A stretch of 64,000 bases of DNA, from positions 1,447,501 to 1,511,500 of the forward strand of contig NZ_JAMZEB010000002.1 in NCBI RefSeq assembly GCF_024172165.1, given 5' to 3'. Position numbers and translations under genes: made by a program. This document shows, piece after piece, positions 1 through 64,000 of this stretch. The stretch is from Nonomuraea thailandensis. Its GTDB lineage: Bacteria; Actinomycetota; Actinomycetes; Streptosporangiales; Streptosporangiaceae. The notes beneath the pieces are model-generated. The model was not told the origin of the DNA, made no database searches, and saw nothing but the letters and a program-made list of their open reading frames with translations. Each line of letters starts with the position of its first letter. Positions within the stretch are counted from its first letter, which is position 1.

Positions 1-2019
<2,019 letters not shown>

Positions 2020-2080
2020 CAAAGCATCTTGCTCGCGTCCACTAAGCAATTCTGAGACAGCAAACAGGCTGTTTCGCAGG

Positions 2081-2199
2081 GTTACGGCGGTTATGGCGGG
2101 AAGGAAACACCCGGTTACATTCCGAACCCGGAAGTTAAGCTTCTCTGCGCCGATGGTACTGCACTCGGGAGGGTGTGGGAGAGTAGGTCACCGCCGGAC
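2081..2199 (+). rRNA. rrf: 5S ribosomal RNA
   Basis: About 118 nt starting gttacggcgg and ending ccgccggac, so the two ends pair as helix I. It contains the conserved ccgaacccggaagttaagc loop A/helix III core (about 2119-2140) and the gagagtaggtc segment near the 3' end. It lies about 60 nt after 23S, as usual in an rrn operon. Ends are good to a few bases. Confidence 0.95.
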
Positions 2200-2213
2200 A
2201 ATCTTTATGGGAA

Positions 2214-2244
2214 GGGCCCCGACGCCGAGCGTCGGGGCCCTTTC
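2214..2244 (+). terminator. Rho-independent terminator of the rRNA operon
   Basis: Perfect 12-bp GC-rich stem (2214-2225 with 2229-2240), 3-nt loop cga, followed by tttc. It lies 15 nt after 5S and ends the rrn transcript. Confidence 0.9.
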
Positions 2245-2329
2245 TGCGTTTCCGGCCAGAACTGCTGAGTCGTGCCCGGCCACTCGGCCGGCGACCGCGG
2301 CTAGGAGGGTTACGCCCGTCGCAGGACGG

Positions 2330-2690
2330 AGACCGCCAAGGGCCGTCGTGGTGGCTTCACGGGCCGGGCATGCCTCCTGTCGCCAGGCAGTGACGATGTT
2401 CCATCGCACGCAGGGAGGGAACCTGCACCGACGGCCATGGCGTCGCAGTAGCTTGTCGAGGCCCTCGATGGTGTAGCCGATGTGGAACATCCGTCCGATC
2501 AGCGTCTTGATGCGGCCCTGGGTCCAGCGCTGGTCATCGCCGAAGCCGTGGCAGCGGCCCGTGGCGTAGCTCGAACTGCAGACGTTCCCGCTGTGCCGGC
2601 GATCGCTGGCTCGCGTGAGACCGGACCTTGAGACCGTAGCGCCTCGGATGCCGCCCTCCCACCAGGACGTACGCCATCTGGTCATCATCA
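2330..2690 (-). pseudogene. IS630-like transposase remnant (frameshifted)
   Basis: Reading leftward, the region carries recognisable pieces of an IS630-type winged-helix transposase. Near 2690 one frame reads RWRTSWWEGG. A second frame over about 2534-2660 reads RERLQFELRHGPL. The first frame resumes at 2538-2434 with DDQRWTQGRIKTLIGRMF and HIGYTIEGLDKLLRRHG. Beyond that the match fades (VTAWRQEACP). At least two frame changes are needed, and the catalytic DDE part is absent, so the gene is dead. No terminal inverted repeats were found. The family call rests on the QRWTLARIKTLIGR-type DNA-binding motif. Confidence 0.6.
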
Positions 2691-2875
2691 GCTCGTTGGA
2701 CCCGCGGGTTTACGAGCGATGTCCCTGGTGCCGCGCGCGTCCTCGGACCGTCCGGCCGCGTGTAAACGCCGCTGTCCCCGTCGTTCTTGCTCCGCGGGGG
2801 TGCAACCCGCCTCGCTGCCCGTACCGCATGCATCGGTCGTACACCTGCAACGGCGACCGTCACGAACCCATAAAC

Positions 2876-3514
2876 TCAGCGTGCAGGCGTGGTTGTGCGA
2901 GTCCGGCCTATCAGGGCCTCCCAGACGGAGCCCACGGGAATGGTGATGAAGGCCAGCCACGGGCTCAAGGCGAGCAGCAGCGAGAGTCCCACCTCCACCA
3001 GCGTGCTGCGGCCGAATCCGAGTACGCGCCGCCCGTAGGAGTGCGAAACCGAGCGGCCCGCCGCAGCCTGCTCCAGGTCGAGCGGAGACGGGCGAATGAT
3101 CGCTCTGCCGGCGTACAACACGAGGCCGCTCAGCACGTTGAAGAGTTGGACGCCGAGCCCCAGCCAGACGGCATCGCGAAGCGGGACATCCTGGAGCGTC
3201 ACAACGCCCAGCCGGGCGAGCTCAACGAGCACGCCCGCCCTCAGGTTCATAATCGTGGTCGCGGGGCCTGCCACAGTAGGATCTGCCAGGCCCGTTGACA
3301 GCCTCCTCGACAGGAGGACCACCAGGACCGGCGCCACCGCGGCCAGGGTGGCCAACCCCAAGCCCCATAACAGCCCGCGCCAGGAGAATCCCAGCAGGAT
3401 CGCGGCCACGATGCCGAGAACGAGGAGTGGGGCCGCCGCTGCGATCGCAGTGACCTGCAGATCGGCGCGCGCCTTGCCCCATTGCCATGAATGACTCCGT
3501 GGCGTGACCCCCAT
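2876..3514 (-). CDS. Hypothetical membrane protein
   Basis: 212 aa starting MGVTPRSH. The leftward ATG at 3514 has a G-rich ribosome-binding sequence (aggggg) about 5 nt upstream. Two strong hydrophobic segments fall at about residues 20-45 (AIAAAAPLLVLGIVAAILLG) and 50-70. Two more fall near 115-140 and 170-195, giving about four membrane spans, with a basic Arg/Thr tail. I recognise no family. It sits between two decayed genes, so it may itself be part of an old acquired segment, but its frame is intact and the hydrophobic pattern is not what a random GC-rich frame gives. Confidence 0.5.
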   Translation of the reverse strand: MGVTPRSHSWQWGKARADLQVTAIAAAAPLLVLGIVAAILLGFSWRGLLWGLGLATLAAVAPVLVVLLSRRLSTGLADPTVAGPATTIMNLRAGVLVELARLGVVTLQDVPLRDAVWLGLGVQLFNVLSGLVLYAGRAIIRPSPLDLEQAAAGRSVSHSYGRRVLGFGRSTLVEVGLSLLLALSPWLAFITIPVGSVWEALIGRTRTTTPAR

Positions 3515-3629
3515 GTATGCCCCCTGGCAGAAGTCCCCGATATCAAGGAGAAACGATCTAGACGAGGCCAGCGTTCCGGCGGCCTCAGCGGAGCGGCCAG
3601 CCGCCCGCGTCCGCGTCCGTGCCTGCTCG

Positions 3630-4215
3630 CTTCGTCATCGCTGCTCGGCAAGCGTGTACCCCGCCCATTGCCCTACCGCTCGCCAGCACCATCTCGAGCA
3701 GTTCGAAGCCCGTCGCATCGGCACGGCCGGCTGTGCCGGACAACGCGGTGACCGATTCCTGGTCGGGCGGCAGTGCGGTGACGGCCTCGGGCGGTGGCGG
3801 TGACGTCCAAGAGCGCTCACCGACCAGCACGATGCCGTTCGGACGCAGCCAACGGCGCATGAGGGGCAAGGTGCCCGCAAGGCCGCCGCCGATCCAGGTG
3901 CCGCCCATGCGGGACACGGCGTCGTACGACTCAGGAGTGTTCTCGTGGCTGCGGCGTCTGCCTCTACGAATTCGACGCGGTCGGCCACCCGAGCTTGTCC
4001 GCGCGGATTTTTGGCGGCGTACAGGAATGCTTGCTGAGGTCGACGACCTCGCCCTGGATGCCGTGATCGAGCGCCCGGTGGGAATGGGACTCTCCTTCCC
4101 GGCACGCCAACTCCAGGGCGCGGGTGCCAGGGCGAAGTCGCAGATCTCGTGCGGGCAGGTTGAGCTTGTCGTCCGTTCACGGGTCAGAATTCGGTGGCCG
4201 GACTCGGCGATTCCG
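3630..4215 (-). pseudogene. SAM-dependent methyltransferase pseudogene (multiple frameshifts)
   Basis: Read leftward, the N-terminal part fits one frame (FLYAAKNPRGQ, then ARVADRVEFVEADAAA), which is a Rossmann strand/acidic-residue region of a class I methyltransferase. The middle and C-terminal part is in another frame: YDAVSRMGGTWIGGGLAGTL, RRWLRPNGIVLVGERSWTS, GFELLEMVLASG. The last bit (WAGYTLAEQR) returns to the first frame. The SAM-binding glycine motif near the start is itself scrambled. These fragments, in the correct order, belong to one protein of about 250 aa. No start codon gives an intact product, so I call it a pseudogene. Confidence 0.7.
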
Positions 4216-4314
4216 TGGAAGCGCCGTGGCATGCCGAGCGGTTTGACTGGCCGTGTGTTTGCGGTCCCCTCAATATCGGGGTTGCGACGGGCTCGTGGAC
4301 GTTCTGTGACTTGC

Positions 4315-4351
4315 TAGGCTGGGAGGACCGGGCCACCCCCCACGGGTGGCC
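4315..4351 (+). promoter_or_regulatory. Possible -10 box and leader hairpin of the RG-repeat TPR gene
   Basis: taggct (4315-4320) resembles an actinobacterial -10 box, with no convincing -35. Just downstream, 4331-4338 (ggccaccc) pairs with 4344-4351 (gggtggcc) around a 5-nt loop followed by tt. This would lie at the start of a leader of about 90 nt and could act as an attenuator or mRNA stabiliser. Weak evidence. Confidence 0.3.
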
Positions 4352-4418
4352 TTCGTCGCGTAAGGCCCGAGGGCGGGCGGCGACCAGCCACGGTGGACCG
4401 TCGTTGTGAGTCCGCTGG

Positions 4419-7058
4419 GTGAGCCAACGAAATGGACCAGAAGTGAACAGAGATAACGGATCGGACGGCGGACAGCGCGGGCGCGGCGACTACGGTGACA
4501 GGCGCTCTGGCGGAGGAGGCAGGAGCGGCGGCTACGGCTCTCGCGGGCGAGACTCCGGCGGCGACCGTCCGTTCCGTTCCGACGACAGGTCGCGCCCCTA
4601 CGACCGCGGTGACCGCGGGCCCCGGCGCGACGACGATCGAGACGGCCGAGGAGGGCGTCGCGAGGGCGACGAGCGCCGGCCGTTCCGCGACAGGGACGAC
4701 TCCGGCCCGCGCCGCGAGGGCGGTTACCGCGGCCCCAGGCGCGAAGGCGACGATCGCGGGCCACGCGGTGACGACCGTCGTACCTACAGGGACAGAGACG
4801 ATCGCGGGCCGCGTCGTGAGGGTGGCTACGGCGACCGGCGCGAGGGCGGGTTCGGCGGTGGCCGCCGTGAGGGCGGCTTCCGTGACGACCGTGGCCCTCG
4901 TCGTGAGGGCGGGTTCCGCGATGATCGGGGTCCGCGCCGTGAGGGTGGCGGGTTCCGTGAGGACCGGGGTCCGCGCCGTGAGGGCGGGTTCCGCGACGAT
5001 CGCGGTCCCCGTCGTGAAGGTGGCTTCCGTGACGACCGGGGTCCGCGCCGCGAGGGCGGCGGGTTCCGTGAGGACCGTGGTCCCAGGCGGGAAGGCGGAT
5101 ACGCCGGGCGTCGTGAGGGCGGCGCCGAGGACCGGGGTCCTCGTCGTGAGGGCGATGAGCGCCGTACCTATCGGGATCGTGACGATTGGCGACCGCGCCG
5201 CGAAGGCGGCTACGGGCAGCGCCGTGAGGGCGGATTCCGGGACGGTGGCTCCCGCGGCGAGGGCGGCGGGTTCCGCGAGGACCGTGGCCCGCGCCGTGAG
5301 GGTGGCGGGTTCCGTGATGATCGGGGTCCGCGCCGTGAGGGTGGCGGGTTCCGTGAGGACCGGGGTCCGCGCCGTGAGGGCGGGTTCCGTGATGATCGGG
5401 GTCCGCGCCGTGAGGGTGGCGGGTTCCGCGACGATCGGGGTCCGCGCCGTGAGGGCGGCGGGTTCCGTGAGGAGCGTGGCCCACGTCGTGAGGGCGGTTT
5501 CCGCGACGATCGAGGTCCCCGTCGTGAGGGCGGGTTCCGTGACGACCGTCGCAGGGAAGGCGGTCACGGCGAGAGGCGTGACAGCGGCGACCGTGGCCCT
5601 CGTCGCGAGGGTGGCTACGGCGACCGGCGCGAGGGTGGTTACGGTGGTGGCCCCCGGCGTGAGGGTGGCGGGTTCCGCGACAACCGCGGGCCGCGCCGTG
5701 AGGGTGGCTACGGTGACCGCGGCGGTTACGGTGACAGGCGTGAGGGCGGGTTCCGTGAGCGGGGCGAGCGCGACTCCCGTCCGTTCTCGCGTGAAGGCCG
5801 CGAGGAGCGTCCCGGTGCGGGGAGCCGCGCGAGGTACGGCAGAAGCGACCGCGAGGGCGCTGCCGAGGCCCCGCAGCGGGAGAGGCTGCCCGAGGTGGCG
5901 CCCGACATCACCGTGGACGAGCTCGACAAGGAAGTCATCGAGGAGCTGCGCTCGCTTCCCGGTGACCTCGCCGACCTGGTCGGCCGGCATCTGGTGGCCG
6001 CAGAGCGGGCGCTCGAGGAGGACGACCCCGACCGGGCGCACGAGCACACGAAGGTGGCGCGCAGGTTCGCGGCCCGCATCGGTGTCGTACGCGAGGCCGC
6101 GGGGATCGTCGCCTACCGCGCGGGCCACTTCTCCGAGGCGCTGAGCGACCTGCGGGCGGCCAGGCGGATGACGGGTTCGGACGCGTACCTGCCGGTCATG
6201 GCCGACTGCGAGCGCGGCATGGGCCGTCCGGAGCGGGCCATCGACCTGGTGCGTTCGCCGGAGGCCGAACGTCTCGACCGGGCCGGTCGCATCGAGCTGA
6301 CCATCGTCGAGTCCGGCGCTCGCCGTGACCTGGGGCAGCACGACGCCGCAGTGATCACCCTGCAGCGCCTGCCCGAGCTGCGCGACCCGCAGCCGAAGCC
6401 GTGGTCGGCGAGGCTGGCGTTCGCGTACGCCGACGCGCTGGCCGAGGCGGGGCACCAGGACGCGGCCACCGACTGGTTCGGCAGGGCGATGGCCTTCGAC
6501 GAGGACGGGGAGACGGACGCGGCCGAACGGTACGCGGAGCTCACGGGAGCCGTCATCGAGGACGTCGAGGAGGACTTCGACTCCGAGGACGACTCCGAGG
6601 ACGACTTCGACGACGCCGCCGTGGCCGTGGCCGGGGACGTGGCCACCGTGGACGAGGAGGCGGACGCCGCCGCCCTCGCCGAGGCCGGGGACCTGCTGGA
6701 CGACGACGTCACCTCGGATGACGTGGCGGGATCGTCCGAAGAGGTCCCGTCCGGTGACGAGCCGGACGAGGACGAGGGCGCCTCTGCGTCCGGGGCTGCG
6801 GAGGAAGCCGCTGCTGAGGGCGATGACGCTGACGTCGTTGCCTCGCCGGAGGAGGCCGCGGAGACCGCGGACGTGGCGGAGGCCGCGTCGGCCGCCGGGG
6901 ACACCGCGGACTCGGCCGAGACTGTTGAGGCCGCGGAGGCGGAGGAGCAGGCGGCTGGGGGGCCGGGGATCGCGCCGGCGTTCATCGAGCCGAACTTCGG
7001 TGATGTGCTCGATGATGGTGCCGAATCGCCTGCGGACAAGCCGAAGAGCGAGGACTGA
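4419..7058 (+). CDS. Arg/Gly-rich repeat protein with TPR-like domain and acidic tail
   Basis: 879 aa in three parts. Residues about 1-490 are low complexity, built from a 12-13-residue unit of type [13 protein letters not shown]. There are at least 14 recognisable copies with D/E/N variation, interspersed with YGDRREGG and YRDRDD pieces. Residues about 495-710 form an ordinary helical domain with TPR-like character ([50 protein letters not shown]). Residues about 715-879 are a Glu/Asp/Ala-rich acidic tail. The first part resembles eukaryotic RG/RGG regions that bind RNA. An RNA- or ribosome-linked role is an inference. Start is GTG 4419 or GTG 4443; neither has a strong ribosome-binding site. 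Confidence 0.85.
4870..5760 (+). repeat. In-frame RG-rich tandem repeat array, 36-39-nt units
   Basis: The DNA unit (ggttccgtgaggaccgg plus ggtccgcgccgtgagggtggc) recurs with synonymous variation, which encodes FR[D/E][D/E/N]RGPRREGG. Copy number could vary by slippage without breaking the frame. Confidence 0.9.
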
Positions 7059-7633
7059 CCGACGCTCGGGTCGCCTTGCCCGCCGTACGGGCCTCGCCTT
7101 GCATGTGAGTGAGGAGAGGACTGTTGTGCGGGGGCGAGTTGTCCTCACGCATGTTGCACATCGCGCGCGGTACGCCTGGAAAGGCGTGCCGCGCGCAGTG
7201 CTTTGCTTGCCTGTGGGGGCTCAGGGGCCGTGTGGCGAGTGTGGTGTGGGCTGCGCCGCCGGACCGTTGGCGCGGCGTGGTCTGGCCCCTGTGGGGCAGG
7301 GCCGTCGCCACGTGGCTTGAGGCGCGGCGTGGAGGGCCGCCGCCACGTGGCCTGGGTGCGTGGCATGGAGAGTCCCGCCATGTCGCCTGGGCACACGGCA
7401 TGGAGAGCCGTCGCCGGGGTGGGCCTGGCAAGGCGCCATCGAGACCCGCCGCCGCAGGGCACGACCCGGCCCCCGCCGGCATCGTGGCCCAGCCTCGCAC
7501 TACGGACGCACGCCCTCACCGCGCGGGGCGGCGAACCGTACATCGTGTCTGTATGAGCCCTACCTCAAGCCCTCCGACCTGCCCTTACGCACGACCACCG
7601 GCAGGAGCGTGCATCGGCACCTGGTGGGCAGGC
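7059..7633. other. Gene-free interval
   Basis: 575 nt between the TPR protein and the leftward metallo-hydrolase, with no credible reading frame on either strand. The only structure seen is the degenerate array at 7299-7442, listed separately. No clear terminator was found. Confidence 0.6.
7299..7442 (+). repeat. Degenerate ~35-nt tandem repeat, four copies
   Basis: Copies at 7299-7333, 7334-7369, 7370-7404 and 7405-7442. Each starts g(g/a)g-ccg-cgcc and most end in a tgga box; the core gccacgtggc is shared by the first two. Non-coding. Confidence 0.7.
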
Positions 7634-8566
7634 TCATGGCGAGACGCGGTCCAGCCAGTGCAGGATCCCCGCGACGTTCGACGGAGCGCCGCTCAACAGC
7701 TCGAACTGCTCGGCCGTGGCCTCGTCGGCGGTCATCGCGCTGTAGCGCTCCTTGGTGCGTTCCCTCACCATGGCGACAGCGTGATCCAGATCCATGCCCT
7801 CGGACCGGGCCTGCCGGGTGAGATCGACCCAGACCCGGAGCTCCTCCGCCGACCGCTCAAGCGTCTCCTTGACCGCCTGGACCGGCCCATAGTGGCTGAA
7901 CAACAACCGCTGTGGCTCAAGCGCCTCGAACAGGGCGATCGAGTCGAGCGCGGTCTTCAGGTCGAAGTCCGGCGGAGGGGTCGCAGGGCGCAGATCGCCC
8001 GTCTCGGGCAGATAGACGCCGGCCGCGTCACCGACGTACAGGTCGCCCGTCGCCGAGTCGACCAGCCCCACGTGGTGTTTCGCGTGACCGGGCGAGTAGT
8101 GGCTGGCCAGGGTGCGCCCGTTGCCCAGGTCGACGGCGCCGGTGTCGCCGAGGGCGACGATGCGTTCGGCCTCGGTGGGGGACAGCTCGCCGAAGAGCGT
8201 GTCGAGCCGGTCGCCCCACACCATGCGTGCGCTGGCCATGAGCCGTGACGGCTCGGCGAGGTGACGGGCGCCCTTCTCGTGTACGACGACCTGCGCGGAC
8301 GGGAAGAACCGGGCGATGTCGCCGACGCCGCCGGCGTGATCGAGATGGATGTGGGTCACGACGACCGTGGCGAGGTCGTCCGGGCCGACGCCGAGCGAGG
8401 CGATCGCGTCCCGCACCACGGGCGCCGAGGTCGAGGTACCGGTCTCCACGAGGCAGGGCCGGTCGCTGAGGATCAGGTAACCAGCCGTGATGCCGGAGAA
8501 CCCGGCCATCTTGGTGTCGATCTCATAGACGTCGCCGCCGAGCGCGGTGATGTTGTCCACAGGCAC
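7634..8566 (-). CDS. MBL-fold metallo-hydrolase
   Basis: 310 aa from GTG 8566, which has GGAGG 7 nt upstream; longer frames to the right overlap the divergent SSB-like gene and are not real. Zinc-binding motif THIHLDHAGG has HxHxDH at residues 72-77. Further ligands are seen as SPGHAKHH (H161), GDA (D180) and FSHYG (H225), so the binuclear metal site is complete. The C-terminal helical part (ERTKERYSAM) resembles proteins annotated as beta-lactamase-like hydrolases of glyoxalase II type. The substrate cannot be told from sequence. It is divergent from the SSB-like gene, with about 100 nt between them. Confidence 0.88.
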   Translation of the reverse strand: MPVDNITALGGDVYEIDTKMAGFSGITAGYLILSDRPCLVETGTSTSAPVVRDAIASLGVGPDDLATVVVTHIHLDHAGGVGDIARFFPSAQVVVHEKGARHLAEPSRLMASARMVWGDRLDTLFGELSPTEAERIVALGDTGAVDLGNGRTLASHYSPGHAKHHVGLVDSATGDLYVGDAAGVYLPETGDLRPATPPPDFDLKTALDSIALFEALEPQRLLFSHYGPVQAVKETLERSAEELRVWVDLTRQARSEGMDLDHAVAMVRERTKERYSAMTADEATAEQFELLSGAPSNVAGILHWLDRVSP

Positions 8567-8669
8567 TCCCGAGCCTCCAGCCGTTATCCCCAGAACGGCG
8601 TTCCAGCCGATCCGGCTCCTCCTCATCGTAGAGAGTGATCTCCACCAGAGCATCGACAGGAGGACGACC

Positions 8670-9107
8670 GTGGATCGAAACGAAGTCTTGCTGGTGGGCA
8701 GGCTGTCAGCGCCGGCCGAAGAGCGCTCCTTGCCGAGCGGCGACACGCTGACGAAATGGCGCATCATCGTGCGGCGTCGTCGCCACAGGCGTGGGGCGAC
8801 GCTCACCGACAGCGTTCCTTGCATCACGTTCGACCCGGAGACGGCCGCCGTCGTCCGCGGCCTCAAGCCTCGCGACTACGTTGCGGTGACGGGCTCGTTC
8901 CGCTGCCGCGTCTACGGCCCGTCGGCCGGCAAGACCTGGCGCTACGAGGTCGAGGTGAGCACCGCCAAGCCGTGCGAAGGCGAGCTCTCCGAGCTCTCGG
9001 AGCCTCCCAGGCTTCCCGAGCCCGCCCTCCCGGCGACCGGCACCGACCCGGCACCGCTCGCTGCCCTGGTACCGCGACAGGTGCTCTACCTGGCGCCTAC
9101 CGGCTGA
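8670..9107 (+). CDS. Single-stranded DNA-binding (SSB-like) protein
   Basis: 145 aa from GTG 8670, with AGGAGG about 8 nt upstream. Residues 1-100 fit an SSB OB-fold: NEVLLVGRLSAPAEER, the central TKWRIIVRRR strand, DSVPCITFDPETA, and DYVAVTGSFRCRVYG. The tail is short and Pro/Leu-rich and lacks the acidic DDDIPF tip of housekeeping SSB, so it is not expected to recruit partners as the main SSB does. Actinomycetes often carry such a second SSB, used in sporulation or competence-like processes; that role here is inferred. Confidence 0.82.
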   Translation: MDRNEVLLVGRLSAPAEERSLPSGDTLTKWRIIVRRRRHRRGATLTDSVPCITFDPETAAVVRGLKPRDYVAVTGSFRCRVYGPSAGKTWRYEVEVSTAKPCEGELSELSEPPRLPEPALPATGTDPAPLAALVPRQVLYLAPTG

Positions 9108-9455
9108 TCGGGCTGGTGGCTGCGACGCGTACGGCCGGCGCCGGGTGTGCCGGCCGGGCGATCTGAGGGGGCACCGGAGGGGCGGGGCTGGGGCGGGCCG
9201 GGTGCGGAGCGGGTGACACCGGCGCCCGGCTGGAGGCCGCCGGCTGAGGGCTGGTGGGAGAGCGGCATACACCGGAGGGGTGGGGCCGGGTATGCGCAGG
9301 TGCAGGGCGTGGCAAGGGTCGGCGTGCGCGAGTTCAGGCGTGGCAGGGGTCGGTGTGCACGAGTGCAGGCGTGACAGGGGTCAATGCGCACGGACCGGTG
9401 CATGAGGAACGTTGATGTGCTTGTACTTCTCTGTCTGCCTTGGGGAGCGGTCACC
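9108..9455. other. Gene-free interval between convergent genes
   Basis: 348 nt between the SSB-like gene and the leftward DUF1015 gene. It is G-rich on the + strand. It contains the three-copy repeat at 9294-9385 and no credible frame. Confidence 0.6.
9294..9385 (+). repeat. ~31-nt tandem repeat, three copies
   Basis: Copies at 9294-9325, 9326-9356 and 9357-9385, each of the form gc(g/a)c-g-gt-caggcgtggcaggggtcgg. Followed by a fourth partial start (gcgcacgg). Non-coding. Confidence 0.75.
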
Positions 9456-11096
9456 TCAGTCGGTGGCGAAGGTGCGCAGCACCAGACCAGTTCTCGGCTT
9501 CGGGCCGAAGGAGGTGGACTTGCGGGGCACTCGTTCGCCGCCGGCTGCGATCGCCAGCACGTCGTCGACCACGAGCGGCTTGAGGATGACAGCCGTGCCG
9601 CCCGTGCGGACGGCCATGCTCACGGCGGCATCCGTGTCGTGGTGGACGATGTGCACGGTCTGGTCGTTGTCCCGCATGCCCCACACCACGGGCAGGACGA
9701 ACTCGGCGAGTACGGAGGTGTTGAGGGAGTTCCAGTGGTCGGATTGGTCCGGTGGCATGGCGCGGGCGAGCTGGACCGGGTCGGGGTCGGTGAGCAGATG
9801 CGAGCCGTCCTCGCCGGCGAGCAGGAAGGCGGGCTCCGGTGCCCCTTCGAGCGCGGCCAGGCCGGCTGCCAGGTCCTTGTAGTCGTGCACCTGCCACGAG
9901 CTCTTCGCCCTGGACACGGCCTCGTCCAGGGGCAGGCCTTCGATGACCCGGTGGATGGCCTTGAGGTCGGGTGGGTATGCGCGGGAGTCGACGAGCAGGG
10001 CCAGGCCGAAGTCCCATGGGCCCAGGGCCGCTTCGTCGTACGCGGGAGCCGCGGTGCCCGCGCGGGCGTGTTGGCTCACATCGGTTTCGCCCGGGGCGGA
10101 GGGCGGTGCTGCTGAGTCGCCGGTAGCCAGTGGATGGCCGGCGTGGGTGTCGCCGATGGGCGGTTGACCTACGTGGGCGTCGCCGGTGGGTGGTTGAGCT
10201 GCGTGGGTGTCGCCGGCGGTGGTCGGGAGGTGGCGGGTGGCACGTTCCTGGCGTTGGAGGACGCGGTAGGTGGCGTACCGGTGGTGGCCGTCGGCGATCA
10301 GGGCTTGGCGGTGGTGGAGGTCGGCGTTGATCGCGGCGATCTCGTCCGGGGCGGTGATCGCCCAGAGGCGGTGGGTCAGGCCGTCTTCGGTGTGCGCCGA
10401 TACGAGGGGGCGTCGCTCCGCGGCGACCTCGTTCACCAGGCGCGTGGCCGTGCCGTTGCCGCCGTCGTACAGGAGGAAGATGGGCTCGAGGTTGGCCTGG
10501 GTGGTGCTCATGAGAGCGAGGCGGTCGGCGATGGGGCCGGGGAAGACGTCCTCGTGGGGGAGGATGATGCGCTGGGCCGGGTCTGCCAGGCCCACGTCGC
10601 CTATCAGGCCGCGCTGCAGGACGTCCGGGCCGCTCTGCTCGTAGACGTACAGCGCCGGTACGTCGTCCGGCACCAGGATCCCTGCGTCCAGCCAGTTCCT
10701 GAGCGTGTCCCTGGCGACGGCGTACCGGGGTTCGAGGGGTGTTTCCGCTGTGGGGGAGGTGGTCCTCGTGCGGGTGACGGGGGGTTGTGGCCTGGCCGCG
10801 TCCTGGGCAGGCGGCTGAAGGGGCGGGCCGGGGTGTGTTCCCGGGGTGGCCGCCGGGGATGAGGAGTGGTCGTCGTCGGCGGGTGTGCCGGGGGAGGAGT
10901 TGCTTCGGGAGGAGCAGGGAAGGATGAGGCGGACGACGTTGTTCGGGTGAGAGTCCAGGAGGACCTCGACGTCGGCGTCGGAGATCAGGTCGTATGGTGG
11001 GGAGGTCACCTTGGCGGGATCTTCGACAGCGAAACGCACGCCTCGGAAGGGCCGTAGCACCAGTCCAGCCGGTATTGGCAGTTCAGGAGTCCCCAT
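9456..11096 (-). CDS. DUF1015 family protein with low-complexity insertions
   Basis: 546 aa from ATG 11096 (gggag 10 nt upstream; an in-frame ATG at 11105 has the same sequence too close). The family hallmarks are present: LRPFRGVRF at the start, SPPYDLISDADVEVLL, LPHEDVFPGPIADRLALMST, LIADGHHRYATYRVL, and a C-terminal FGPKPRTGLVLRTF. The family is usually about 400-430 aa. The excess is two disordered insertions: one Ser/Pro-rich (about residues 62-110), and one after ATYRVLQRQERA built from a 10-residue repeat (GDTHAAQPPT type). The conserved GHHRY suggests a metal or phosphate site, but the biochemical role of the family is unsettled. Confidence 0.88.
   Translation of the reverse strand: MGTPELPIPAGLVLRPFRGVRFAVEDPAKVTSPPYDLISDADVEVLLDSHPNNVVRLILPCSSRSNSSPGTPADDDHSSSPAATPGTHPGPPLQPPAQDAARPQPPVTRTRTTSPTAETPLEPRYAVARDTLRNWLDAGILVPDDVPALYVYEQSGPDVLQRGLIGDVGLADPAQRIILPHEDVFPGPIADRLALMSTTQANLEPIFLLYDGGNGTATRLVNEVAAERRPLVSAHTEDGLTHRLWAITAPDEIAAINADLHHRQALIADGHHRYATYRVLQRQERATRHLPTTAGDTHAAQPPTGDAHVGQPPIGDTHAGHPLATGDSAAPPSAPGETDVSQHARAGTAAPAYDEAALGPWDFGLALLVDSRAYPPDLKAIHRVIEGLPLDEAVSRAKSSWQVHDYKDLAAGLAALEGAPEPAFLLAGEDGSHLLTDPDPVQLARAMPPDQSDHWNSLNTSVLAEFVLPVVWGMRDNDQTVHIVHHDTDAAVSMAVRTGGTAVILKPLVVDDVLAIAAGGERVPRKSTSFGPKPRTGLVLRTFATD
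10141..10228 (-). repeat. 30-nt in-frame repeat inside the DUF1015 gene
   Basis: Copies at 10141-10170 and 10171-10200 and a partial copy from 10201, each with core gcgtgggtgtcgccg. Encodes GDTHAAQPPT, GDAHVGQPPI and GDTHAGHPLA. A slippage-prone minisatellite placed between two conserved blocks. Confidence 0.85.
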
Positions 11097-11215
11097 ACCG
11101 GGCATGCTCCCACAAATGCTTGCGCCTTCCAGAAGTCGCCCCATGGTTGCGGTCGTGTCCGTTCCCCGGCAGGTCGGAGCCAGGTCGCCGTACAGCGATG
11201 AAGGAGTTCTCACGC

Positions 11216-11638
11216 ATGGGTCACGATGGGAATGTTCATGATGAGAGCGCGGGCTCTCCTCGGGGTGGGGTGTACGACTGGTACCAGCGTGGGGTGAAGT
11301 TGCTGCAGGAGGGCAGTCCGGCTGCTGCGGCGGCCTTGCTCGAACGGGCCGCGGCGGCCGAGCCTGAGTCGCGCAGCATCTTGGAGGCTCTGGCGCGGGC
11401 GCAGTTCAACTCCCGGCAGTACGCGGAGGCGGCGGCCAGCTTCCGGCAGATCGTGGATGCCAATCCGGCTGAGGACTATGCCTACTTCGGGCTGGGGCTG
11501 GCGTTGTGGCGGACCGGTGACGTGGAAGGGGCGCAGGAACCGCTGGCCATCGCCGTTGCCATGCGACCGGACGAGCGGAATTATGTGTCGGCCCTGAAGA
11601 GCGTGCGTGCCACCTTGCGGGCTCGTCGGGAGATGTAG
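11216..11638 (+). CDS. Small tetratricopeptide-repeat protein
   Basis: 140 aa from ATG 11216, preceded by AAGGAG with 9-nt spacing. Residues about 20-125 form three TPR units: YDWYQRGVKLLQEGSPAAAA, then ALARAQFNSRQYAEAAASF, then AYFGLGLALWRTGDVEGAQ. The tail LKSVRATLRARREM is basic. It has no enzyme domain, signal peptide or membrane span, so it is a cytoplasmic protein-protein adaptor of unknown partner. It is divergent from the DUF1015 gene across about 120 nt. Confidence 0.85.
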   Translation: MGHDGNVHDESAGSPRGGVYDWYQRGVKLLQEGSPAAAAALLERAAAAEPESRSILEALARAQFNSRQYAEAAASFRQIVDANPAEDYAYFGLGLALWRTGDVEGAQEPLAIAVAMRPDERNYVSALKSVRATLRARREM

Positions 11639-12110
11639 GCGGGCGCCGCTGCCGTTTCGGCTCGCGTTGTGTTCGTGGGGCGATGAGGCCGCGGGTCCCG
11701 CCTGGGGTGGGTGAGGTCGAAGGCGAGGGCCTTCAGCTGCCCATCGCGGCGATGTGGCTGCAGGCTGCCTGTGGTGTGCGGGCGTCTTGAGTTGCGCATG
11801 GTGGGCGAGGTGTGGCGGGGCGCTTCGATTGCGTATCGCGGGGATGTGGCTGCAGGTTGGCTGGGGTCTGGGGTGGGCGCCGTGGGTTGCGCATGGTGTG
11901 GGTGAGGCCGCTGGTTGTGTGTCCTGTGGGGTGGGCGCCTTGAGTGCGCACTGTGTGGTTGCGGGCGCATGCCTGCCGGAGTGGTGACGGTGGGCAGGAG
12001 AACGGTCCATTTCCGACCCGTACAGCCCGGATGCCCTTCCCGTCCCGACCCGGAGCCCGTCGGGTCCCGACCCGTACGACCCGGAACGGGAGGGGTTCCG
12101 GGTCGGGGGA
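11639..12110. other. Gene-free interval between convergent genes, with degenerate ~94-nt repeat
   Basis: 472 nt. Two clear copies of a degenerate unit start at 11743 and 11835 (atcgcggSgatgtggctgcagg) and share ttgcgcatggtg and gggYgagg further in. A third trace of the gggYgagg part lies near 11709. From 12017 on, cccgacccgtac occurs twice beside the hairpin listed next. No coding signal. Confidence 0.6.
12078..12104. terminator. Hairpin between convergent genes
   Basis: Perfect 10-bp stem: gacccggaac (12078-12087) with gttccgggtc (12095-12104), 7-nt loop. It lies just past the stop of the leftward TipAS gene. There is no T-run on either side, so termination is likely but not certain. Confidence 0.55.
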
Positions 12111-12557
12111 TCAGGCGGTGTGGCGTTGGGCGTTGGCAGTGATGGCCGTCTGGAGGTAGGCCGCCAGGCCCGGGGCCGTGGCGTCGAGGGAGGCGGTGAA
12201 GCGGGGGTCTGAGACGTACATCTCGCCGAGGCCGCGGTGGATCTCGTACGTGCACGCGTAGAACCAGCGGGAGATGTGGGCCCGGTGCTCCTCCGCCAGG
12301 TCCATGGCCAGGTCGCCGTCCGCGGGTGCGCCGGAGCGGAGCGCGTCCGCCAGGCGGGTGGAGATCTCGCCCGCCTCCGCCTTGATGCGCTTCCAGTCCT
12401 CCTTGGTGTAGGAGGACGAGCGGCGCGTAGCGTCCGCCCAGGCCTCCGTGCCGCCCCAGCGTTGCTCGGCCTCCGCCGCGTGTTCGTCGGGGTCGAAGTC
12501 GCCGAACAGTTCGGCGCGGTCCTCGGCGGTGAGGTTGAGGTTCGCGGACATGGTCAT
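12111..12557 (-). CDS. Stand-alone TipAS-domain protein
   Basis: 148 aa from ATG 12557 (GGAG 5 nt upstream; second ATG at 12551). The whole protein matches the ligand-binding half of TipA-type MerR regulators: LTAEDRAELFGDFDPDEHAA, AEQRWGGTEAWADATRR, YTKEDWKRIKAEAGEI, ending DPRFTASLDATAPGLAAYL. In TipA this domain binds thiopeptide antibiotics. There is no MerR helix-turn-helix in front of it. Upstream lies a MerR-type promoter (12584-12614), so the gene may be a target of a MerR/TipA regulator encoded elsewhere, acting as a drug-sequestering protein. That role is inferred. Confidence 0.85.
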   Translation of the reverse strand: MTMSANLNLTAEDRAELFGDFDPDEHAAEAEQRWGGTEAWADATRRSSSYTKEDWKRIKAEAGEISTRLADALRSGAPADGDLAMDLAEEHRAHISRWFYACTYEIHRGLGEMYVSDPRFTASLDATAPGLAAYLQTAITANAQRHTA

Positions 12558-12583
12558 CCCTTCTCCAGGTGGGTACGAGGGCG

Positions 12584-12614
12584 ACGCTAAAGTCTCACGC
12601 AACGTGAGAGTCAA
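12584..12614 (-). promoter_or_regulatory. MerR-type promoter of the TipAS gene (19-bp spacer, inverted repeat)
   Basis: On the leftward strand a -35 TTGACT (12614-12609) and a -10 TAGCGT (12589-12584) are separated by exactly 19 bp. Between them is the inverted repeat TCTCACG-ttg-CGTGAGA (12593-12609). An over-long 19-bp spacer centred on a dyad is the hallmark of promoters activated by MerR-family regulators. The predicted transcript start leaves a leader of about 20 nt before the ATG at 12557. The same dyad lies 20 bp before the start of the rightward HAD gene, so it may affect that too. Confidence 0.75.
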
Positions 12615-12629
12615 ACGGGAAGAGGCGTT

Positions 12630-13511
12630 GTGCTGATCGACGGCTATGACACCCTGCTGCTCGACCTCGACGGCGTGGTCTATCTGGGCAGCCATGCGGT
12701 GCCGGGGGCTCCGGCGGCGCTGGAGCAGGCGCAGCGGCGTGGCGTGCGGTTGGCGTACGTGACCAACAACGCCTCACGCACGCCGGCGGCCATCTCGGCC
12801 CATCTGAGGGAGCTGGGTGCGCCTGCCTCGGCCGAGGACGTGGTGACCTCGGCGCAGGCCGCCGCCCGGCTGATCGCGGAGCGGGTGCCGCCCGGCGCGA
12901 AGGTGCTCGTGGTCGGCGGGTCCGGGTTGCGGCTGGCCGTACGGGATCGAGGGCTTCTACCCGTCTCCACCGCCGCCGAGTCGCCCGTCGCGGTGGTGCA
13001 GGGGATCGCGCCCGGGCTGTCGTACGGGCTGCTGTCGGAGGGGGCGCTGGCGGTGCGGCAGGGGGCGTTGTTCGTCGCGTCCAACGCGGACAGCACGATG
13101 CCGACCGGGAGGGGGGAGCTGCCGGGGAACGGGGCCATGGTGCGGGTGATCGCGCACGCCACCGGGGTCGAGCCGATCTACGCGGGTAAGCCTGATCCGC
13201 CGTTGCACCGGGAGTCGATGATCCGTACGGGGGCGCGGCGGCCGCTGGTCGTCGGTGATCGGCTGGACACCGATATCGAGGGGGCCTCCAACGCGGGGGT
13301 CGAGAGCCTGCTGGTGCTGACCGGGGTGGCGACGGCGGCCGATGTGCTGACGGCGGAGCCTCGGCATCGGCCCGCCTACGTGGGGGAGGATCTGGGGGCG
13401 TTGCTCCTGCCCTATCCCGAGGTGCGTGATGGTGCTTGCGGGGGGTGGCGGGCGAGTGGCGGGACGGGGCGCTGCGTCTCGAAGGGGAGGGCAGCCGGAT
13501 CGATGGGCTGA
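12630..13511 (+). CDS. HAD-IIA family sugar-phosphate phosphatase (probable 3' frameshift)
   Basis: 293 aa as read, from GTG 12630 (GGAAGAGG upstream). NagD-like HAD hydrolase with motif I LDLDGVVYLG (nucleophile D12, acid D14), motif II VTNNAS (T45), K187 in AGKPDP, and motif IV GDRLDTD (D210, D215). Likely a phosphatase for small phosphate esters; the substrate is unknown. After about residue 270 (PYPEVRDGACGG) the frame turns into Gly/Ser noise. The next frame from 13454 continues with EWRDGALRLEGEGSRIDGLR and DAVKPVLDRLGDETP to a stop at 13612, as expected for the family (about 330 aa). One missing G in the run at 13440-13451 would join them. Confidence 0.85.
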   Translation: MLIDGYDTLLLDLDGVVYLGSHAVPGAPAALEQAQRRGVRLAYVTNNASRTPAAISAHLRELGAPASAEDVVTSAQAAARLIAERVPPGAKVLVVGGSGLRLAVRDRGLLPVSTAAESPVAVVQGIAPGLSYGLLSEGALAVRQGALFVASNADSTMPTGRGELPGNGAMVRVIAHATGVEPIYAGKPDPPLHRESMIRTGARRPLVVGDRLDTDIEGASNAGVESLLVLTGVATAADVLTAEPRHRPAYVGEDLGALLLPYPEVRDGACGGWRASGGTGRCVSKGRAAGSMG

Positions 13512-13607
13512 GGGCCGCCTGCGATGCCGCCTGGGCGGCGGCCGGCGAGGGAAGGGTCGAGGAGGACGCGGTCAAGCCGGTGCTCGATCGCCTGGGTGAT
13601 GAGACCC

Positions 13608-13651
13608 CATGAGCGGGTTGACGGGGCTCCATGGGCGGGTTGATGGGGCTC
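13608..13651 (+). repeat. 22-nt direct repeat, two copies
   Basis: catgagcgggttgacggggctc (13608-13629) is repeated with two changes at 13630-13651. It begins on the restored stop codon of the HAD gene and leads into the 13-nt array. Confidence 0.8.
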
Positions 13652-13659
13652 GACAAACG

Positions 13660-13750
13660 GGTCACGGGCTGCGGTGACGGGCTGTGGTGACGGGCTGTGG
13701 TGACGGGCTGTGGGGACGGTGGGTGGTGACGGGCTGTGGGGACGGTGGGG
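13660..13750 (+). repeat. 13-nt tandem repeat, seven copies
   Basis: Unit ggtgacgggctgt: five copies (one slightly changed) plus two ggggacggtgggt-type variants, in register from 13660 to 13750. Two copies of gggtcggtgggtgagcgaa follow at 13802-13840. Non-coding, between convergent genes. Confidence 0.9.
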
Positions 13751-13849
13751 TGGGTGACCGGTGACGCGGCTCGGCCGGTAGGTGGTCGGCGGGCGCACGA
13801 AGGGTCGGTGGGTGAGCGAAGGGTCGGTGGGTGAGCGAACGGTTCCCGT

Positions 13850-14623
13850 TCAGGTGATGCGGTGGCTGGTCTGGCGGGCGAACTGCCAGGCTCCGACCGC
13901 CAGCAGCAGCGCCGACGCCACCACCAGCGCCCCCAGCGACAACGGCACCCCACCGCCCCACCCCCGCAGCACCAGAAGCCGCATGGCCTCGATCGCGTAC
14001 GTGAGCGGGTTCACCCGCGCCACGGCCTCCATCCACCCGGGCATGGCCGTGAGAGGCACGAAGGCGTTGCTCATGAACAGCAGCGGCAGCGAGGCGAACC
14101 CGGTGACGGCGAAGAACGTCCCGTGTGAGGGCACCGCGCAGGCCAGCGCCATCGCCGCGGCCGTGAGCGCCAGCGTGAGCAGCGCCGTGGCCGCCAGGAT
14201 CGCCAGCACCCCTGCGGGCCCCGAGGCGGGACGCACGCCCAGGGCGAGCGCCACGAGCAGGATCACCAGCACCTGGGCCGAGTTCATGCCCACCTGGAAC
14301 ACGAACCGCGACACGATCAGCGAGCTGCGCCTGATCGGCATGCTGAGCAGCTTGTCCAGATATCCGGTCTCCTTGTCGAACAGCAGGGGCATGGCCGCCG
14401 TCACGCCGTTGCCCACCACGGTGAACGCGATGACGCCCGGCACCGCGAAGGCGATGTAGTCGGCCGTCCCCACCACCCGCGCGTCCATCGCGCCGCCCAT
14501 GCCGCCGGCGAAGAACACCAGCCACACGGCCGGCTGGAGGACGCTGAACAGCAGGTTCAGGCGTTCCCGCAGCGTCATGAGCAGCCAGCGCCGCGACAGC
14601 GCCAGCACCTCCTGTGACCACAT
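13850..14623 (-). CDS. ABC-2 type transporter permease
   Basis: 257 aa from ATG 14623, which overlaps the stop of the ATPase gene by one base (TGATG), so the two are translationally coupled. Six hydrophobic segments are visible, for example LLFSVLQPAVWLVFFAGGM, IAFAVPGVIAFTVVGNGV, and AQVLVILLVALALGV. An ABC-2 signature region follows: LPLLFMSNAFVPLTAMPGWM then VNPLTYAIEAMR. It matches the DrrB-type permeases that pair with DrrA-like ATPases to export drugs or lipids. The substrate is unknown. Confidence 0.92.
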   Translation of the reverse strand: MWSQEVLALSRRWLLMTLRERLNLLFSVLQPAVWLVFFAGGMGGAMDARVVGTADYIAFAVPGVIAFTVVGNGVTAAMPLLFDKETGYLDKLLSMPIRRSSLIVSRFVFQVGMNSAQVLVILLVALALGVRPASGPAGVLAILAATALLTLALTAAAMALACAVPSHGTFFAVTGFASLPLLFMSNAFVPLTAMPGWMEAVARVNPLTYAIEAMRLLVLRGWGGGVPLSLGALVVASALLLAVGAWQFARQTSHRIT

Positions 14624-15378
14624 CAGCGCGGCTCCTCCCGCAGTGCGTGCCCGGTGTGACGGAGGAAGACCTCGTCGAGGGACCGCGCCCCCATCGCGGC
14701 CTTCAGCTCGGCGGGCGTGCCCGTGACGACCTGGCGGCCGTGGTCGATGATCGTGAGCCGGTCGCAGAGGCGATCGGCCTCGTCCAGGTAGTTGGTGGCC
14801 AGGAGCACGGTCATGCCGGCGTCGCAGAGGGCGCGGATGTGCTCCCACATGTGGTGGCGTGACTGCACGTCCAGGCCGAGGGTGGGCTCGTCGAGGATCA
14901 GCAGCTCCGGCCGGTGCAGCAGGCCGCAGGCCAGGTCCAGGCGTTTCTGCATGCCGCCTGAGTACTCCTGGACGAGCCGGTCGGCGTGCCGCGTCAGGCC
15001 CACGAGGTCGAGGACCTCGGCGACCCTGGCCTTCAGCCGCCGCCTGGGCACGTGGTACAGGGACGCCTCGATCTCGGCCTTCTCCCTGCCGGTCAGCATG
15101 TAGTGACCCATCGAAGAGACCTGCTGCATCACGTAGCCGATACGGCCGCGTACCTCGGCAGCCGCCTCCACCACGTCGAACCCGCACACACGCGCCCTGC
15201 CCCCACTGGGCGGCAGCAGCGTGGACAACATCCTGATCGTGGTCGTCTTGCCCGCGCCGTTCGGCCCGAGGAGGCCGAAGATCTCCCCGGGCGGGATCTC
15301 CAGGGTGAGGCCGTCCACGGCGACGGTCTGCTCGCCGAAGGTGCGGCTCAGGTGGTCGGTGTCGATGATCCAGCCCAT
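14623..15378 (-). CDS. ABC transporter ATP-binding protein (DrrA/CcmA type)
   Basis: 251 aa from ATG 15378. Walker A GPNGAGKTT (residues 38-46), Q-loop YVMQQ, signature YSGGM (139-143), Walker B LLILDEP (159-165) and the LATNYLDEADRL segment are all intact. The C-terminal segment ARSLDEVFLRHTGHAL is typical of daunorubicin-resistance-type exporters. It is the first gene of a two-gene operon with the permease. A 26-bp inverted repeat 20 bp upstream suggests repression by a dimeric regulator not encoded in this window. Confidence 0.93.
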   Translation of the reverse strand: MGWIIDTDHLSRTFGEQTVAVDGLTLEIPPGEIFGLLGPNGAGKTTTIRMLSTLLPPSGGRARVCGFDVVEAAAEVRGRIGYVMQQVSSMGHYMLTGREKAEIEASLYHVPRRRLKARVAEVLDLVGLTRHADRLVQEYSGGMQKRLDLACGLLHRPELLILDEPTLGLDVQSRHHMWEHIRALCDAGMTVLLATNYLDEADRLCDRLTIIDHGRQVVTGTPAELKAAMGARSLDEVFLRHTGHALREEPR

Positions 15379-15397
15379 ATTGCTTCATCCATCGCGT

Positions 15398-15423
15398 AAT
15401 AGTTAATGACATCATTAAATATT
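15398..15423. promoter_or_regulatory. 26-bp inverted repeat, putative operator of the ABC exporter
   Basis: Left arm aatagttaatga (15398-15409), 2-nt centre, right arm tcattaaatatt (15412-15423); 11 of 12 positions pair. It is strikingly AT-rich in this sequence and lies where the leftward promoter should be. The form is typical of sites for PadR, MarR or TetR-type repressors. Confidence 0.7.
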
Positions 15424-15459
15424 TGGGCGACGGAGGGCGTCAAGGCCCCGGCCGGTCGT

Positions 15460-15807
15460 TCAGATGAGTCTGCGCAGCCGCAGCAGGTCGCCGAAGCTCG
15501 CGTCGATCTTCACCCGCCCCCCTAGCAGCGCCCGCGCCAGATCCAGCTCGCCGTCGACCAGCGCGACCAGGTCGTCGCTCACGATCGTGAGCTTCACGTC
15601 GGCCGGTTTGCCGTCCGCCGGCGGCTCCTGCGTGAACGGGTCCAGCCCCCCGTGGTGCAGCCGGCCGTAGAAGGTCACGTCGAGGTCGGACACCCGGCAG
15701 CTGACCGTGCGCTCGACCACGTGTTTGGCGCGGTCCTGCTCGTCGATCTCGTCGAACTGCGCGACGAGCTTGGCCAGTGCCGCCCGGCACTCCTCGGCGC
15801 TTGCCAT
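15460..15807 (-). CDS. SCP-2 sterol-transfer-like domain protein
   Basis: 115 aa from ATG 15807 (AAGGA 8 nt upstream). It starts MASAEECRAALAKLVAQFDE. The core has VERTVSCRVSDLDVTFYGRL, then VKLTIVSDDLVALVDGELD and ARALLGGRVKIDASFGDLLRL. This is the beta-sheet/helix pattern of SCP-2 domains, which bind hydrophobic ligands. Actinobacteria carry a small SCP-2 protein next to tlyA; its ligand is unknown. It is transcribed away from the tlyA cluster. Confidence 0.8.
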   Translation of the reverse strand: MASAEECRAALAKLVAQFDEIDEQDRAKHVVERTVSCRVSDLDVTFYGRLHHGGLDPFTQEPPADGKPADVKLTIVSDDLVALVDGELDLARALLGGRVKIDASFGDLLRLRRLI

Positions 15808-15933
15808 GATGAGCATCCTTTCTTCCCTTTGCGGACGGTAGCGTTCCACATCAGTAGCACCCCCGTATGTGCTTCAACGCGTGACACGCCTGCCAAGGTC
15901 CCGGGCGCTCGCGGGAGGCGTTACGGTCGAGTC

Positions 15934-16113
15934 ATGAGTGAGGTGCCGCAGGAGACCGGTGACGAGCGGGTCGACGCCATCGTGTCCCGCCTCGGCCGGC
16001 TGGGCGAGCTGCCGGTGGGCGAGCACGTCCCGGTCTTCGACGAGGCGTTCTCCGAGCTGGAGAGCACGCTGGCCGCCGTGGACGATTCGACGCGCGAAGA
16101 GCCGGGCCGGTGA
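15934..16113 (+). CDS. Conserved 59-aa protein upstream of tlyA
   Basis: 59 aa from ATG 15934 (GGAGG about 16 nt upstream, so the ribosome site is imperfect). Sequence MSEVPQETGDERVDAIVSRL, then GELPVGEHVPVFDEAFSELE. It is acidic and helical, with no cysteine or membrane part. Its stop overlaps the tlyA start (GTGA, 16110-16113), so it is translationally coupled to tlyA and was probably kept for that reason or as a partner. Small proteins of this type precede tlyA in other actinomycetes; function unknown. Confidence 0.75.
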   Translation: MSEVPQETGDERVDAIVSRLGRLGELPVGEHVPVFDEAFSELESTLAAVDDSTREEPGR

Positions 16114-16922
16114 GCCGCAGGATCCGTCTCGACAGCGAGCTCGTACGCCGCGGGATGGCCCGCTCGCGCGAGCAGGCCGCGCAGCTCATCGAGGCCGGCC
16201 GGGTGAGCGTCGGCGGTCAGCGGGCCCAGAAGCCCGCCACCCAGGTCGACACCGCCTCCGCCATCGTCGTGGCCGCTTCCGAGGACGGGCCCGACTACGT
16301 TTCGCGCGGAGCGCACAAGCTGCTCGGCGCGCTCGACACGTTCCAGACCCTGGAGGTGGCGGGCCGCCGCTGCCTCGACGCGGGCGCGTCCACGGGCGGG
16401 TTCACCGACGTGCTGCTGCGCCGCGGGGCCGGCCACGTGCTCGCCGTGGACGTCGGTTACGGGCAGCTCGCCTGGTCGCTGCGCAACGACGAGCGGGTGA
16501 CGGTCATGGAGCGCGTCAACGTGCGCGACCTCACTCCCGAGATGGTCGGCGAGCCGCCCACGCTGATCGTGGGCGACCTGTCCTTCATCTCGCTGCGGCT
16601 CGTGCTGCCCGCGCTGGCCGGCGTCGCCGCGCCCGCCGCCGACCTCGTGATGCTGGTCAAACCGCAGTTCGAGGTGGGCAAGGACCTCGTCGGGGCGGGC
16701 GGCGTCGTACGCGATCCCGAGCTGCGCGCCCGCTCCGTGCGCGACGCCGCCGCCAAGGCGCTGGAGCTGGGGCTGAGCGTGCGCGGCGTGACCGCCAGCC
16801 CGCTGCCGGGGCCGTCGGGAAATGTGGAGTATCTGCTGTGGCTGGGCAAGGGGGAGGGCGCGCCGCAGGTCGCCGACCTCGACGCCGAGATCCAGCGTGC
16901 CGTCGCGGAAGGGCCGCAATGA
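16110..16922 (+). CDS. tlyA: TlyA-type 16S/23S rRNA 2'-O-methyltransferase
   Basis: 270 aa from GTG 16110. N-terminal S4 RNA-binding domain (residues 1-60: RIRLDSELVRRGMARSREQA). Then an FtsJ-like methyltransferase with the SAM motif LDAGASTGGFTD (89-100), the acidic VDVGYGQL strand, VGDLSFISL and LVKPQFEVG. In mycobacteria TlyA methylates 16S C1409 and 23S C1920, which gives sensitivity to capreomycin. Length and motifs are standard. Overlaps the preceding small gene and, through ATGA, the following nadK. Confidence 0.95.
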   Translation: MSRRIRLDSELVRRGMARSREQAAQLIEAGRVSVGGQRAQKPATQVDTASAIVVAASEDGPDYVSRGAHKLLGALDTFQTLEVAGRRCLDAGASTGGFTDVLLRRGAGHVLAVDVGYGQLAWSLRNDERVTVMERVNVRDLTPEMVGEPPTLIVGDLSFISLRLVLPALAGVAAPAADLVMLVKPQFEVGKDLVGAGGVVRDPELRARSVRDAAAKALELGLSVRGVTASPLPGPSGNVEYLLWLGKGEGAPQVADLDAEIQRAVAEGPQ

Positions 16923-17818
16923 ATCGGACCGTGCTCGTCGCCGTGCACACCGGGCGCGGCGCCGCCGTCGAGAGCGCCCGGCTGGTCATCAACCGGCTGG
17001 TCGACGCCGGCATCACCGTCAGAGTGCTCGACACGGAGTGCGCCGAGATCGGCTGTGACAAGGCCGACGCGGTGCCGGCCGACCCGGGCGCCGCCAAGGA
17101 CGCCGAGGTCATGATCGTGCTCGGCGGCGACGGGTCGCTGCTGCGCGCCGCCGAGCTGGCCAGGCCCGCGGGCACGCCGCTGCTGGGGGTCAACCTCGGG
17201 CACGTCGGGTTCCTGGCCGAGGCCGAGGTCGCCGACCTGTCGGCGGCGGTCGACAGCGTCGTGGCCGGCCGCTACGACGTCGAGGAGCGGATGACGGTCG
17301 ATGTTCTCGCCAGGCAGAACGGCCGGGTCCTGGCCGACACCTGGGCGCTGAACGAGGCCACCGTCGAGAAGCAGGAGCGCATGCTGGAGGTGGTCGCCGA
17401 GATCGACGGCCGGCCGCTGTCCAGGTGGGGGTGCGACGGGGTGATCTGCGCCACTCCCACCGGCTCCACCGCGTACGCGTTCTCCGCCGGCGGCCCCGTC
17501 GTCTGGCCCGAGGTCGAGGCGCTGCTCATGGTGCCCATCAGCGCGCACGCGCTGTTCGCCAAGCCGCTGGTCGTCTCGCCCCGCTCCACGCTGGCCGTCG
17601 AGATCCTGCCTGACACGCCCGGCGGGGTTCTGTGGTGTGATGGGAGGCGCAGATTCGAACTCCCGTCCGGGACCCGGGTGGAGGTTCGCAGAGGCGCCGA
17701 GCCCGTCCGCCTGGCGCGGCTGCACGGCGTGGAGAGCACCGGAGCGCCCTTCACCGACCGGCTGGTGGCCAAGTTCGAGCTTCCTGTCCAGGGGTGGCGC
17801 GGAAGGGCGCGACCCTGA
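16919..17818 (+). CDS. nadK: NAD kinase
   Basis: 299 aa from ATG 16919, overlapping the tlyA stop (ATGA). Makes NADP from NAD with ATP or polyphosphate. The GGDGS motif is at residues 69-73 within VMIVLGGDGSLLRAAEL. The LNEATVEK segment and the glycine-rich CATPTGSTAYAFSAGGPVV motif follow, and PISAHALFAKPLVV completes the fold. Everything needed is present. The tlyA-nadK-recN order is standard in actinobacteria. Confidence 0.96.
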   Translation: MNRTVLVAVHTGRGAAVESARLVINRLVDAGITVRVLDTECAEIGCDKADAVPADPGAAKDAEVMIVLGGDGSLLRAAELARPAGTPLLGVNLGHVGFLAEAEVADLSAAVDSVVAGRYDVEERMTVDVLARQNGRVLADTWALNEATVEKQERMLEVVAEIDGRPLSRWGCDGVICATPTGSTAYAFSAGGPVVWPEVEALLMVPISAHALFAKPLVVSPRSTLAVEILPDTPGGVLWCDGRRRFELPSGTRVEVRRGAEPVRLARLHGVESTGAPFTDRLVAKFELPVQGWRGRARP

Positions 17819-17928
17819 GTGAATGGCGGGGAGAGCGCGTAGGATCGCGTGGGCAATGACCGGCCGTTCCCAGGGGCCACCTGGGGGCGGGCAGCGGCGT
17901 CAGACACGGCAGTGAACGGGAGTGGGCA

Positions 17929-19638
17929 GTGCGACCTAGGGTCGAGGAGGTCCGCATCCAGGGGCTCGGCGTCATCGACGAGGCCGTGCTCGAGCTTTCG
18001 CCTGGCTTCAACGTGGTCACCGGCGAGACGGGTGCGGGCAAGACGATGGTCGTGACGGGGCTCGGGCTGCTGTTCGGCGGCCGGGCCGACCCCTCGCGCG
18101 TGCGGCCGGGGGCCGAGCGGGCGAGCGTGGAGGGCACGCTGGTCATCGAGCCCGGCGGGCGCGTCGCCCAGCAGGTCGAGGACATCGGCGGTGAGGCCGA
18201 GGACGGCGAGCTGATCATCTCGCGCACGGTCTCGGCCGAGGGCAGGTCCAGGGCGTGGCTGGGCGGGCGCACGGTGCCCGTGGGCACGCTGACCTACCTC
18301 GCCGACGACCTGGTGGCCGTCCACGGGCAGATGGACCAGCAGCGGCTGCTGCAGCCGGCCAGGCAGCGGGCCGCGCTCGACAGGTACGCCGGCAACGACC
18401 TGGTCAAGCCGCTGCGGGCGTACTCGCAGGCGTACAAGCGGCACAAGCAGGTGGCCGCGCAGCTAGAGGAGCTGACCACCAGGGCCAGGGAGCGGGCGCA
18501 GGAGGCCGACCTGCTGCGGTTCGGGCTGGAGGAGGTCGAGAAGGTCGACCCCAAGCCCGGCGAGGACACCGACCTGCGCAGCGAGGAGGAGCGGCTCTCG
18601 CACGCCGACGCCCTGCGCAGCGCCGCGACGACGGCGCACACGGCGCTGCTCGGCGACCCCATGGAGGCCGCGGGCGGCCCGCACGACGTGATCTCGCTCC
18701 TGGGTGAGGCGCGGGCGGCGGTCGAGGCGGTGCGCGACTTCGACACCCAGCTCGCCGGCGTGGCCGACCGGCTGGCCGAGGCCGGATACCTCATCTCCGA
18801 CGTGGCCACCGACCTGGCGGCGTACGCGGAGTCGATCGAGGCGGACCCCGCGCGGCTGGCCGCCGTGCAGGAGCGCCGGTCCGTGCTCAACAGCCTGATC
18901 AGGAAGTACGCCGAGGACAGCGCGGGCGTGCTGGCCTGGGCCCAGCAGGCCGCCGCCCGCCTGGCCGAGCTGGAGGGCGACGACGAGCGCATCGACGATC
19001 TGACGCGCGAGTACGACGAGCTGACCGCCCGCCTCACCGAGCTGGCCGACCAGCTCACCGGTGTGCGCGAGGCCGCCGCCGAGCGGTTCGGCCAGGCCGT
19101 GACCGAGGAGCTGACGGCGCTGGCCATGCCGCACGCCAGGGTCGTGGTCCAGCTCACCCAGGCCGAGGAGTTCGGCCCCGAGGGGCGCGACGAGGTGGAG
19201 CTGCGGATGGCGGCGCATCCCGCCGCGCCGCCGCTGCCGCTCAACAAGGGCGCCTCCGGCGGTGAGCTGAGCCGCGTGATGCTCGCCATCGAGGTCGTCT
19301 TCGCCGGCGCCGACCCGGTGCCGACGTTCGTGTTCGACGAGGTCGACGCGGGGGTCGGCGGCAAGGCCGCGGTCGAGATCGGGCGCAGGCTGGCCAGGCT
19401 GGCCCGCACCGCGCAGGTGATTGTCGTCACACATCTGCCGCAGGTGGCGGCGTTCGCCGACCAGCATCTCGTGGTCGAGAAGGCGAGCGACGGCAGCGTC
19501 GTGCGCAGCGGTGTCGTCACGCTCAACCACGAGGGCCGCGTACGCGAGCTGTCCCGCATGCTGGCCGGTCTGGAGGACTCCGAGCTGGGCCGGGCGCACG
19601 CGGAAGAGCTGCTGGGCCTCGCGGCGGCCGACAGGTGA
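17929..19638 (+). CDS. recN: DNA repair protein RecN
   Basis: 569 aa from GTG 17929. SMC-like ATPase that acts at DNA double-strand breaks. Walker A GETGAGKT (residues 32-39). A long charged coiled-coil middle (about 160-370). ABC signature GASGGELSRVMLAIEVVF (about 441-458) and Walker B FVFDEVDAGVGG near 467. The H-loop is in VVTHLPQVAAFAD. Length fits the family. It lies 110 nt after nadK. Confidence 0.96.
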   Translation: MRPRVEEVRIQGLGVIDEAVLELSPGFNVVTGETGAGKTMVVTGLGLLFGGRADPSRVRPGAERASVEGTLVIEPGGRVAQQVEDIGGEAEDGELIISRTVSAEGRSRAWLGGRTVPVGTLTYLADDLVAVHGQMDQQRLLQPARQRAALDRYAGNDLVKPLRAYSQAYKRHKQVAAQLEELTTRARERAQEADLLRFGLEEVEKVDPKPGEDTDLRSEEERLSHADALRSAATTAHTALLGDPMEAAGGPHDVISLLGEARAAVEAVRDFDTQLAGVADRLAEAGYLISDVATDLAAYAESIEADPARLAAVQERRSVLNSLIRKYAEDSAGVLAWAQQAAARLAELEGDDERIDDLTREYDELTARLTELADQLTGVREAAAERFGQAVTEELTALAMPHARVVVQLTQAEEFGPEGRDEVELRMAAHPAAPPLPLNKGASGGELSRVMLAIEVVFAGADPVPTFVFDEVDAGVGGKAAVEIGRRLARLARTAQVIVVTHLPQVAAFADQHLVVEKASDGSVVRSGVVTLNHEGRVRELSRMLAGLEDSELGRAHAEELLGLAAADR

Positions 19639-19711
19639 TCCTGGGTGACATAGCGGACACGCCGCGCCATGCGTGGCCTCCGCGCTGTTTCGCTCTGGCA
19701 GGATGGTCTTG

Positions 19712-20908
19712 ATGAAGGTTCCGGGAAGCAGAATGCCGGGCCTCCGCGGCAGGAAGGTCGAGGGCCTTCCCGGTGTAACGGCAGTGGCGAGGATCGACCG
19801 GCGTACCAAGAGGCTCACCAAACGCCTCCAGCCCGGGGAAATCGCGATTATCGACCACGTCGACGTTGACCGGGTCAGCGCGGAGGCGCTCGTCGCATGC
19901 GGCGCCGCGGCCGTGGTCAACGTCGCCAGCGGCATCAGCGGCCGTTACCCCAACCTGGGGCCGCAGATCCTGCTCGACAACGGCGTGCCGTTCGTCGACA
20001 ACGCCAACCAGGAGCTGTTCGAGAGGGTCAAGGACGGCGACGTCGTACGCGTCTGCGAGGGTGTCGTCTACCTCGACGACGACGTCATCGGCAAGGGTGA
20101 GCCGCAGACCCTGGAGACCGTCGAGTCCGCGATGGCGGAGGCGCGCGCCGGCCTGGCCGTGCAGATCGAGGCTTTCGCCGTCAACACGATGGAGTACGTT
20201 CGGGGTGAGGGCAAGCTTCTCATCGACGGAGTCGGCGTGCCTGAGATCCGCACCCCCATGGAGGGCAGACATGTCCTCATCGTGGTGCGCGGCTATCACT
20301 ACAAGGAAGACATCGCCACGCTGCGCCCGTACATCCGCGAATACCGTCCTGTCCTCGTCGGCGTGGACGGCGGCGCCGACGCGCTGCTGGAGGCCGGTTA
20401 TCTGCCCGACGTGATCGTCGGCGACTTCGACTCGGTCTCCACCAAGGCCCTGACCTGCGGCGCCGAGCTCGTCGTGCACGCCTACCGCGACGGCAGGGCC
20501 CCCGGCCTGGAGCGCGTGCACCAGCTCGGCCGCGAAGCGGTGATCTTCCCCGCCACCGGCACCAGCGAGGACATCGCGATGCTGCTGGCCGACGACAAGG
20601 GCGCCGAGCTCATCGTCGCGGTCGGCACGCACGGCACGCTGGAGGAGTTCCTCGACAAGGGCCGCTCCGGCATGGCCAGCACCTTCCTCACCCGGCTGAT
20701 CATCGGCAGCAAGCTCATCGACGCCAAGGGCGTCAGCAGGCTCTACCGCAGCCGCATCACCACCTCCCAACTGCTCCTGCTCGTGATCACAGCGCTGATC
20801 ACCATGGGGGTCGCGCTGGGCCTGTCGCCCCTCGGCCGCACCTGGCTGAACGGCCTGCAAGACCTCTGGAACGCATTCATCTTCTGGCTGGTCGGACTCT
20901 TCTCGTGA
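19712..20908 (+). CDS. steA: Cytokinetic ring protein SteA
   Basis: 398 aa from ATG 19712, chosen because AGGA lies 8 nt upstream. The N-terminal part (PGVTAVARIDRRTKRLTKRL) is followed by a thiamin-pyrophosphokinase-like fold: PVLVGVDGGADALLEAGYLP, DVIVGDFDSVS, then FPATGTSEDIAMLLADD. One membrane span (LLLLVITALITMGVALGL) lies near the C-terminus. In Streptomyces SteA works with SteB to stabilise FtsZ rings during sporulation. The next gene is steB, overlapping by four bases. Confidence 0.92.
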   Translation: MKVPGSRMPGLRGRKVEGLPGVTAVARIDRRTKRLTKRLQPGEIAIIDHVDVDRVSAEALVACGAAAVVNVASGISGRYPNLGPQILLDNGVPFVDNANQELFERVKDGDVVRVCEGVVYLDDDVIGKGEPQTLETVESAMAEARAGLAVQIEAFAVNTMEYVRGEGKLLIDGVGVPEIRTPMEGRHVLIVVRGYHYKEDIATLRPYIREYRPVLVGVDGGADALLEAGYLPDVIVGDFDSVSTKALTCGAELVVHAYRDGRAPGLERVHQLGREAVIFPATGTSEDIAMLLADDKGAELIVAVGTHGTLEEFLDKGRSGMASTFLTRLIIGSKLIDAKGVSRLYRSRITTSQLLLLVITALITMGVALGLSPLGRTWLNGLQDLWNAFIFWLVGLFS

Positions 20909-21882
20909 TCGATTTTCGCTACCACCTCGTCTCCATCGTCGCGATCTTCCTCGCCCTCGCGGTGGGGATCGTCCTGGGCACCACCCTGCTGCAGGGGCCG
21001 GCGGTCAAGTCCATCGAGGAGGTGACCGCGGGGCTCACCGCGTCCAACGACGAGCTGCGCGCGCAGATCGACACCCTGCGCGGGCGCGAGGCCGGCAACG
21101 ACCAGTTCATCATCTCGGCCACGGCCGACCTGGTGGCCGGCGACCTGGCCGGCCAGCGGGTGCTGCTCGTCGAGACGCCGGGCTCCAGCAACGCCGTGCG
21201 CGAGGCCTCCGAGCAGGTGCTCGACCAGGCGGGCGCGGAGATCTCCGGCCGGGTCGCGCTGAGCGAGAAGTTCTTCGACCCCAAGACCAAGGGTGTGCTC
21301 GACGGCCTGGTCAACCAGCTCAAGCCGGTCAACATGGTCTTCCCGGCCACCGCGACGAGCTGGGACAGGGCCGCCGCGCTGCTCGCCGCCGCCCTGGTCA
21401 CGACCGACCAGGCCCAGGGCGGCACGCCGAACCCCGCCACCGCCGACGTCCTCAGCACGTTCGAGGCGGGCGGGCTGCTCACCACCGAGGGCGATCCGGT
21501 CAAGCGGGCCACGCTCGCGGTGATGTTCGCGCCGGAGCGGGCGTACGAGGGGGAGAACGCCGAGACGCAGGCGGGCGCGATCGTCTCCGTAGCCGACGGG
21601 CTCGACGTCGGCGGCCAGGGCGCGGTGCTGGCCGGGATGGCCGACGCGGCGGCCTCGCCCGGCGACGCGATCAGCGCCGTACGCGACGAGGGCGAGGTCT
21701 CCAAGCGCGTGTCCACGGTGGATACCGCCGACATGCCCGTGGGGCGCGTCGCGATCGTCTACTCTCTGCGGGAGCAGATGTCCGGGCGTGCCGGCCAGTA
21801 CGGCGTGGGCAAGGGAGCCTCGGCCCCCGTCCCCGCGGTGACGTCCGCGACCCCGTCCCCCACCACCACGTCAGGGAGCTGA
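20905..21882 (+). CDS. steB: SteB, membrane partner of SteA (formerly 'copper transporter')
   Basis: 325 aa from GTG 20905 (GTGA overlap with the steA stop). An N-terminal membrane anchor MIDFRYHLVSIVAIFLALAV is followed by a coiled coil (about 38-65: SIEEVTAGLTASNDELRAQI) and an extracytoplasmic alpha/beta domain. The tail is Pro/Thr/Ser-rich. The MIDFRYHLVS start is diagnostic. Older databases call it a copper transporter (MctB-like), but the actinomycete SteA-SteB link to septum formation is the better-supported role. Confidence 0.92.
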   Translation: MIDFRYHLVSIVAIFLALAVGIVLGTTLLQGPAVKSIEEVTAGLTASNDELRAQIDTLRGREAGNDQFIISATADLVAGDLAGQRVLLVETPGSSNAVREASEQVLDQAGAEISGRVALSEKFFDPKTKGVLDGLVNQLKPVNMVFPATATSWDRAAALLAAALVTTDQAQGGTPNPATADVLSTFEAGGLLTTEGDPVKRATLAVMFAPERAYEGENAETQAGAIVSVADGLDVGGQGAVLAGMADAAASPGDAISAVRDEGEVSKRVSTVDTADMPVGRVAIVYSLREQMSGRAGQYGVGKGASAPVPAVTSATPSPTTTSGS

Positions 21883-21883
21883 C

Positions 21884-22747
21884 ATGCCTGCCAGCCGGGC
21901 CCGTGGCCTGCTGTACGCCATCGCCGGCGCCGCGATCGGCGCCGTGGCCGCCCGCGCCGCCTACACGGCGTTCACCCGCGACCGGCCCGCCGACCTGAGC
22001 GGCCGCTGGACCAGGAAGAACCACCGCGGCGAGCCCATCACGCTGCTCGAAGGCCCCGCGTTCGCCGCCGGCGCCGGCGCCGCCGCCGCGCTCACGCCCG
22101 GCCTGACCCCGCGGGTGCGCGCCGCCGCGCTGCTCGCGGGCGTCGGCAGCGGCGCGGTGGGCGCCTACGACGACCTCTACGGCACCACCTCGTCCAAGGG
22201 CTTCAAGGGCCACCTCAGCGCGCTGGCCCGCGGCGAGGTCACCAGCGGCGCCGTCAAGATCCTCGGCATCGGCGCCAGCGGCCTGGCCGCCGCCGCCCTC
22301 GTCTCCAGGGGCCCCGCCGACACCCTGGTCAACGGCGCCACCATCGCCGCCACCGCGAACCTCGCCAACCTCTTCGACCTGCGCCCCGGCCGGGCCATCA
22401 AGGTCGGCCTGCTGACCGGCGGGCCGCTGCTGGCCGCCGCGCTGTTCCGGCACTCGCCCGCCACCGCCGCGCTGGCCGCCGCCCCGCTCGGCGCCGCCGC
22501 CGCGCTGCTGCCCGAGGACCTCGGCGAGCGCGCGATGCTCGGCGACGCCGGCGCCAACGCCCTGGGCGCGCTGCTCGGCCTGGCCGCCGTCACCGAGCTG
22601 GGCAGGCCCGGCCGGTACGCGCTGCTGGGCACCGTCGTGGCGCTGACGGCGGCGGCGGAGAAGGTCAGCTTCACCAAGGTCATCGCGGGCAACCCGGTGC
22701 TCAACGGCATCGACATGCTCGGCCGCCGCCCGGTCGACCCGGTGTGA
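21884..22747 (+). CDS. MraY/WecA-like phospho-sugar transferase homologue
   Basis: 287 aa from ATG 21884, one base after the steB stop. Integral membrane protein with about 8-9 Ala/Leu-rich segments. Motifs of polyprenyl-phosphate N-acetylhexosamine-1-phosphate transferases: VGAYDDLYGTTSSKGFKGHL, ATANLANLFDLRPGRAIKVG, and GDAGANALGALLG. The family moves a sugar-1-phosphate from a nucleotide sugar to a lipid carrier. The DDLYG motif keeps both aspartates. Its place between steB and murJ suggests work in envelope or septal glycan synthesis, not a second essential MraY. Confidence 0.85.
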   Translation: MPASRARGLLYAIAGAAIGAVAARAAYTAFTRDRPADLSGRWTRKNHRGEPITLLEGPAFAAGAGAAAALTPGLTPRVRAAALLAGVGSGAVGAYDDLYGTTSSKGFKGHLSALARGEVTSGAVKILGIGASGLAAAALVSRGPADTLVNGATIAATANLANLFDLRPGRAIKVGLLTGGPLLAAALFRHSPATAALAAAPLGAAAALLPEDLGERAMLGDAGANALGALLGLAAVTELGRPGRYALLGTVVALTAAAEKVSFTKVIAGNPVLNGIDMLGRRPVDPV

Positions 22748-22836
22748 TCCGCGTTCCTCGACTGTCGGCCCGGCCTGCCAGGATGTCTGCGTAGCGGTAG
22801 ACGGCCGCGTTGCGGTAGATGGCTGAGGGAGGCCGG

Positions 22837-24441
22837 GTGGGTGTGGTGACGGCGCGGGGTGTCGCGGGCGGCGCGATGCTCATCGGGGCGATCACCGTGC
22901 TGGCGCGCGTCATCGGCTTCGCCAAGCAGTACGCGTTCGCCACCACCGTCGGCACCAACTGCCTGTCCACGGCCTACATGACGGCCAACCAGCTCCCCAA
23001 CATCATCTTCGAGGTCGTGGCCGGCGGCGCGCTGGCGGGCATGGTCGTGCCGATGCTGGCCGGCGCCGCCGATCGGGGCTCGCGGGAGCGGGCGGGGTGG
23101 ATCGGCTCGGCGCTGCTCACCTGGGTGCTGGTCGTGCTCGTCCCGGTGGGCGTGCTGCTGGCGGTCTTCGCCGGGCCGATCGTGGGGTTGTTCTTCGGCG
23201 GCGCCCTCGACGGGTGCGAGGTCGGCGACGTGAGCGCGATCGCCACCCGCATGCTGGTCGTCTTCGCCCCCCAGATCCCTCTGTACGGGGTCGCCGTGGT
23301 GCTCTACGGCGTGCTGCAGTCGCACAAGCGGTTCACCGGGCCGGCGGTCGCGCCCCTGGTGTCCAGCATCGTGGTCATCGTCGCGTACCTGCTGTTCGTG
23401 CCCTTCAGCGGAGGTGAGCGCGATCCGGGCGCGGTGCCGGCGCCCGCCGAGCTGGCGCTGTCGGTGGGCACGAGCCTGGGCGTGCTGTCGCTGGTGCTGG
23501 CCGTGATCGGGCCCGTGGCGCGGCTGGGGCTGCGGTGGCGGTTCACCTTACGGTTCCCCGACGGGGTGGCGGGCCAGGTGCGCAGGCTCGCGCTGGCGGG
23601 CATCGCGGCGCTCCTCGCCCAGCAGGCGGCCATGATCGTGGTGCTGGTGCTGTCGAACCACGCGATCGGCAACGGAGCCATCGCCGTCTACAACTACGCG
23701 TGGGCGATCTACCTGGTGCCGTACGCGGTGCTGGCCGTGCCCATCGCCACCAGCGCCTTCCCTCGGCTGTCGGCGCAGGCGGGCGAGCCGGAGGCGTTCG
23801 CGGCGCTGGCCGCGCGCACCACTCGGGCCGTGGTGCTGGTGTCGGGGCTGGCCGCCGGGGTGCTGGCCGCCGCGTCCGGGCCCGGTGCGGTGGTGTTCCT
23901 GGCCGACAAGAGCGAGGTGCCGCCGGGGGAGCTGGCGGCGGCGATCGCGCTGTTCACGCCCGGCCTGGTCGGTTACGGGCTCATCGCGCATCTCAGCCGG
24001 GTGCTGTACGCGGCCGGCCGGGGGCGCGCGGTCGCCGTCGGGACCGTGGCCGGGTGGGGCGTCGTGATGGTCGCCCAGACCGTCTTCGTGCTGGTGCTGC
24101 CCGACGAGTGGGAGATCGGCGGGATGGCGCTCGGGATGAGCGTGGGCATGAGCGTGGGCGGGGGGATGCTGCTGTGGTCGGTGGCGCGGGCGCGCGGGCG
24201 TGCGGCCGTGGCGGGGCTCGTCAGGGCCGGGGCGGCGGCGGTCGCCGGTGGGGTGCTGGGATATCTGGCCGGGGCCGGGGCGGTGGCGCTGCTCGGGCCG
24301 AGCGGTGTGTGGGCGAACGCGGGGGCTGCGGTGCTGGGTGCGGTCGTCGCGCTGGTCGCGGGCGGGGCCGTCGTGGCCCTGGTGGACCGGGCCGACGCGG
24401 AGGCGGTGACCCGGCTCGTGCGGCGGGGCGGGAACGGCTGA
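22837..24441 (+). CDS. murJ: MurJ-type lipid flippase
   Basis: 534 aa from GTG 22837, preferred over ATG 22819 because GGGAGG lies just before it and nothing lies before the ATG. Fourteen-span MATE/MurJ pattern: VLARVIGFAKQYAFATTVGT, AYMTANQLPNIIFEVVAGGA, the QIPLYGVAVVLYGVLQSHKR stretch, and AVPIATSAFPRLSAQAGEPE. The C-terminal spans are Ala/Gly/Val-rich. It flips lipid II-like precursors across the membrane. Actinomycetes have more than one MurJ homologue; this one lies in the steA-steB block, so a sporulation-septum role is plausible. Confidence 0.9.
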   Translation: MGVVTARGVAGGAMLIGAITVLARVIGFAKQYAFATTVGTNCLSTAYMTANQLPNIIFEVVAGGALAGMVVPMLAGAADRGSRERAGWIGSALLTWVLVVLVPVGVLLAVFAGPIVGLFFGGALDGCEVGDVSAIATRMLVVFAPQIPLYGVAVVLYGVLQSHKRFTGPAVAPLVSSIVVIVAYLLFVPFSGGERDPGAVPAPAELALSVGTSLGVLSLVLAVIGPVARLGLRWRFTLRFPDGVAGQVRRLALAGIAALLAQQAAMIVVLVLSNHAIGNGAIAVYNYAWAIYLVPYAVLAVPIATSAFPRLSAQAGEPEAFAALAARTTRAVVLVSGLAAGVLAAASGPGAVVFLADKSEVPPGELAAAIALFTPGLVGYGLIAHLSRVLYAAGRGRAVAVGTVAGWGVVMVAQTVFVLVLPDEWEIGGMALGMSVGMSVGGGMLLWSVARARGRAAVAGLVRAGAAAVAGGVLGYLAGAGAVALLGPSGVWANAGAAVLGAVVALVAGGAVVALVDRADAEAVTRLVRRGGNG

Positions 24442-24544
24442 GGTGCCCGGTGATGGGGCAGGACGGCTGAGTGCCCTGTGGCGGGGCGCGGCGGGTGGCC
24501 GGTGGCGGCAGGATCGTGGTGAAGGGATGAGGAGGGAGCGGGGC

Positions 24545-25717
24545 GTGCGGGTGGCTTTCGTGCTGGGCACCACGTCGGGCGGCACCGGGCGGCATGTGCT
24601 GATGATCGTGGAGGGGCTCGTACGACGCGGGCACCAGGTGCTCGTGATCGGGCCGGGGAGCGTCGAGGAGCAGTTCTCGTTCGGCGGCGCGGGGGCCAGG
24701 TTCGTGGAGGTGCCCGTCTCCGACCGGCCGCATCCCGTGAACGACCTGCGGGCGGTGCTGGCGGTCCGGCGGCTGACCAGGGGCGCTGACGTCGTGCACG
24801 CCCACGGGCTGCGGGCCGGGGCGCTGGCGGCGCTGGGGCGGCGGGGGCCGGTGGTGACCCTGCACAACGCGCTGACCGCGGGCGGGTTCGTGGGGCTCGT
24901 GTACGGGGCGCTGGAGCGGATCGTGGCACGGCGGGCGGGCTACGTGCTGACCGTCTCGCCGGACCTGGGCGAGCGGATGTGGCGGCTCGGGGCTCGTGAC
25001 GTGCGGGCGGCGGTGGTGGCGGCGCCCGTGCCGCGGCCGGCGAAGCGGACGCCTCAGGAGGTCAGGGACGAGCTGAAGGCGGGAAACCGGCCGATTCTGC
25101 TCACCGTCGCCAGGCTGGCTCAGCAGAAGGGGCTGGAGACGCTGCTCGACATCGCGGCCGGACCGTGGCGGGCAGGCGGCGACACCACTGCGACAGCCGC
25201 GGGTGAGGGTGCCGGCGGGCCGGCGGGGGTGCCGGGTGGGGGTGGCGACGGTCCGGTGGGAGCGGCGCGCGGGGGTGTTCATGGGACGGGCGGGGAGCCG
25301 CTGTTCGTCGTGGCGGGGGAGGGGCCGCTGCGGGGTGAGCTGCAGCGCAGGATCGACGCCGAGGGGCTGCCCGTCGTGCTGCTGGGCAACCGGGACGACG
25401 TGCCCGACCTGCTTGGCGCGGCCGTCGCGCTGCTGATGCCGAGCCGGTGGGAGGGCCAGCCGCTCACGCTCAGGGAGGCGCTGATGACCGGGACGCCGGC
25501 CATCGCCTCCGAGGTGGGCGGGATTCCCGAGATCCTGGGCGACGCCGGGATCCTGGTGCCCTACGGGGAGGCGGGGAGGTTCCGCGAAGCCGTACGGGAG
25601 TTGCTGGAGACGCCGGGGACGGCGGAAAGGCTGGCGGCGGCGGCCGAGCGGCGCGGCCGGGAGATGCCCGACAGCGAAGATGTCGTGGCGGACGTGCTCG
25701 GGGTGTACCGGGCGTGA
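24545..25717 (+). CDS. Glycosyltransferase family 4 protein
   Basis: 390 aa from GTG 24545 (AGGAGG 9 nt upstream); an earlier in-frame ATG at 24527 has a poor site. GT-B fold: N-terminal RVAFVLGTTSGGTGRHVLMI, the middle VVHAHGLRAGALAALGRRGP and NALTAGGFVGLVYG. The C-terminal half has PILLTVARLAQQKGLETLLD and the donor-site E-x7-E region (PSRWEGQPLTLREALMTGTP). A Gly/Ala-rich insertion of about 40 residues (GEGAGGPAGVPGGGGDG region) splits the C-terminal domain. Probably acts on a lipid-linked or wall sugar, since it follows murJ. Confidence 0.88.
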   Translation: MRVAFVLGTTSGGTGRHVLMIVEGLVRRGHQVLVIGPGSVEEQFSFGGAGARFVEVPVSDRPHPVNDLRAVLAVRRLTRGADVVHAHGLRAGALAALGRRGPVVTLHNALTAGGFVGLVYGALERIVARRAGYVLTVSPDLGERMWRLGARDVRAAVVAAPVPRPAKRTPQEVRDELKAGNRPILLTVARLAQQKGLETLLDIAAGPWRAGGDTTATAAGEGAGGPAGVPGGGGDGPVGAARGGVHGTGGEPLFVVAGEGPLRGELQRRIDAEGLPVVLLGNRDDVPDLLGAAVALLMPSRWEGQPLTLREALMTGTPAIASEVGGIPEILGDAGILVPYGEAGRFREAVRELLETPGTAERLAAAAERRGREMPDSEDVVADVLGVYRA

Positions 25718-25731
25718 GGCCCTGAGGATGA

Positions 25732-25761
25732 TTAGGCGCCCTTCATGCGTTCTCATATACT
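25732..25761 (+). promoter_or_regulatory. Putative promoter of the TerC gene
   Basis: TATACT (25756-25761) is a good -10. ttaggc (25732-25737) with 18-nt spacing is a weak -35. The transcript would start just before the riboswitch. Confidence 0.5.
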
Positions 25762-25770
25762 GCCTGGGTT

Positions 25771-25910
25771 AGGGAGGGGAGTATCCCTTCGCGACAGCCT
25801 CGTCATCACGGTGCAGCCCCGCTCCACGGGGCCCCCGGGGCTGCCGGTCCGCAGATTTCCGCGGGCGGGAGAGACCTCCGGCGCTGAAGCATGCTTGCCG
25901 GAGGGTCTGA
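25771..25910 (+). ncRNA. yybP-ykoY manganese riboswitch
   Basis: The leader carries the aptamer signatures in order: aggggagta at 25776, the gacagcctcgtcatcacgg segment, cccggggctg, and gagacctccggc. The 3' arm gccggagggtct (25898-25908) pairs with agacctccggc (25872-25882). That same arm holds the ribosome-binding sequence GGAGGG (25900-25905), 5 nt before the GTG start, so ligand-dependent folding can hide or free it. This class binds Mn2+ and commonly controls TerC/Alx-type exporters, as here. Confidence 0.88.
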
Positions 25911-26894
25911 GTGACTGAACCGTTGTGGGCCTGGATCGCCGTGATCGGCGGTCTTCTTGTTGTTCTAGCCGTTGACTTGTGGATCGTCGACCGCGGGGAA
26001 GCACGCGAGTTCTCCATGCGGCAGGCCGGATACTGGGTCACCTTCTACGTCGCTCTCGCCGTGGCGTTCGGGGTTCTGCTGTGGTTCACCTCCGGAGGCG
26101 ACAGAGCCGGAGAGTTCTTCGCGGGCTACATCACCGAATACAGCCTCAGCGTCGACAACCTGTTCGTCTTCTTCATCATCATGAGCCGGTTCGCCGTCCC
26201 CAAGGCGTACCAGCACAAGGTGCTGCTCGTCGGCATCCTGCTCGCGCTCGTGATGCGTGGCATCTTCATCGCGCTCGGCGCGGCGGCGCTCGAGCGGTTC
26301 GGCTGGCTGTTCTACGTCTTCGGCGCCTTCCTCGTCTACACGGCGATCAACATCGTCCGCCAGCACCTCAAGGGCGACGAGGAGGAGTTCAACGAGAACG
26401 TCGTGCTGCGGTGGGTGCGCCGGGCCTTCCCGACCACCGAGACCTACGTCGGCTCCAAGGTCACCGTCAAGATCGACGGCAAGCGCATGGTGACCCCGAT
26501 GCTCATCGTGATGGTCGCCATCGGCAGCACCGACCTGCTGTTCGCGCTCGACTCGATTCCGGCGATCTTCGGGCTCACGAAGGACCCGTTCATCGTCTTC
26601 ACGGCCAACGCGTTCGCCCTGATGGGGCTGCGTCAGCTCTACTTCCTGCTGGGCGGGCTGCTGCAGCGGCTCGTCTACATCAGCTACGGTTTGGCGTTCA
26701 TCCTGGGGTTCATCGGGGTTAAGCTCGTATTGGAGGCGTTGCACTCCAGCCATGTCTCCTGGGCGCCCGAAATTCCCATCTGGGTGTCGCTCTCGGTCAT
26801 CGGCGCCACCATGGTCATCACCACCGTGGCGAGCCTGGTCAAGGCCCGCATCGACGCGCGCAAGGGCGAGGAGCCGCATCCGGAGCAGGTCTAG
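25911..26894 (+). CDS. TerC/Alx family manganese exporter
   Basis: 327 aa from GTG 25911 under the riboswitch. Integral membrane protein with about 8-9 spans. Family motifs: EYSLSVDNLFVFFIIMSRF, where the SVDNLFVF acidic residue lies inside a span, and GSTDLLFALDSIPAIFGLT, the second acidic repeat. The PEPLW start and the NAFALMGLRQLYFLLGGLL stretch also match. In E. coli and B. subtilis these proteins export Mn2+, and the riboswitch supports that job here. The cytoplasmic loop after residue 145 is basic and acidic mixed. Confidence 0.94.
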   Translation: MTEPLWAWIAVIGGLLVVLAVDLWIVDRGEAREFSMRQAGYWVTFYVALAVAFGVLLWFTSGGDRAGEFFAGYITEYSLSVDNLFVFFIIMSRFAVPKAYQHKVLLVGILLALVMRGIFIALGAAALERFGWLFYVFGAFLVYTAINIVRQHLKGDEEEFNENVVLRWVRRAFPTTETYVGSKVTVKIDGKRMVTPMLIVMVAIGSTDLLFALDSIPAIFGLTKDPFIVFTANAFALMGLRQLYFLLGGLLQRLVYISYGLAFILGFIGVKLVLEALHSSHVSWAPEIPIWVSLSVIGATMVITTVASLVKARIDARKGEEPHPEQV

Positions 26895-26909
26895 CGAAAT
26901 GGGCTTCGA

Positions 26910-26975
26910 GGCGCTTTGCTTGTGTAGTTGTGCCGTGTCATGGTTGCGGGTTCTGTAACATCACGGCAAAGCGCC
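26910..26975 (+). other. Long inverted repeat between terC-like gene and psd
   Basis: Arms ggcgctttgc (26910-26919) and gcaaagcgcc (26966-26975) are perfectly complementary (10 bp). Inside them lie tgccgtg (26931-26937) and cacggca (26962-26968). It may end the TerC transcript or form structure in the psd leader. The right arms overlap by three bases, so the two stems compete. Confidence 0.6.
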
Positions 26976-27002
26976 CAGTCCAGAAACCACCAAAGGTTGT
27001 AC

Positions 27003-27644
27003 GTGTCAGACGATTCTGCTAAGCCGAGCCGCATGAGGCTCGCGCGCGGGGTCTCCCCGTGGCTCCTCCCGACGGCGGCCGCGGCGGCCGCCACCGCTCT
27101 GCTGACGCGCCGAGACCGGCGATGGGCGCTCGCGGCGGTGCCGCTGAGCGCGCTCACCGGGGGCATGCTCTGGTTCTTCCGCGACCCCGACCGCACGCCG
27201 GGTGAGGGCCGCGTGCTGTCGCCCGCCGACGGCGTGGTGCAGAGCATCGACCCGTGGCCCGACGGCCGCACCCGGGTCGCGATCTTCATGAGCCCGCTGA
27301 ACGTGCACGTCAACCGTGCCCCCCTTGCGGGAAATGTCACCTCCGTGCAGCATGTGGCAGGTGGGTTCCTGCCGGCGTTCAACAAGGACAGCGACCAGAA
27401 CGAGCGCGTGGTGTGGCATTTCGAGACCGCGCTGGGCGACATCGAGATGGTGCAGATCGCGGGCGCGGTGGCGCGCCGGATCGTGCCGTACCTGACCGCC
27501 GGGGCCAAGGTGGAGCAGGCCGAGCGGATCGGGCTCATCCGGTTCGGCTCGCGGGTCGACATCTACCTGCCCGAAGGGATCGCTCCCGCGGTGTCCGTGG
27601 GCCAGAAGACGGTTGCGGGGGTGACCAGAATTGACCGCGGCTGA
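27003..27644 (+). CDS. psd: Phosphatidylserine decarboxylase (class II type)
   Basis: 213 aa from GTG 27003 (AAGG 6 nt upstream). Makes phosphatidylethanolamine from phosphatidylserine. The self-cleavage site FGS is at residues 181-183 (IRFGSRVDIYLP), so S183 becomes the pyruvoyl group of the small subunit. Upstream motifs are MLWFFRDPDRTP, VLSPADGVV and FMSPLNVHVNRAP. One or two N-terminal membrane spans (PTAAAAAATALL and LAAVPLSALTGGML) anchor it. The short form is normal in actinomycetes. The next gene, pssA, supplies the substrate. Confidence 0.95.
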   Translation: MSDDSAKPSRMRLARGVSPWLLPTAAAAAATALLTRRDRRWALAAVPLSALTGGMLWFFRDPDRTPGEGRVLSPADGVVQSIDPWPDGRTRVAIFMSPLNVHVNRAPLAGNVTSVQHVAGGFLPAFNKDSDQNERVVWHFETALGDIEMVQIAGAVARRIVPYLTAGAKVEQAERIGLIRFGSRVDIYLPEGIAPAVSVGQKTVAGVTRIDRG

Positions 27645-28464
27645 CGCCGGTAGCTGGCAGGCGGAAGAGGAAGAGCCTCGCGGTCCGGTCGGCAAGGCGT
27701 TCCGCCTGTCCGCCGCCGACTCGCTCTCGCTCGGCAACGCCGTCTGCGGGTTCCTCGCGGTGTGCGTGCTGGCCTACTCCGCCATCCAGCAGCTCCAGGT
27801 CGACGGCGGGCGGTTCACGCCCGCGCCCAGCTACTTCGCGACCGCCATCGTGCTGCTGCTCATCGGCGCGACCTGCGACCTGTTCGACGGCCTCGTGGCC
27901 CGGCGCTTCCGCGCCTCGGCCATGGGCGCCGAGCTCGACAACCTCGCTGACGTCATCAGCTTCGGGTTCGCGCCCGCGTTCATGGTCGTGATCTGGGGCG
28001 GGTTCACGCAGCAGGTCCCGTTCATGGCGGTGCTGGCCGCGGCGGCGGCCGTGCTCGTCGCCGGCGTCGTGCGCCTGGCCAGGTTCGCCTGCGTCAAGAC
28101 CAAGAGCGGCGACTTCATGGGGCTGCCCATCCCGATGGGCGCCATGACCGTGATCTCCATCGTGCTGCTGTTCCAGCCGAGCATCTGGTCGCTGATGGCC
28201 GTGCTCGGGGTGGCCTGGCTGATGGTCAGCCGCATCGAGTACCCCAAGCCGAAGGGGCAGCTCGCGGCTGTCGTCCTCGGATGGATCATGGTGAACGTGG
28301 CGTTCCTCACGTTCTGGGTGGCCTGGCCCTCGGGCGGCGACCTGCCCATCAAGATCGGGGCGACCATGCAGATCGCGCTCGTGGCGGCGATCCCGCTGCG
28401 GGTCCTGTTCTACAAGCGCGAGCAGCGCAAGGAAGCCCAGCGCGTCGGGCACTACAAAGGCTAA
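27631..28464 (+). CDS. pssA: CDP-diacylglycerol-serine O-phosphatidyltransferase
   Basis: 277 aa from TTG 27631, overlapping psd by 14 nt, so translation is probably coupled. It joins CDP-diacylglycerol and serine to make phosphatidylserine. The CDP-alcohol phosphotransferase motif D-x2-D-G-x2-A-R-x8-G-x3-D-x3-D is intact (CDLFDGLVARRF, then GAELDNLADVISFG). Several hydrophobic spans follow. The TTG start is fixed by lack of another start nearby; a later start would still leave the motif intact. Confidence 0.95.
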   Translation: MTAADAGSWQAEEEEPRGPVGKAFRLSAADSLSLGNAVCGFLAVCVLAYSAIQQLQVDGGRFTPAPSYFATAIVLLLIGATCDLFDGLVARRFRASAMGAELDNLADVISFGFAPAFMVVIWGGFTQQVPFMAVLAAAAAVLVAGVVRLARFACVKTKSGDFMGLPIPMGAMTVISIVLLFQPSIWSLMAVLGVAWLMVSRIEYPKPKGQLAAVVLGWIMVNVAFLTFWVAWPSGGDLPIKIGATMQIALVAAIPLRVLFYKREQRKEAQRVGHYKG

Positions 28465-28515
28465 CCGATCCGTAAGTGACGGGATTTTTCGTCATACTTC
28501 GGCTTTGATGGATCC

Positions 28516-28791
28516 ATGTCGGCCACGCCGCGCGAGCACACGCGCACGTACCATCTCGGCAAGCTGGCCATGGAGCTGGAGCAACGCGGGCTGACCGCCC
28601 TGCTGCGGTCGTACCCGCCCGCGTTGCGCATCAGCCACCCCGACACGGTCATGCTGGCCGAGACCGTCGACTGCGTGCCGCTCTCCGAGGGGTGGTTCTA
28701 CCGATGGTCGTGGGGCGAGCTCGTCGGGCTGACCGACGATCCCGCCCTGGCCGCCGAGCGGATCGTCCACGTACTGGCGGCCCGCTCGTGA
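28516..28791 (+). CDS. Hypothetical protein
   Basis: 91 aa from ATG 28516. MSATPREHTRTYHLGKLAME, then LEQRGLTALLRSYPPALRI, and GWFYRWSWGELVGLTDDP. No signal peptide or known domain. The Trp-rich middle and regular length suggest a real cytoplasmic protein. It follows pssA by about 50 nt and meets the leftward metallo-hydrolase with a 16-nt gap. Function unknown. Confidence 0.65.
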   Translation: MSATPREHTRTYHLGKLAMELEQRGLTALLRSYPPALRISHPDTVMLAETVDCVPLSEGWFYRWSWGELVGLTDDPALAAERIVHVLAARS

Positions 28792-28807
28792 GCCGCCGGC
28801 CCGCCTC

Positions 28808-29467
28808 CTACCAGCCCCTGGCCTTCCACTCCGGCAGCGCGGGACGCTCCACGCCGAGCGTGGTGTCCTTGCCGTGGCCCGGGTAGACCCACGTCTCGTC
28901 GGGCAGGCGATCGAAGATCCGCTCCACCACGTCGGCGTAGAGCTGGGTGAACCGCTCGGCGTCGTTCCACGTGTTGCCGACGCCGCCGGGGAACAGCGAG
29001 TCGCCGGTGAACAGGTGGTGGCCGGCCTCGCCGCCGCCGTCGTACAGCAGCGCGATCGAGCCGGGCGTGTGCCCCCGCAGATGGATGACCTCCAGGGTGA
29101 GCGCGCCGACGGTGATCGTGTCGCCGTGCTCGACCGTGCGGTCCACGGGCACGGGCAGGGCGGACGCGTCGAGCGGGTGGGCGATGACCTGCGCGCCGGT
29201 CACCTTGGTCACCTGCTCCAGCGCCTGCCAGTGGTCGCCGTGCTGGTGGGTGGTGACGATCGTGGAGACCGGCTGGTCGGCCATGAGGGCGAGCAACCGG
29301 TCGGAGTCGGCCGCCGCGTCGATGAGCAGGCCCTCACCGGTCTCGGCGCAGCGCAGCAGATAGGCGTTGTTGTCGTACGGGCCGACGGCGAGCTTGCAGA
29401 TCGTCAGCGCGGGCAGCTCGCGCACGTCGGCGGGGCCGCCGACCTGGACGTCACCTGTGTAGGTCAT
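28808..29467 (-). CDS. MBL-fold metallo-hydrolase (glyoxalase II-like)
   Basis: 219 aa from ATG 29467 (AAGGA 6 nt upstream). Zinc motif TTHQHGDHWQAL (HxHxDH), then LRGHTPGSIALLYDGGG, FTGDSLFPGGVGNTW and VYPGHGKDTTLG, which supply the other ligands. Hydrolysis of a thioester or similar is likely. In mycothiol-using actinomycetes such proteins may act on mycothiol adducts. The start overlaps the stop of the isomerase-like gene upstream (ATGA), so the two form an operon; both could serve mycothiol chemistry. Confidence 0.9.
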   Translation of the reverse strand: MTYTGDVQVGGPADVRELPALTICKLAVGPYDNNAYLLRCAETGEGLLIDAAADSDRLLALMADQPVSTIVTTHQHGDHWQALEQVTKVTGAQVIAHPLDASALPVPVDRTVEHGDTITVGALTLEVIHLRGHTPGSIALLYDGGGEAGHHLFTGDSLFPGGVGNTWNDAERFTQLYADVVERIFDRLPDETWVYPGHGKDTTLGVERPALPEWKARGW

Positions 29468-30291
29468 GGGTAGTCCTTCGGGGGCGTCGCGGGTAGAACA
29501 GCGGGGGCGGTCATCGACAGCCACGGTGGCGGCTCTGGAAGATCGACGCCCCCGGGACCTGGCGCATGCGACTGCCCCGCGGGCAACAGACTAACGCCCT
29601 GCCCCCCGGACCTGCCGGTGAGCCAGGCAAGCATGTCGCGTGGCGTGCCCGTGACGGCCGGGCCGTGACCGAGCCCGGGCCAGGTCGCAGCCCTCTCGCC
29701 GCCGTCCGGGGCGCCCTCCCTGAGCACGATCTCGCTGACCGTGCTGTGCTCGCGTGACCAGCAGAGACGCAGGTCGTGCAGCTCGCGGCGCACGAACGGC
29801 TCGGGCCAGTCCGCCGGGCCGTATCCGGCCGCCAGGTCCACGTGGTGGATGCCGACCTCGCGCAGGCGGCGTACGAGCACGTACCAGGCAGGATGGGGCG
29901 GCGGGCGCATCCCCTCCACCGGCGCCGCCCAGGCGTGCGCGGGCACGTCGCGGACGGCGGCGGCGAAACGGGCCGCTCCGTCCTCGACGTCGGCCAGGAG
30001 CCGGGCCGCCGGGCGGGTCGCCGAGGCGTCGATCCCGGCCCGCCTGGCCTCGTGGGAGGTGTACTGAGGGGTGCGGACGCCGGTCTTCGCCCAGGTCAGC
30101 AGGTTGACGTAGGAGTCGGCGTTCCTGGCGAGATGGGCGAGGACGTGTCCCCTGGTCCAGCCGGGCAGGAGTGAGGGGGCGGCGGCGTCGGCGTCGGAGA
30201 GGGACGCGGCCGTGGCCAGCAGCTGGTTCGTGGCCGAGGCGAGCTCGGCCTGCAGCGCAGGTAGGACGGTCATGTCCACGGATTGTGTCAT
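29464..30291 (-). CDS. DinB-like / maleylpyruvate isomerase N-terminal domain protein
   Basis: 275 aa from ATG 30291 (a second ATG at 30273 is possible; neither has a strong ribosome site). The N-terminal DinB-type four-helix domain shows the metal-ligand pattern LLPGWTRGHVLAHLARNADS and VGIHHVDLAAGYGP. The C-terminal part (GDGGERAATWPGLGHGPAV-like stretch and MLAWLTGRSGG) matches the SCP2/MDMPI C-terminal domain. The family uses mycothiol as cofactor in maleylpyruvate isomerisation and related reactions. Co-transcribed with the metallo-hydrolase. Confidence 0.88.
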   Translation of the reverse strand: MTQSVDMTVLPALQAELASATNQLLATAASLSDADAAAPSLLPGWTRGHVLAHLARNADSYVNLLTWAKTGVRTPQYTSHEARRAGIDASATRPAARLLADVEDGAARFAAAVRDVPAHAWAAPVEGMRPPPHPAWYVLVRRLREVGIHHVDLAAGYGPADWPEPFVRRELHDLRLCWSREHSTVSEIVLREGAPDGGERAATWPGLGHGPAVTGTPRDMLAWLTGRSGGQGVSLLPAGQSHAPGPGGVDLPEPPPWLSMTAPAVLPATPPKDYP

Positions 30292-30488
30292 CTAGGGTGT
30301 GCTGGCAGGACGGGCATAAAACCGCAGGTCAGGAGGTTGAATGTTGAAGGGCTCCTTCCTGTGGGGGAGTTGGCCGTAACCTGTGAGGGACGGATTTTCG
30401 GAGGCCGTGAAGCGGGCCGCCGAAATTGTCGGAGCCGCCGTCTACCATCCCCCGTGGACCTATCCGCCTTTCGACTTCCGGGATCGCC

Positions 30489-33329
<2,841 letters not shown>

Positions 33330-33508
33330 GACGCCGGCGCCCGCCCATCCGCAGCGATGGGCGGGCGTTCCCGGCGGTGCGCCCGCCGCCGGCCACCCGC
33401 TGACCGGACCAAGGGGTTGCGTCAATACCCTGGTAACGGCCGCACCTACGGGGGGCAAAGGCGACACGAGGTGCGGGTCGTACGAATCACACGATCGGGG
33501 GCGGAGCC

Positions 33509-33913
33509 ATGTCGGAAACCGGGCTGGGACGTCGGGAAGTGCTGGGCGCGACCGGGGTCGCCGCATGCGGGCTGGCGCTGACGGCGTGCGGGAGCGGGGG
33601 CGCGCAGGCCAAGCCGAACCTCAAGGGCAAGGTGCTGGCGAAGACGGCCGAGGTGCCCGTGGGCGGCGGCAAGCTGATCGACGACCTGAGGGTCGTGGTG
33701 ACGCAGCCCACGCAGGGCGTCTACAAGGCGTTCAGCTCGTCGTGCACGCACAAGGGCTGCAAGGTCTCCACCCCCAAGGACAACGTGATCAGGTGCGCCT
33801 GCCACGGCAGCGAGTTCGCCGCCGACACCGGGCAGGCCACCAAGGGCCCCGCCACCGCGCCGCTCGTCTCGTTCCAGGTGAAGGTCGAAGGCGACGGGAT
33901 CGTGGTGGCCTGA
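33509..33913 (+). CDS. Rieske [2Fe-2S] lipoprotein 1
   Basis: 134 aa from ATG 33509 (GGGGCGGAG upstream). Twin-arginine-like signal GLGRREVLGATG leads to a lipobox LTAC at residues 25-28, so a lipid-anchored extracytoplasmic protein. The Rieske cluster sites are CTHKGC and CACHGSEF: each gives Cys and His ligands, plus the disulphide pair. The bc1/b6f-type disulphide Rieske fold fits. First of three adjacent paralogues between uvrA and uvrC. Electron partner unknown. Confidence 0.92.
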   Translation: MSETGLGRREVLGATGVAACGLALTACGSGGAQAKPNLKGKVLAKTAEVPVGGGKLIDDLRVVVTQPTQGVYKAFSSSCTHKGCKVSTPKDNVIRCACHGSEFAADTGQATKGPATAPLVSFQVKVEGDGIVVA

Positions 33914-33990
33914 ACAGGTAAATGTGCGTAGTCCAACCGGATTGGCCTCGGGCACGCTGAACCGGCGCCAGGGCGCTGGCCGTACCTGAA

Positions 33991-34470
33991 GTGAGAGCCA
34001 ATCTGGGAGGACGCACCATGACGGAAACGACGCGCCGGACGGTGATGCTCGGTGCCGGGAGCGCTGGGCTCACGGCGGTTCTGACGGCCTGTGCGAGCTA
34101 CGGCTCGCCGACCACGGAAGCCGAGGTCGAGCCACCTGCGGATGAGCCGTCGTCCGAGGCGCCGAAGAAGAAGAGCGAGACCAAAGCCAAGGCGCTGGCC
34201 AGCACCGGTGACATCCCCGAGGGCGGCGGCAAGGTCTTCAAGAACCAGAAGATCGTGGTGACGCAGCCCACGGCGGGGGAGTTCAAGGCGTTCAGCGCGG
34301 TCTGCACCCATCAGGGCTGCACGGTCGACGAGGTCGCCGACACCATCAACTGCCCCTGCCACGGCAGCGCGTTCAGCATCACGGACGGCTCCGTGGCGAA
34401 CGGCCCCGCGACCGAGCCGCTGGAGGAGAAGCAGATCAAGGTGGACGGCGAGAAGATCAGACTCGCCTGA
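33991..34470 (+). CDS. Rieske [2Fe-2S] lipoprotein 2
   Basis: 159 aa from ATG 34018 or 33991 (GGGAGG lies 8 nt before ATG 34018, MTETTRRTVMLG, so that start is likely used). RR signal and lipobox LTAC follow, then a charged linker (EVEPPADEPSSEAPKKKSET). Cluster motifs CTHQGC and CPCHGSAF are intact. It resembles its two neighbours closely, especially KIVVTQPTAGEFKAFSAVCT. The last codons and stop are exactly duplicated in the following 23 bases. Confidence 0.92.
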   Translation: MRANLGGRTMTETTRRTVMLGAGSAGLTAVLTACASYGSPTTEAEVEPPADEPSSEAPKKKSETKAKALASTGDIPEGGGKVFKNQKIVVTQPTAGEFKAFSAVCTHQGCTVDEVADTINCPCHGSAFSITDGSVANGPATEPLEEKQIKVDGEKIRLA

Positions 34471-34493
34471 GCGAGAAGATCAGACTCGCCTGA
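34448..34493 (+). repeat. Exact 23-bp tandem duplication at the end of Rieske gene 2
   Basis: 34448-34470 is repeated without change at 34471-34493, including the TGA stop. The second copy lies just outside the gene. Confidence 0.95.
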
Positions 34494-34511
34494 GAAAGGT
34501 CTCATGAATTT

Positions 34512-34535
34512 CTCACCTTGGTTCGCTTGGGTGAG
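34512..34535 (+). promoter_or_regulatory. Possible ribosome-site-hiding hairpin before Rieske gene 3
   Basis: ctcacc (34512-34517) is complementary to ggtgag (34530-34535), which is the ribosome-binding sequence 4 nt before ATG 34540. A six-pair stem with a 12-nt loop could limit translation. Confidence 0.4.
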
Positions 34536-34539
34536 CTGC

Positions 34540-35007
34540 ATGGCAGATGACCTTCAGAGCCGCAGGGCGGTGTTCGCAAGCGTCGGCGCGGGTGGCCTGG
34601 CGCTTGCGATCAGCGCGTGCAGCGGCGGCACCGACACCGCCACGACCGCGGCGACCCCCGCGGAATCGAGCGCCCCGCAGGCAGGCGCGAGCACCTCAGC
34701 GTCCAGCGCACCGCAGGCAGGCGGCGCGCTGGCCAAGACCGCCGACATCCCCGTCGGCGGAGGCACGATCTTCAAGGAGCAGAAGGTCGTGGTGACCCAG
34801 CCGACGGCCGGTGAGTTCAAGGCGTTCAGCGCGCTCTGCACGCACAAGGGCTGCCCCGTCGGCAGCGTCGAGGGCGACGCGATCGTGTGCCCGTGCCACA
34901 ACAGCAAGTTCGCCATCACCGACGGCTCCGTCACGGCCGGACCGGCCGAGCAGCCGCTGGCCGCCCAGCAGATCAAGGTGGAGAACGACCAGATCATGCT
35001 GGCCTAG
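34540..35007 (+). CDS. Rieske [2Fe-2S] lipoprotein 3
   Basis: 155 aa from ATG 34540 (GGTGAG 4 nt upstream); an in-frame ATG at 34504 adds a 12-residue extension that would spoil the signal. Twin-arginine signal LQSRRAVFASVG and lipobox ISAC, then a Thr/Ala/Ser-rich linker. Cluster motifs CTHKGC and CPCHNSKF; here Asn replaces the Gly seen in its neighbours next to the His. About 50 percent of the core is identical to gene 2 by eye. Third of the tandem set, followed by uvrC after about 75 nt. Confidence 0.92.
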   Translation: MADDLQSRRAVFASVGAGGLALAISACSGGTDTATTAATPAESSAPQAGASTSASSAPQAGGALAKTADIPVGGGTIFKEQKVVVTQPTAGEFKAFSALCTHKGCPVGSVEGDAIVCPCHNSKFAITDGSVTAGPAEQPLAAQQIKVENDQIMLA

Positions 35008-35083
35008 CCTCGGGTGCGCCCGCCGTACGTTCGCGAAGAGTACGGCGGGCCACCTTGTCGGTGGGGGCTACTAGGCTGAATGC

Positions 35084-37012
35084 GTGGCGAGATCAGCGGG
35101 TAGCACCTTGAGTTTCCGGCCCAGGCCGGGCTCCATCCCCGAATCCCCCGGGGTCTATCGGTTCAGGGACGCGCACGGCCGGGTGATCTACGTCGGCAAG
35201 GCCAAGAGCCTGCGCCAGCGGCTCAACTCCTACTTCGCCGACTTCTCCGCGCTGCACCCGCGCACCCAGACCATGCTGACCACGGCCGCCGACGTCGACT
35301 GGACGGTCGTGGGCACCGAGGTGGAGGCACTGCAGCTCGAATACTCCTGGATCAAGGAGTTCGACCCCCGCTTCAACGTCAAGTACCGCGACGACAAGTC
35401 CTACCCCTACCTCGCGGTCACCATGGGCGAGGACTTCCCGCGCGTGCAGGTCATGCGCGGCGCCAAGCGCAAGGGCACCCGCTACTTCGGGCCCTACTCC
35501 CACGCCTGGGCCATCCGCGAGACCGTCGACCTGCTGCTGCGGGTCTTCCCGGTGCGCACGTGCAGCAGCGGGGTGTTCAAGCGGGCCGGGCAGATCGGCC
35601 GGCCCTGCCTGCTCGGCTACATCGACAAGTGCTCGGCGCCCTGCGTCGGCCGGGTCACCCCCGACGAGCACCGCGCGCTGGCCGAGGACTTCTGCGACTT
35701 CATGGCGGGCAACACCGGCCGCTTCATCAAGCGGCTGGAGAAGGAGATGCGCGAGGCGGCCGCCGAGCAGGAGTACGAGCGGGCGGCCCGGCTGCGCGAC
35801 GACGTCCAGGCGCTGCAGCGGGCGCTGGAGAAGCAGGCCGTGGTGCTCGGCGAGGGCACCGACGCCGACGTGATCGCGCTGGCGGAGGATCCGCTCGAAG
35901 CCGCCGTCCAGGTCTTCTACGTGCGCGGCGGCCGCATCCGCGGCCAGCGCGGCTGGGTGGTCGACAAGGTCGAGGAGACCTCGCCCGGCGAGCTCGTCGA
36001 GCAGTTCCTGCTGCAGATGTACGCCGAGGCCAGCTCCGACTCCATGCCGCGCGAGGTGCTGGTGCCCGCGCTGCCGCCCGACAACGAGGCGGTCGCCGAG
36101 CTGCTGAGCGAGCAGCGCCGCGCCCGCGTCGAGGTGCGCGTGCCGCAGCGCGGCGACAAGCGCTCGCTGATGGAGACCGTCGAGCGCAACGCCAAGGAGT
36201 CGCTCGCCCAGCACAAGATCCGCCGGGCCGGCGACCTGACCACCCGCAGCAAGGCGCTGCAGGAGATCTCCGACGCGCTCGGCCTCGACCAGGCGCCGCT
36301 GCGCATCGAGTGCTACGACGTCTCCCACCTGCAGGGCGAGAATGTCGTGGCGTCCATGGTGGTCTTCGAGGACGGGCTGGCGCGCAAGAGCGAGTACCGC
36401 CGCTTCGCCGTCAAGACCAAGGAGGGCGACGTCGCCTCGATCCACGAGGTGATCATGCGCCGGTTCCGCCGCTACCTGGAGGAACGCTCCGCCACGGGTG
36501 AGCTGGCCGCCGATGACGACGACGGGCACGGGCCCATCGACCCCGAGACGGGCAGGCCGCGCAAGTTCGCCTACCCGCCCAACCTCGTCGTGGTCGACGG
36601 CGCCGGCCCGCAGGCGGCCGCCGCGCAGCGGGCGCTCGACGAGCTCGGCATCGACGACGTCGCGGTGTGCGGGCTGGCCAAGCGGCTGGAGGAGGTGTGG
36701 CTGCCCGGCGACGACCAGCCGGTGATCATGCCTCGTTCAAGTGAGGGTCTCTACCTCCTGCAACGGGTGAGAGACGAAGCACATAGGTTCGCCATCACCT
36801 ACCATCGTTCCAAGAGGTCCAAGACGGTGAAGGAGAGCGCGCTCGACGGCGTGCCCGGCCTCGGGCCGGCGCGCAGGCAGGCGCTGCTCAAGCACTTCGG
36901 CTCCGTGAAGAAGCTACGCGAGGCCACTGCCGCCGAAATCTGCGAGGTTCCCGGCATCGGCCCGTCCATCGCCGAGGTCATCGTGTCGACGCTGAAGGGA
37001 GAGTCACCTTGA
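35084..37012 (+). CDS. uvrC: Excinuclease ABC subunit C
   Basis: 642 aa from GTG 35084. GIY-YIG nuclease at the N-terminus ([20 protein letters not shown]). UVR domain ([20 protein letters not shown]) near 225-245. RNase H-like nuclease with [20 protein letters not shown] and VVVDGAGPQ. Two helix-hairpin-helix motifs close the protein ([19 protein letters not shown] and [16 protein letters not shown]). It makes both incisions in excision repair after UvrA/UvrB recognition. Complete. Confidence 0.97.
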
Positions 37013-37061
37013 TCTCGCCAGGATGCCAGGGTGTCGTCCGCACCGAGCATGAGGTGGGGCG

Positions 37062-37928
37062 ATGAGCACCGAGCCCGCGTTCGTCATCGTCACCGGCATG
37101 TCCGGGGCCGGGCGCAGCACCGCGGCCAAGGCTCTGGAAGACCTGGGCTGGTTCGTCATCGACAACCTGCCGCCCGGGCTGCTGTTCGCGATGGCCGAGG
37201 AGGCCGGCAAGGTCAAGCTGGCCGCCGACAAGGTCGCGGCCGTGGTCGACGTGCGCAGCCTCGCGTTCACCACCGACCTTAACGCGGCCATCGAGGAGCT
37301 CGAAGGGCGCGGCGTCCGCGTCCGCGTGGTGTTCCTGGAGGCCAGCGACGAGGAGCTGGTGCGCAGGTTCGAGAACGTGCGCAGGCCCCACCCTCTGCAG
37401 GGCGAGGGGCGGCTGGTCGACGGCATCACCCGCGAGCGGGGGATCCTGCGCGAGGTGCGCGCCAACGCCGACCTGGTCATCGACACCTCCGCGCACAACG
37501 TGCACGACCTCCGCAACAAGATCGTCGCCTACTTCGGCGGGGAGGACCGGCCGGGGCTGCGGGTCAACGTCGTGTCGTTCGGGTTCAAGTACGGCCTGCC
37601 GGTCGACGCCGATCTCGTGGTCGACTGCCGCTTCCTGCCCAACCCGCACTGGGTGCCCGAGCTGCGGCCGATGAACGGGCTCGACCCCGCGGTCAGCGAC
37701 TACGTGCTCGGGCAGCCGGGGGCCAAGGAGTTCCTCGACGCCTACGAAGAGGTCCTGCAGGTGGTCGCGGCCGGTTACACGCGCGAGGGCAAGAGCTACG
37801 CGACGCTGGCGGTCGGCTGCACGGGCGGCAAGCACCGCAGCGTGGCCATGGCCGAGCAGGTGGCCGCCCGGCTGCGCGACCGCGGGATGGAGGTCCAGGT
37901 GAGCCACCGGGATGTGGGGCGGGAGTGA
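37062..37928 (+). CDS. rapZ: RapZ/YvcJ-type nucleotide-binding protein
   Basis: 288 aa from ATG 37062. P-loop GMSGAGRST (residues 12-20), in which the usual Lys is Arg, as seen in other actinobacterial homologues. Downstream WFVIDNLPPGLL, the TRERGILREVRANADLVIDT segment and the C-terminal GCTGGKHRSVAMAEQVA domain are normal. In E. coli RapZ delivers sRNA to RNase E and senses GlcN6P. In actinobacteria the function is less clear. The stop overlaps the yvcK start (GTGA). Confidence 0.94.
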   Translation: MSTEPAFVIVTGMSGAGRSTAAKALEDLGWFVIDNLPPGLLFAMAEEAGKVKLAADKVAAVVDVRSLAFTTDLNAAIEELEGRGVRVRVVFLEASDEELVRRFENVRRPHPLQGEGRLVDGITRERGILREVRANADLVIDTSAHNVHDLRNKIVAYFGGEDRPGLRVNVVSFGFKYGLPVDADLVVDCRFLPNPHWVPELRPMNGLDPAVSDYVLGQPGAKEFLDAYEEVLQVVAAGYTREGKSYATLAVGCTGGKHRSVAMAEQVAARLRDRGMEVQVSHRDVGRE

Positions 37929-38992
37929 CCGATGAAGGCTTCGAAGCTGCTCTGCCGCGTCCGGTAGAGGGCCGTTCGGAAGATGCGCCGGGTCCCGCGG
38001 GGCGCGGCGAGCAAGGTCACGCGCCGGAGGGGCGGGCGGACGCGGAGCCCAGGTACGCCGGGTTCGGGCCGTCCGTCGTGGCGCTCGGTGGCGGGCACGG
38101 GCTGTACGCGTCCCTGTCGGCATTACGGATGGTGACCGACCGGTTGACCGCCGTGGTCACCGTGGCCGACGACGGCGGTTCCAGCGGGCGCCTGCGCCGG
38201 GAGCTCGGCGTGCTGCCGCCCGGCGACCTGCGCATGGCGCTGGCCGCGCTCTGCGGCGACGACGAGTGGGGCAGCACCTGGAGCGAGGTCGTCCAGCACC
38301 GCTTCCGCAGCGAGGGCGACCTGCACGGGCACGCCGTCGGCAACCTCCTCATCGTGGCGCTGTGGGAGCTGCTCGGCGACCCCGTGGCGGGGCTCGACTG
38401 GGTCGGGCGGCTGCTGGGCGCGCACGGCCGCGTGCTGCCGATGGCCTCGGTGCCGCTCGACATCGTGGCCGAGGTGGAGCTCGACGGCGTCATCTCGACC
38501 GTACGCGGGCAGGTGGCGTGCGCCCTGACCCCCGGCCGGGTGCAGGCCATCTCCCTGGTGCCCGTAGACCCGCCGGCGCGCCCCGAGGCGGTCGCGGCGG
38601 TGCTGGAGGCCGACTGGGTCGTGTTCGGGCCCGGGTCGTGGTTCACCAGCGTGCTGCCGCATCTGAAGGTCCCCGAGCTGGCCAGGGCGCTGCACGCGAC
38701 CAGGGCCAGGCGGCTCGTCACGCTCAACCTCGCCCCGCAGCCGGGCGAGACCGACGACTTCTCCCCCCAGCAGCATCTGGAGGTGCTCAGACAGCACGCC
38801 CCCGATCTGGCGATCGACGTCGTGCTCGCCGACACCGGAGTGGTGGACGACCCCGACGCGCTGGAGAAGGCCGCCGCCGCGCTCGGCGCCCGGCTCGTCA
38901 TGGCCGACGTCGCGGCCGCGGACGGCTCGCCGAGGCATGACCCACGACGTCTTGCCTCCGTCCTGGACGAGATTTTCCTCTCGAAGCGTTGA
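37925..38992 (+). CDS. yvcK: YvcK/gluconeogenesis-factor (CofD-like) protein
   Basis: 355 aa from GTG 37925. An N-terminal extension of about 45 Gly/Ala/Glu-rich residues precedes the core. Core motifs: VVALGGGHGLYASLSALR (GGGHG at 55-59), VVTVADDGGSSGRLRRELG, LPPGDLRMALAALC, and HGHAVGNLLIVALWELLGD. YvcK family proteins bind UDP-GlcNAc and control cell-wall and carbon metabolism, and are needed for growth on gluconeogenic carbon sources. The rapZ-yvcK-whiA order is conserved in Gram-positives. Confidence 0.94.
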   Translation: MTDEGFEAALPRPVEGRSEDAPGPAGRGEQGHAPEGRADAEPRYAGFGPSVVALGGGHGLYASLSALRMVTDRLTAVVTVADDGGSSGRLRRELGVLPPGDLRMALAALCGDDEWGSTWSEVVQHRFRSEGDLHGHAVGNLLIVALWELLGDPVAGLDWVGRLLGAHGRVLPMASVPLDIVAEVELDGVISTVRGQVACALTPGRVQAISLVPVDPPARPEAVAAVLEADWVVFGPGSWFTSVLPHLKVPELARALHATRARRLVTLNLAPQPGETDDFSPQQHLEVLRQHAPDLAIDVVLADTGVVDDPDALEKAAAALGARLVMADVAAADGSPRHDPRRLASVLDEIFLSKR

Positions 38993-39063
38993 TCCTGGTC
39001 GGCGTGGCGCGAAGGTGCGAGAGACTCGGAGGAGCCGGTCTGAATGGGGGAGAGGACTAACGC

Positions 39064-40044
39064 ATGGCGATGACAGGTGTGGTGAAAGACGAGCTGAGCC
39101 GCCTGCCGGTGCTCAAGCCGTGCTGCCGGAAGGCGGAGGTCTCGACGTTGCTGCGGTTCGCCAGCGGCCTGCATCTCGTGGGCGGGCGCATCGTGATCGA
39201 GGCGGAGCTCGACACCAACGCCACCGCACGGCGGCTGATCAAGGACATCGGCGAGGTGTTCGGCCACAAGGCGGAGGTGCTCGTGCTCGCGCCCGCCGGG
39301 CTGCGCAAGGGCTCCCGCTACGTGGTGCGCGTCTACCGCGACGGTGAGGCGCTGGCCCGCCAGACGGGCCTGATCGACAACCACGGCCGCCCGGTGCGCG
39401 GCCTGCCCCGCCAGGTGGTGGCGGGGGCCGCCTGCGACGCGGAGGCGGCCTGGCGCGGCGCCTTCCTGGCGCACGGCTCGCTGACGGAGCCGGGCAGATC
39501 CATGTCGCTGGAGGTCACCTGCCCGGGGCCGGAGGCGGCGCTGGCGCTGGTGGGCTCGGCGCGGCGGCTGAAGATCCACGCCAAGGCGCGCGAGGTGCGC
39601 GGCGTGGACCGGGTCGTGGTGCGCGACGGCGACGCCATCAGCGCGCTGCTCACCCGGCTCGGCGCCCACGACAGCGTGCTGGCCTGGGAGGAGCGGCGGA
39701 TGCGCCGCGAGGTGCGCGCCACGGCGAACCGGCTGGCCAACTTCGACGACGCCAACCTGCGGCGCTCGGCGCGGGCCGCGGTGGCGGCGGGCGCGCGGGT
39801 GCAGCGGGCGCTGGAGATCCTGGGTGACGAGGCGCCCGACCACCTGGTGGTGGCGGGGCGGCTGCGGGTGGAGCACAAGCAGGCGTCGCTGGAGGAGCTG
39901 GGGCAGATCGCCGACCCGCCGCTGACCAAGGACGCCATCGCCGGCCGCATCCGGCGGCTGCTGGCGATGGCCGACAAGCGGGCGTCCGACCTGGGCATCC
40001 CCAACACCGAGGCGAATCTCACCGTGGACATGCTCGCCCCGTAG
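39064..40044 (+). CDS. whiA: Sporulation regulator WhiA
   Basis: 326 aa from ATG 39064. N-terminal LAGLIDADG-like domain: [20 protein letters not shown], then [21 protein letters not shown]-terminal DNA-binding helix-turn-helix: [20 protein letters not shown] then [20 protein letters not shown]. In Streptomyces WhiA with WhiB activates cell-division genes for sporulation. Length is standard. Last gene of the uvrC-rapZ-yvcK-whiA run. Confidence 0.96.
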
Positions 40045-40349
40045 AGCGGGCCCGGTTCTTCTGTTACGGCAAGCCTGGCAGGGCCCAGCCGCCGCACGTG
40101 GCCGGGCTCTGTCCAGGCAGACGCTCCTCCGGCGGAGGTGGCGGGCCGCCGTCACGCGCGCACAGCGGGCCGTGGGCGTGGTGATCCGGCCCACGTGCCG
40201 CGCTCGTGGCAGGCCGCCGGACGTCAGCACACCGCCGGGTCGGCCACCGAAGGCCGGTTTCCGGTCAGAACGCGGGCCGCGAGGTCGGCAGCCGTTGGGG
40301 TCGCCGGCCGCCCGGTGTCAGCGGCCGGCCGGGTCGCCGGGCCCGGCTG
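40045..40349. other. Gene-free interval between convergent genes
   Basis: 305 nt between whiA and a leftward membrane-protein gene. An imperfect long hairpin (gcctgg at 40073-40078 with ccaggc at 40113-40118, mostly paired inside) may end whiA transcription. The rest is rich in ggccgg/gtcgccgg short repeats. No coding frame I would support. Confidence 0.5.
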
Positions 40350-41000
40350 TCAGTCTCTGGCCGGGTCGCGGGGGGTGAAGAGGTCGGTGGCGGGCTTGGG
40401 GGCGGGCTGCTGGGCGGGCTCGAAGGGGGCGCGGTACTCCGGCTCCTGGTCCTCTTCCGCCTGTGCCGCGGCCTCCTCGGCGCGCTGGGCGCGGCGGACG
40501 CGGGCGACCCTGAGGGTGACCAGGGCGAAGGCGGCCAGGGCGGCCACGGCGATGCACAGCCAGGCCGCCCAGGTCTCCGTCAGCGTGCCCCGGTACAGCG
40601 ACAGCGCGTCCCCCAGGCCCGCGTTGAGGTTGTCCAGGGTGACGTCCCCCAGTTCGGCCCTCAGGCCGGCACCGGAGCGATCCGGGGCGCGCAGGGCGGC
40701 GCCGTCCATGACGGCCTTGCCCGTGATCTGGCCGGCCGCCACCGCGCCGCCCGCGTACAGGGCGGCGAGGGGCGGCAGGACGAGGCTGCGTGGGCGGACG
40801 GCGCCGATGGCGAGCGCGACCATGACGGCGATCAGCAGGGACAGCCCGAGCGAGACGGGCAGCCCGCCGCCGAACGTCATGACGGCGCTCGGCAGCCGCT
40901 GCTGGAACAGGATGGCCGCCCCCAGGCCGGCCGCGCAGACGAGTGCGGCGAGCAGGCCCGTGAAGAGCCCCCAGAGCAGGCCGGACCGCTTATGTGACAT
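40350..41000 (-). CDS. Hypothetical membrane protein
   Basis: 216 aa from ATG 41000 (GGGGGCTGAG just upstream); an in-frame ATG at 41021 is less likely. Spans: GLLWGLFTGLLAALVCAAGL, then VSLGLSLLIAVMVALAIGA, LPPLAALYAGGAVAAGQ, and near the end WLCIAVAALAAFALVTLRVA. The basic and then Pro/Glu-rich tail (about 170-216) would be cytoplasmic. No family is recognised. It is divergent from gap. Confidence 0.75.
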   Translation of the reverse strand: MSHKRSGLLWGLFTGLLAALVCAAGLGAAILFQQRLPSAVMTFGGGLPVSLGLSLLIAVMVALAIGAVRPRSLVLPPLAALYAGGAVAAGQITGKAVMDGAALRAPDRSGAGLRAELGDVTLDNLNAGLGDALSLYRGTLTETWAAWLCIAVAALAAFALVTLRVARVRRAQRAEEAAAQAEEDQEPEYRAPFEPAQQPAPKPATDLFTPRDPARD

Positions 41001-41104
41001 CTCAGCCCCCAGAGAATGCACGAATTTACTCCGACGAGTCGGGCACTTTACTCGAACCTCGCAAAACGTGCCGCCAGAACGGTGATTCGCGCCGCAGGAC
41101 CTGC

Positions 41105-41120
41105 AGTGGTCTAAACCAAT
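41105..41120. promoter_or_regulatory. DasR-type (dre-like) operator upstream of gap
   Basis: agtggtctaaaccaat matches the GntR-family DasR consensus AGTGGTCTAGACCACT at 13 of 16 positions by eye, with the TGGT-N4-ACCA dyad intact. It lies about 65 nt before the gap start, next to gataag (41129-41134), which could be a -10. DasR senses glucosamine-6-phosphate in Streptomyces; the site here is a prediction. Confidence 0.6.
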
Positions 41121-41142
41121 TTGGGTCCGATAAGGTTCGTGA

Positions 41143-42189
<1,047 letters not shown>

Positions 42190-42215
42190 GCGCACGGCTG
42201 AACGGGAGCATGAGC

Positions 42216-43403
42216 ATGCGCACGCTCGACGATCTCGACGTGAAGGGGCGGCGCGTGCTCGTGCGCGCCGACCTCAACGTCCCCCTCGACGGGGAGACGA
42301 TCACCGACGACGGCCGCATCCGCGCGTCGGTGCCGACCATCAGGACCCTGGTGGAGCGCGGCGCCCAGGTCGTCGTCTGCGCCCACCTGGGCAGGCCCAA
42401 GGGCAAGGCCGAGCCGAAGTACTCCCTCAGGCCCGTGGCGGCGCGCCTGGGCGAGTTGCTCGGCCAGGACGTCGCCTTCGCCACCGACGTGGTCGGCGAC
42501 AGCGCCAGGAGCACGGTCGAGGCCCTCCAGGACGGCCAGGTGGCCCTGCTGGAGAACCTCCGCTACGAGCCGGGCGAGGAGTCCAAGGACGACGCCGTGC
42601 GGGGCGAGTTCGCCGCGAAGCTGGCCGGGCTGGCCGAGCTGTACGTCGGCGACGGCTTCGGCGCGGTGCACCGCAAGCACGCCAGCGTCTACGACGTGCC
42701 CAGGCTGCTGCCGCACGCGGCGGGCGGGCTCGTCGTGGCCGAGGTCGAGGTGCTGCGGAAGCTGACCGAGGACACCGAGCGGCCCTACGTGGTCGTGCTG
42801 GGCGGCGCCAAGGTCTCCGACAAGCTCGGCGTCATCGCCAACCTGCTGACCAAGGTCGACCGGCTGCTGATCGGCGGCGGCATGGCCTACACCTTCCTCA
42901 AGGCCCAGGGCCACGAGGTCGGCCACTCCCTGCTCCAGGAGGACCAGCTCGACCAGGTGCGCGGCTTCCTCAGCGAGGCCGAGGAGCGCGGGGTCGAGCT
43001 CGTGCTGCCGGTCGACGTGCTGGCGGCGGTCGCCTTCGCCGCCGACGCCGAGCACGACGTGGTGAAGGCCACAGACATCCCGGCCGACCGGGAGGGCCTG
43101 GACATCGGGCCGAAGACGCGCGAGCTGTTCGCCTCGAAGCTGGCCGACGCCAGGACGGTGTTCTGGAACGGGCCGATGGGCGTGTTCGAGTTCGACGCGT
43201 TCTCCGGCGGCACCAGGGCGGTGGCCCAGGCGCTCATCGACTCCGGCGCCTTCACCGTGGTGGGCGGCGGCGACTCCGCGGCGGCCGTGCGCAAGCTGGG
43301 CCTGCCGGAGGACGGTTTCTCGCACATCTCCACCGGTGGCGGGGCCAGTCTCGAATACCTTGAGGGCAAGACCCTTCCCGGACTCGCGGCTCTGGAGGAC
43401 TAG
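42216..43403 (+). CDS. pgk: Phosphoglycerate kinase
   Basis: 395 aa from ATG 42216 (GGGAG 7 nt upstream; ATG 42210 has it too close). Motifs: [73 protein letters not shown], and the C-terminal [15 protein letters not shown] with [19 protein letters not shown]. Transfers phosphate from 1,3-bisphosphoglycerate to ADP. Standard length. Directly abuts tpiA. Confidence 0.97.
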
Positions 43404-44186
43404 TTGGCTCAGCGCAAGCCGCTCATCGCCGGCAACTGGAAGATGAACCTCAACCACTTCGAGGCCATCAAGCTGGTCCAGAAGCTGGCCTTCGCGCTCA
43501 ACGACAAGGACTTCGACAAGGTCGAGGTCGCCGTCCTGCCGCCGTTCACCGACCTGCGCAGCGTCCAGACCCTGGTCGACGGCGACAAGCTCAGGATCGT
43601 CTACGGCGCCCAGGACCTGTCGCAGTACGACGCCGGCGCCTACACCGGTGAGGTGTCGGGCGCCATGCTGGCCAAGCTCGGCTGCACGTACGTGACCATC
43701 GGGCACTCCGAGCGCCGCCAGTACCACGGCGAGGACGAGGACCTCGTCAACGCCAAGGTGCAGGCCGCCTACCGGCACTCGGTGACCCCCATCCTGTGCG
43801 TGGGGGAGCCGCTGTCGGTGCGTCAAGAAGGCGGCCACATCGCGTACTGTCTCGCTCAACTCGACGGTGCGCTGCGCAAAATCACCGCCGAGCAGGCAAA
43901 ATCGATAGTGGTGGCCTACGAGCCGGTGTGGGCGATCGGCACCGGCGAGGTGGCCACCCCGGAGGACGCCCAGGAGGCGTGCGGAGCGTTGCGGGTGAGA
44001 CTCGCTGAGCTCTACGACGCCGAAGTGGCCTCTGGGATCCGTATCCTTTACGGTGGCTCGGTCAAGTCAGGCAATATCAAGGGGATCATGGCTCAGGCGG
44101 ATGTCGACGGCGCCCTCGTGGGCGGTGCCAGCATCGACGCCGACGAGTTCGCGAAGATCTGCCGATTCTCCGATATGCCCGGCTAA
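43404..44186 (+). CDS. tpiA: Triosephosphate isomerase
   Basis: 260 aa from TTG 43404, immediately after the pgk stop, with GGAGG 6 nt upstream. [10 protein letters not shown] start (catalytic Lys), [13 protein letters not shown] (catalytic His), [20 protein letters not shown] (catalytic Glu) and [18 protein letters not shown] (phosphate loop) are intact. TTG start and zero spacing suggest translational coupling to pgk. Confidence 0.97.
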
Positions 44187-44285
44187 CTGAGCCGTTCCGG
44201 GGGTGCGACTTGACATCAGGTCGTACCCTCAAGAGGCAAGTCTGAATCGTCACGCGTAACAGAGCATTGAAGGAACAGGCATACC

Positions 44286-44516
44286 GTGGAAATCGGAATC
44301 TCCATCGCCCTCATCCTGGCGAGCCTTCTCATGATCCTGCTCGTCCTGCTCCACAAGGGCAAGGGTGGTGGCCTGTCTGACATGTTCGGCGGCGGTTTCT
44401 CGTCGAACTTCGGTGGTTCCTCGGTGGTGGAGCGCAACCTCGACCGGCTGACCGTGATCACGGGCACGATCTGGTTCGTCTGCATCATCGCTCTCGGCCT
44501 GCTCATGAGGCCCTGA
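44286..44516 (+). CDS. secG: Preprotein translocase subunit SecG
   Basis: 76 aa from GTG 44286 (GAAGGAA about 11 nt upstream). Two membrane spans (SIALILASLLMILLVLLHKG and VITGTIWFVCIIALGLLM) around a Gly/Ser/Phe-rich loop (GGLSDMFGGGFSS). This is the standard SecG form. A TTGACA at 44210-44215 may be its -35, though no clear -10 follows at the right distance. Confidence 0.94.
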   Translation: MEIGISIALILASLLMILLVLLHKGKGGGLSDMFGGGFSSNFGGSSVVERNLDRLTVITGTIWFVCIIALGLLMRP

Positions 44517-44591
44517 GCACCTAGTCAAAACGCGTGACAGTGATTCTCCCCCCGTGTCTGTACGCGGGGCGATCGAGCGAGGAGTTCATCC

Positions 44592-44936
44592 GTGGGTAGT
44601 GGCAACGCGATCCGTGGCAGCCGAGTCGGCGCCGGCCCGATGGGGGAGGCCGAGCGCGGCGAGGCGGCTCCGAGAGTGCGGGTCTCGTTCTGGTGCGCCA
44701 ACATGCACGAGACGCGCCCCAGTTTCGCCAGCGACGCGGCGGTCCCCGAGACGTGGGACTGTCCCCGTTGCGGCCTCCCTGCCGGACAGGACGAAGCGGC
44801 GCCGCCTGCCCCGCCGAAGAACGAGCCGTACAAGACGCACCTGGCCTACGTGAAGGAGCGCAGGAGCGACAAGGACGGCAAGGCGATCCTCGAGGAGGCA
44901 CTGGAGCGCCTGCGCAACAACAAGTCCCCCTGGTAG
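44592..44936 (+). CDS. rbpA: RNA polymerase-binding protein RbpA
   Basis: 114 aa from GTG 44592 (GAGGAG 7 nt upstream). Actinobacterial RNA polymerase activator that binds principal sigma factors. Core: SGNAIRGSRVGAGPMGEAER, SFWCANMHETRPSFA, WDCPRCGLPAG, and the C-terminal sigma-interacting RRSDKDGKAILEEALERLR. The Cys pair pattern (FWC ... CPRC) is as in the zinc-containing Streptomyces form. Complete. Confidence 0.96.
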   Translation: MGSGNAIRGSRVGAGPMGEAERGEAAPRVRVSFWCANMHETRPSFASDAAVPETWDCPRCGLPAGQDEAAPPAPPKNEPYKTHLAYVKERRSDKDGKAILEEALERLRNNKSPW

Positions 44937-44952
44937 ACAGGCGTAGACGAAA

Positions 44953-44985
44953 GGGGCCCCGGGAGTGACTCCCGGGGCCCCTTCG
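44953..44985. terminator. Bidirectional terminator between rbpA and the amidohydrolase
   Basis: Perfect 13-bp stem (44953-44965 with 44969-44981), loop tga, followed by tt on + and preceded by aaa, which is ttt for the leftward transcript. Lies between convergent genes. Confidence 0.88.
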
Positions 44986-44991
44986 CCGTTC

Positions 44992-46593
44992 TCAGGGGCG
45001 TTCGTGGACCGGCTCGCCGTTCACGAACGTCATCCGGACCCGCGTGGTCCAGATGTCGCCCGGCGGGAGCTCGAACGGGTCGCGGTCGAGCACCACCAGG
45101 TCGGCCGGGCGGCCCGGCTCGATGGCGCCGGCGGGCGAGCGGTTGATCCAGGCCGACCCCGCCGTGTACGCGGTCATCGCCGTGGCCAGGTCGATGCGCT
45201 GGCCGGGCAGGAACGGCGTCTGCGCGGTCGGGTAACCGGCGTGCACCGAGCTGCCCGGCTCGGTGCGGTTGACGGCCACGTGCATGCCCTGCAGCGGGTC
45301 GGCGTTCGAGACCGGCCAGTCGCTGCCCGCGCAGAACCGGGTGCCGTGCGCCAGCAGGTCCGCGAACGGGTACTGCCACGACGAGCGCGGCTCGCCCAGG
45401 TACGGCAGCGTCAGCTCGTCCATCTGGGCGTGGTGGGTGGCCCACAGCGGCTGCAGGTTGGCCGTGACGCCGAGCGCGGCGAAGCGCGGCACGTCGGACG
45501 GCTCGATGATCTGCAGGTGGGCGATGTGGTGCCGGTTGGCCGGGTCCGCGTGCTCCAGGCTGTTGAGCGCCTCGCGCACCGCGCGCTCGCCGATGGCGTG
45601 GAAGTGCACCTGGAAGCCGTGCCGGTCCAGCTCGGCGACGTACTCCCGCAGCTTGCCCGGGTCCACGTACGACAGGCCCGTGCCCCCGCACAGGCAGTAC
45701 GGCTCCAGCGTCGCCGCCGTGAAGTTCTCCGTGATGCCGTCCTGCATGATCTTGACCGAGGTGGCGCTGAACCGGTCGAGCCCCTCGGCGGAGGCCCGGC
45801 GCGCCACCAGGTCCTCGATCTGCTCGGCGCCCCGCGTGCGGTCCCACCACAGCGCGCCCACCACGCGGGCCCGCAGCTTCCCGGAGCGGGCCGCCGCCAG
45901 GTAGGTGGGGAGCTGGTCGTCGGAGCCCGCGTACGAGCCCACGATGGCGTCCTGCCAGCCCGTGATGCCCAGCGAGAACAGGTGCCGCTCCGCGTCCGCC
46001 AGCGCGTCCAGGAGGTCCTGGGCGGTCGGGCGGGGGGTGAGCAGGCCGACGAGGTCCATGGCGCCCTCGTGCAGGACGCCGGTGGGCTCGCCGGCGGCGT
46101 CGCGCTCGATGCGGCCGTCGGCCGGGTCGGGGGTGTCGCGGGTGATGCCGGCCCTGGCGAGGGCGGCGGTGTTGACCCAGGCGGCGTGGTGGTCGCGCTG
46201 GATCAGGTAGACGGGACGGTCGAGGAAGTCGAGTTGCTCGCGATGGGGAAGGCCGCCGGGGAATGCCGACATGTCCCAGCCGCCGCCATCAATCCACTCT
46301 TTATCAAGATTTTTCGCGGCGTAGTCGGCGATCTTTTCAATGTAGGCGTCAAGGCCGAATACCTCTGACAAATCGCACTTCGCCCGTTCGAGCCCGGCCT
46401 GAACCGGATGCATGTGCGCGTCGATGAAACCCGGCGTCAGCAGACCGCCGTTCAGGTCAACCGTCTCGTGCGGCCGCCGCGCCAGGTCGCTCTCCGCGCC
46501 CACGGCGGCGATCACGCCGTCGCGCACCAGCACGGCCTGTGCCGCCACGCCCCGCGGGGTGAAGACGCGGCCGCCTCGGAAGAGGATGTCCAT
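44992..46593 (-). CDS. Amidohydrolase (YtcJ-like, predicted metal-dependent)
   Basis: 533 aa from ATG 46593 (AAGGGA upstream). Metal-dependent TIM-barrel hydrolase: MDILFRGGRVFTPRGVAAQA, GGLLTPGFIDAHMHPVQAGL (HxH), HAIGERAVREAL, HHIAHLQIIEPSDVPRFA, and FCAGSDWPVSNADPLQGM (metal Asp). C-terminal GAIEPGRPADLVVLDRDPFE is typical. Similar to N-substituted formamide deformylase/YtcJ proteins. Substrate unknown. It is the second gene after the FAD oxidase, 14 nt apart, so both probably act on one compound, perhaps an amine and its formyl or amide derivative. Confidence 0.9.
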   Translation of the reverse strand: MDILFRGGRVFTPRGVAAQAVLVRDGVIAAVGAESDLARRPHETVDLNGGLLTPGFIDAHMHPVQAGLERAKCDLSEVFGLDAYIEKIADYAAKNLDKEWIDGGGWDMSAFPGGLPHREQLDFLDRPVYLIQRDHHAAWVNTAALARAGITRDTPDPADGRIERDAAGEPTGVLHEGAMDLVGLLTPRPTAQDLLDALADAERHLFSLGITGWQDAIVGSYAGSDDQLPTYLAAARSGKLRARVVGALWWDRTRGAEQIEDLVARRASAEGLDRFSATSVKIMQDGITENFTAATLEPYCLCGGTGLSYVDPGKLREYVAELDRHGFQVHFHAIGERAVREALNSLEHADPANRHHIAHLQIIEPSDVPRFAALGVTANLQPLWATHHAQMDELTLPYLGEPRSSWQYPFADLLAHGTRFCAGSDWPVSNADPLQGMHVAVNRTEPGSSVHAGYPTAQTPFLPGQRIDLATAMTAYTAGSAWINRSPAGAIEPGRPADLVVLDRDPFELPPGDIWTTRVRMTFVNGEPVHERP

Positions 46594-46607
46594 GGGGGGT
46601 GTCCCTT

Positions 46608-47984
46608 CTAGTGTCCCGTGATGAGGTCGGCGAAGCGGGCCAGCACCGAGGTGCGCGGCATCGTCCGCTCCCGGTGGTCGGCCACCCGGTACAGGCGGTA
46701 CATCGTGTGCACGCCCAGCCACCGCAGCGGCTCCGGCTCCCAGGAGCGCACCCGGCGGCCCACCCACGGCAGCGACGTCAGCTCCGTCTCCTCGCCCAGT
46801 ATCAGGTCACGCAGCGTGCGACCGGCCAGATTGGTGGTGGTCACGCCGTGCCCGGTGTAGCCGCCCGCCCAGCCGAGGCCGGTCGCCGGGTCCACGTGCA
46901 CGGTCGAGCACCAGTCGCGCGGCACGCCGAGCACGCCGGACCAGGCGTGCGCGATCGAGGAGGAACGGGCGGCGGGGAAGAAGTCGGTCAGCAGCCGCCA
47001 CAGCGCCTCGACCGTCCACTCGTGGGTGTGGCCGCGGGCGTCCACGCGCGAGCCGTACAGGTAGGGGCGGCCACGCCCGCCGAAGGCGATGCGGTCGTCC
47101 GCGGTGCGCTGGGCGTACATGTAGTAGTGGGCCAGGTCGCCGAGCAGCTCGGCGCCCTGCCAGCCGACCTCGTCCCAGAACGACGCGGGCAGCGGCTCGG
47201 TGACGATCATGGAGCTGTTCATCGGGAGCCACTGCCGGCGCAGGTGGGGCAGGCGGGCCGTGAAGCCCTCGGTCGCGCGGATCACGTGGCCCGCCGACAC
47301 CGTGCCGTACGGGGTGACGGCCCGGTGCGGGGCGATCTCGGTCACCGGGGTGCGCTCGTAGATGGGCACGCCGAGGTCGCGTACGGCCCTGGCCAGCCCC
47401 TGGGCCAGCTTGGCCGGCTGGATGCGCGCGCAGTGGGGGCTCCAGGAGGCCTCCAGGGCTCCGGCGACGCGTACGTGGTCCGCCGGGTCGACCAGGCGCA
47501 GATCGGCCTCCTCGATGCCCCACGGGCGGGCGGAGGCCACGCTCTCGCGCAGCCGGGCGGCCTGGGCCGGGGTGCGGGCCACGTTCAGCACGCCGCCCTT
47601 GACCAGGTCGCAGTCGATGGACTCGGTCTCGCAGACCGCGATCACCTCGTCGATCGTGGCGTACATCTCGCGCTGCAGCCGCCGGGCCCCCGAGCCGTAG
47701 CGCTCGTGCGAGCCCGCCAGGTCGCCGGTCAGCCAGCCGCCGTTGCGCCCCGACGCGCCGAACCCGGCGAACTCCTGCTCCAGCAGCACCACGTTCAGGG
47801 ACGGGCGGGCGCGCTTGAGGTAGTACGCGGTCCACAGGCCGGTGTAGCCGGCGCCGACGATGGCCACGTCGGCCTGGAGATCGCCGTCGAGCCGGGGGCC
47901 GGGGGCGGGCAGGCCGGCGGACCGGTACCAGAAGGAGACGTCGCCGTTCACGTACTCGGACGACAAAGGAACACGCACGCTCAT
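46608..47984 (-). CDS. FAD-dependent amine oxidoreductase (DAO/PuuB family)
   Basis: 458 aa from ATG 47984 (AGGAGG 10 nt upstream). FAD-binding motif DVAIVGAGYTGLWTAYYLKR (GxGxxG) near residues 38-57, then LEQEFAGFGASGRNGGWLTG, typical of glycine oxidase and gamma-glutamylputrescine oxidases. The C-terminus has WAGGYTGHGVTTTNLAGRTL. Deaminates an amine or amino compound with release of H2O2. First gene of a two-gene operon with the amidohydrolase; divergent from the ACT-GNAT gene. Confidence 0.9.
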   Translation of the reverse strand: MSVRVPLSSEYVNGDVSFWYRSAGLPAPGPRLDGDLQADVAIVGAGYTGLWTAYYLKRARPSLNVVLLEQEFAGFGASGRNGGWLTGDLAGSHERYGSGARRLQREMYATIDEVIAVCETESIDCDLVKGGVLNVARTPAQAARLRESVASARPWGIEEADLRLVDPADHVRVAGALEASWSPHCARIQPAKLAQGLARAVRDLGVPIYERTPVTEIAPHRAVTPYGTVSAGHVIRATEGFTARLPHLRRQWLPMNSSMIVTEPLPASFWDEVGWQGAELLGDLAHYYMYAQRTADDRIAFGGRGRPYLYGSRVDARGHTHEWTVEALWRLLTDFFPAARSSSIAHAWSGVLGVPRDWCSTVHVDPATGLGWAGGYTGHGVTTTNLAGRTLRDLILGEETELTSLPWVGRRVRSWEPEPLRWLGVHTMYRLYRVADHRERTMPRTSVLARFADLITGH

Positions 47985-48023
47985 GGCGACATATCCTCCT
48001 ATATCGGGATAAGTCGGCGCATC

Positions 48024-48041
48024 TTGCGACGAAATACGCAA
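48024..48041. promoter_or_regulatory. Inverted repeat in the oxidase / ACT-GNAT divergent promoter
   Basis: ttgcg (48024-48028) and cgcaa (48037-48041) with an 8-nt centre acgaaata; six of eight positions pair if arms are extended. A candidate operator of GntR, AsnC or TetR type serving both directions. Confidence 0.45.
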
Positions 48042-48092
48042 TGAAACACGTCGTTAGCGGCCGTGTAACAGCCGCCCTGCATGCTCAGATGC

Positions 48093-49118
48093 ATGGGATT
48101 CTTGCGCATCCGCACCACGGTGGACGAGCGACCCGGCCGGCTGGCCTCCCTCGCGGCGGCCCTGGCCCACAGGGGCGGCAACATCCTCGGCCTGAGCGTA
48201 CAGTCCGACACCGACGGAACCGTTGACGAGTTCGTCGCCGACATCCCCGCCCACCCCGACACCGTGCGCGAGGCGCTCGAAGCGGCGGGGGGCCGCGACG
48301 TCAAGGTGGTGCCCGCCACCGCCCACGAGCTGACCGACGAGCCCACCCGGGCGCTGCTGCTGGCCTCCAGGCTGCGCACGATGCCGTGGCGGCTGCCCGA
48401 GCTGCTCGCCGAGCTGCTGCGCGCGGACGACGCGCGCTGGGTCTATGGTGAGGCCGTGAGTGATCTCCCCGACCCGACGCAGCTCGTCGTGCCGGTCGCG
48501 CCGCGCCGCTCGGTCCGGCTGCGCCGCGCCGAGCTGCCGTTCACCCTTACCGAGGCGGCCAGGGCGGCCTCCTTCGCCCGGCTCGCCCAGCCCGCGACCG
48601 AGCAGAGCGGCACCGCCGAGCGGGCGATCAAGCTGGCCGACGGCGCCGAGGTCACCGTCCGCCCGCTCACCTCGATCTACCGCGAGGCCGTACGCGACCT
48701 GCACGACAGGTGCTCGCCGGAGTCGCGCAGGTTCCGCTACTTCACCTCGATGCCCGCGCTGCCGCCGCGCATGTTCGACAAGCTCTGCGACAGGAACAGG
48801 GGATACTCGCTGGTCGCCGGGCACGACGGGCAGGTCGTGGGCATGGCCAGCCTCATGTTCACCAACGACCCCGGCACCGCCGAGATGGCCTTCCTGGTCG
48901 AGGACCGCTGGCAGGGGCGCGGCCTGGGCACGGAGATGGCCAGGATGCTCGTGCGGGCGGCCCGCGACCTCGGGTACGCCGAGGTCAGAGCCACCATGCT
49001 GGCCGACAACGCGCGCATGCGCCGGCTGCTGCTCGCGTTGGGCGCCACGCTCGGCTACACCGAGGACCCCGGCGTGATCGAGGCGCGGCTGCCGGTCGGC
49101 GCGATGGTCTCAGCCTAG
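48093..49118 (+). CDS. ACT-domain / GNAT fusion protein acetyltransferase
   Basis: 341 aa from ATG 48093 (ATG 48081 is also possible). N-terminal ACT domain (residues about 1-75): LRIRTTVDERPGRLASLAAA then HRGGNILGLSVQSDTDG, the Gly-loop that binds amino acids. A linker is followed by a GNAT domain: VRPLTSIYREAVRDLHDRCS, AEMAFLVEDRWQGRGLGTEM (acetyl-CoA loop RxxGxG/A), and ADNARMRRLLLALGATLGY. Actinomycete ACT-GNAT proteins are known as amino-acid-regulated protein lysine acetyltransferases. Which amino acid and which target apply here is unknown. Confidence 0.88.
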   Translation: MGFLRIRTTVDERPGRLASLAAALAHRGGNILGLSVQSDTDGTVDEFVADIPAHPDTVREALEAAGGRDVKVVPATAHELTDEPTRALLLASRLRTMPWRLPELLAELLRADDARWVYGEAVSDLPDPTQLVVPVAPRRSVRLRRAELPFTLTEAARAASFARLAQPATEQSGTAERAIKLADGAEVTVRPLTSIYREAVRDLHDRCSPESRRFRYFTSMPALPPRMFDKLCDRNRGYSLVAGHDGQVVGMASLMFTNDPGTAEMAFLVEDRWQGRGLGTEMARMLVRAARDLGYAEVRATMLADNARMRRLLLALGATLGYTEDPGVIEARLPVGAMVSA

Positions 49119-49799
49119 GGCCCGGCCCTCGCCCCCGCCCGTGTCGTCGCCCGTGTCGTCGCCAGTGTCGTCGCCAGTGTCGTGGCCCGCGCCGGCCCGG
49201 CCGCCGGGCGGCTGCTCCCGCTTGATGCCCAGGTGGCGCTCGATGCGGTCGAGGCTGTCCTGGATCTGGGTGAGCCGCTCGCTCAGCATGGAGCCGCCCG
49301 CGAAGAACATCTCGGCCGGGCGCTCCCTGGAGCCGCGGCCCACGCGGTCGAGCACGCGCTGGCGTACGTCGGGCAGGTCGGTCCCCGCGTCCACCAGCGC
49401 CTGGGCGGCCAGGCCCTCGCCCTCCCTGATCAGCCCCAGCAGGATGTGCTCGGTGCCGATGTAGTTGTGCCGCAGCTGCAACGCCTCGCGCAGCGACAGC
49501 TCCAGCACCTTCTTGGCGCGCGGCGTGAACGGGATGTGCCCGGCCGACGCCTTGGCGGCGGACTGGCGCGTGCCGCCGGGCGCGGGCGCGTCGCGGCCCA
49601 CCTCGCGCTCGACGAAGGCCCGTACGTGGTCGAGCTCCACGCCGCAGCTGTCGAGCACCAGCGCGGCGAGCCCCTCACCCTCGTGGATGAGGCCGAGCAA
49701 TATGTGCTCCGTGCCGATGTAGTTGTGGCTCATCATCCGCGCCTCCTCCTGGGCGAGGACGACGACCCTGCGCGCACGGTCGGTGAAGCGTTCGAACAC
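49110..49799 (-). CDS. Clp N-domain protein without ATPase
   Basis: 229 aa from GTG 49799 (GGAGG 6 nt upstream). Two Clp-N repeats: VFERFTDRARRVVVLAQEEA with NYIGTEHILLGLIHEGEGLA, then FTPRAKKVLELSLREALQLR with NYIGTEHILLGLIREGEGLA. No AAA+ module follows, so it resembles the ClpC N-domain alone and may bind substrates or ClpC partners. The tail has IERHLGIKREQPPGG and GDDTG repeats (12-nt units at 49140-49187). Its stop and that of the ACT-GNAT gene overlap by 9 bases (convergent). Confidence 0.9.
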   Translation of the reverse strand: MFERFTDRARRVVVLAQEEARMMSHNYIGTEHILLGLIHEGEGLAALVLDSCGVELDHVRAFVEREVGRDAPAPGGTRQSAAKASAGHIPFTPRAKKVLELSLREALQLRHNYIGTEHILLGLIREGEGLAAQALVDAGTDLPDVRQRVLDRVGRGSRERPAEMFFAGGSMLSERLTQIQDSLDRIERHLGIKREQPPGGRAGAGHDTGDDTGDDTGDDTGGGEGRALG

Positions 49800-49872
49800 C
49801 GGAGGCCTCCGTTCGGCTGGCGCTGCCTCCACTATGCGCTAGGAAATCGCGCATGTGGGGTATTTGTCCTGT

Positions 49873-50646
49873 GTGGATCTTGACGAGGTGGCGGACCGGC
49901 TCTACGCGCTGCCGCCGTCCGAGTTCACCGCCGCACGCACGGCGCAGGCCCGTGCGGCCAAGGACGCGGGCGACGCACGGCTCTCGCGCGAGATCGCGCG
50001 GCTGCGCAAGCCGACGGTGTCCGCCTGGGCGGTGAACCGGCTCGCCCGCGAGCATCCGGGGGAGCTGGCCGAGCTCCTCGACGTGGGGGAGCGGCTGCGG
50101 GCGGCCTGGCAGGAGCAGGACGCCGACGCGCTGGCGGAGCTGACCCGGCGAAGGGGCGAGGTCGCCGCCAGGGCGGGCCGGCTCGCCAGGCAGGAGGGCG
50201 AGCTGTCGGCGGCGGCCGGCACCGAGGTGGACCAGACGCTGGACGCCGCGCTGGTGGACGCCGCAGCGGCCGCGGAGGTGCGCCAGGGGCGCCTGGTCAA
50301 GCCGCTGCAGTACAGCGGGTTCGCGCCCGCGCCCATCCCGCGCGAGCCGGTCTCCCGGCGCAAGCGGAGCACGCAGGAGAAGGCCGGGGACGAGGCGGCG
50401 CGGGCGCGCGCCCAGGAGGAGGCCGAGGCCAGGAAGGCCCGCGAGCGCCAGGAGGCCGAGGCGGCGCACCGGGAGTGGCTGCAGGAGCTGCGGACCGCCC
50501 GCCAGGAGCACGACGAGCGGGCGGAGAAGGTCGCGCGGCTGGAGAAGAAGCTGGCCAAGGCCCGCAAGAGGCTGGAGGAGGCCCGCCAGCGGCTGGAGGT
50601 GACCCAGCGGGAGGAGCGGCACGCCCGGCAGCGCCTGGAACGCTAA
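49873..50646 (+). CDS. Hypothetical coiled-coil protein
   Basis: 257 aa from GTG 49873 (GTG 49855 adds six residues). Starts VDLDEVADRLYALPPSEFTA. Residues 40-75 hold KPTVSAWAVNRLAREHPGEL. The last 100 residues (about 155-257) are a continuous Glu/Lys/Arg heptad coiled coil. No membrane span or enzyme motif. Proteins of this kind are widespread in actinomycetes, without assigned function. Ends in a hairpin shared with the leftward glycosyltransferase gene. Confidence 0.78.
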   Translation: MDLDEVADRLYALPPSEFTAARTAQARAAKDAGDARLSREIARLRKPTVSAWAVNRLAREHPGELAELLDVGERLRAAWQEQDADALAELTRRRGEVAARAGRLARQEGELSAAAGTEVDQTLDAALVDAAAAAEVRQGRLVKPLQYSGFAPAPIPREPVSRRKRSTQEKAGDEAARARAQEEAEARKARERQEAEAAHREWLQELRTARQEHDERAEKVARLEKKLAKARKRLEEARQRLEVTQREERHARQRLER

Positions 50647-50674
50647 CAGGCGGGCGCGGCACGCCCGCCTGTTA
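50644..50674. terminator. Bidirectional hairpin joining two convergent stop codons
   Basis: Perfect 13-bp stem: taacaggcgggcg (50644-50656) with cgcccgcctgtta (50662-50674), loop cggca. The first three bases are the TAA stop of the rightward gene and the last three, read leftward, the TAA stop of the glycosyltransferase gene. Confidence 0.85.
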
Positions 50675-51952
50675 GACGATGGAACCGAAGCGGTGGTGGC
50701 GGGCCATGCGGCGGGCCATCCGGCGGTGCGCCTTGCGGCGGCGGCGCGTCCATGAGCGCCGCCCGGTCCTCCTGCTCCCGGCGATCCAGCGGGACAGGGC
50801 GAGCGGGCCGTACGCGGCGAGCACCGCGCCCACCTCGGCCGCCCGTCCCGCGGACGCCGGCACGGCCAGCACGGCGGCGGTGGTGAGGACGTACACGATG
50901 GAGAAGCGCGCCGCGGAGCGCACGCGCACGGCGGCGCGCCTGAGCCGGGTGACCGTCCACCGGCGCGGGACCGCGCCGCTCACCAGGAAGGTCAGGGCGA
51001 CCGCGCCGAGGTTCGTGGCGGCGGGGGACCAGAACTGGCGCAGGCTGAGGTAGACCAGCGCGTACAGCGCGCAGGAGACCGCGTTGACCACGGCGAACGA
51101 CAGGAACGTGGCCTCCCGGGCCCGGGCGACCACCGCGTCGGGGTGCGTGGGCGTCGGCTCCGGCCGCGCCACCTCCACCCTGGCCCGCCCCCTGGAGATC
51201 GCCCAGGCGACCCTGGCCAGCCCTTTCAGGTCGTCGATGGCGGTTTTGACGACGCGCACCCGCGAGTCGGTGTCCTCGATCCAGTCGACCGGGACCTCGT
51301 GCACGCGCAGCCCGTTGTGCTCGGCCAGCAGGAGCAGCTCGGTGTCGAAGAACCACGAGTCGTCGGCGACCTTGCCCAGCAGCGGCCGCACCACGTCCGT
51401 CCTGGCCGCCTTGAACCCGCACTGCGCGTCGCTGAACCGGACCCCGAACCCGTGCCTGAGCAGGGCGTTGTAGCTACGCGAGACCACCTCGCGGCGCAGC
51501 GAGCGGCGCGTGCGCGCGCCTGGCGCCAGGCGGGTGCCGATGGCGATCTCGGAATGGCCGCTGGCCACCGAGGCCACCAGCGGGAACAGGGCGTCGAGGT
51601 CGGTGGACAGGTCCACGTCCATGTAGGCGACGATGTCGGCCGGGCTGTCCTGCCAGGCGGCCCGCAGCGCCGCGCCCCGGCCGCGGATGTCCAGCCGGCG
51701 GGCGTGCACCCGCTCCAGCTCACCGGCCAGCGCGGCGGCGACCCGCCAGGTGCCGTCGGTGCTGCCGTTGTCGACGATCGTGATGCGCCACGGCAGCGGG
51801 AAGGCGTCGAGGTAGGCGGCCAGCGTCCGGACGCAGCCCGGCAGCGCGCGCTCCTCGTTGAGCACGGGGATGACGATGTCCACGCTGGCCGGGGCGGCCG
51901 CAGGCGCTGGAGTGCGCGCCTGCGGCCGCCGGCGGGCCGGCGCGTTGCTCAC
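50672..51952 (-). CDS. GT2 glycosyltransferase with C-terminal GtrA-like membrane domain
   Basis: 426 aa from GTG 51952, overlapping the lectin gene stop (GTGA). N-terminal GT2 (dolichyl-phosphate-mannose synthase-like): DIVIPVLNEERALPG, IVDNGSTDGTWRVA (61-69), DVDLSTD (catalytic metal motif at 112-118), and CGFKAARTDV. C-terminal GtrA domain with four spans: FLSFAVVNAVSCALYALVYL, LGAVALTFLVSGAV, SIVYVLTTAAVLAVPAS, and AVLAAYGPLALSRWIAG. Such fusions load sugar on polyprenyl phosphate and flip it. Probably glycosylates surface polymer or the adjacent lectin locus products. Confidence 0.9.
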   Translation of the reverse strand: MSNAPARRRPQARTPAPAAAPASVDIVIPVLNEERALPGCVRTLAAYLDAFPLPWRITIVDNGSTDGTWRVAAALAGELERVHARRLDIRGRGAALRAAWQDSPADIVAYMDVDLSTDLDALFPLVASVASGHSEIAIGTRLAPGARTRRSLRREVVSRSYNALLRHGFGVRFSDAQCGFKAARTDVVRPLLGKVADDSWFFDTELLLLAEHNGLRVHEVPVDWIEDTDSRVRVVKTAIDDLKGLARVAWAISRGRARVEVARPEPTPTHPDAVVARAREATFLSFAVVNAVSCALYALVYLSLRQFWSPAATNLGAVALTFLVSGAVPRRWTVTRLRRAAVRVRSAARFSIVYVLTTAAVLAVPASAGRAAEVGAVLAAYGPLALSRWIAGSRRTGRRSWTRRRRKAHRRMARRMARHHRFGSIV

Positions 51953-52488
51953 ATGCCGAACCACGGCTCGGACACGAGGAGGAAGCGCTGGTTCGCGCCG
52001 CGGTGGCACTGGAACTGGACGATCGGCGCGCCGTCGTTCAGGCTGCCTTCGCGCACGTCCAGGCACTTGCCGGCGAAGGTGCGGATCTCCACCCGGCCAC
52101 GGCTGGCGGGCGCGAACCGGAAGCGCTGGTTGGCGCCGAGGTGGCAGCGGAACTGGACGATCGGCGCGCCGTCGTCGGCGCTGCCGTGCCGGACGTCGAG
52201 GCACTTGCCGTTGAAGGTCTGGATGGTCACCGAGCCGTCGGCCAGGCGGCGGATGTTGAAGCGCTGGTGGACCTCCTCGTCGCAGCCGAACTGGATGATC
52301 GGGGCGCCGTCCTCGGCGCTGATGCCGGCGACGTCGAAACACTTGTCGGCGTGGGTCTGGATCTCCACGACGCTGCCGCCGTGCGACGGGCCGGTGTCCG
52401 CCACGGCGGACGGGGCGGAGAGCGTGGTGAGGGCGATCGCCGTGACGGCGCAGCTCGCGGCGGCGCGAGCGGTGGTGGACAACCTCAT
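51949..52488 (-). CDS. Secreted ricin-type (RICIN) beta-trefoil lectin
   Basis: 179 aa from ATG 52488 (AAGGA 7 nt upstream). Signal peptide residues 1-30 (LTTLSAPSAVA, cleavage before DTG). Three beta-trefoil repeats, each with KCxDV and NQRF/HQRF ends: KCFDVAGISAEDGAPIIQF, KCLDVRHGSADDGAPIVQF, KCLDVREGSLNDGAPIVQF. The repeats use QRF instead of the classical QxW, which may change the sugar specificity. Free-standing, no enzyme attached. First gene of a two-gene operon with the GT2-GtrA protein. Confidence 0.92.
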   Translation of the reverse strand: MRLSTTARAAASCAVTAIALTTLSAPSAVADTGPSHGGSVVEIQTHADKCFDVAGISAEDGAPIIQFGCDEEVHQRFNIRRLADGSVTIQTFNGKCLDVRHGSADDGAPIVQFRCHLGANQRFRFAPASRGRVEIRTFAGKCLDVREGSLNDGAPIVQFQCHRGANQRFLLVSEPWFGM

Positions 52489-52944
52489 GATGGGTTCCTT
52501 TTTTGTCATGAATAGCCGGTTGACGCCCGGCGACGTGAACATCGCGAATATCGCGGAGTCATGCTAACTGCGCTGAGGTGAATTCTCCGGATGCACACGC
52601 CCTGTTTCTGGGGTGTGTCCGCGATCGCCACGGCATTCTGCATAAAGCGGACATCTGTCGACGTGTGTGGACAATACGAGTTTTTGCCAGGCTTTGAGGG
52701 GTAACAACAGGGCTCTGACCTGCGGCAACGGTGATAATCGGTGTCGGCTGGACGGTACGGGCAAATCTCCTGACCGCGTGAATTCTGGCGACCAGTGGCC
52801 TTATCGAATCGCATCGTTGGAGAGACATGACTTGTGCGGGTGTGCGCGTTCTGCGATGTGGAGTGATGGCTGGCGTGTGCGTCGATGTCGGATATTTCCG
52901 TGCGGTATTTCCCGCCGGCGCGGCACGGGGGCGGTGAGCGTCGC
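52489..52944. promoter_or_regulatory. Divergent control region, low GC, between lectin and glycosyltransferase operons
   Basis: 456 nt at visibly lower GC than the flanks (roughly 55 percent by eye against about 72). Holds tgtccgc (52616-52622) paired with gcggaca (52647-52653), and gataat (52733-52738), a 5/6 match to a -10 for rightward transcription. The rightward leader would be about 200 nt. Leftward signals are not clear. Confidence 0.5.
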
Positions 52945-55188
52945 ATGCCGTCCCAGGAGCATCCGCCGGGCCTGAACCCGGTGGGGAAGGACGACGGTGT
53001 CGCCGTGGTCTTCCCCGCGCACTCCCGGCCACAGTGCGTCGAGGACGAGGTCGAATCGTTGCTGGCGACGCTGGCCGAGGCGGGCCTCGAGCACCGCATC
53101 GTCATCGTCGGCCAGCCCGGTGGCGTCCCCGGCGCCCTGGACGTGCTGGCCTCGCGCTATCCCGACCGCGTCCTCACCGTGCCGCACGAGGGCGAGCCCG
53201 ATGCGGCGCGGGCCGAGCGGGCCGGCGTGCTGGCCGCGCTGGAGCGCACCGACATGCGCAGGCTCGTGCTGGTCGGTCCCGGCGACCGGATCAACGCCGC
53301 CGACCTGCCCGTGCTTCTGCGCGTGCAGCGCGAGGAACGGGCCGACGCCGTGGTCGGCACGCCGGAGCGGGCGCGGTCACGCACCCGCCGCGCCACCGTG
53401 CTGACCTGGGCCGCGTGGGACCGCCTGCTGCCGCGCGGCCAGGCGCGCGGCGGCGCCTGCTCCTACCGGCTGCTCGACCGGTGGCTGCTGGAGGAGTGGG
53501 GCCACGGCGGGCCGGCGCGGCCGACGTCCCTGGCGTCGGCGCGGGGCGACGTGCGGATCGTCGAGCTCCCGCTGTCCAGGCGGGGCCGTCCTCCGGCGCC
53601 CCGCGCCGTCTCGCGCTCCAGGGCCGGCCTCGGCCTCGGCGCGCGCCGCCCGGCCTGGCGGGCGCCGCGTGACCCGGTGCTCGCCCTGGTGACGGCGGCG
53701 AGCGCGGTGCTATCGGTCCTGGCCTGCCTGTACCACCTGGACCTGGGCTCGGTGCTGGCCTACAACGACAGCGGCTCGCACCTGCTCATCGCCCGCCGGG
53801 TCATCGACAGCCCGACCCCCGGGCTGGCCCAGCTCGGCGGCGTCTGGCCGCCGCTGCCGCACCTGCTGGCCCTGCCCGTCGTCTGGCACGACGCGCTCTT
53901 CTACTCGGGGCTGGCGGGCTCGCTGGTCTCGATGGTCTCGTACGTGGTGACCGTCCGGTACGCGTACCTGATCGCCGCCGGGACGGCGGGCGCCGAGCGG
54001 GCGCGCCGCAGGACGGCCGGGGTCACGGCGGCCGGGCTGCTCGCGCTCAACCCCAACGTGCTCTACCTGCAGAGCACCCCGATGACCGAGCTGCTGCTGT
54101 TCGCCTGCATCGCCGCGGCGGTGCACCACCTGGCGCGATGGTGCCGCTCCGGACGGCACACGCAGCTCGCGATCGCCTCGGCGGCTACGCTGCTGGCCAC
54201 GCTGACCCGCTACGAGGGCTGGGTGCTGGCGGTCGCCATGACCGCCGTGGTGGGGTACGTCTCCTTCCGCCGCTGGCGCGACCTCGCCCGGCTGGAGGCG
54301 CACCTGATCTTCTTCGGGGCGGCGGCGTTCGCCGGCATCGCGGGCTGGGTGGCCTGGAGCTGGCTGATCTTCGACGACTGGCTGTACTGGCACTCCGGCG
54401 AGTACGCCAACCCGGCGCTGTGGGTCTCGCCCGACGACCCGAACATCGGCGCGCCCGTCGTCGCCTGGAGCACCTACGCCCACGCCATGGCGCACGCGCT
54501 CGGCCTGCTCACACCGCTCGCGGGCGCGGCCGGAGCGCTGGTGTACGCCTGGCGGCGCCGGCTCCGGGCGGAGGCCGTCGCGCCGTACACGCTGCTGATC
54601 TTCGTGCCGTTCTTCGTCCTCGCCCTGTACCTGGGACAGCGCCCGCTCCACGTGCCCGAGGTGCACGGCAGCTTCTACAACGTGCGCTTCGCCCTGGTGA
54701 TGGTGCTGGGCGCCGCGGTCTTCGCCGGCTACCTGGTGTCGCTCGCCCCGCTGCGGGCCCGCTGGGCACGCGCCGCGCTGGCCTGCGGCATGGTCGCCAC
54801 CGTCGTGGCGGTGCCCGGCACCGCGACGCTCGCCGAGCCGATGAGCTGGCACGCCGGCCGCGACGAGCGCGCGGTCGCGCGGGCGGTGGCCTGGTGGCGG
54901 CAGCACTACGACGGCACGCCCGTGCTCATGGAGAACCACGGCAACGAGATCGTCGCCTTCGAGTCCCGCATCCCGCTGGGGCGGATCGTCTACGAGGGCA
55001 GCTTCCGCCTGTGGGAGCGGGCGCTGCGGGACCCGGCCGGCAAGGGGATCGGGTGGATCTACGCGCGTACGGCGCCCGGCAGGGAGGACCGCACCTGGCG
55101 CACCCTTCGCGACCGGCCCTCGCTGACGCACGACTTCACGCTGGTCTACCGGGACGCCGTCCAGCACATCTATCGGAGGCGAGTGTGA
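52945..55188 (+). CDS. Membrane glycosyltransferase with degenerate GT2 N-domain (GT39/ArnT-like)
   Basis: 747 aa from ATG 52945 (GGTGAG 6 nt upstream); an in-frame ATG at 52885 is not supported. Residues about 15-215 have GT2 order (VVFPAHSRPQCVEDEVESLL, YPDRVLTVPHEGEPDAARAE, LVLVGPGDRINAADLPVLLR), but the catalytic DxD is replaced by GPGD, so this half is likely inactive. Residues about 245-640 form 10-12 spans, with a GT-C-like loop after the first (YNDSGSHLLIARRVID) and LYLQSTPMTELLLF. A soluble C-terminus follows. The GT-C half is like mannosyltransferases using polyprenyl-phosphate sugars. Confidence 0.85.
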   Translation: MPSQEHPPGLNPVGKDDGVAVVFPAHSRPQCVEDEVESLLATLAEAGLEHRIVIVGQPGGVPGALDVLASRYPDRVLTVPHEGEPDAARAERAGVLAALERTDMRRLVLVGPGDRINAADLPVLLRVQREERADAVVGTPERARSRTRRATVLTWAAWDRLLPRGQARGGACSYRLLDRWLLEEWGHGGPARPTSLASARGDVRIVELPLSRRGRPPAPRAVSRSRAGLGLGARRPAWRAPRDPVLALVTAASAVLSVLACLYHLDLGSVLAYNDSGSHLLIARRVIDSPTPGLAQLGGVWPPLPHLLALPVVWHDALFYSGLAGSLVSMVSYVVTVRYAYLIAAGTAGAERARRRTAGVTAAGLLALNPNVLYLQSTPMTELLLFACIAAAVHHLARWCRSGRHTQLAIASAATLLATLTRYEGWVLAVAMTAVVGYVSFRRWRDLARLEAHLIFFGAAAFAGIAGWVAWSWLIFDDWLYWHSGEYANPALWVSPDDPNIGAPVVAWSTYAHAMAHALGLLTPLAGAAGALVYAWRRRLRAEAVAPYTLLIFVPFFVLALYLGQRPLHVPEVHGSFYNVRFALVMVLGAAVFAGYLVSLAPLRARWARAALACGMVATVVAVPGTATLAEPMSWHAGRDERAVARAVAWWRQHYDGTPVLMENHGNEIVAFESRIPLGRIVYEGSFRLWERALRDPAGKGIGWIYARTAPGREDRTWRTLRDRPSLTHDFTLVYRDAVQHIYRRRV

Positions 55189-56666
55189 TGACCACGCCCC
55201 ATCGCGAGCGCACCGGCCACGCGGGCATCGGTGTCCTCGACGCGGAGCTCAGCGCCCGGCGCCTGCTCAGCCGCGGGCAGGCCGTCTGCGCCGTCCTGGC
55301 GCCGGCCGTGATCGCCGTCGCGCTGCTCGCGCACCTGGCGTTCGGGTGGGGGCCCGCGCCGCTGTGGTGGTGCCAGGCCGCCGTCGCGCTGGCCACCGCG
55401 GCCTATCTCGTCCTGCTCGTCTTCAAGACGGCCGTCGTGCTGGGAGCGTGGGGGGCCTCGGTCATCGATCTGGACGAGGGCGACCTGCACCGGCTGTCCG
55501 GCGCCGCGCTGCCGTCCTACACCGTGCTGGTGCCGCTGTACCGCGAGGCCGCGCTGCTGCCGTTCCTGCTGCAGCGGCTGGCGAGCCTCGACTACCCGGC
55601 CGAGTCCCTGCAGATCCTGCTGCTGATCGAGGAGGACGACGACGAGACCCGCGCGGCGCTGCCGGAGCTGGGCGCGCCGTTCGAGGTGGTGCTCGTGCCG
55701 CCGTCCACGCCGCGCACCAAGCCGAAGGCGTGCAACGTCGGGCTCGCCCGGGCGCGCGGCGAGTTCGTGGTCGTCTACGACGCCGAGGACCGGCCCGAGC
55801 CCGACCAGCTCCGCAAGGCCGTGCTCGCCTTCCGCGCCCTGCCGGGCAGGGTCGTCTGCGTCCAGGCCGAGCTCCAGTACTGGAACCCCTGGACCAACTG
55901 GCTGACCCGCTGCTTCTCCGCCGAGTACGCCACCCACTTCAGCCTCATGCTGCGCGGGCTCGACCGCTACCGGCTGCCGATCCCGCTGGGCGGCACCTCC
56001 AACCACTTCCGCACCGACGCGCTGCTCGCGCTGGGCGGCTGGGACCCGTACAACGTCACCGAGGACGCCGACCTGGGCATCCGCATCGCCCGCCGCGGCT
56101 GGGACGTGCGCATGATGGTCTCGGTCACCGAGGAGGAGGCCAACAGCCGCCTGGGCAACTGGATCCGCCAGCGCAGCCGCTGGATCAAGGGCTACCTGCA
56201 GACGTGGCTCGTGCACTCCCGGCACCCGGTGCGCCTGTGGCGGCAACTGGGGACCAGGCAGACCATCGCCTTCCATCTCACGATGGGCCTGTCCACGCTG
56301 ACCACGCTGGTGAACCCGTTCTTCTGGGGGCTGATGGTGCTCTACCTGTGCACCGGCACCCGCTACGTGCAGGCGTTCTTCCCGCCCGTCTCGCTCTACT
56401 GCGGCGCCGCCGCCATGGTGATCGGCAACTTCCTGATGGTCTACTGCATGATGGCCGGGTGCCTGGAGCGCGGGCTCTTCCGCGCGGTCCGGGCGATGGT
56501 GTCCATCCCGCTCTACTGGGCGCTGATGAGCGTGGCCGCCTACAAGGCGCTGTGGCAGCTCGCCAGCCCGGACCGGCGCCACTTCTGGGAGCTGACCGAG
56601 CACGGCCTGGTGGGCGGCGGTCCTGTCGGGGACGACGACGAGGATCTTCAGCCCGCGCTCCGGTGA
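55188..56666 (+). CDS. Processive GT2 glycosyltransferase (cellulose-synthase-like)
   Basis: 492 aa from ATG 55188, overlapping the previous stop by one base (TGATG). Spans at the N-terminus (VCAVLAPAVIAVALLAHLAF and AVALATAAYLVLLVFK). GT2 core: SYTVLVPLYREAALLPFLLQ, VYDAEDRPEPDQLRKAV (DxD-like at about 198-200), VTEDADLGIRIARRGWD (about 290), and QRSRWIKGYLQTWLV (QxxRW at 328-332), the signature of processive beta-glycan synthases. At least four C-terminal spans follow. Likely makes a beta-linked polysaccharide. Operon with the GT-C-like gene. Confidence 0.92.
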   Translation: MTTPHRERTGHAGIGVLDAELSARRLLSRGQAVCAVLAPAVIAVALLAHLAFGWGPAPLWWCQAAVALATAAYLVLLVFKTAVVLGAWGASVIDLDEGDLHRLSGAALPSYTVLVPLYREAALLPFLLQRLASLDYPAESLQILLLIEEDDDETRAALPELGAPFEVVLVPPSTPRTKPKACNVGLARARGEFVVVYDAEDRPEPDQLRKAVLAFRALPGRVVCVQAELQYWNPWTNWLTRCFSAEYATHFSLMLRGLDRYRLPIPLGGTSNHFRTDALLALGGWDPYNVTEDADLGIRIARRGWDVRMMVSVTEEEANSRLGNWIRQRSRWIKGYLQTWLVHSRHPVRLWRQLGTRQTIAFHLTMGLSTLTTLVNPFFWGLMVLYLCTGTRYVQAFFPPVSLYCGAAAMVIGNFLMVYCMMAGCLERGLFRAVRAMVSIPLYWALMSVAAYKALWQLASPDRRHFWELTEHGLVGGGPVGDDDEDLQPALR

Positions 56667-56706
56667 GCTAGGGTGCACGAAACGGTCGCGTACACCAGGA
56701 GTGTCG

Positions 56707-57597
56707 ATGACGAGGTGGACCCCCGCCGCCATGCCCGACCTCACCGGCAGGACGGCCGTCGTGACCGGCGCCAACAGCGGCATCGGCCTGCCCACCGCGC
56801 TGGAGCTGGCCCGGCACGGCGCCCGCGTCATCGCGACGGCGCGCACCCCGGACAAGGGCGCCGAGACCGTCCGGCGGATCCTGCGCGAGGTGCCGGACGC
56901 GTGGGTCGAGCCCGGCCTGCTCGACCTGGCCGACCTCGCCTCGGTCAGGCGGTTCGCCGCCGGCGTGACCGAGGTGGACCTGCTGGTCAACAACGCGGGC
57001 ATCGCCATGGTCGCCAGGCAGCTCACCAGGGACGGCTTCGAGCTGCAGCTCGGCACCAACCACCTGGGGCACTTCGCGCTCACCGGGCTGCTGCTGCCCT
57101 TGCTGGCCGCCAGGCCCGGCGCGCGGGTGGTGACCGTGTCCAGCGACGCGCACGCCGCCGGGCGGTTCGACTTCGACGACCTGGGCCTGGAGCGCGGCTA
57201 CGGGCGCATGTCCGCGTACGCGCGCTCCAAGCTCGCCAACCTGCTGTTCACGCTGGAGCTGCAGCGGCGGGCCGGCCGCGCCGGCGTGGACCTGAAGAGC
57301 GTCGCGGTCCACCCCGGCACGACCGCCACGAACATCGTGAAGGTGGGGCCGCTCCAGCCGCTCGTGCGGCTGCTGCTGAAGTCCGCCGCGGCCGGCGCCG
57401 TGCCGTCGCTGTACGCCGCGGTCTCGCCGGACGTGCGCGGAGGCGAGTACTTCGGGCCCGGGGCCAAGCTGCTGCGGCCCTCGCGGGCGGCCCACTCGGA
57501 GGAGCTCGCGGCGCGGCTGTGGGAGGTGTCGGCGGAGTTGACGGGCGTGCGGTTCGAGCAGCTCGCGCACGAGGCTCCAGCCGACCCTGACCGGTGA
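56707..57597 (+). CDS. Short-chain dehydrogenase/reductase (retinol-dehydrogenase type)
   Basis: 296 aa from ATG 56707 (AGGAG 5 nt upstream); GTG 56701 has it too close. Cofactor loop TGANSGIGLPTALELA (TGxxxGIG), LVNNAGIAM, active-site Ser in VVTVSSDAHAAG, and Y-x3-K in SAYARSKLANLLFTLEL. ARTPDKG after the second strand suggests NADPH. Substrate unknown. It lies about 40 nt after the processive GT2 gene, perhaps in the same transcript. Confidence 0.88.
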   Translation: MTRWTPAAMPDLTGRTAVVTGANSGIGLPTALELARHGARVIATARTPDKGAETVRRILREVPDAWVEPGLLDLADLASVRRFAAGVTEVDLLVNNAGIAMVARQLTRDGFELQLGTNHLGHFALTGLLLPLLAARPGARVVTVSSDAHAAGRFDFDDLGLERGYGRMSAYARSKLANLLFTLELQRRAGRAGVDLKSVAVHPGTTATNIVKVGPLQPLVRLLLKSAAAGAVPSLYAAVSPDVRGGEYFGPGAKLLRPSRAAHSEELAARLWEVSAELTGVRFEQLAHEAPADPDR

Positions 57598-57634
57598 CAG
57601 GGCCGCCCTCGGCCGAGGCCGGCAGCCGGACCGC

Positions 57635-58381
57635 CTATTTGACAGCCCGGGCCAGGTAGGCGCAGACGGGAAACCCCTCCCCGGCGTACGGGGCCGCGAG
57701 CCGTAGATATTCGGCCCGGATGCGCTCCACGATCTCCGGCGGCTGGTGGCCGATCATCCCGAACCTGGGCCCGCCCGCCCCCACCACATCCGTCCACCAC
57801 GCATCGAGATCCACCTGGTGGCGCCACCGGACCGCCTCCACGGCCGCCTCCCTGAACCCCGCCCCCTCCAGCAACGCGGTGAACGACGGCGGCGTGGCAT
57901 GGGCGGCGAACGGGCGGACCGGCGGGTCGTAGGGCATCCGGGCGGCGGCGATGGCCTCGGTGAAGACGCTCGTGGCCGTCATCTCGTCGGCCTTCCACCA
58001 GGTCAGGGCGAGCGTGCCGGACGGGCGCAGCACGCGGCGCAGCTCCCGGAGCGACGCGGCGGGGTCGGGCACGTGGTTGATGACGAAGTTTCCGGCGACG
58101 CAGTCGAACGCCTCGTCGCCGAACGGCAGCTCGGGCAGCGCGGCCTGGCGGATGGTCGCGTACGGATGCCGCCGGCCGATCAGCCGCAGCATGACGGGAT
58201 CGCAGTCGACGGCCGTGACCTCGGCCCCCAGGGCGAGCGCCGCCGCGGTCACCACGCCGGTGCCGCAGCCCACGTCGAGCAGGCGCCGGGCGCGGCTCTC
58301 ACGGGCCGAGGCCAGGAGCGGGCCGACGGTGTGGGAGCTGAGGTGGGCGAAGCCGCGATCGTACGCTTCGGCGTTGGTCAC
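57635..58381 (-). CDS. Class I SAM-dependent methyltransferase
   Basis: 248 aa from GTG 58381. Motif I LLDVGCGTGVVTAAALALGA (VxCGxGxG), motif post-I VTAVDCDPVMLRLIG, motif II DCVAGNFVINHVPDPAASL, LRPSGTLALTWW. The rest is variable. UbiE-like small-molecule methyltransferase; the substrate cannot be read. Convergent with the dehydrogenase gene and divergent from the deaminase. Confidence 0.9.
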   Translation of the reverse strand: MTNAEAYDRGFAHLSSHTVGPLLASARESRARRLLDVGCGTGVVTAAALALGAEVTAVDCDPVMLRLIGRRHPYATIRQAALPELPFGDEAFDCVAGNFVINHVPDPAASLRELRRVLRPSGTLALTWWKADEMTATSVFTEAIAAARMPYDPPVRPFAAHATPPSFTALLEGAGFREAAVEAVRWRHQVDLDAWWTDVVGAGGPRFGMIGHQPPEIVERIRAEYLRLAAPYAGEGFPVCAYLARAVK

Positions 58382-58413
58382 CGGCCCAGCCTAGCCCAGC
58401 CGGGGAACTTGAC

Positions 58414-58457
58414 AATCTCAGGTGAGATTCCACCCCAAACCCTGTTTTTTCGCGAAA
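58414..58457. promoter_or_regulatory. Two palindromes upstream of the deaminase gene
   Basis: aatctca-gg-tgagatt (58414-58429) overlaps ttgaca (58409-58414), a perfect -35 match, but no good -10 follows at the proper distance. tttcgcgaaa (58448-58457) is a second perfect palindrome, 23 nt before the start. Possible repressor sites. Confidence 0.5.
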
Positions 58458-58479
58458 TATCACCCCTAAGGTCATCCGC

Positions 58480-59499
58480 ATGACCATCGACGCCTTCATC
58501 GACGCCCTCCCCAAGGTCGAGCTGCACGTCCACCTCGTGGGCTCGGCCTCGGTCGCGACCGTGCTGGAGCTGTCGCGCCGCCACCCGGACAGCACGGTGC
58601 CCACCACGGAGGAGGAACTGCGCGACTTCTACCGCTTCGTCGACTTCCCCCACTTCGCCCGCGTCTACCGGGCCGTCAACGAGCTCGTCCGCGAGCCGGA
58701 GGACGTCGCCACCCTCGTCCTCGGCCTGGCCCGCGACCTCGCCCCCCAGGGCGCCCGCTACGCGGAGCTCCAGGTCACCCCGTACGCCCACCGCATGGTC
58801 GGCATGCCCATGCGCGAGGTCACCGAGGCCCTCGACCTGGCCGCCCGCCGCTCCCTGGCCGACTACGGCGTGGAGATGGCCTACATCTTCGACATCCCGG
58901 GCGAGTACGGCGAGGAAGCCGCCAAGGTGACCCTGGAACACGCCCTCCAGGAACCTCCCGCCGCCCTGGTAGGTTTCGGCATCGGCGGCATAGAACAGGA
59001 ACGTCCGAAATACCGCGACACCTTCCGCTCCGCCTTCTCCGCCGCCCGCGCCGCCGGCCTCCACAGCGTCCCCCACGGCGGCGAGATGACCGGCCCCGAG
59101 ACGATCTGGGAGGTCATCGACGGCTACGGCGCCGAGCGCATCGGCCACGGCATCAACTGCCTCACCGACCCCCGCCTGGTGTCCCACCTCCGCGACACCC
59201 AGCTCCCCCTGGACGTCTGCCCCACCTCGAACGTCTGCACCGGCCAGATCACCCGCATCGAGGACCACCCGCTGCCCCGGATGCTGGAGGAGGGCCTGTA
59301 CGTGACGCTGAACAGCGACGACCCGCCCATGTTCGCCACGACGCTGGCGCAGGAGTACCGGGTGGCGCACCAGGTGTTCGGGTTCGGGGAGGAGGAACTG
59401 GCGCAGTTCGCGCGGAACGGGGTGCGGGCGTCGTATCTGGGAGAGGGGCGCAAGCGGGAACTGCTGTCCGAGATCGACGCGCTGGTCAGCGCCGGTTGA
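58480..59499 (+). CDS. add: Adenosine deaminase family protein
   Basis: 339 aa from ATG 58480 (AAGG 8 nt upstream). Zinc ligands HVHLVGS (H16, H18), H199 in HGGEM (usually HAGE), GINCLTDPRLVS, and the SDDPP metal/catalytic motif near 285. VCPTSNVCTG completes the site. HVHLVGS instead of the usual HLHLDGS and HGGE instead of HAGE show a sub-branch, so the substrate may be adenosine, adenine or a related base such as 6-aminodeoxyfutalosine. Role: hydrolytic deamination of purine. Confidence 0.88.
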   Translation: MTIDAFIDALPKVELHVHLVGSASVATVLELSRRHPDSTVPTTEEELRDFYRFVDFPHFARVYRAVNELVREPEDVATLVLGLARDLAPQGARYAELQVTPYAHRMVGMPMREVTEALDLAARRSLADYGVEMAYIFDIPGEYGEEAAKVTLEHALQEPPAALVGFGIGGIEQERPKYRDTFRSAFSAARAAGLHSVPHGGEMTGPETIWEVIDGYGAERIGHGINCLTDPRLVSHLRDTQLPLDVCPTSNVCTGQITRIEDHPLPRMLEEGLYVTLNSDDPPMFATTLAQEYRVAHQVFGFGEEELAQFARNGVRASYLGEGRKRELLSEIDALVSAG

Positions 59500-59713
59500 G
59501 GCCCTGCCGCCTGGCGGTGGAGGGCGGGAGGCCGTGAAGCCTGCTCCAGGCGCGGGTGCGCCACGGTCGAGTTGAACGCGGGCGCCATGGCGCGCCGGGA
59601 AAAGCGTTCTCGCCGAGCGGGCTGACGTCGAAATGGCGGTCTGGCAAAGTGAATCGAGCGGAAAACGAGGTGCGGCGGTCACGTTTTATGTATGACTCGG
59701 CTGGGAGGTTCTC

Positions 59714-59962
59714 ATGGCTACTCGTGCCGAGTTGATGGACGCGCTGCGCCGCGCCCAGGAATTGTCGGACCAGCACTGGCACTGCCTCGACCGGCCGCTG
59801 CTGCAGATGTCGGGCGGGCGCACCTGGACAGGGCCGGTCGCCGGCAGGTTCGCCGGTGACCTCCTGCACCAGCGCGCCGAACTGTGGCGGGGGCTGCGCG
59901 GCATCATCGACCATCTCCATGAGGAGATCTCACAAGTGACCGTGATGGGTCCGGCCGACTGA
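59714..59962 (+). CDS. WXG100-size helical protein, first gene of an unrecognised cassette
   Basis: 82 aa from ATG 59714 (GGGAGG 5 nt upstream). MATRAELMDALRRAQELSDQ, then HWHCLDRPLLQMSGGRTWTG, and GDLLHQRAELWRGLRGIIDH. Two predicted helices joined at SGGRTWTGP, which stands where WXG100 proteins carry their WxG turn; here it reads TWTG. Length and helix-turn-helix layout suggest an Esx-like partner, but the identity is uncertain. Stop overlaps the next gene by one base. Confidence 0.7.
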   Translation: MATRAELMDALRRAQELSDQHWHCLDRPLLQMSGGRTWTGPVAGRFAGDLLHQRAELWRGLRGIIDHLHEEISQVTVMGPAD

Positions 59963-62055
59963 TGCCCTTTTCCTCTATCGATCCCCGAGAAATGCACCAA
60001 CTCGGGCATGGTGTGCAAAATGCGGGAAAAGGGCTGGCGGATTGCGCGGCGCGGCTTCGGGCGATTCTGAACCAGGTCGAAATCACCCACCCGGGCGTGG
60101 CCTCGATCGGCCGGGTGGGGCAGTGGCTGATCGAGCAGGCACCCGACCTCTACCGGCGGCGTGATCTGGCGTACGAGGCCGAGAAGGTCGACGTGGACGT
60201 GTGCGGCCATCCCGTGCCCGGCGCGACCGTCCGGCCCGGGCTCACGCGGATCGACGAGTCGAGGATGATCCCGGCCGAGATCCGCGCGCAGGCGGCCCAG
60301 GCGGTCTCATGGGCAGAGGCCGCCGCGCGGGGCGACGCGGGCGCGGCGGAGAGACTCGCGGCGTACGCGGGATGGATGGGCGACCCTCGGTTCGCCACCG
60401 CCCTGATCGAGCAGCTCGGCCCGCAGGGGCTGGCCACGCTGCCCGCCGCCATGGGCACGCGCGTACGTCATGCGCTCAACGCGGGCGACGGCTCGGCGGA
60501 GGCGGTCCGGCGGCGCAATCGTGACGTGCTGTCCCTGCTCGGCAAGGCCCTCGCCACGGCGACCGACCCGAGCAAGAGCGCGCACGTCAACCGGCGATTC
60601 CTCGAGGAGCTGAAGCGGCAGGGGCGTGCGGAGATCCAGGTTCCGGGGATGCGCGGGCAGATGACGGTCCACGGATACTGGTCGCTCGGCCAGATCCTCG
60701 CGGCGGCGCCGGAGGAGGCCTTCAGCGAAGCGTTCATGACCACGATCGGCCAGGACATGATCCGGTGGGATCGCGACTTCCTCAAGAAGAACGGCGAGTG
60801 GCCGCTGGCGCGCGACACCGATGCCTACGACCTGCCCGCTCCTCTGGACACGAGGCCCTTCTCCGGCTCCGGCGAGACAGGAGCCGCCGATCCGGTCGCC
60901 GCGCTGCTGACCGTCGCGAGCACGTCGAAGGAACGTTCCCAGGCGCTCATCGGGAGCAGGGATCTCCTGGCATACCTCATGGACGACCGGCGTCCGCAGT
61001 GGGGCATGGGCGACCGCGGAGAAGCCCTGGGGGAGGCCATGGAGGCGGCGATGAAGGGGGCGGACGCCGAGTCCAAGCGGCTGGCCGTCATGGCGACGCA
61101 GATCTACTCGGACGTCGTCGCGTCGCACCTGTCGGTCAGCGATGCGGGGGAGGTCGGGATCAAGAACCCGTCGGAGCTCGATCGGCTCTCCGGCGTCCGC
61201 GACAACATGGGCCGCATCCTTGCCGAGCACATCGAGGACATGGTGTTCGCTCATTTCCAGCGCCATCCTCGATTGCCCGACGACCAGCTCACGGGCGACT
61301 TCGACGGAAGGCCCACCGCCCGCTTCAACTCCACCGATCTTGATCGTGCCCTGCTCGACGTGGCGATCGACGACAGAGCCTATGAGGCATTGCTCCATGC
61401 GCAGGTCGCGCATTGGCGAGGCAAGATCGATCATGCGCTGGCGATGCGCGACAGAGACAGGACGGCCAACACGATCGCGCTCGACTCCGTGGCGCTCGGC
61501 CATCTGACAGAGGCGCGCCGGACGGCCCTGGTCAGTTGGGGCCAGGATGCGGACGCGGCCGATGGGGCGCTGCGGAAGCTGGTCGAACGAGGCGTCGGCC
61601 TCGTCCCGATCCCCTTCGCCCAGCAGGTCGGCAAGCTGGGGCTGAAGGCGGCGGACGAGATCTACGACGGCTTCGTCAAGGACGGCTACGCGAAGGCCGG
61701 GGACTGGCTGGTGAAGCAGTGCGGGCATGCGGGAGGGAAGACCGAGGTGGCTTACAGCGACGCCGCCTCGAACGACATAGCCGCCCAAGAGCTGGTGAAG
61801 CAGATGCTCGCGTCGTCCGCCGCCGCTCACGGCGCATACAGGCGCGACGACCTCAATGAACGATTCATGATCGGCGACCCACCGCGGGTCAAGGAGCCGA
61901 GTCTCATGGGCAGGGACGAGTACGACGGTTTCACACGCTGGCTGGCCGACAACACCACGGTGCCGGCCGACTACGGGGAAGCACAACAATCCGCCGCCGC
62001 CGGAGCCGTCACTTTCCGGAACAACGTCAAGGCCGGGATGGACGACGATGGGTAG
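59962..62055 (+). CDS. Large protein of unknown function, second gene of the cassette
   Basis: 697 aa from ATG 59962, starting on the last base of the previous stop (TGATG). No signal peptide or membrane span. Residues 1-110 are helical, and start MPFSSIDPREMHQLGHGVQN. Repeated helical blocks follow: GWMGDPRFATALIEQLGPQG, AALLTVASTSKERSQALIGS, RDLLAYLMDDRRPQWGMGDR, and in the C-terminal part VERGVGLVPIPFAQQVGKLG then GYAKAGDWL. Large proteins of this sort occur in actinomycetes next to WXG100-like genes and may carry an uncharacterised domain (possibly DUF6571). No catalytic motif is obvious. Confidence 0.8.
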   Translation: MPFSSIDPREMHQLGHGVQNAGKGLADCAARLRAILNQVEITHPGVASIGRVGQWLIEQAPDLYRRRDLAYEAEKVDVDVCGHPVPGATVRPGLTRIDESRMIPAEIRAQAAQAVSWAEAAARGDAGAAERLAAYAGWMGDPRFATALIEQLGPQGLATLPAAMGTRVRHALNAGDGSAEAVRRRNRDVLSLLGKALATATDPSKSAHVNRRFLEELKRQGRAEIQVPGMRGQMTVHGYWSLGQILAAAPEEAFSEAFMTTIGQDMIRWDRDFLKKNGEWPLARDTDAYDLPAPLDTRPFSGSGETGAADPVAALLTVASTSKERSQALIGSRDLLAYLMDDRRPQWGMGDRGEALGEAMEAAMKGADAESKRLAVMATQIYSDVVASHLSVSDAGEVGIKNPSELDRLSGVRDNMGRILAEHIEDMVFAHFQRHPRLPDDQLTGDFDGRPTARFNSTDLDRALLDVAIDDRAYEALLHAQVAHWRGKIDHALAMRDRDRTANTIALDSVALGHLTEARRTALVSWGQDADAADGALRKLVERGVGLVPIPFAQQVGKLGLKAADEIYDGFVKDGYAKAGDWLVKQCGHAGGKTEVAYSDAASNDIAAQELVKQMLASSAAAHGAYRRDDLNERFMIGDPPRVKEPSLMGRDEYDGFTRWLADNTTVPADYGEAQQSAAAGAVTFRNNVKAGMDDDG

Positions 62056-62629
62056 GCGCTGGGCGGGATGGCAGTGGGTGGCCGGAGTGTTCGTGCTGAT
62101 GACCGGTTGCACGCCGGACAAGGCGGCGCACATACCGCTACCGAGTCCGGTGCGCGGGCCGGTCGCCGATCGCCCGCCCTACCTGTGCTACTTCATCCCG
62201 CAGGCCGCCGTGGCGGAGCTGACCGGCTACAGAGGGCCTCACCGGGCGGGAGACGACAAGCGACATCCTGACAGTTACAGCTGCGTCATCGCGAACGCCG
62301 AGCAAAGCCTCTTCATCACGAGCTATGACGTATCGGCCTCGCGCGGAGCCATCGAACGCTACATGACCTTCGGGGAGAAACGCGACCCGGCCGACCTGCC
62401 CAAGGAGCTCGGTACCGGGCTGATCAGCGATTTCGATCTTCGCATGCGTCCGTACCGGACGGTGGAGGCGTGGTTCCGCTGTGGATCGGCCAACTCCCTC
62501 ATCGGCATCACCGTCAAGCGGAACCCGGCCCGCGACCAGGACCACGACCTCGTCCAGCTCATGACCATCGCCCAGCGGCGGTTCGCCGAGATGTTCGGTT
62601 GCGACCTCGGCGCCCCGCCGCCCCGCTAA
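62048..62629 (+). CDS. Secreted lipoprotein, third gene of the cassette
   Basis: 193 aa from ATG 62048, overlapping the previous gene by 8 nt. Type II signal peptide WVAGVFVLMTGC with lipobox LMTGC (lipidated Cys about residue 21). The mature part has ADRPPYLCYFIPQAAVAELT, then SYSCVIANAEQSLFITSYD and AWFRCGSANSLIGITVKRN. Order, size and the paired Cys recall DUF3558-type actinomycete lipoproteins, but this is only a resemblance. Probably anchored outside the membrane. Convergent with pgl, 4 nt apart. Confidence 0.82.
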   Translation: MGRRWAGWQWVAGVFVLMTGCTPDKAAHIPLPSPVRGPVADRPPYLCYFIPQAAVAELTGYRGPHRAGDDKRHPDSYSCVIANAEQSLFITSYDVSASRGAIERYMTFGEKRDPADLPKELGTGLISDFDLRMRPYRTVEAWFRCGSANSLIGITVKRNPARDQDHDLVQLMTIAQRRFAEMFGCDLGAPPPR

Positions 62630-62633
62630 CGCG

Positions 62634-63407
62634 TCACGGCGACGCCAGGCGTCCCAGGCCCGGCGGGATCTTGCTCGCCGCGGCCCGGTCCAGCAGGAAC
62701 AACGTCCGCCCGCGCCCCCGTGCCCCCGCCGCCGGCACCTGGACGGGCCCGGACTCCGAGAGGGCGAGCCGGACCGCGCCCGACTTCTCCTCGCCGGCCG
62801 CCACCACCCACACCTCGCGGGAGGCCTGGATGGCGGGCAGGGTCAGGGAGATGCGGGTGGGCGGTGGCTTGGGGGAGCCGTGGACCGCCACCACCGGGCG
62901 GGTGTCGTAGAGCGCGGGCATGCCCGGGAAGAGGGAGGCCACGTGGGAGTCGGGGCCCATGCCGAGCAGCATCACGTCGAAGCTCGGCACCGGCCCGTGG
63001 TCCTCGGGCCGGGCGGCGGCGCGCAGCTCGGTGGCGTACGCGTCGGCCGACTCCTCGGCCGTCATGCCGGAGTCGGGGCCGCGCATGACGTGCACCCGCG
63101 CGGGGTCCACGTCCACGTGGTCCAGCAGGGCCTCGCGGGCGCCGGTCTCGTTGCGTTCCTCGTCGCCGGTGGGGACGAAGCGTTCGTCGCCCCACCAGAT
63201 GTCCAGGCGACGCCAGTCGACGGCGTCCCTGGCGGGGGTGGCGGCGATGGCCGCCAGGGTGGCGATGCCGACGGTGCCGCCCGTCAGGACGATCGACGCC
63301 GAGCCCTTGGCCGACTGCGCGTCGACCAGCCGGGTGATGATCCGCGCGGCGACGGCCTTGGCCAGGACGTCGGCGTCGCGGTGAACGACGATGCCGGGAA
63401 CGCTCAT
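62634..63407 (-). CDS. pgl: 6-phosphogluconolactonase
   Basis: 257 aa from ATG 63407 (GGGAG 6 nt upstream). Hydrolyses 6-phosphogluconolactone in the pentose phosphate pathway. SIVLTGGTVGIATLAAIAAT (phosphate loop), DIWWGDERFVPTGDEERNET, VMLLGMGPDSHVASLFPGMP, and the C-terminal RISLTLPAIQASREVWVVAA. MGPDSHVASLFPG is the family signature (D-GHxASLFPG type). Lies just after opcA, as in other actinomycetes (tkt-tal-zwf-opcA-pgl). Confidence 0.96.
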   Translation of the reverse strand: MSVPGIVVHRDADVLAKAVAARIITRLVDAQSAKGSASIVLTGGTVGIATLAAIAATPARDAVDWRRLDIWWGDERFVPTGDEERNETGAREALLDHVDVDPARVHVMRGPDSGMTAEESADAYATELRAAARPEDHGPVPSFDVMLLGMGPDSHVASLFPGMPALYDTRPVVAVHGSPKPPPTRISLTLPAIQASREVWVVAAGEEKSGAVRLALSESGPVQVPAAGARGRGRTLFLLDRAAASKIPPGLGRLASP

Positions 63408-63430
63408 GGTCGTCTCCCTTTGAACTGCCG

Positions 63431-64000
63431 TCATCCCTTGTACGTCCTCGCGAACCGCTTGACCGCGGCCTCATAGATCTCGTCGGTGTCGAGCCTGCGC
63501 AGCTCCTCGGCCATCAGCTCGGAGGTCTGCCGCCTGGCCAGGGCCACGTTCCTGTCGGGCTGGCCGGGGCGGCGGAGCGTGGCCAGGCGGGCGTCGGTCC
63601 GCACGACCGCGAGCTCGCCGTCGCCGAGCTGCAGGCGTACGGAGGTCAGGCCGGGCCCGGAGGAGTCGACGACCTTGATCGGGGCGCCGAGCCGCTCCGA
63701 CAGCCAGGCGGCCAGCAGCGGCGCGCTCGGGTGGCCGGGGGAGGCCTCCACGGTGCCCTTGCGCACCTTGCCCACCGGCTGGTCGAAGGCGGCGGCCAGC
63801 AGGCTGCGCCACGGCGTCAGCCTGGCCCAGGACAGGTCGGTGTCGCCGCGCGCGTACCCCTTTGCCCGGGTGACCAGCGACCCGACGCCGCCGTCGTCGA
63901 AGCCCTTGGCGTCGGTGATGCGCCGTTGTGCCAGCGCCCCGATCGCGTCCTTGGACGGCGCGTCGGGGGCCGCGCCCGGCCACCACGCCACGACGGGGGT
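63431..64000 (-). CDS. opcA: Glucose-6-phosphate dehydrogenase assembly protein OpcA, C-terminal part
   Basis: 190 codons from the right window edge to the stop at 63431; the start lies beyond 64000. Frame open to the edge (TPVVAWWPGAAPDAPSKDAI). RITDAKGFDDGGVGSLV, YARGDTDLSWARLTPWRSLL, AAFDQPVGKVRKGTVEA match OpcA. It is needed for activity of glucose-6-phosphate dehydrogenase (zwf) in actinobacteria. Followed by pgl at 23-nt spacing. Confidence 0.94.
   Translation of the reverse strand, partial: TPVVAWWPGAAPDAPSKDAIGALAQRRITDAKGFDDGGVGSLVTRAKGYARGDTDLSWARLTPWRSLLAAAFDQPVGKVRKGTVEASPGHPSAPLLAAWLSERLGAPIKVVDSSGPGLTSVRLQLGDGELAVVRTDARLATLRRPGQPDRNVALARRQTSELMAEELRRLDTDEIYEAAVKRFARTYKG

What the first reader, a model, noticed from the sequence alone, without database searches (positions are those of the whole stretch)
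59714..62629. Three-gene cassette: WXG100-size protein, 697-aa protein, lipoprotein
Seen: three tightly overlapping genes (TGATG; 8-nt overlap) of 82, 697 and 193 aa. The first is a two-helix protein with a TWTG turn. The second has repeated helical blocks and no signal peptide, membrane span or known motif. The third is a lipoprotein with paired cysteines. Known: WXG100-family partners travel with large substrates of type VII secretion or with toxin-like proteins. Inferred: a small secretion or contact-dependent module whose effector is not yet described; an immunity role for the lipoprotein is only one option.
Basis: partly seen in the sequence, partly recalled or inferred. Interest (0 to 1): 0.65.

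Follow-up and report, generated by a model that had tools for sequence, protein, structure and literature searches.

The report
Conserved three-gene secretion-linked surface module
Three overlapping bacterial genes form a unit that stays together across many actinomycetes; they probably encode a large helical protein, a small partner that helps export it, and a lipoprotein that meets it at the cell surface, but what the unit does is still unknown.

Summary
In detail: three overlapping genes of 82, 697 and 193 aa at 59714-62629. The 697-aa protein is Pfam DUF6571 (32 bits, cut-off 27), a family without assigned function. The trio recurs. In 38 loci with the window's gene order, the WXG-like gene was found in 36 and the lipoprotein in 36; three gaps are contig ends, one a truncated gene. 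In 20 more divergent loci the arrangement differs, yet a lipoprotein gene is beside DUF6571 in all 20, ten times from a second family on the opposite strand. Only one of four congeners shares the flanks. The 82-aa family resembles WXG100 by profile. The 697-aa model is a hairpin plus helical solenoid; no toxin domain passed a cut-off. ESX is not required: 21 of 63 positive genomes lack EccB. All 27 positives scanned have an EccC-family ATPase; in two genomes of one genus the module sits inside such a locus. Best reading: a type VII-like exported helical protein with targeting partner and surface lipoprotein partner. Immunity is possible, unproven.

The parts
59714..59962 (+). gene 1: 82-aa WXG100-like protein (P0001)
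   Evidence: ORF; W38/G40 invariant in 53 of 53 homologues; profile match to WXG100 proteins, probability 89.6, E 1.9e-6; no Pfam hit on its own
59825..59833 (+). WTG codons (W-x-G turn between the two expected helices)
   Evidence: sequence; invariant W and G; gene 1 itself was not folded
59962..62055 (+). gene 2: 697-aa DUF6571 protein (P0002)
   Evidence: PF20211 32 bits, cut-off 27; model mean pLDDT 81.8, pTM 0.81
59983..60186 (+). N-terminal helical hairpin of gene 2 (residues 8-75)
   Evidence: helices 8-38 and 44-75 in the model; best conserved part among congeners; its divergence tracks gene 1
60151..60165 (+). YRRRD (a YxxxD-like stretch) at the end of the hairpin
   Evidence: present only in the window's clade, 5 of 36 type A rows
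60274..61590 (+). helical solenoid body of gene 2 (about residues 105-543)
   Evidence: model; weak ARM/HEAT-type matches, best Z 8.1
62048..62629 (+). gene 3: 193-aa lipoprotein (P0003), probably a Mog1/PsbP-like fold
   Evidence: C21, C47, C79 invariant in 46 of 46; model mean pLDDT 88.7; Z 10.5 to 3v7b_B, 7.9 to Mog1
62108..62110 (+). codon of the predicted lipidated cysteine (C21)
   Evidence: the lipobox consensus is recalled

Best explanation
The three genes encode one functional unit of the cell envelope. Gene 1 (WXG100-like) pairs in the cytoplasm with the N-terminal helical hairpin of gene 2 (DUF6571). The pair forms a WXG100-type bundle that acts as export signal for an EccC/EssC-like type VII ATPase. 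The large helical-solenoid body of gene 2 is thereby moved out of the cell without a Sec signal peptide. Gene 3, a Sec-exported lipoprotein with a small, probably Mog1/PsbP-like domain, stays on the outer face of the membrane and binds the gene 2 protein there, as its receptor or anchor or to neutralise it. Shown: the genes, the WXG motif, the hairpin-plus-solenoid model, the invariant cysteines, conservation of the set, physical linkage to an EccC locus in two genomes of one genus. Inferred: the pairing, the export, and binding by the lipoprotein.
For: Conserved set: gene 1 family in 36 of 38 and gene 3 family in 36 of 38 type A loci; three gaps are contig ends and one a gene 2 without its N-terminal part. 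In 33 of the 36 loci with both, genes 1 and 2 overlap (31 ATGA, 2 TGATG). In 20 type B/C loci a lipoprotein is beside DUF6571 in all 20: 9 of the gene 3 family, 10 of a second family on the opposite strand, 1 by eye. Outside the family, 12 of 14 loci have a lipoprotein-like ORF within 1.5 kb (9 by HMM, 3 by eye) and 9 of 14 a gene 1 match, two weak. The trio moves as a block: one of four congeners shares the flanks. WXG likeness. Gene 1 divergence tracks the gene 2 hairpin more than conservation-matched columns (partial 0.79 against at most 0.61 in 40 draws, type A). EccC link: in both g37 genomes with a type A module it lies between a biotin carboxylase gene (best identity 82-83% to those of EccC-like loci; found in 11 of 15) and an EccC-like ATPase, behind a homologue of the WXG100 genes of those loci. 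All 27 positive genomes scanned have an EccC-family ATPase of 200 bits or more; among EccB-negative genomes 20 of 20 positives against 8 of 17 negatives (Fisher p 0.0002).
Against: Gene 1 itself has no Pfam hit and only 3 of 53 members match PF06013 even at E 1, best 0.024. The hairpin of gene 2 matches WXG100 only at probability 46.6. The YxxxD stretch is confined to 5 of 36 type A rows. Only 2 of 38 type A and none of 20 type B/C loci have an EccC-like gene in the stretch fetched, at most about 9 kb either side. The EccC association weakens to p 0.023 with nine size- and completeness-matched negatives and ignores kinship. Four DUF6571 loci (L087, L103, L200, L211) have no detectable WXG partner. 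In type A the hairpin is also the segment next to gene 1, so block inheritance could cause the tracking; in type B/C another segment (0.61) tracks better than the hairpin (0.44). Secretion was not observed.
Confidence: 0.45

Rival explanations
1. Effector-immunity module: the exported DUF6571 protein harms neighbouring cells at the membrane or wall, gene 1 is its targeting partner and the lipoprotein is the immunity protein that protects the producer.
For: Lipoprotein beside DUF6571 in all 20 divergent loci, with two families in that place that one HMM does not join; lipoprotein genes survive without an intact DUF6571 gene in 5 of 20 checked loci, two with DUF6571 remnants; the trio evolves faster than its neighbours (dN 0.19-0.25 against 0.02-0.08 in one genome pair); the gene 2 block of residues 651-697 is the least conserved among congeners (0.49); several DUF6571 loci in one genome; a Tsi3-type immunity chain is among the weaker fold matches (Z 6.8).
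Against: No toxin family passed a cut-off (the one toxin-named row among the 25 shown, PMT_C3, is 1 of 52 members at E 0.032) and no enzyme fold stood out; the C-terminal half aligns through the family; Z 6.8 is within noise; the sample of orphan lipoproteins was picked, not random.
Confidence: 0.25
2. Structural or adhesive surface module: the helical protein is displayed on the hyphal or spore surface and the lipoprotein is its anchor; no antagonism.
For: Helical solenoid, typical of binding scaffolds; purifying selection.
Against: Fast evolution relative to neighbours and change of lipoprotein family are more usual for conflict; no wall-binding domain passed a cut-off.
Confidence: 0.2
3. 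Cytoplasmic-plus-membrane regulatory module unrelated to secretion; the WXG likeness is only a common helical-hairpin shape.
For: Weak sequence likeness to PF06013, loose link to EccC loci, no secretion data.
Against: Invariant W and G in 53 of 53, in-register profile match, and the module directly behind WXG100 genes inside EccC-like loci in two genomes.
Confidence: 0.1

Closest known systems
LXG effector cassettes of type VIIb secretion with Lap1/Lap2 targeting partners (PMC9600955, abstract and outline seen)
   Same: Small WXG100-like partner genes that co-occur with a large protein with an N-terminal targeting domain; partner and effector form a complex that promotes export; further genes protect the producer (recalled).
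   Different: No LXG match in the rows seen, no variable C-terminal toxin domain, no conserved YxxxD motif; found in actinomycetes; third gene is a lipoprotein that belongs to at least two families.
Pfam PF20211, DUF6571
   Same: Gene 2 is a member (32 bits, cut-off 27).
   Different: No function assigned. No paper in the library searched names it, and the family's one-line description does not mention partners.
WXG100 family, PF06013
   Same: Invariant W-x-G turn; profile match at probability 89.6.
   Different: Gene 1 itself does not reach PF06013; its family sits with DUF6571 rather than in an Esx pair.
Mog1/PsbP-like extracytoplasmic proteins (PknH sensor domain, TiME, LpqN, MTC28) and Dip2269
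   Same: Fold of the lipoprotein model: Z 10.5 to Dip2269, 7.9 to the PknH domain and to Mog1. Grouping these as one fold is recalled.
   Different: No sequence match in the Protein Data Bank at E 10; function of Dip2269 not known to me.

Membership tests
DUF6571 (PF20211) | score above the curated cut-off | tested here: met
   32.0 bits against 27; the genome-wide search scored one stretch of the same gene at 21 bits
WXG100 (PF06013) | score above the curated cut-off | tested here: not met
   gene 1: no Pfam hit; 3 of 53 family members match at E up to 1, best 0.024
WXG100 (PF06013) | about 100 residues with a W-x-G turn | tested here: met
   82 aa; W38 and G40 invariant in 53 of 53; profile match to WXG100 proteins with W-x-G in register
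ESX / type VIIa secretion cluster | EccB or EccC genes beside the module | tested here: not met
   no EccC-like gene in the 19.9 kb round the window's module; the genome's EccB gene is at C2:8.85 Mb; 21 of 63 positive genomes lack EccB
type VII exported substrate | conserved YxxxD/E export motif | tested here: not met
   YRRRD in 5 of 36 type A rows only
type VII exported substrate | secretion depends on an EccC/EssC ATPase | not testable with these tools
   co-occurrence only: 27 of 27 positives scanned have an EccC-family ATPase
polymorphic toxin (WXG/LXG type) | conserved N-terminus with a swapped C-terminal toxin domain | tested here: not met
   no toxin family above a cut-off (one search showed 25 of 48 weak families); homologues align along gene 2, though the last 47 residues are the least conserved
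bacterial lipoprotein | N-terminal hydrophobic stretch and an invariant cysteine in a lipobox | tested here: met
   C21 invariant in 46 of 46; lipidation itself not tested
Mog1/PsbP-like fold | fold match to named members well above noise | tested here: inconclusive
   Mog1 7.9, PknH domain 7.9, PsbP 7.1, LpqN 6.4, all under 8; only Dip2269 (3v7b_B) stands out at Z 10.5, rmsd 3.0, 122 aligned
DUF3558 (PF12079) | score above cut-off | tested here: not met
   no hit for gene 3; 1 of 46 homologues at E 0.0011

The most novel reading that the evidence does not exclude
An undescribed, class-wide contact or kin-recognition system of actinomycetes: an exported, non-enzymatic helical-solenoid effector guided by a dedicated WXG-like partner through an EccC/EssC-like ATPase that is separate from ESX, and neutralised or received by interchangeable surface lipoproteins.
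Probability: 0.25. Interest if true: 0.78.

Novelty: new variant of a known kind. Interest (0 to 1): 0.55.

Why it matters
A protein family of unknown function, matched in 97 of 394 genomes sampled from the class, is tied here to a WXG-like partner and to a lipoprotein. That gives a concrete, testable hypothesis for its role and for what the EccC-like ATPases of genomes without EccB export.

Tried and rejected
Simple ESX link: rejected, because 21 of 63 positive genomes lack EccB. YxxxD export motif in gene 2: seen at residues 64-68 but confined to the window's clade. Pfam, NCBIfam and PADLOC scans of the three proteins: nothing beyond DUF6571 above a cut-off and no PADLOC row at E 0.1. TPR_23 (EspA-like) matched 6 of 52 DUF6571 relatives, best E 4e-5, but none of ten single proteins scanned later at E 0.01, so it was not pressed. 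The hairpins alone gave no useful Pfam match. Fold search of gene 2: mostly ARM/HEAT-type rows, Z at most 8.1, below the stated noise for helical repeats; no conclusion on a known fold, and the hairpin was barely tested there. A contact between the hairpin and gene 1 could not be modelled, as only single chains can be folded. Sequence search of the Protein Data Bank: nothing for gene 3; two rows at E 0.4-0.5 for gene 2; for gene 1 apolipoprotein helices (best E 0.003), which I take to be coincidence, and EsxA at E 0.7. Literature: no paper in the library names DUF6571. Other searches gave background listings; I saw the abstract and outline of PMC9600955 and passages of PMC3482391 and PMC5853079.

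Selection of loci. Type A regions are 36 regions round strong matches, plus the window's own locus and the one named relative. Partial hits in G001, G064 (C56) and G089 and most of the weak rows were not fetched. Type B/C are 16 of the weak rows plus four own-genome paralogues; a fifth own-genome weak hit (L013/L089, E 0.62) was fetched and not used. L053 and L054 are the two halves of one gene at contig ends. L086 and L102 were left out of alignment A1, and L086's lipoprotein was judged by eye. One type A locus (L063) also has a distant second-family lipoprotein about 4 kb away. Of the gene 3 matches some (for example G138:C75 and G146:C46) were not fetched. G033, counted as module-negative in the EccC comparison, has a weak DUF6571 profile match. 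G181 (73% complete, EccB-negative, positive) was not scanned for EccC.
Full report
What is there. They are under purifying selection: dN/dS against four congeners is 0.14-0.34 for gene 1, 0.25-0.34 for gene 2 and 0.16-0.32 for gene 3. Five flanking genes compared with one congener give 0.07-0.25. In that same pair the module is 65-74% identical in amino acids while the flanks are 88-96% identical. The genome is 13.8 Mb; the only named relative found is Nonomuraea candida, with 65% identity of gene 2, so the genus is probably Nonomuraea (inference).

Gene 2 is DUF6571. It scores 32 bits against PF20211 with a cut-off of 27. No function is assigned, and no paper in the library searched names the family. 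A profile of the family finds it in 97 of 394 genomes of the class; the single protein finds relatives in 63 of 200 genomes of the family.

The set is conserved. I fetched 36 regions around strong matches, with the window locus and the N. candida locus (38 type A loci). Iterated HMMs found the gene 1 family in 36 of 38 and the gene 3 family in 36 of 38. The exceptions are L051 (gene 2 lacks its N-terminal part), L053, L054 and L061 (contig ends). In 33 of the 36 loci with genes 1 and 2 the two overlap, 31 as ATGA and 2 as TGATG, with starts chosen by script. In 20 divergent loci (16 from weak matches and four own-genome paralogues) DUF6571 comes first. The gene 1 family follows it in 17 of 20; L086 has instead a borderline PF06013 gene (24 bits, below the cut-off); L087 and L103 have none found. 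The lipoprotein is of the gene 3 family in 9 of 20. In 10 of 20 it is of a second family, about 150 aa, just behind DUF6571 on the opposite strand and, where the WXG-like gene was found, between the two. In L086 another lipoprotein-like ORF lies just behind the WXG-like gene on the opposite strand (by eye). In 14 loci outside the family (L186-L199, flanks of at most 1.5 kb) a gene 1 match lies beside DUF6571 in 9, two of them weak, and a lipoprotein-like ORF in 12: 9 by HMM and 3 by eye; a further one in L199 is cut by the end of the locus.

The set, not the place, is conserved. Of four congeners only one shares the window's flanking genes. The set is not absolute. A search with the gene 3 profile found it in 58 of 200 genomes. 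I fetched 20 of these matches that were not beside a DUF6571 gene seen before: 15 do have DUF6571 next to them (one only a fragment at a contig end) and 5 do not. Of the five, L206 keeps a piece of the DUF6571 N-terminus and L212 a piece of the C-terminus; L202 and L212 keep the gene 1 family; L213 and L214 show only the lipoprotein. So lipoprotein genes can outlive DUF6571, whereas none of the DUF6571 loci that I read in the family with visible flanks lacked a lipoprotein. That is what an effector-protector pair would give, but the sample was picked.

Gene 1 is WXG100-like. W38 and G40 are invariant in 53 of 53. The family profile matches WXG100 proteins of these genomes with W-x-G in register (probability 89.6, E 1.9e-6), and the gene 1 HMM finds the WXG100 genes of 9 EccC-like loci (best E 6e-7 in that small set). 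It does not reach PF06013 by itself, so I call it WXG100-like, not a member. Gene 2 begins with a predicted hairpin (helices 8-38 and 44-75) followed by a helical solenoid (mean pLDDT 81.8, pTM 0.81; residues 550-601 and a few shorter stretches are below 50). The solenoid resembles ARM/HEAT proteins only weakly (best Z 8.1). The N-terminal part is the best conserved among congeners (0.80 and 0.76 identity for residues 1-50 and 51-100) and the last block the least (0.49 for 651-697). Likeness of the hairpin to WXG100 is inconclusive (probability 46.6).

Pairing of genes 1 and 2. Distances of gene 1 follow those of the hairpin beyond the rest of gene 2: partial correlation 0.79, against at most 0.61 in 40 conservation-matched draws, in 33 type A loci. 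In 17 type B/C loci, where gene 1 lies on the other side of gene 2, the hairpin still has 0.44, but a middle segment has 0.61. This fits pairing but does not prove it, because neighbouring segments can share descent.

Gene 3. C21 (lipobox), C47 and C79 are invariant in 46 of 46. The model (pLDDT 88.7) has Z 10.5 to Dip2269 of Corynebacterium diphtheriae. PknH, Mog1, TiME, PsbP, LpqN and others follow at 7.9 or less, in the range where matches can be common shape. I read this as a probable Mog1/PsbP-like fold; the grouping is recalled.

Link to type VII secretion. EccB, the ESX marker, is in 105 of 200 genomes, but 21 of the 63 module genomes lack it, so ESX is not required. All 27 module genomes scanned (20 of the 21 EccB-negative ones and 7 others) have an EccC-family ATPase of at least 200 bits, well above rows of about 105-125 bits that I take to be FtsK, and a PF06013 gene over the cut-off. 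Of 30 module-negative genomes 21 have one. Within EccB-negative genomes the split is 20 of 20 against 8 of 17, p 0.0002, and p 0.023 for nine negatives of similar size and completeness; kinship was not corrected. In both genomes of genus g37 with a type A module (L050, L052) the module lies between a biotin carboxylase gene and an EccC-like ATPase, directly behind a WXG100 gene; that of L050 passes PF06013 (35.5 bits). A comparison bears this out: the biotin carboxylase matches those of 11 of 15 EccC-like loci (best 82-83% identity), the WXG100 matches all nine WXG100 genes of such loci, and the next gene beyond the carboxylase also recurs in 11 of 15. So in this genus the module sits inside the conserved EccC-like locus. 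No other type A or B/C module has an EccC-like gene in the stretch fetched. In the window's own genome another EccC-like locus holds a WXG100 gene and an RHS-repeat protein with a sub-cut-off T7SS_signal match, so such ATPases plausibly export effectors there.

How it most likely works. Gene 1 and the hairpin of gene 2 form a WXG100-type bundle, which targets the pair to an EccC/EssC-like ATPase. The helical body leaves the cell, and the lipoprotein meets it on the outer face of the membrane. The first two steps are inferred from likeness, conservation and linkage; the third from constant genetic company. Whether the lipoprotein anchors, receives or neutralises the protein is open. Fast evolution, change of lipoprotein family, and survival of lipoprotein genes lean to a protective role; the absence of a toxin domain above any cut-off and the family-wide alignment of gene 2 lean away from it.

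Comparison. The arrangement works like the LXG-Lap cassettes of type VIIb secretion (PMC9600955, abstract seen), in which small WXG100-like partners target a large effector. It is not a member: no LXG match in the rows seen, no swapped toxin domain and no conserved YxxxD motif. I rate it a new variant of a known kind, built round a catalogued family of unknown function.

Noticed in passing
L155-L169 (15 EccC-like loci): The EccC-like ATPase often lies beside Flp/Tad pilus-type genes (T2SSE and T2SSF matches, a sub-cut-off RcpC match) and a biotin carboxylase gene: gene clusters 2, 3, 4 and 5 each occur in 11 of 15 loci, a WXG100 gene cluster in 9 of 15.
   Followed up: partly
L161:10219-14911 (own genome, C2:9.34 Mb): An RHS-repeat protein with a sub-cut-off T7SS_signal match and a WXG100 gene beside an EccC-like ATPase: a likely exported polymorphic protein.
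   Followed up: partly
L085, L088, L093, L094, L096, L097, L099, L100, L103, L105: A second lipoprotein family of about 150 aa on the opposite strand just behind DUF6571; L094 has two copies.
   Followed up: partly
L202, L206, L212: Modules without an intact DUF6571 gene; L206 and L212 keep pieces of it.
   Followed up: partly
L050:6550-7991: Two lipoprotein genes of the gene 3 family in tandem behind one DUF6571 gene.
   Followed up: no
window 58480-59499 and 62634-64000: The module sits between genes that look like an adenosine deaminase and pentose-phosphate genes (names recalled from the sequence, not tested); one of four congeners keeps the same neighbours.
   Followed up: partly
search control of PF20211: Bacillus subtilis gives a sub-cut-off match to DUF6571, not examined.
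   Followed up: no
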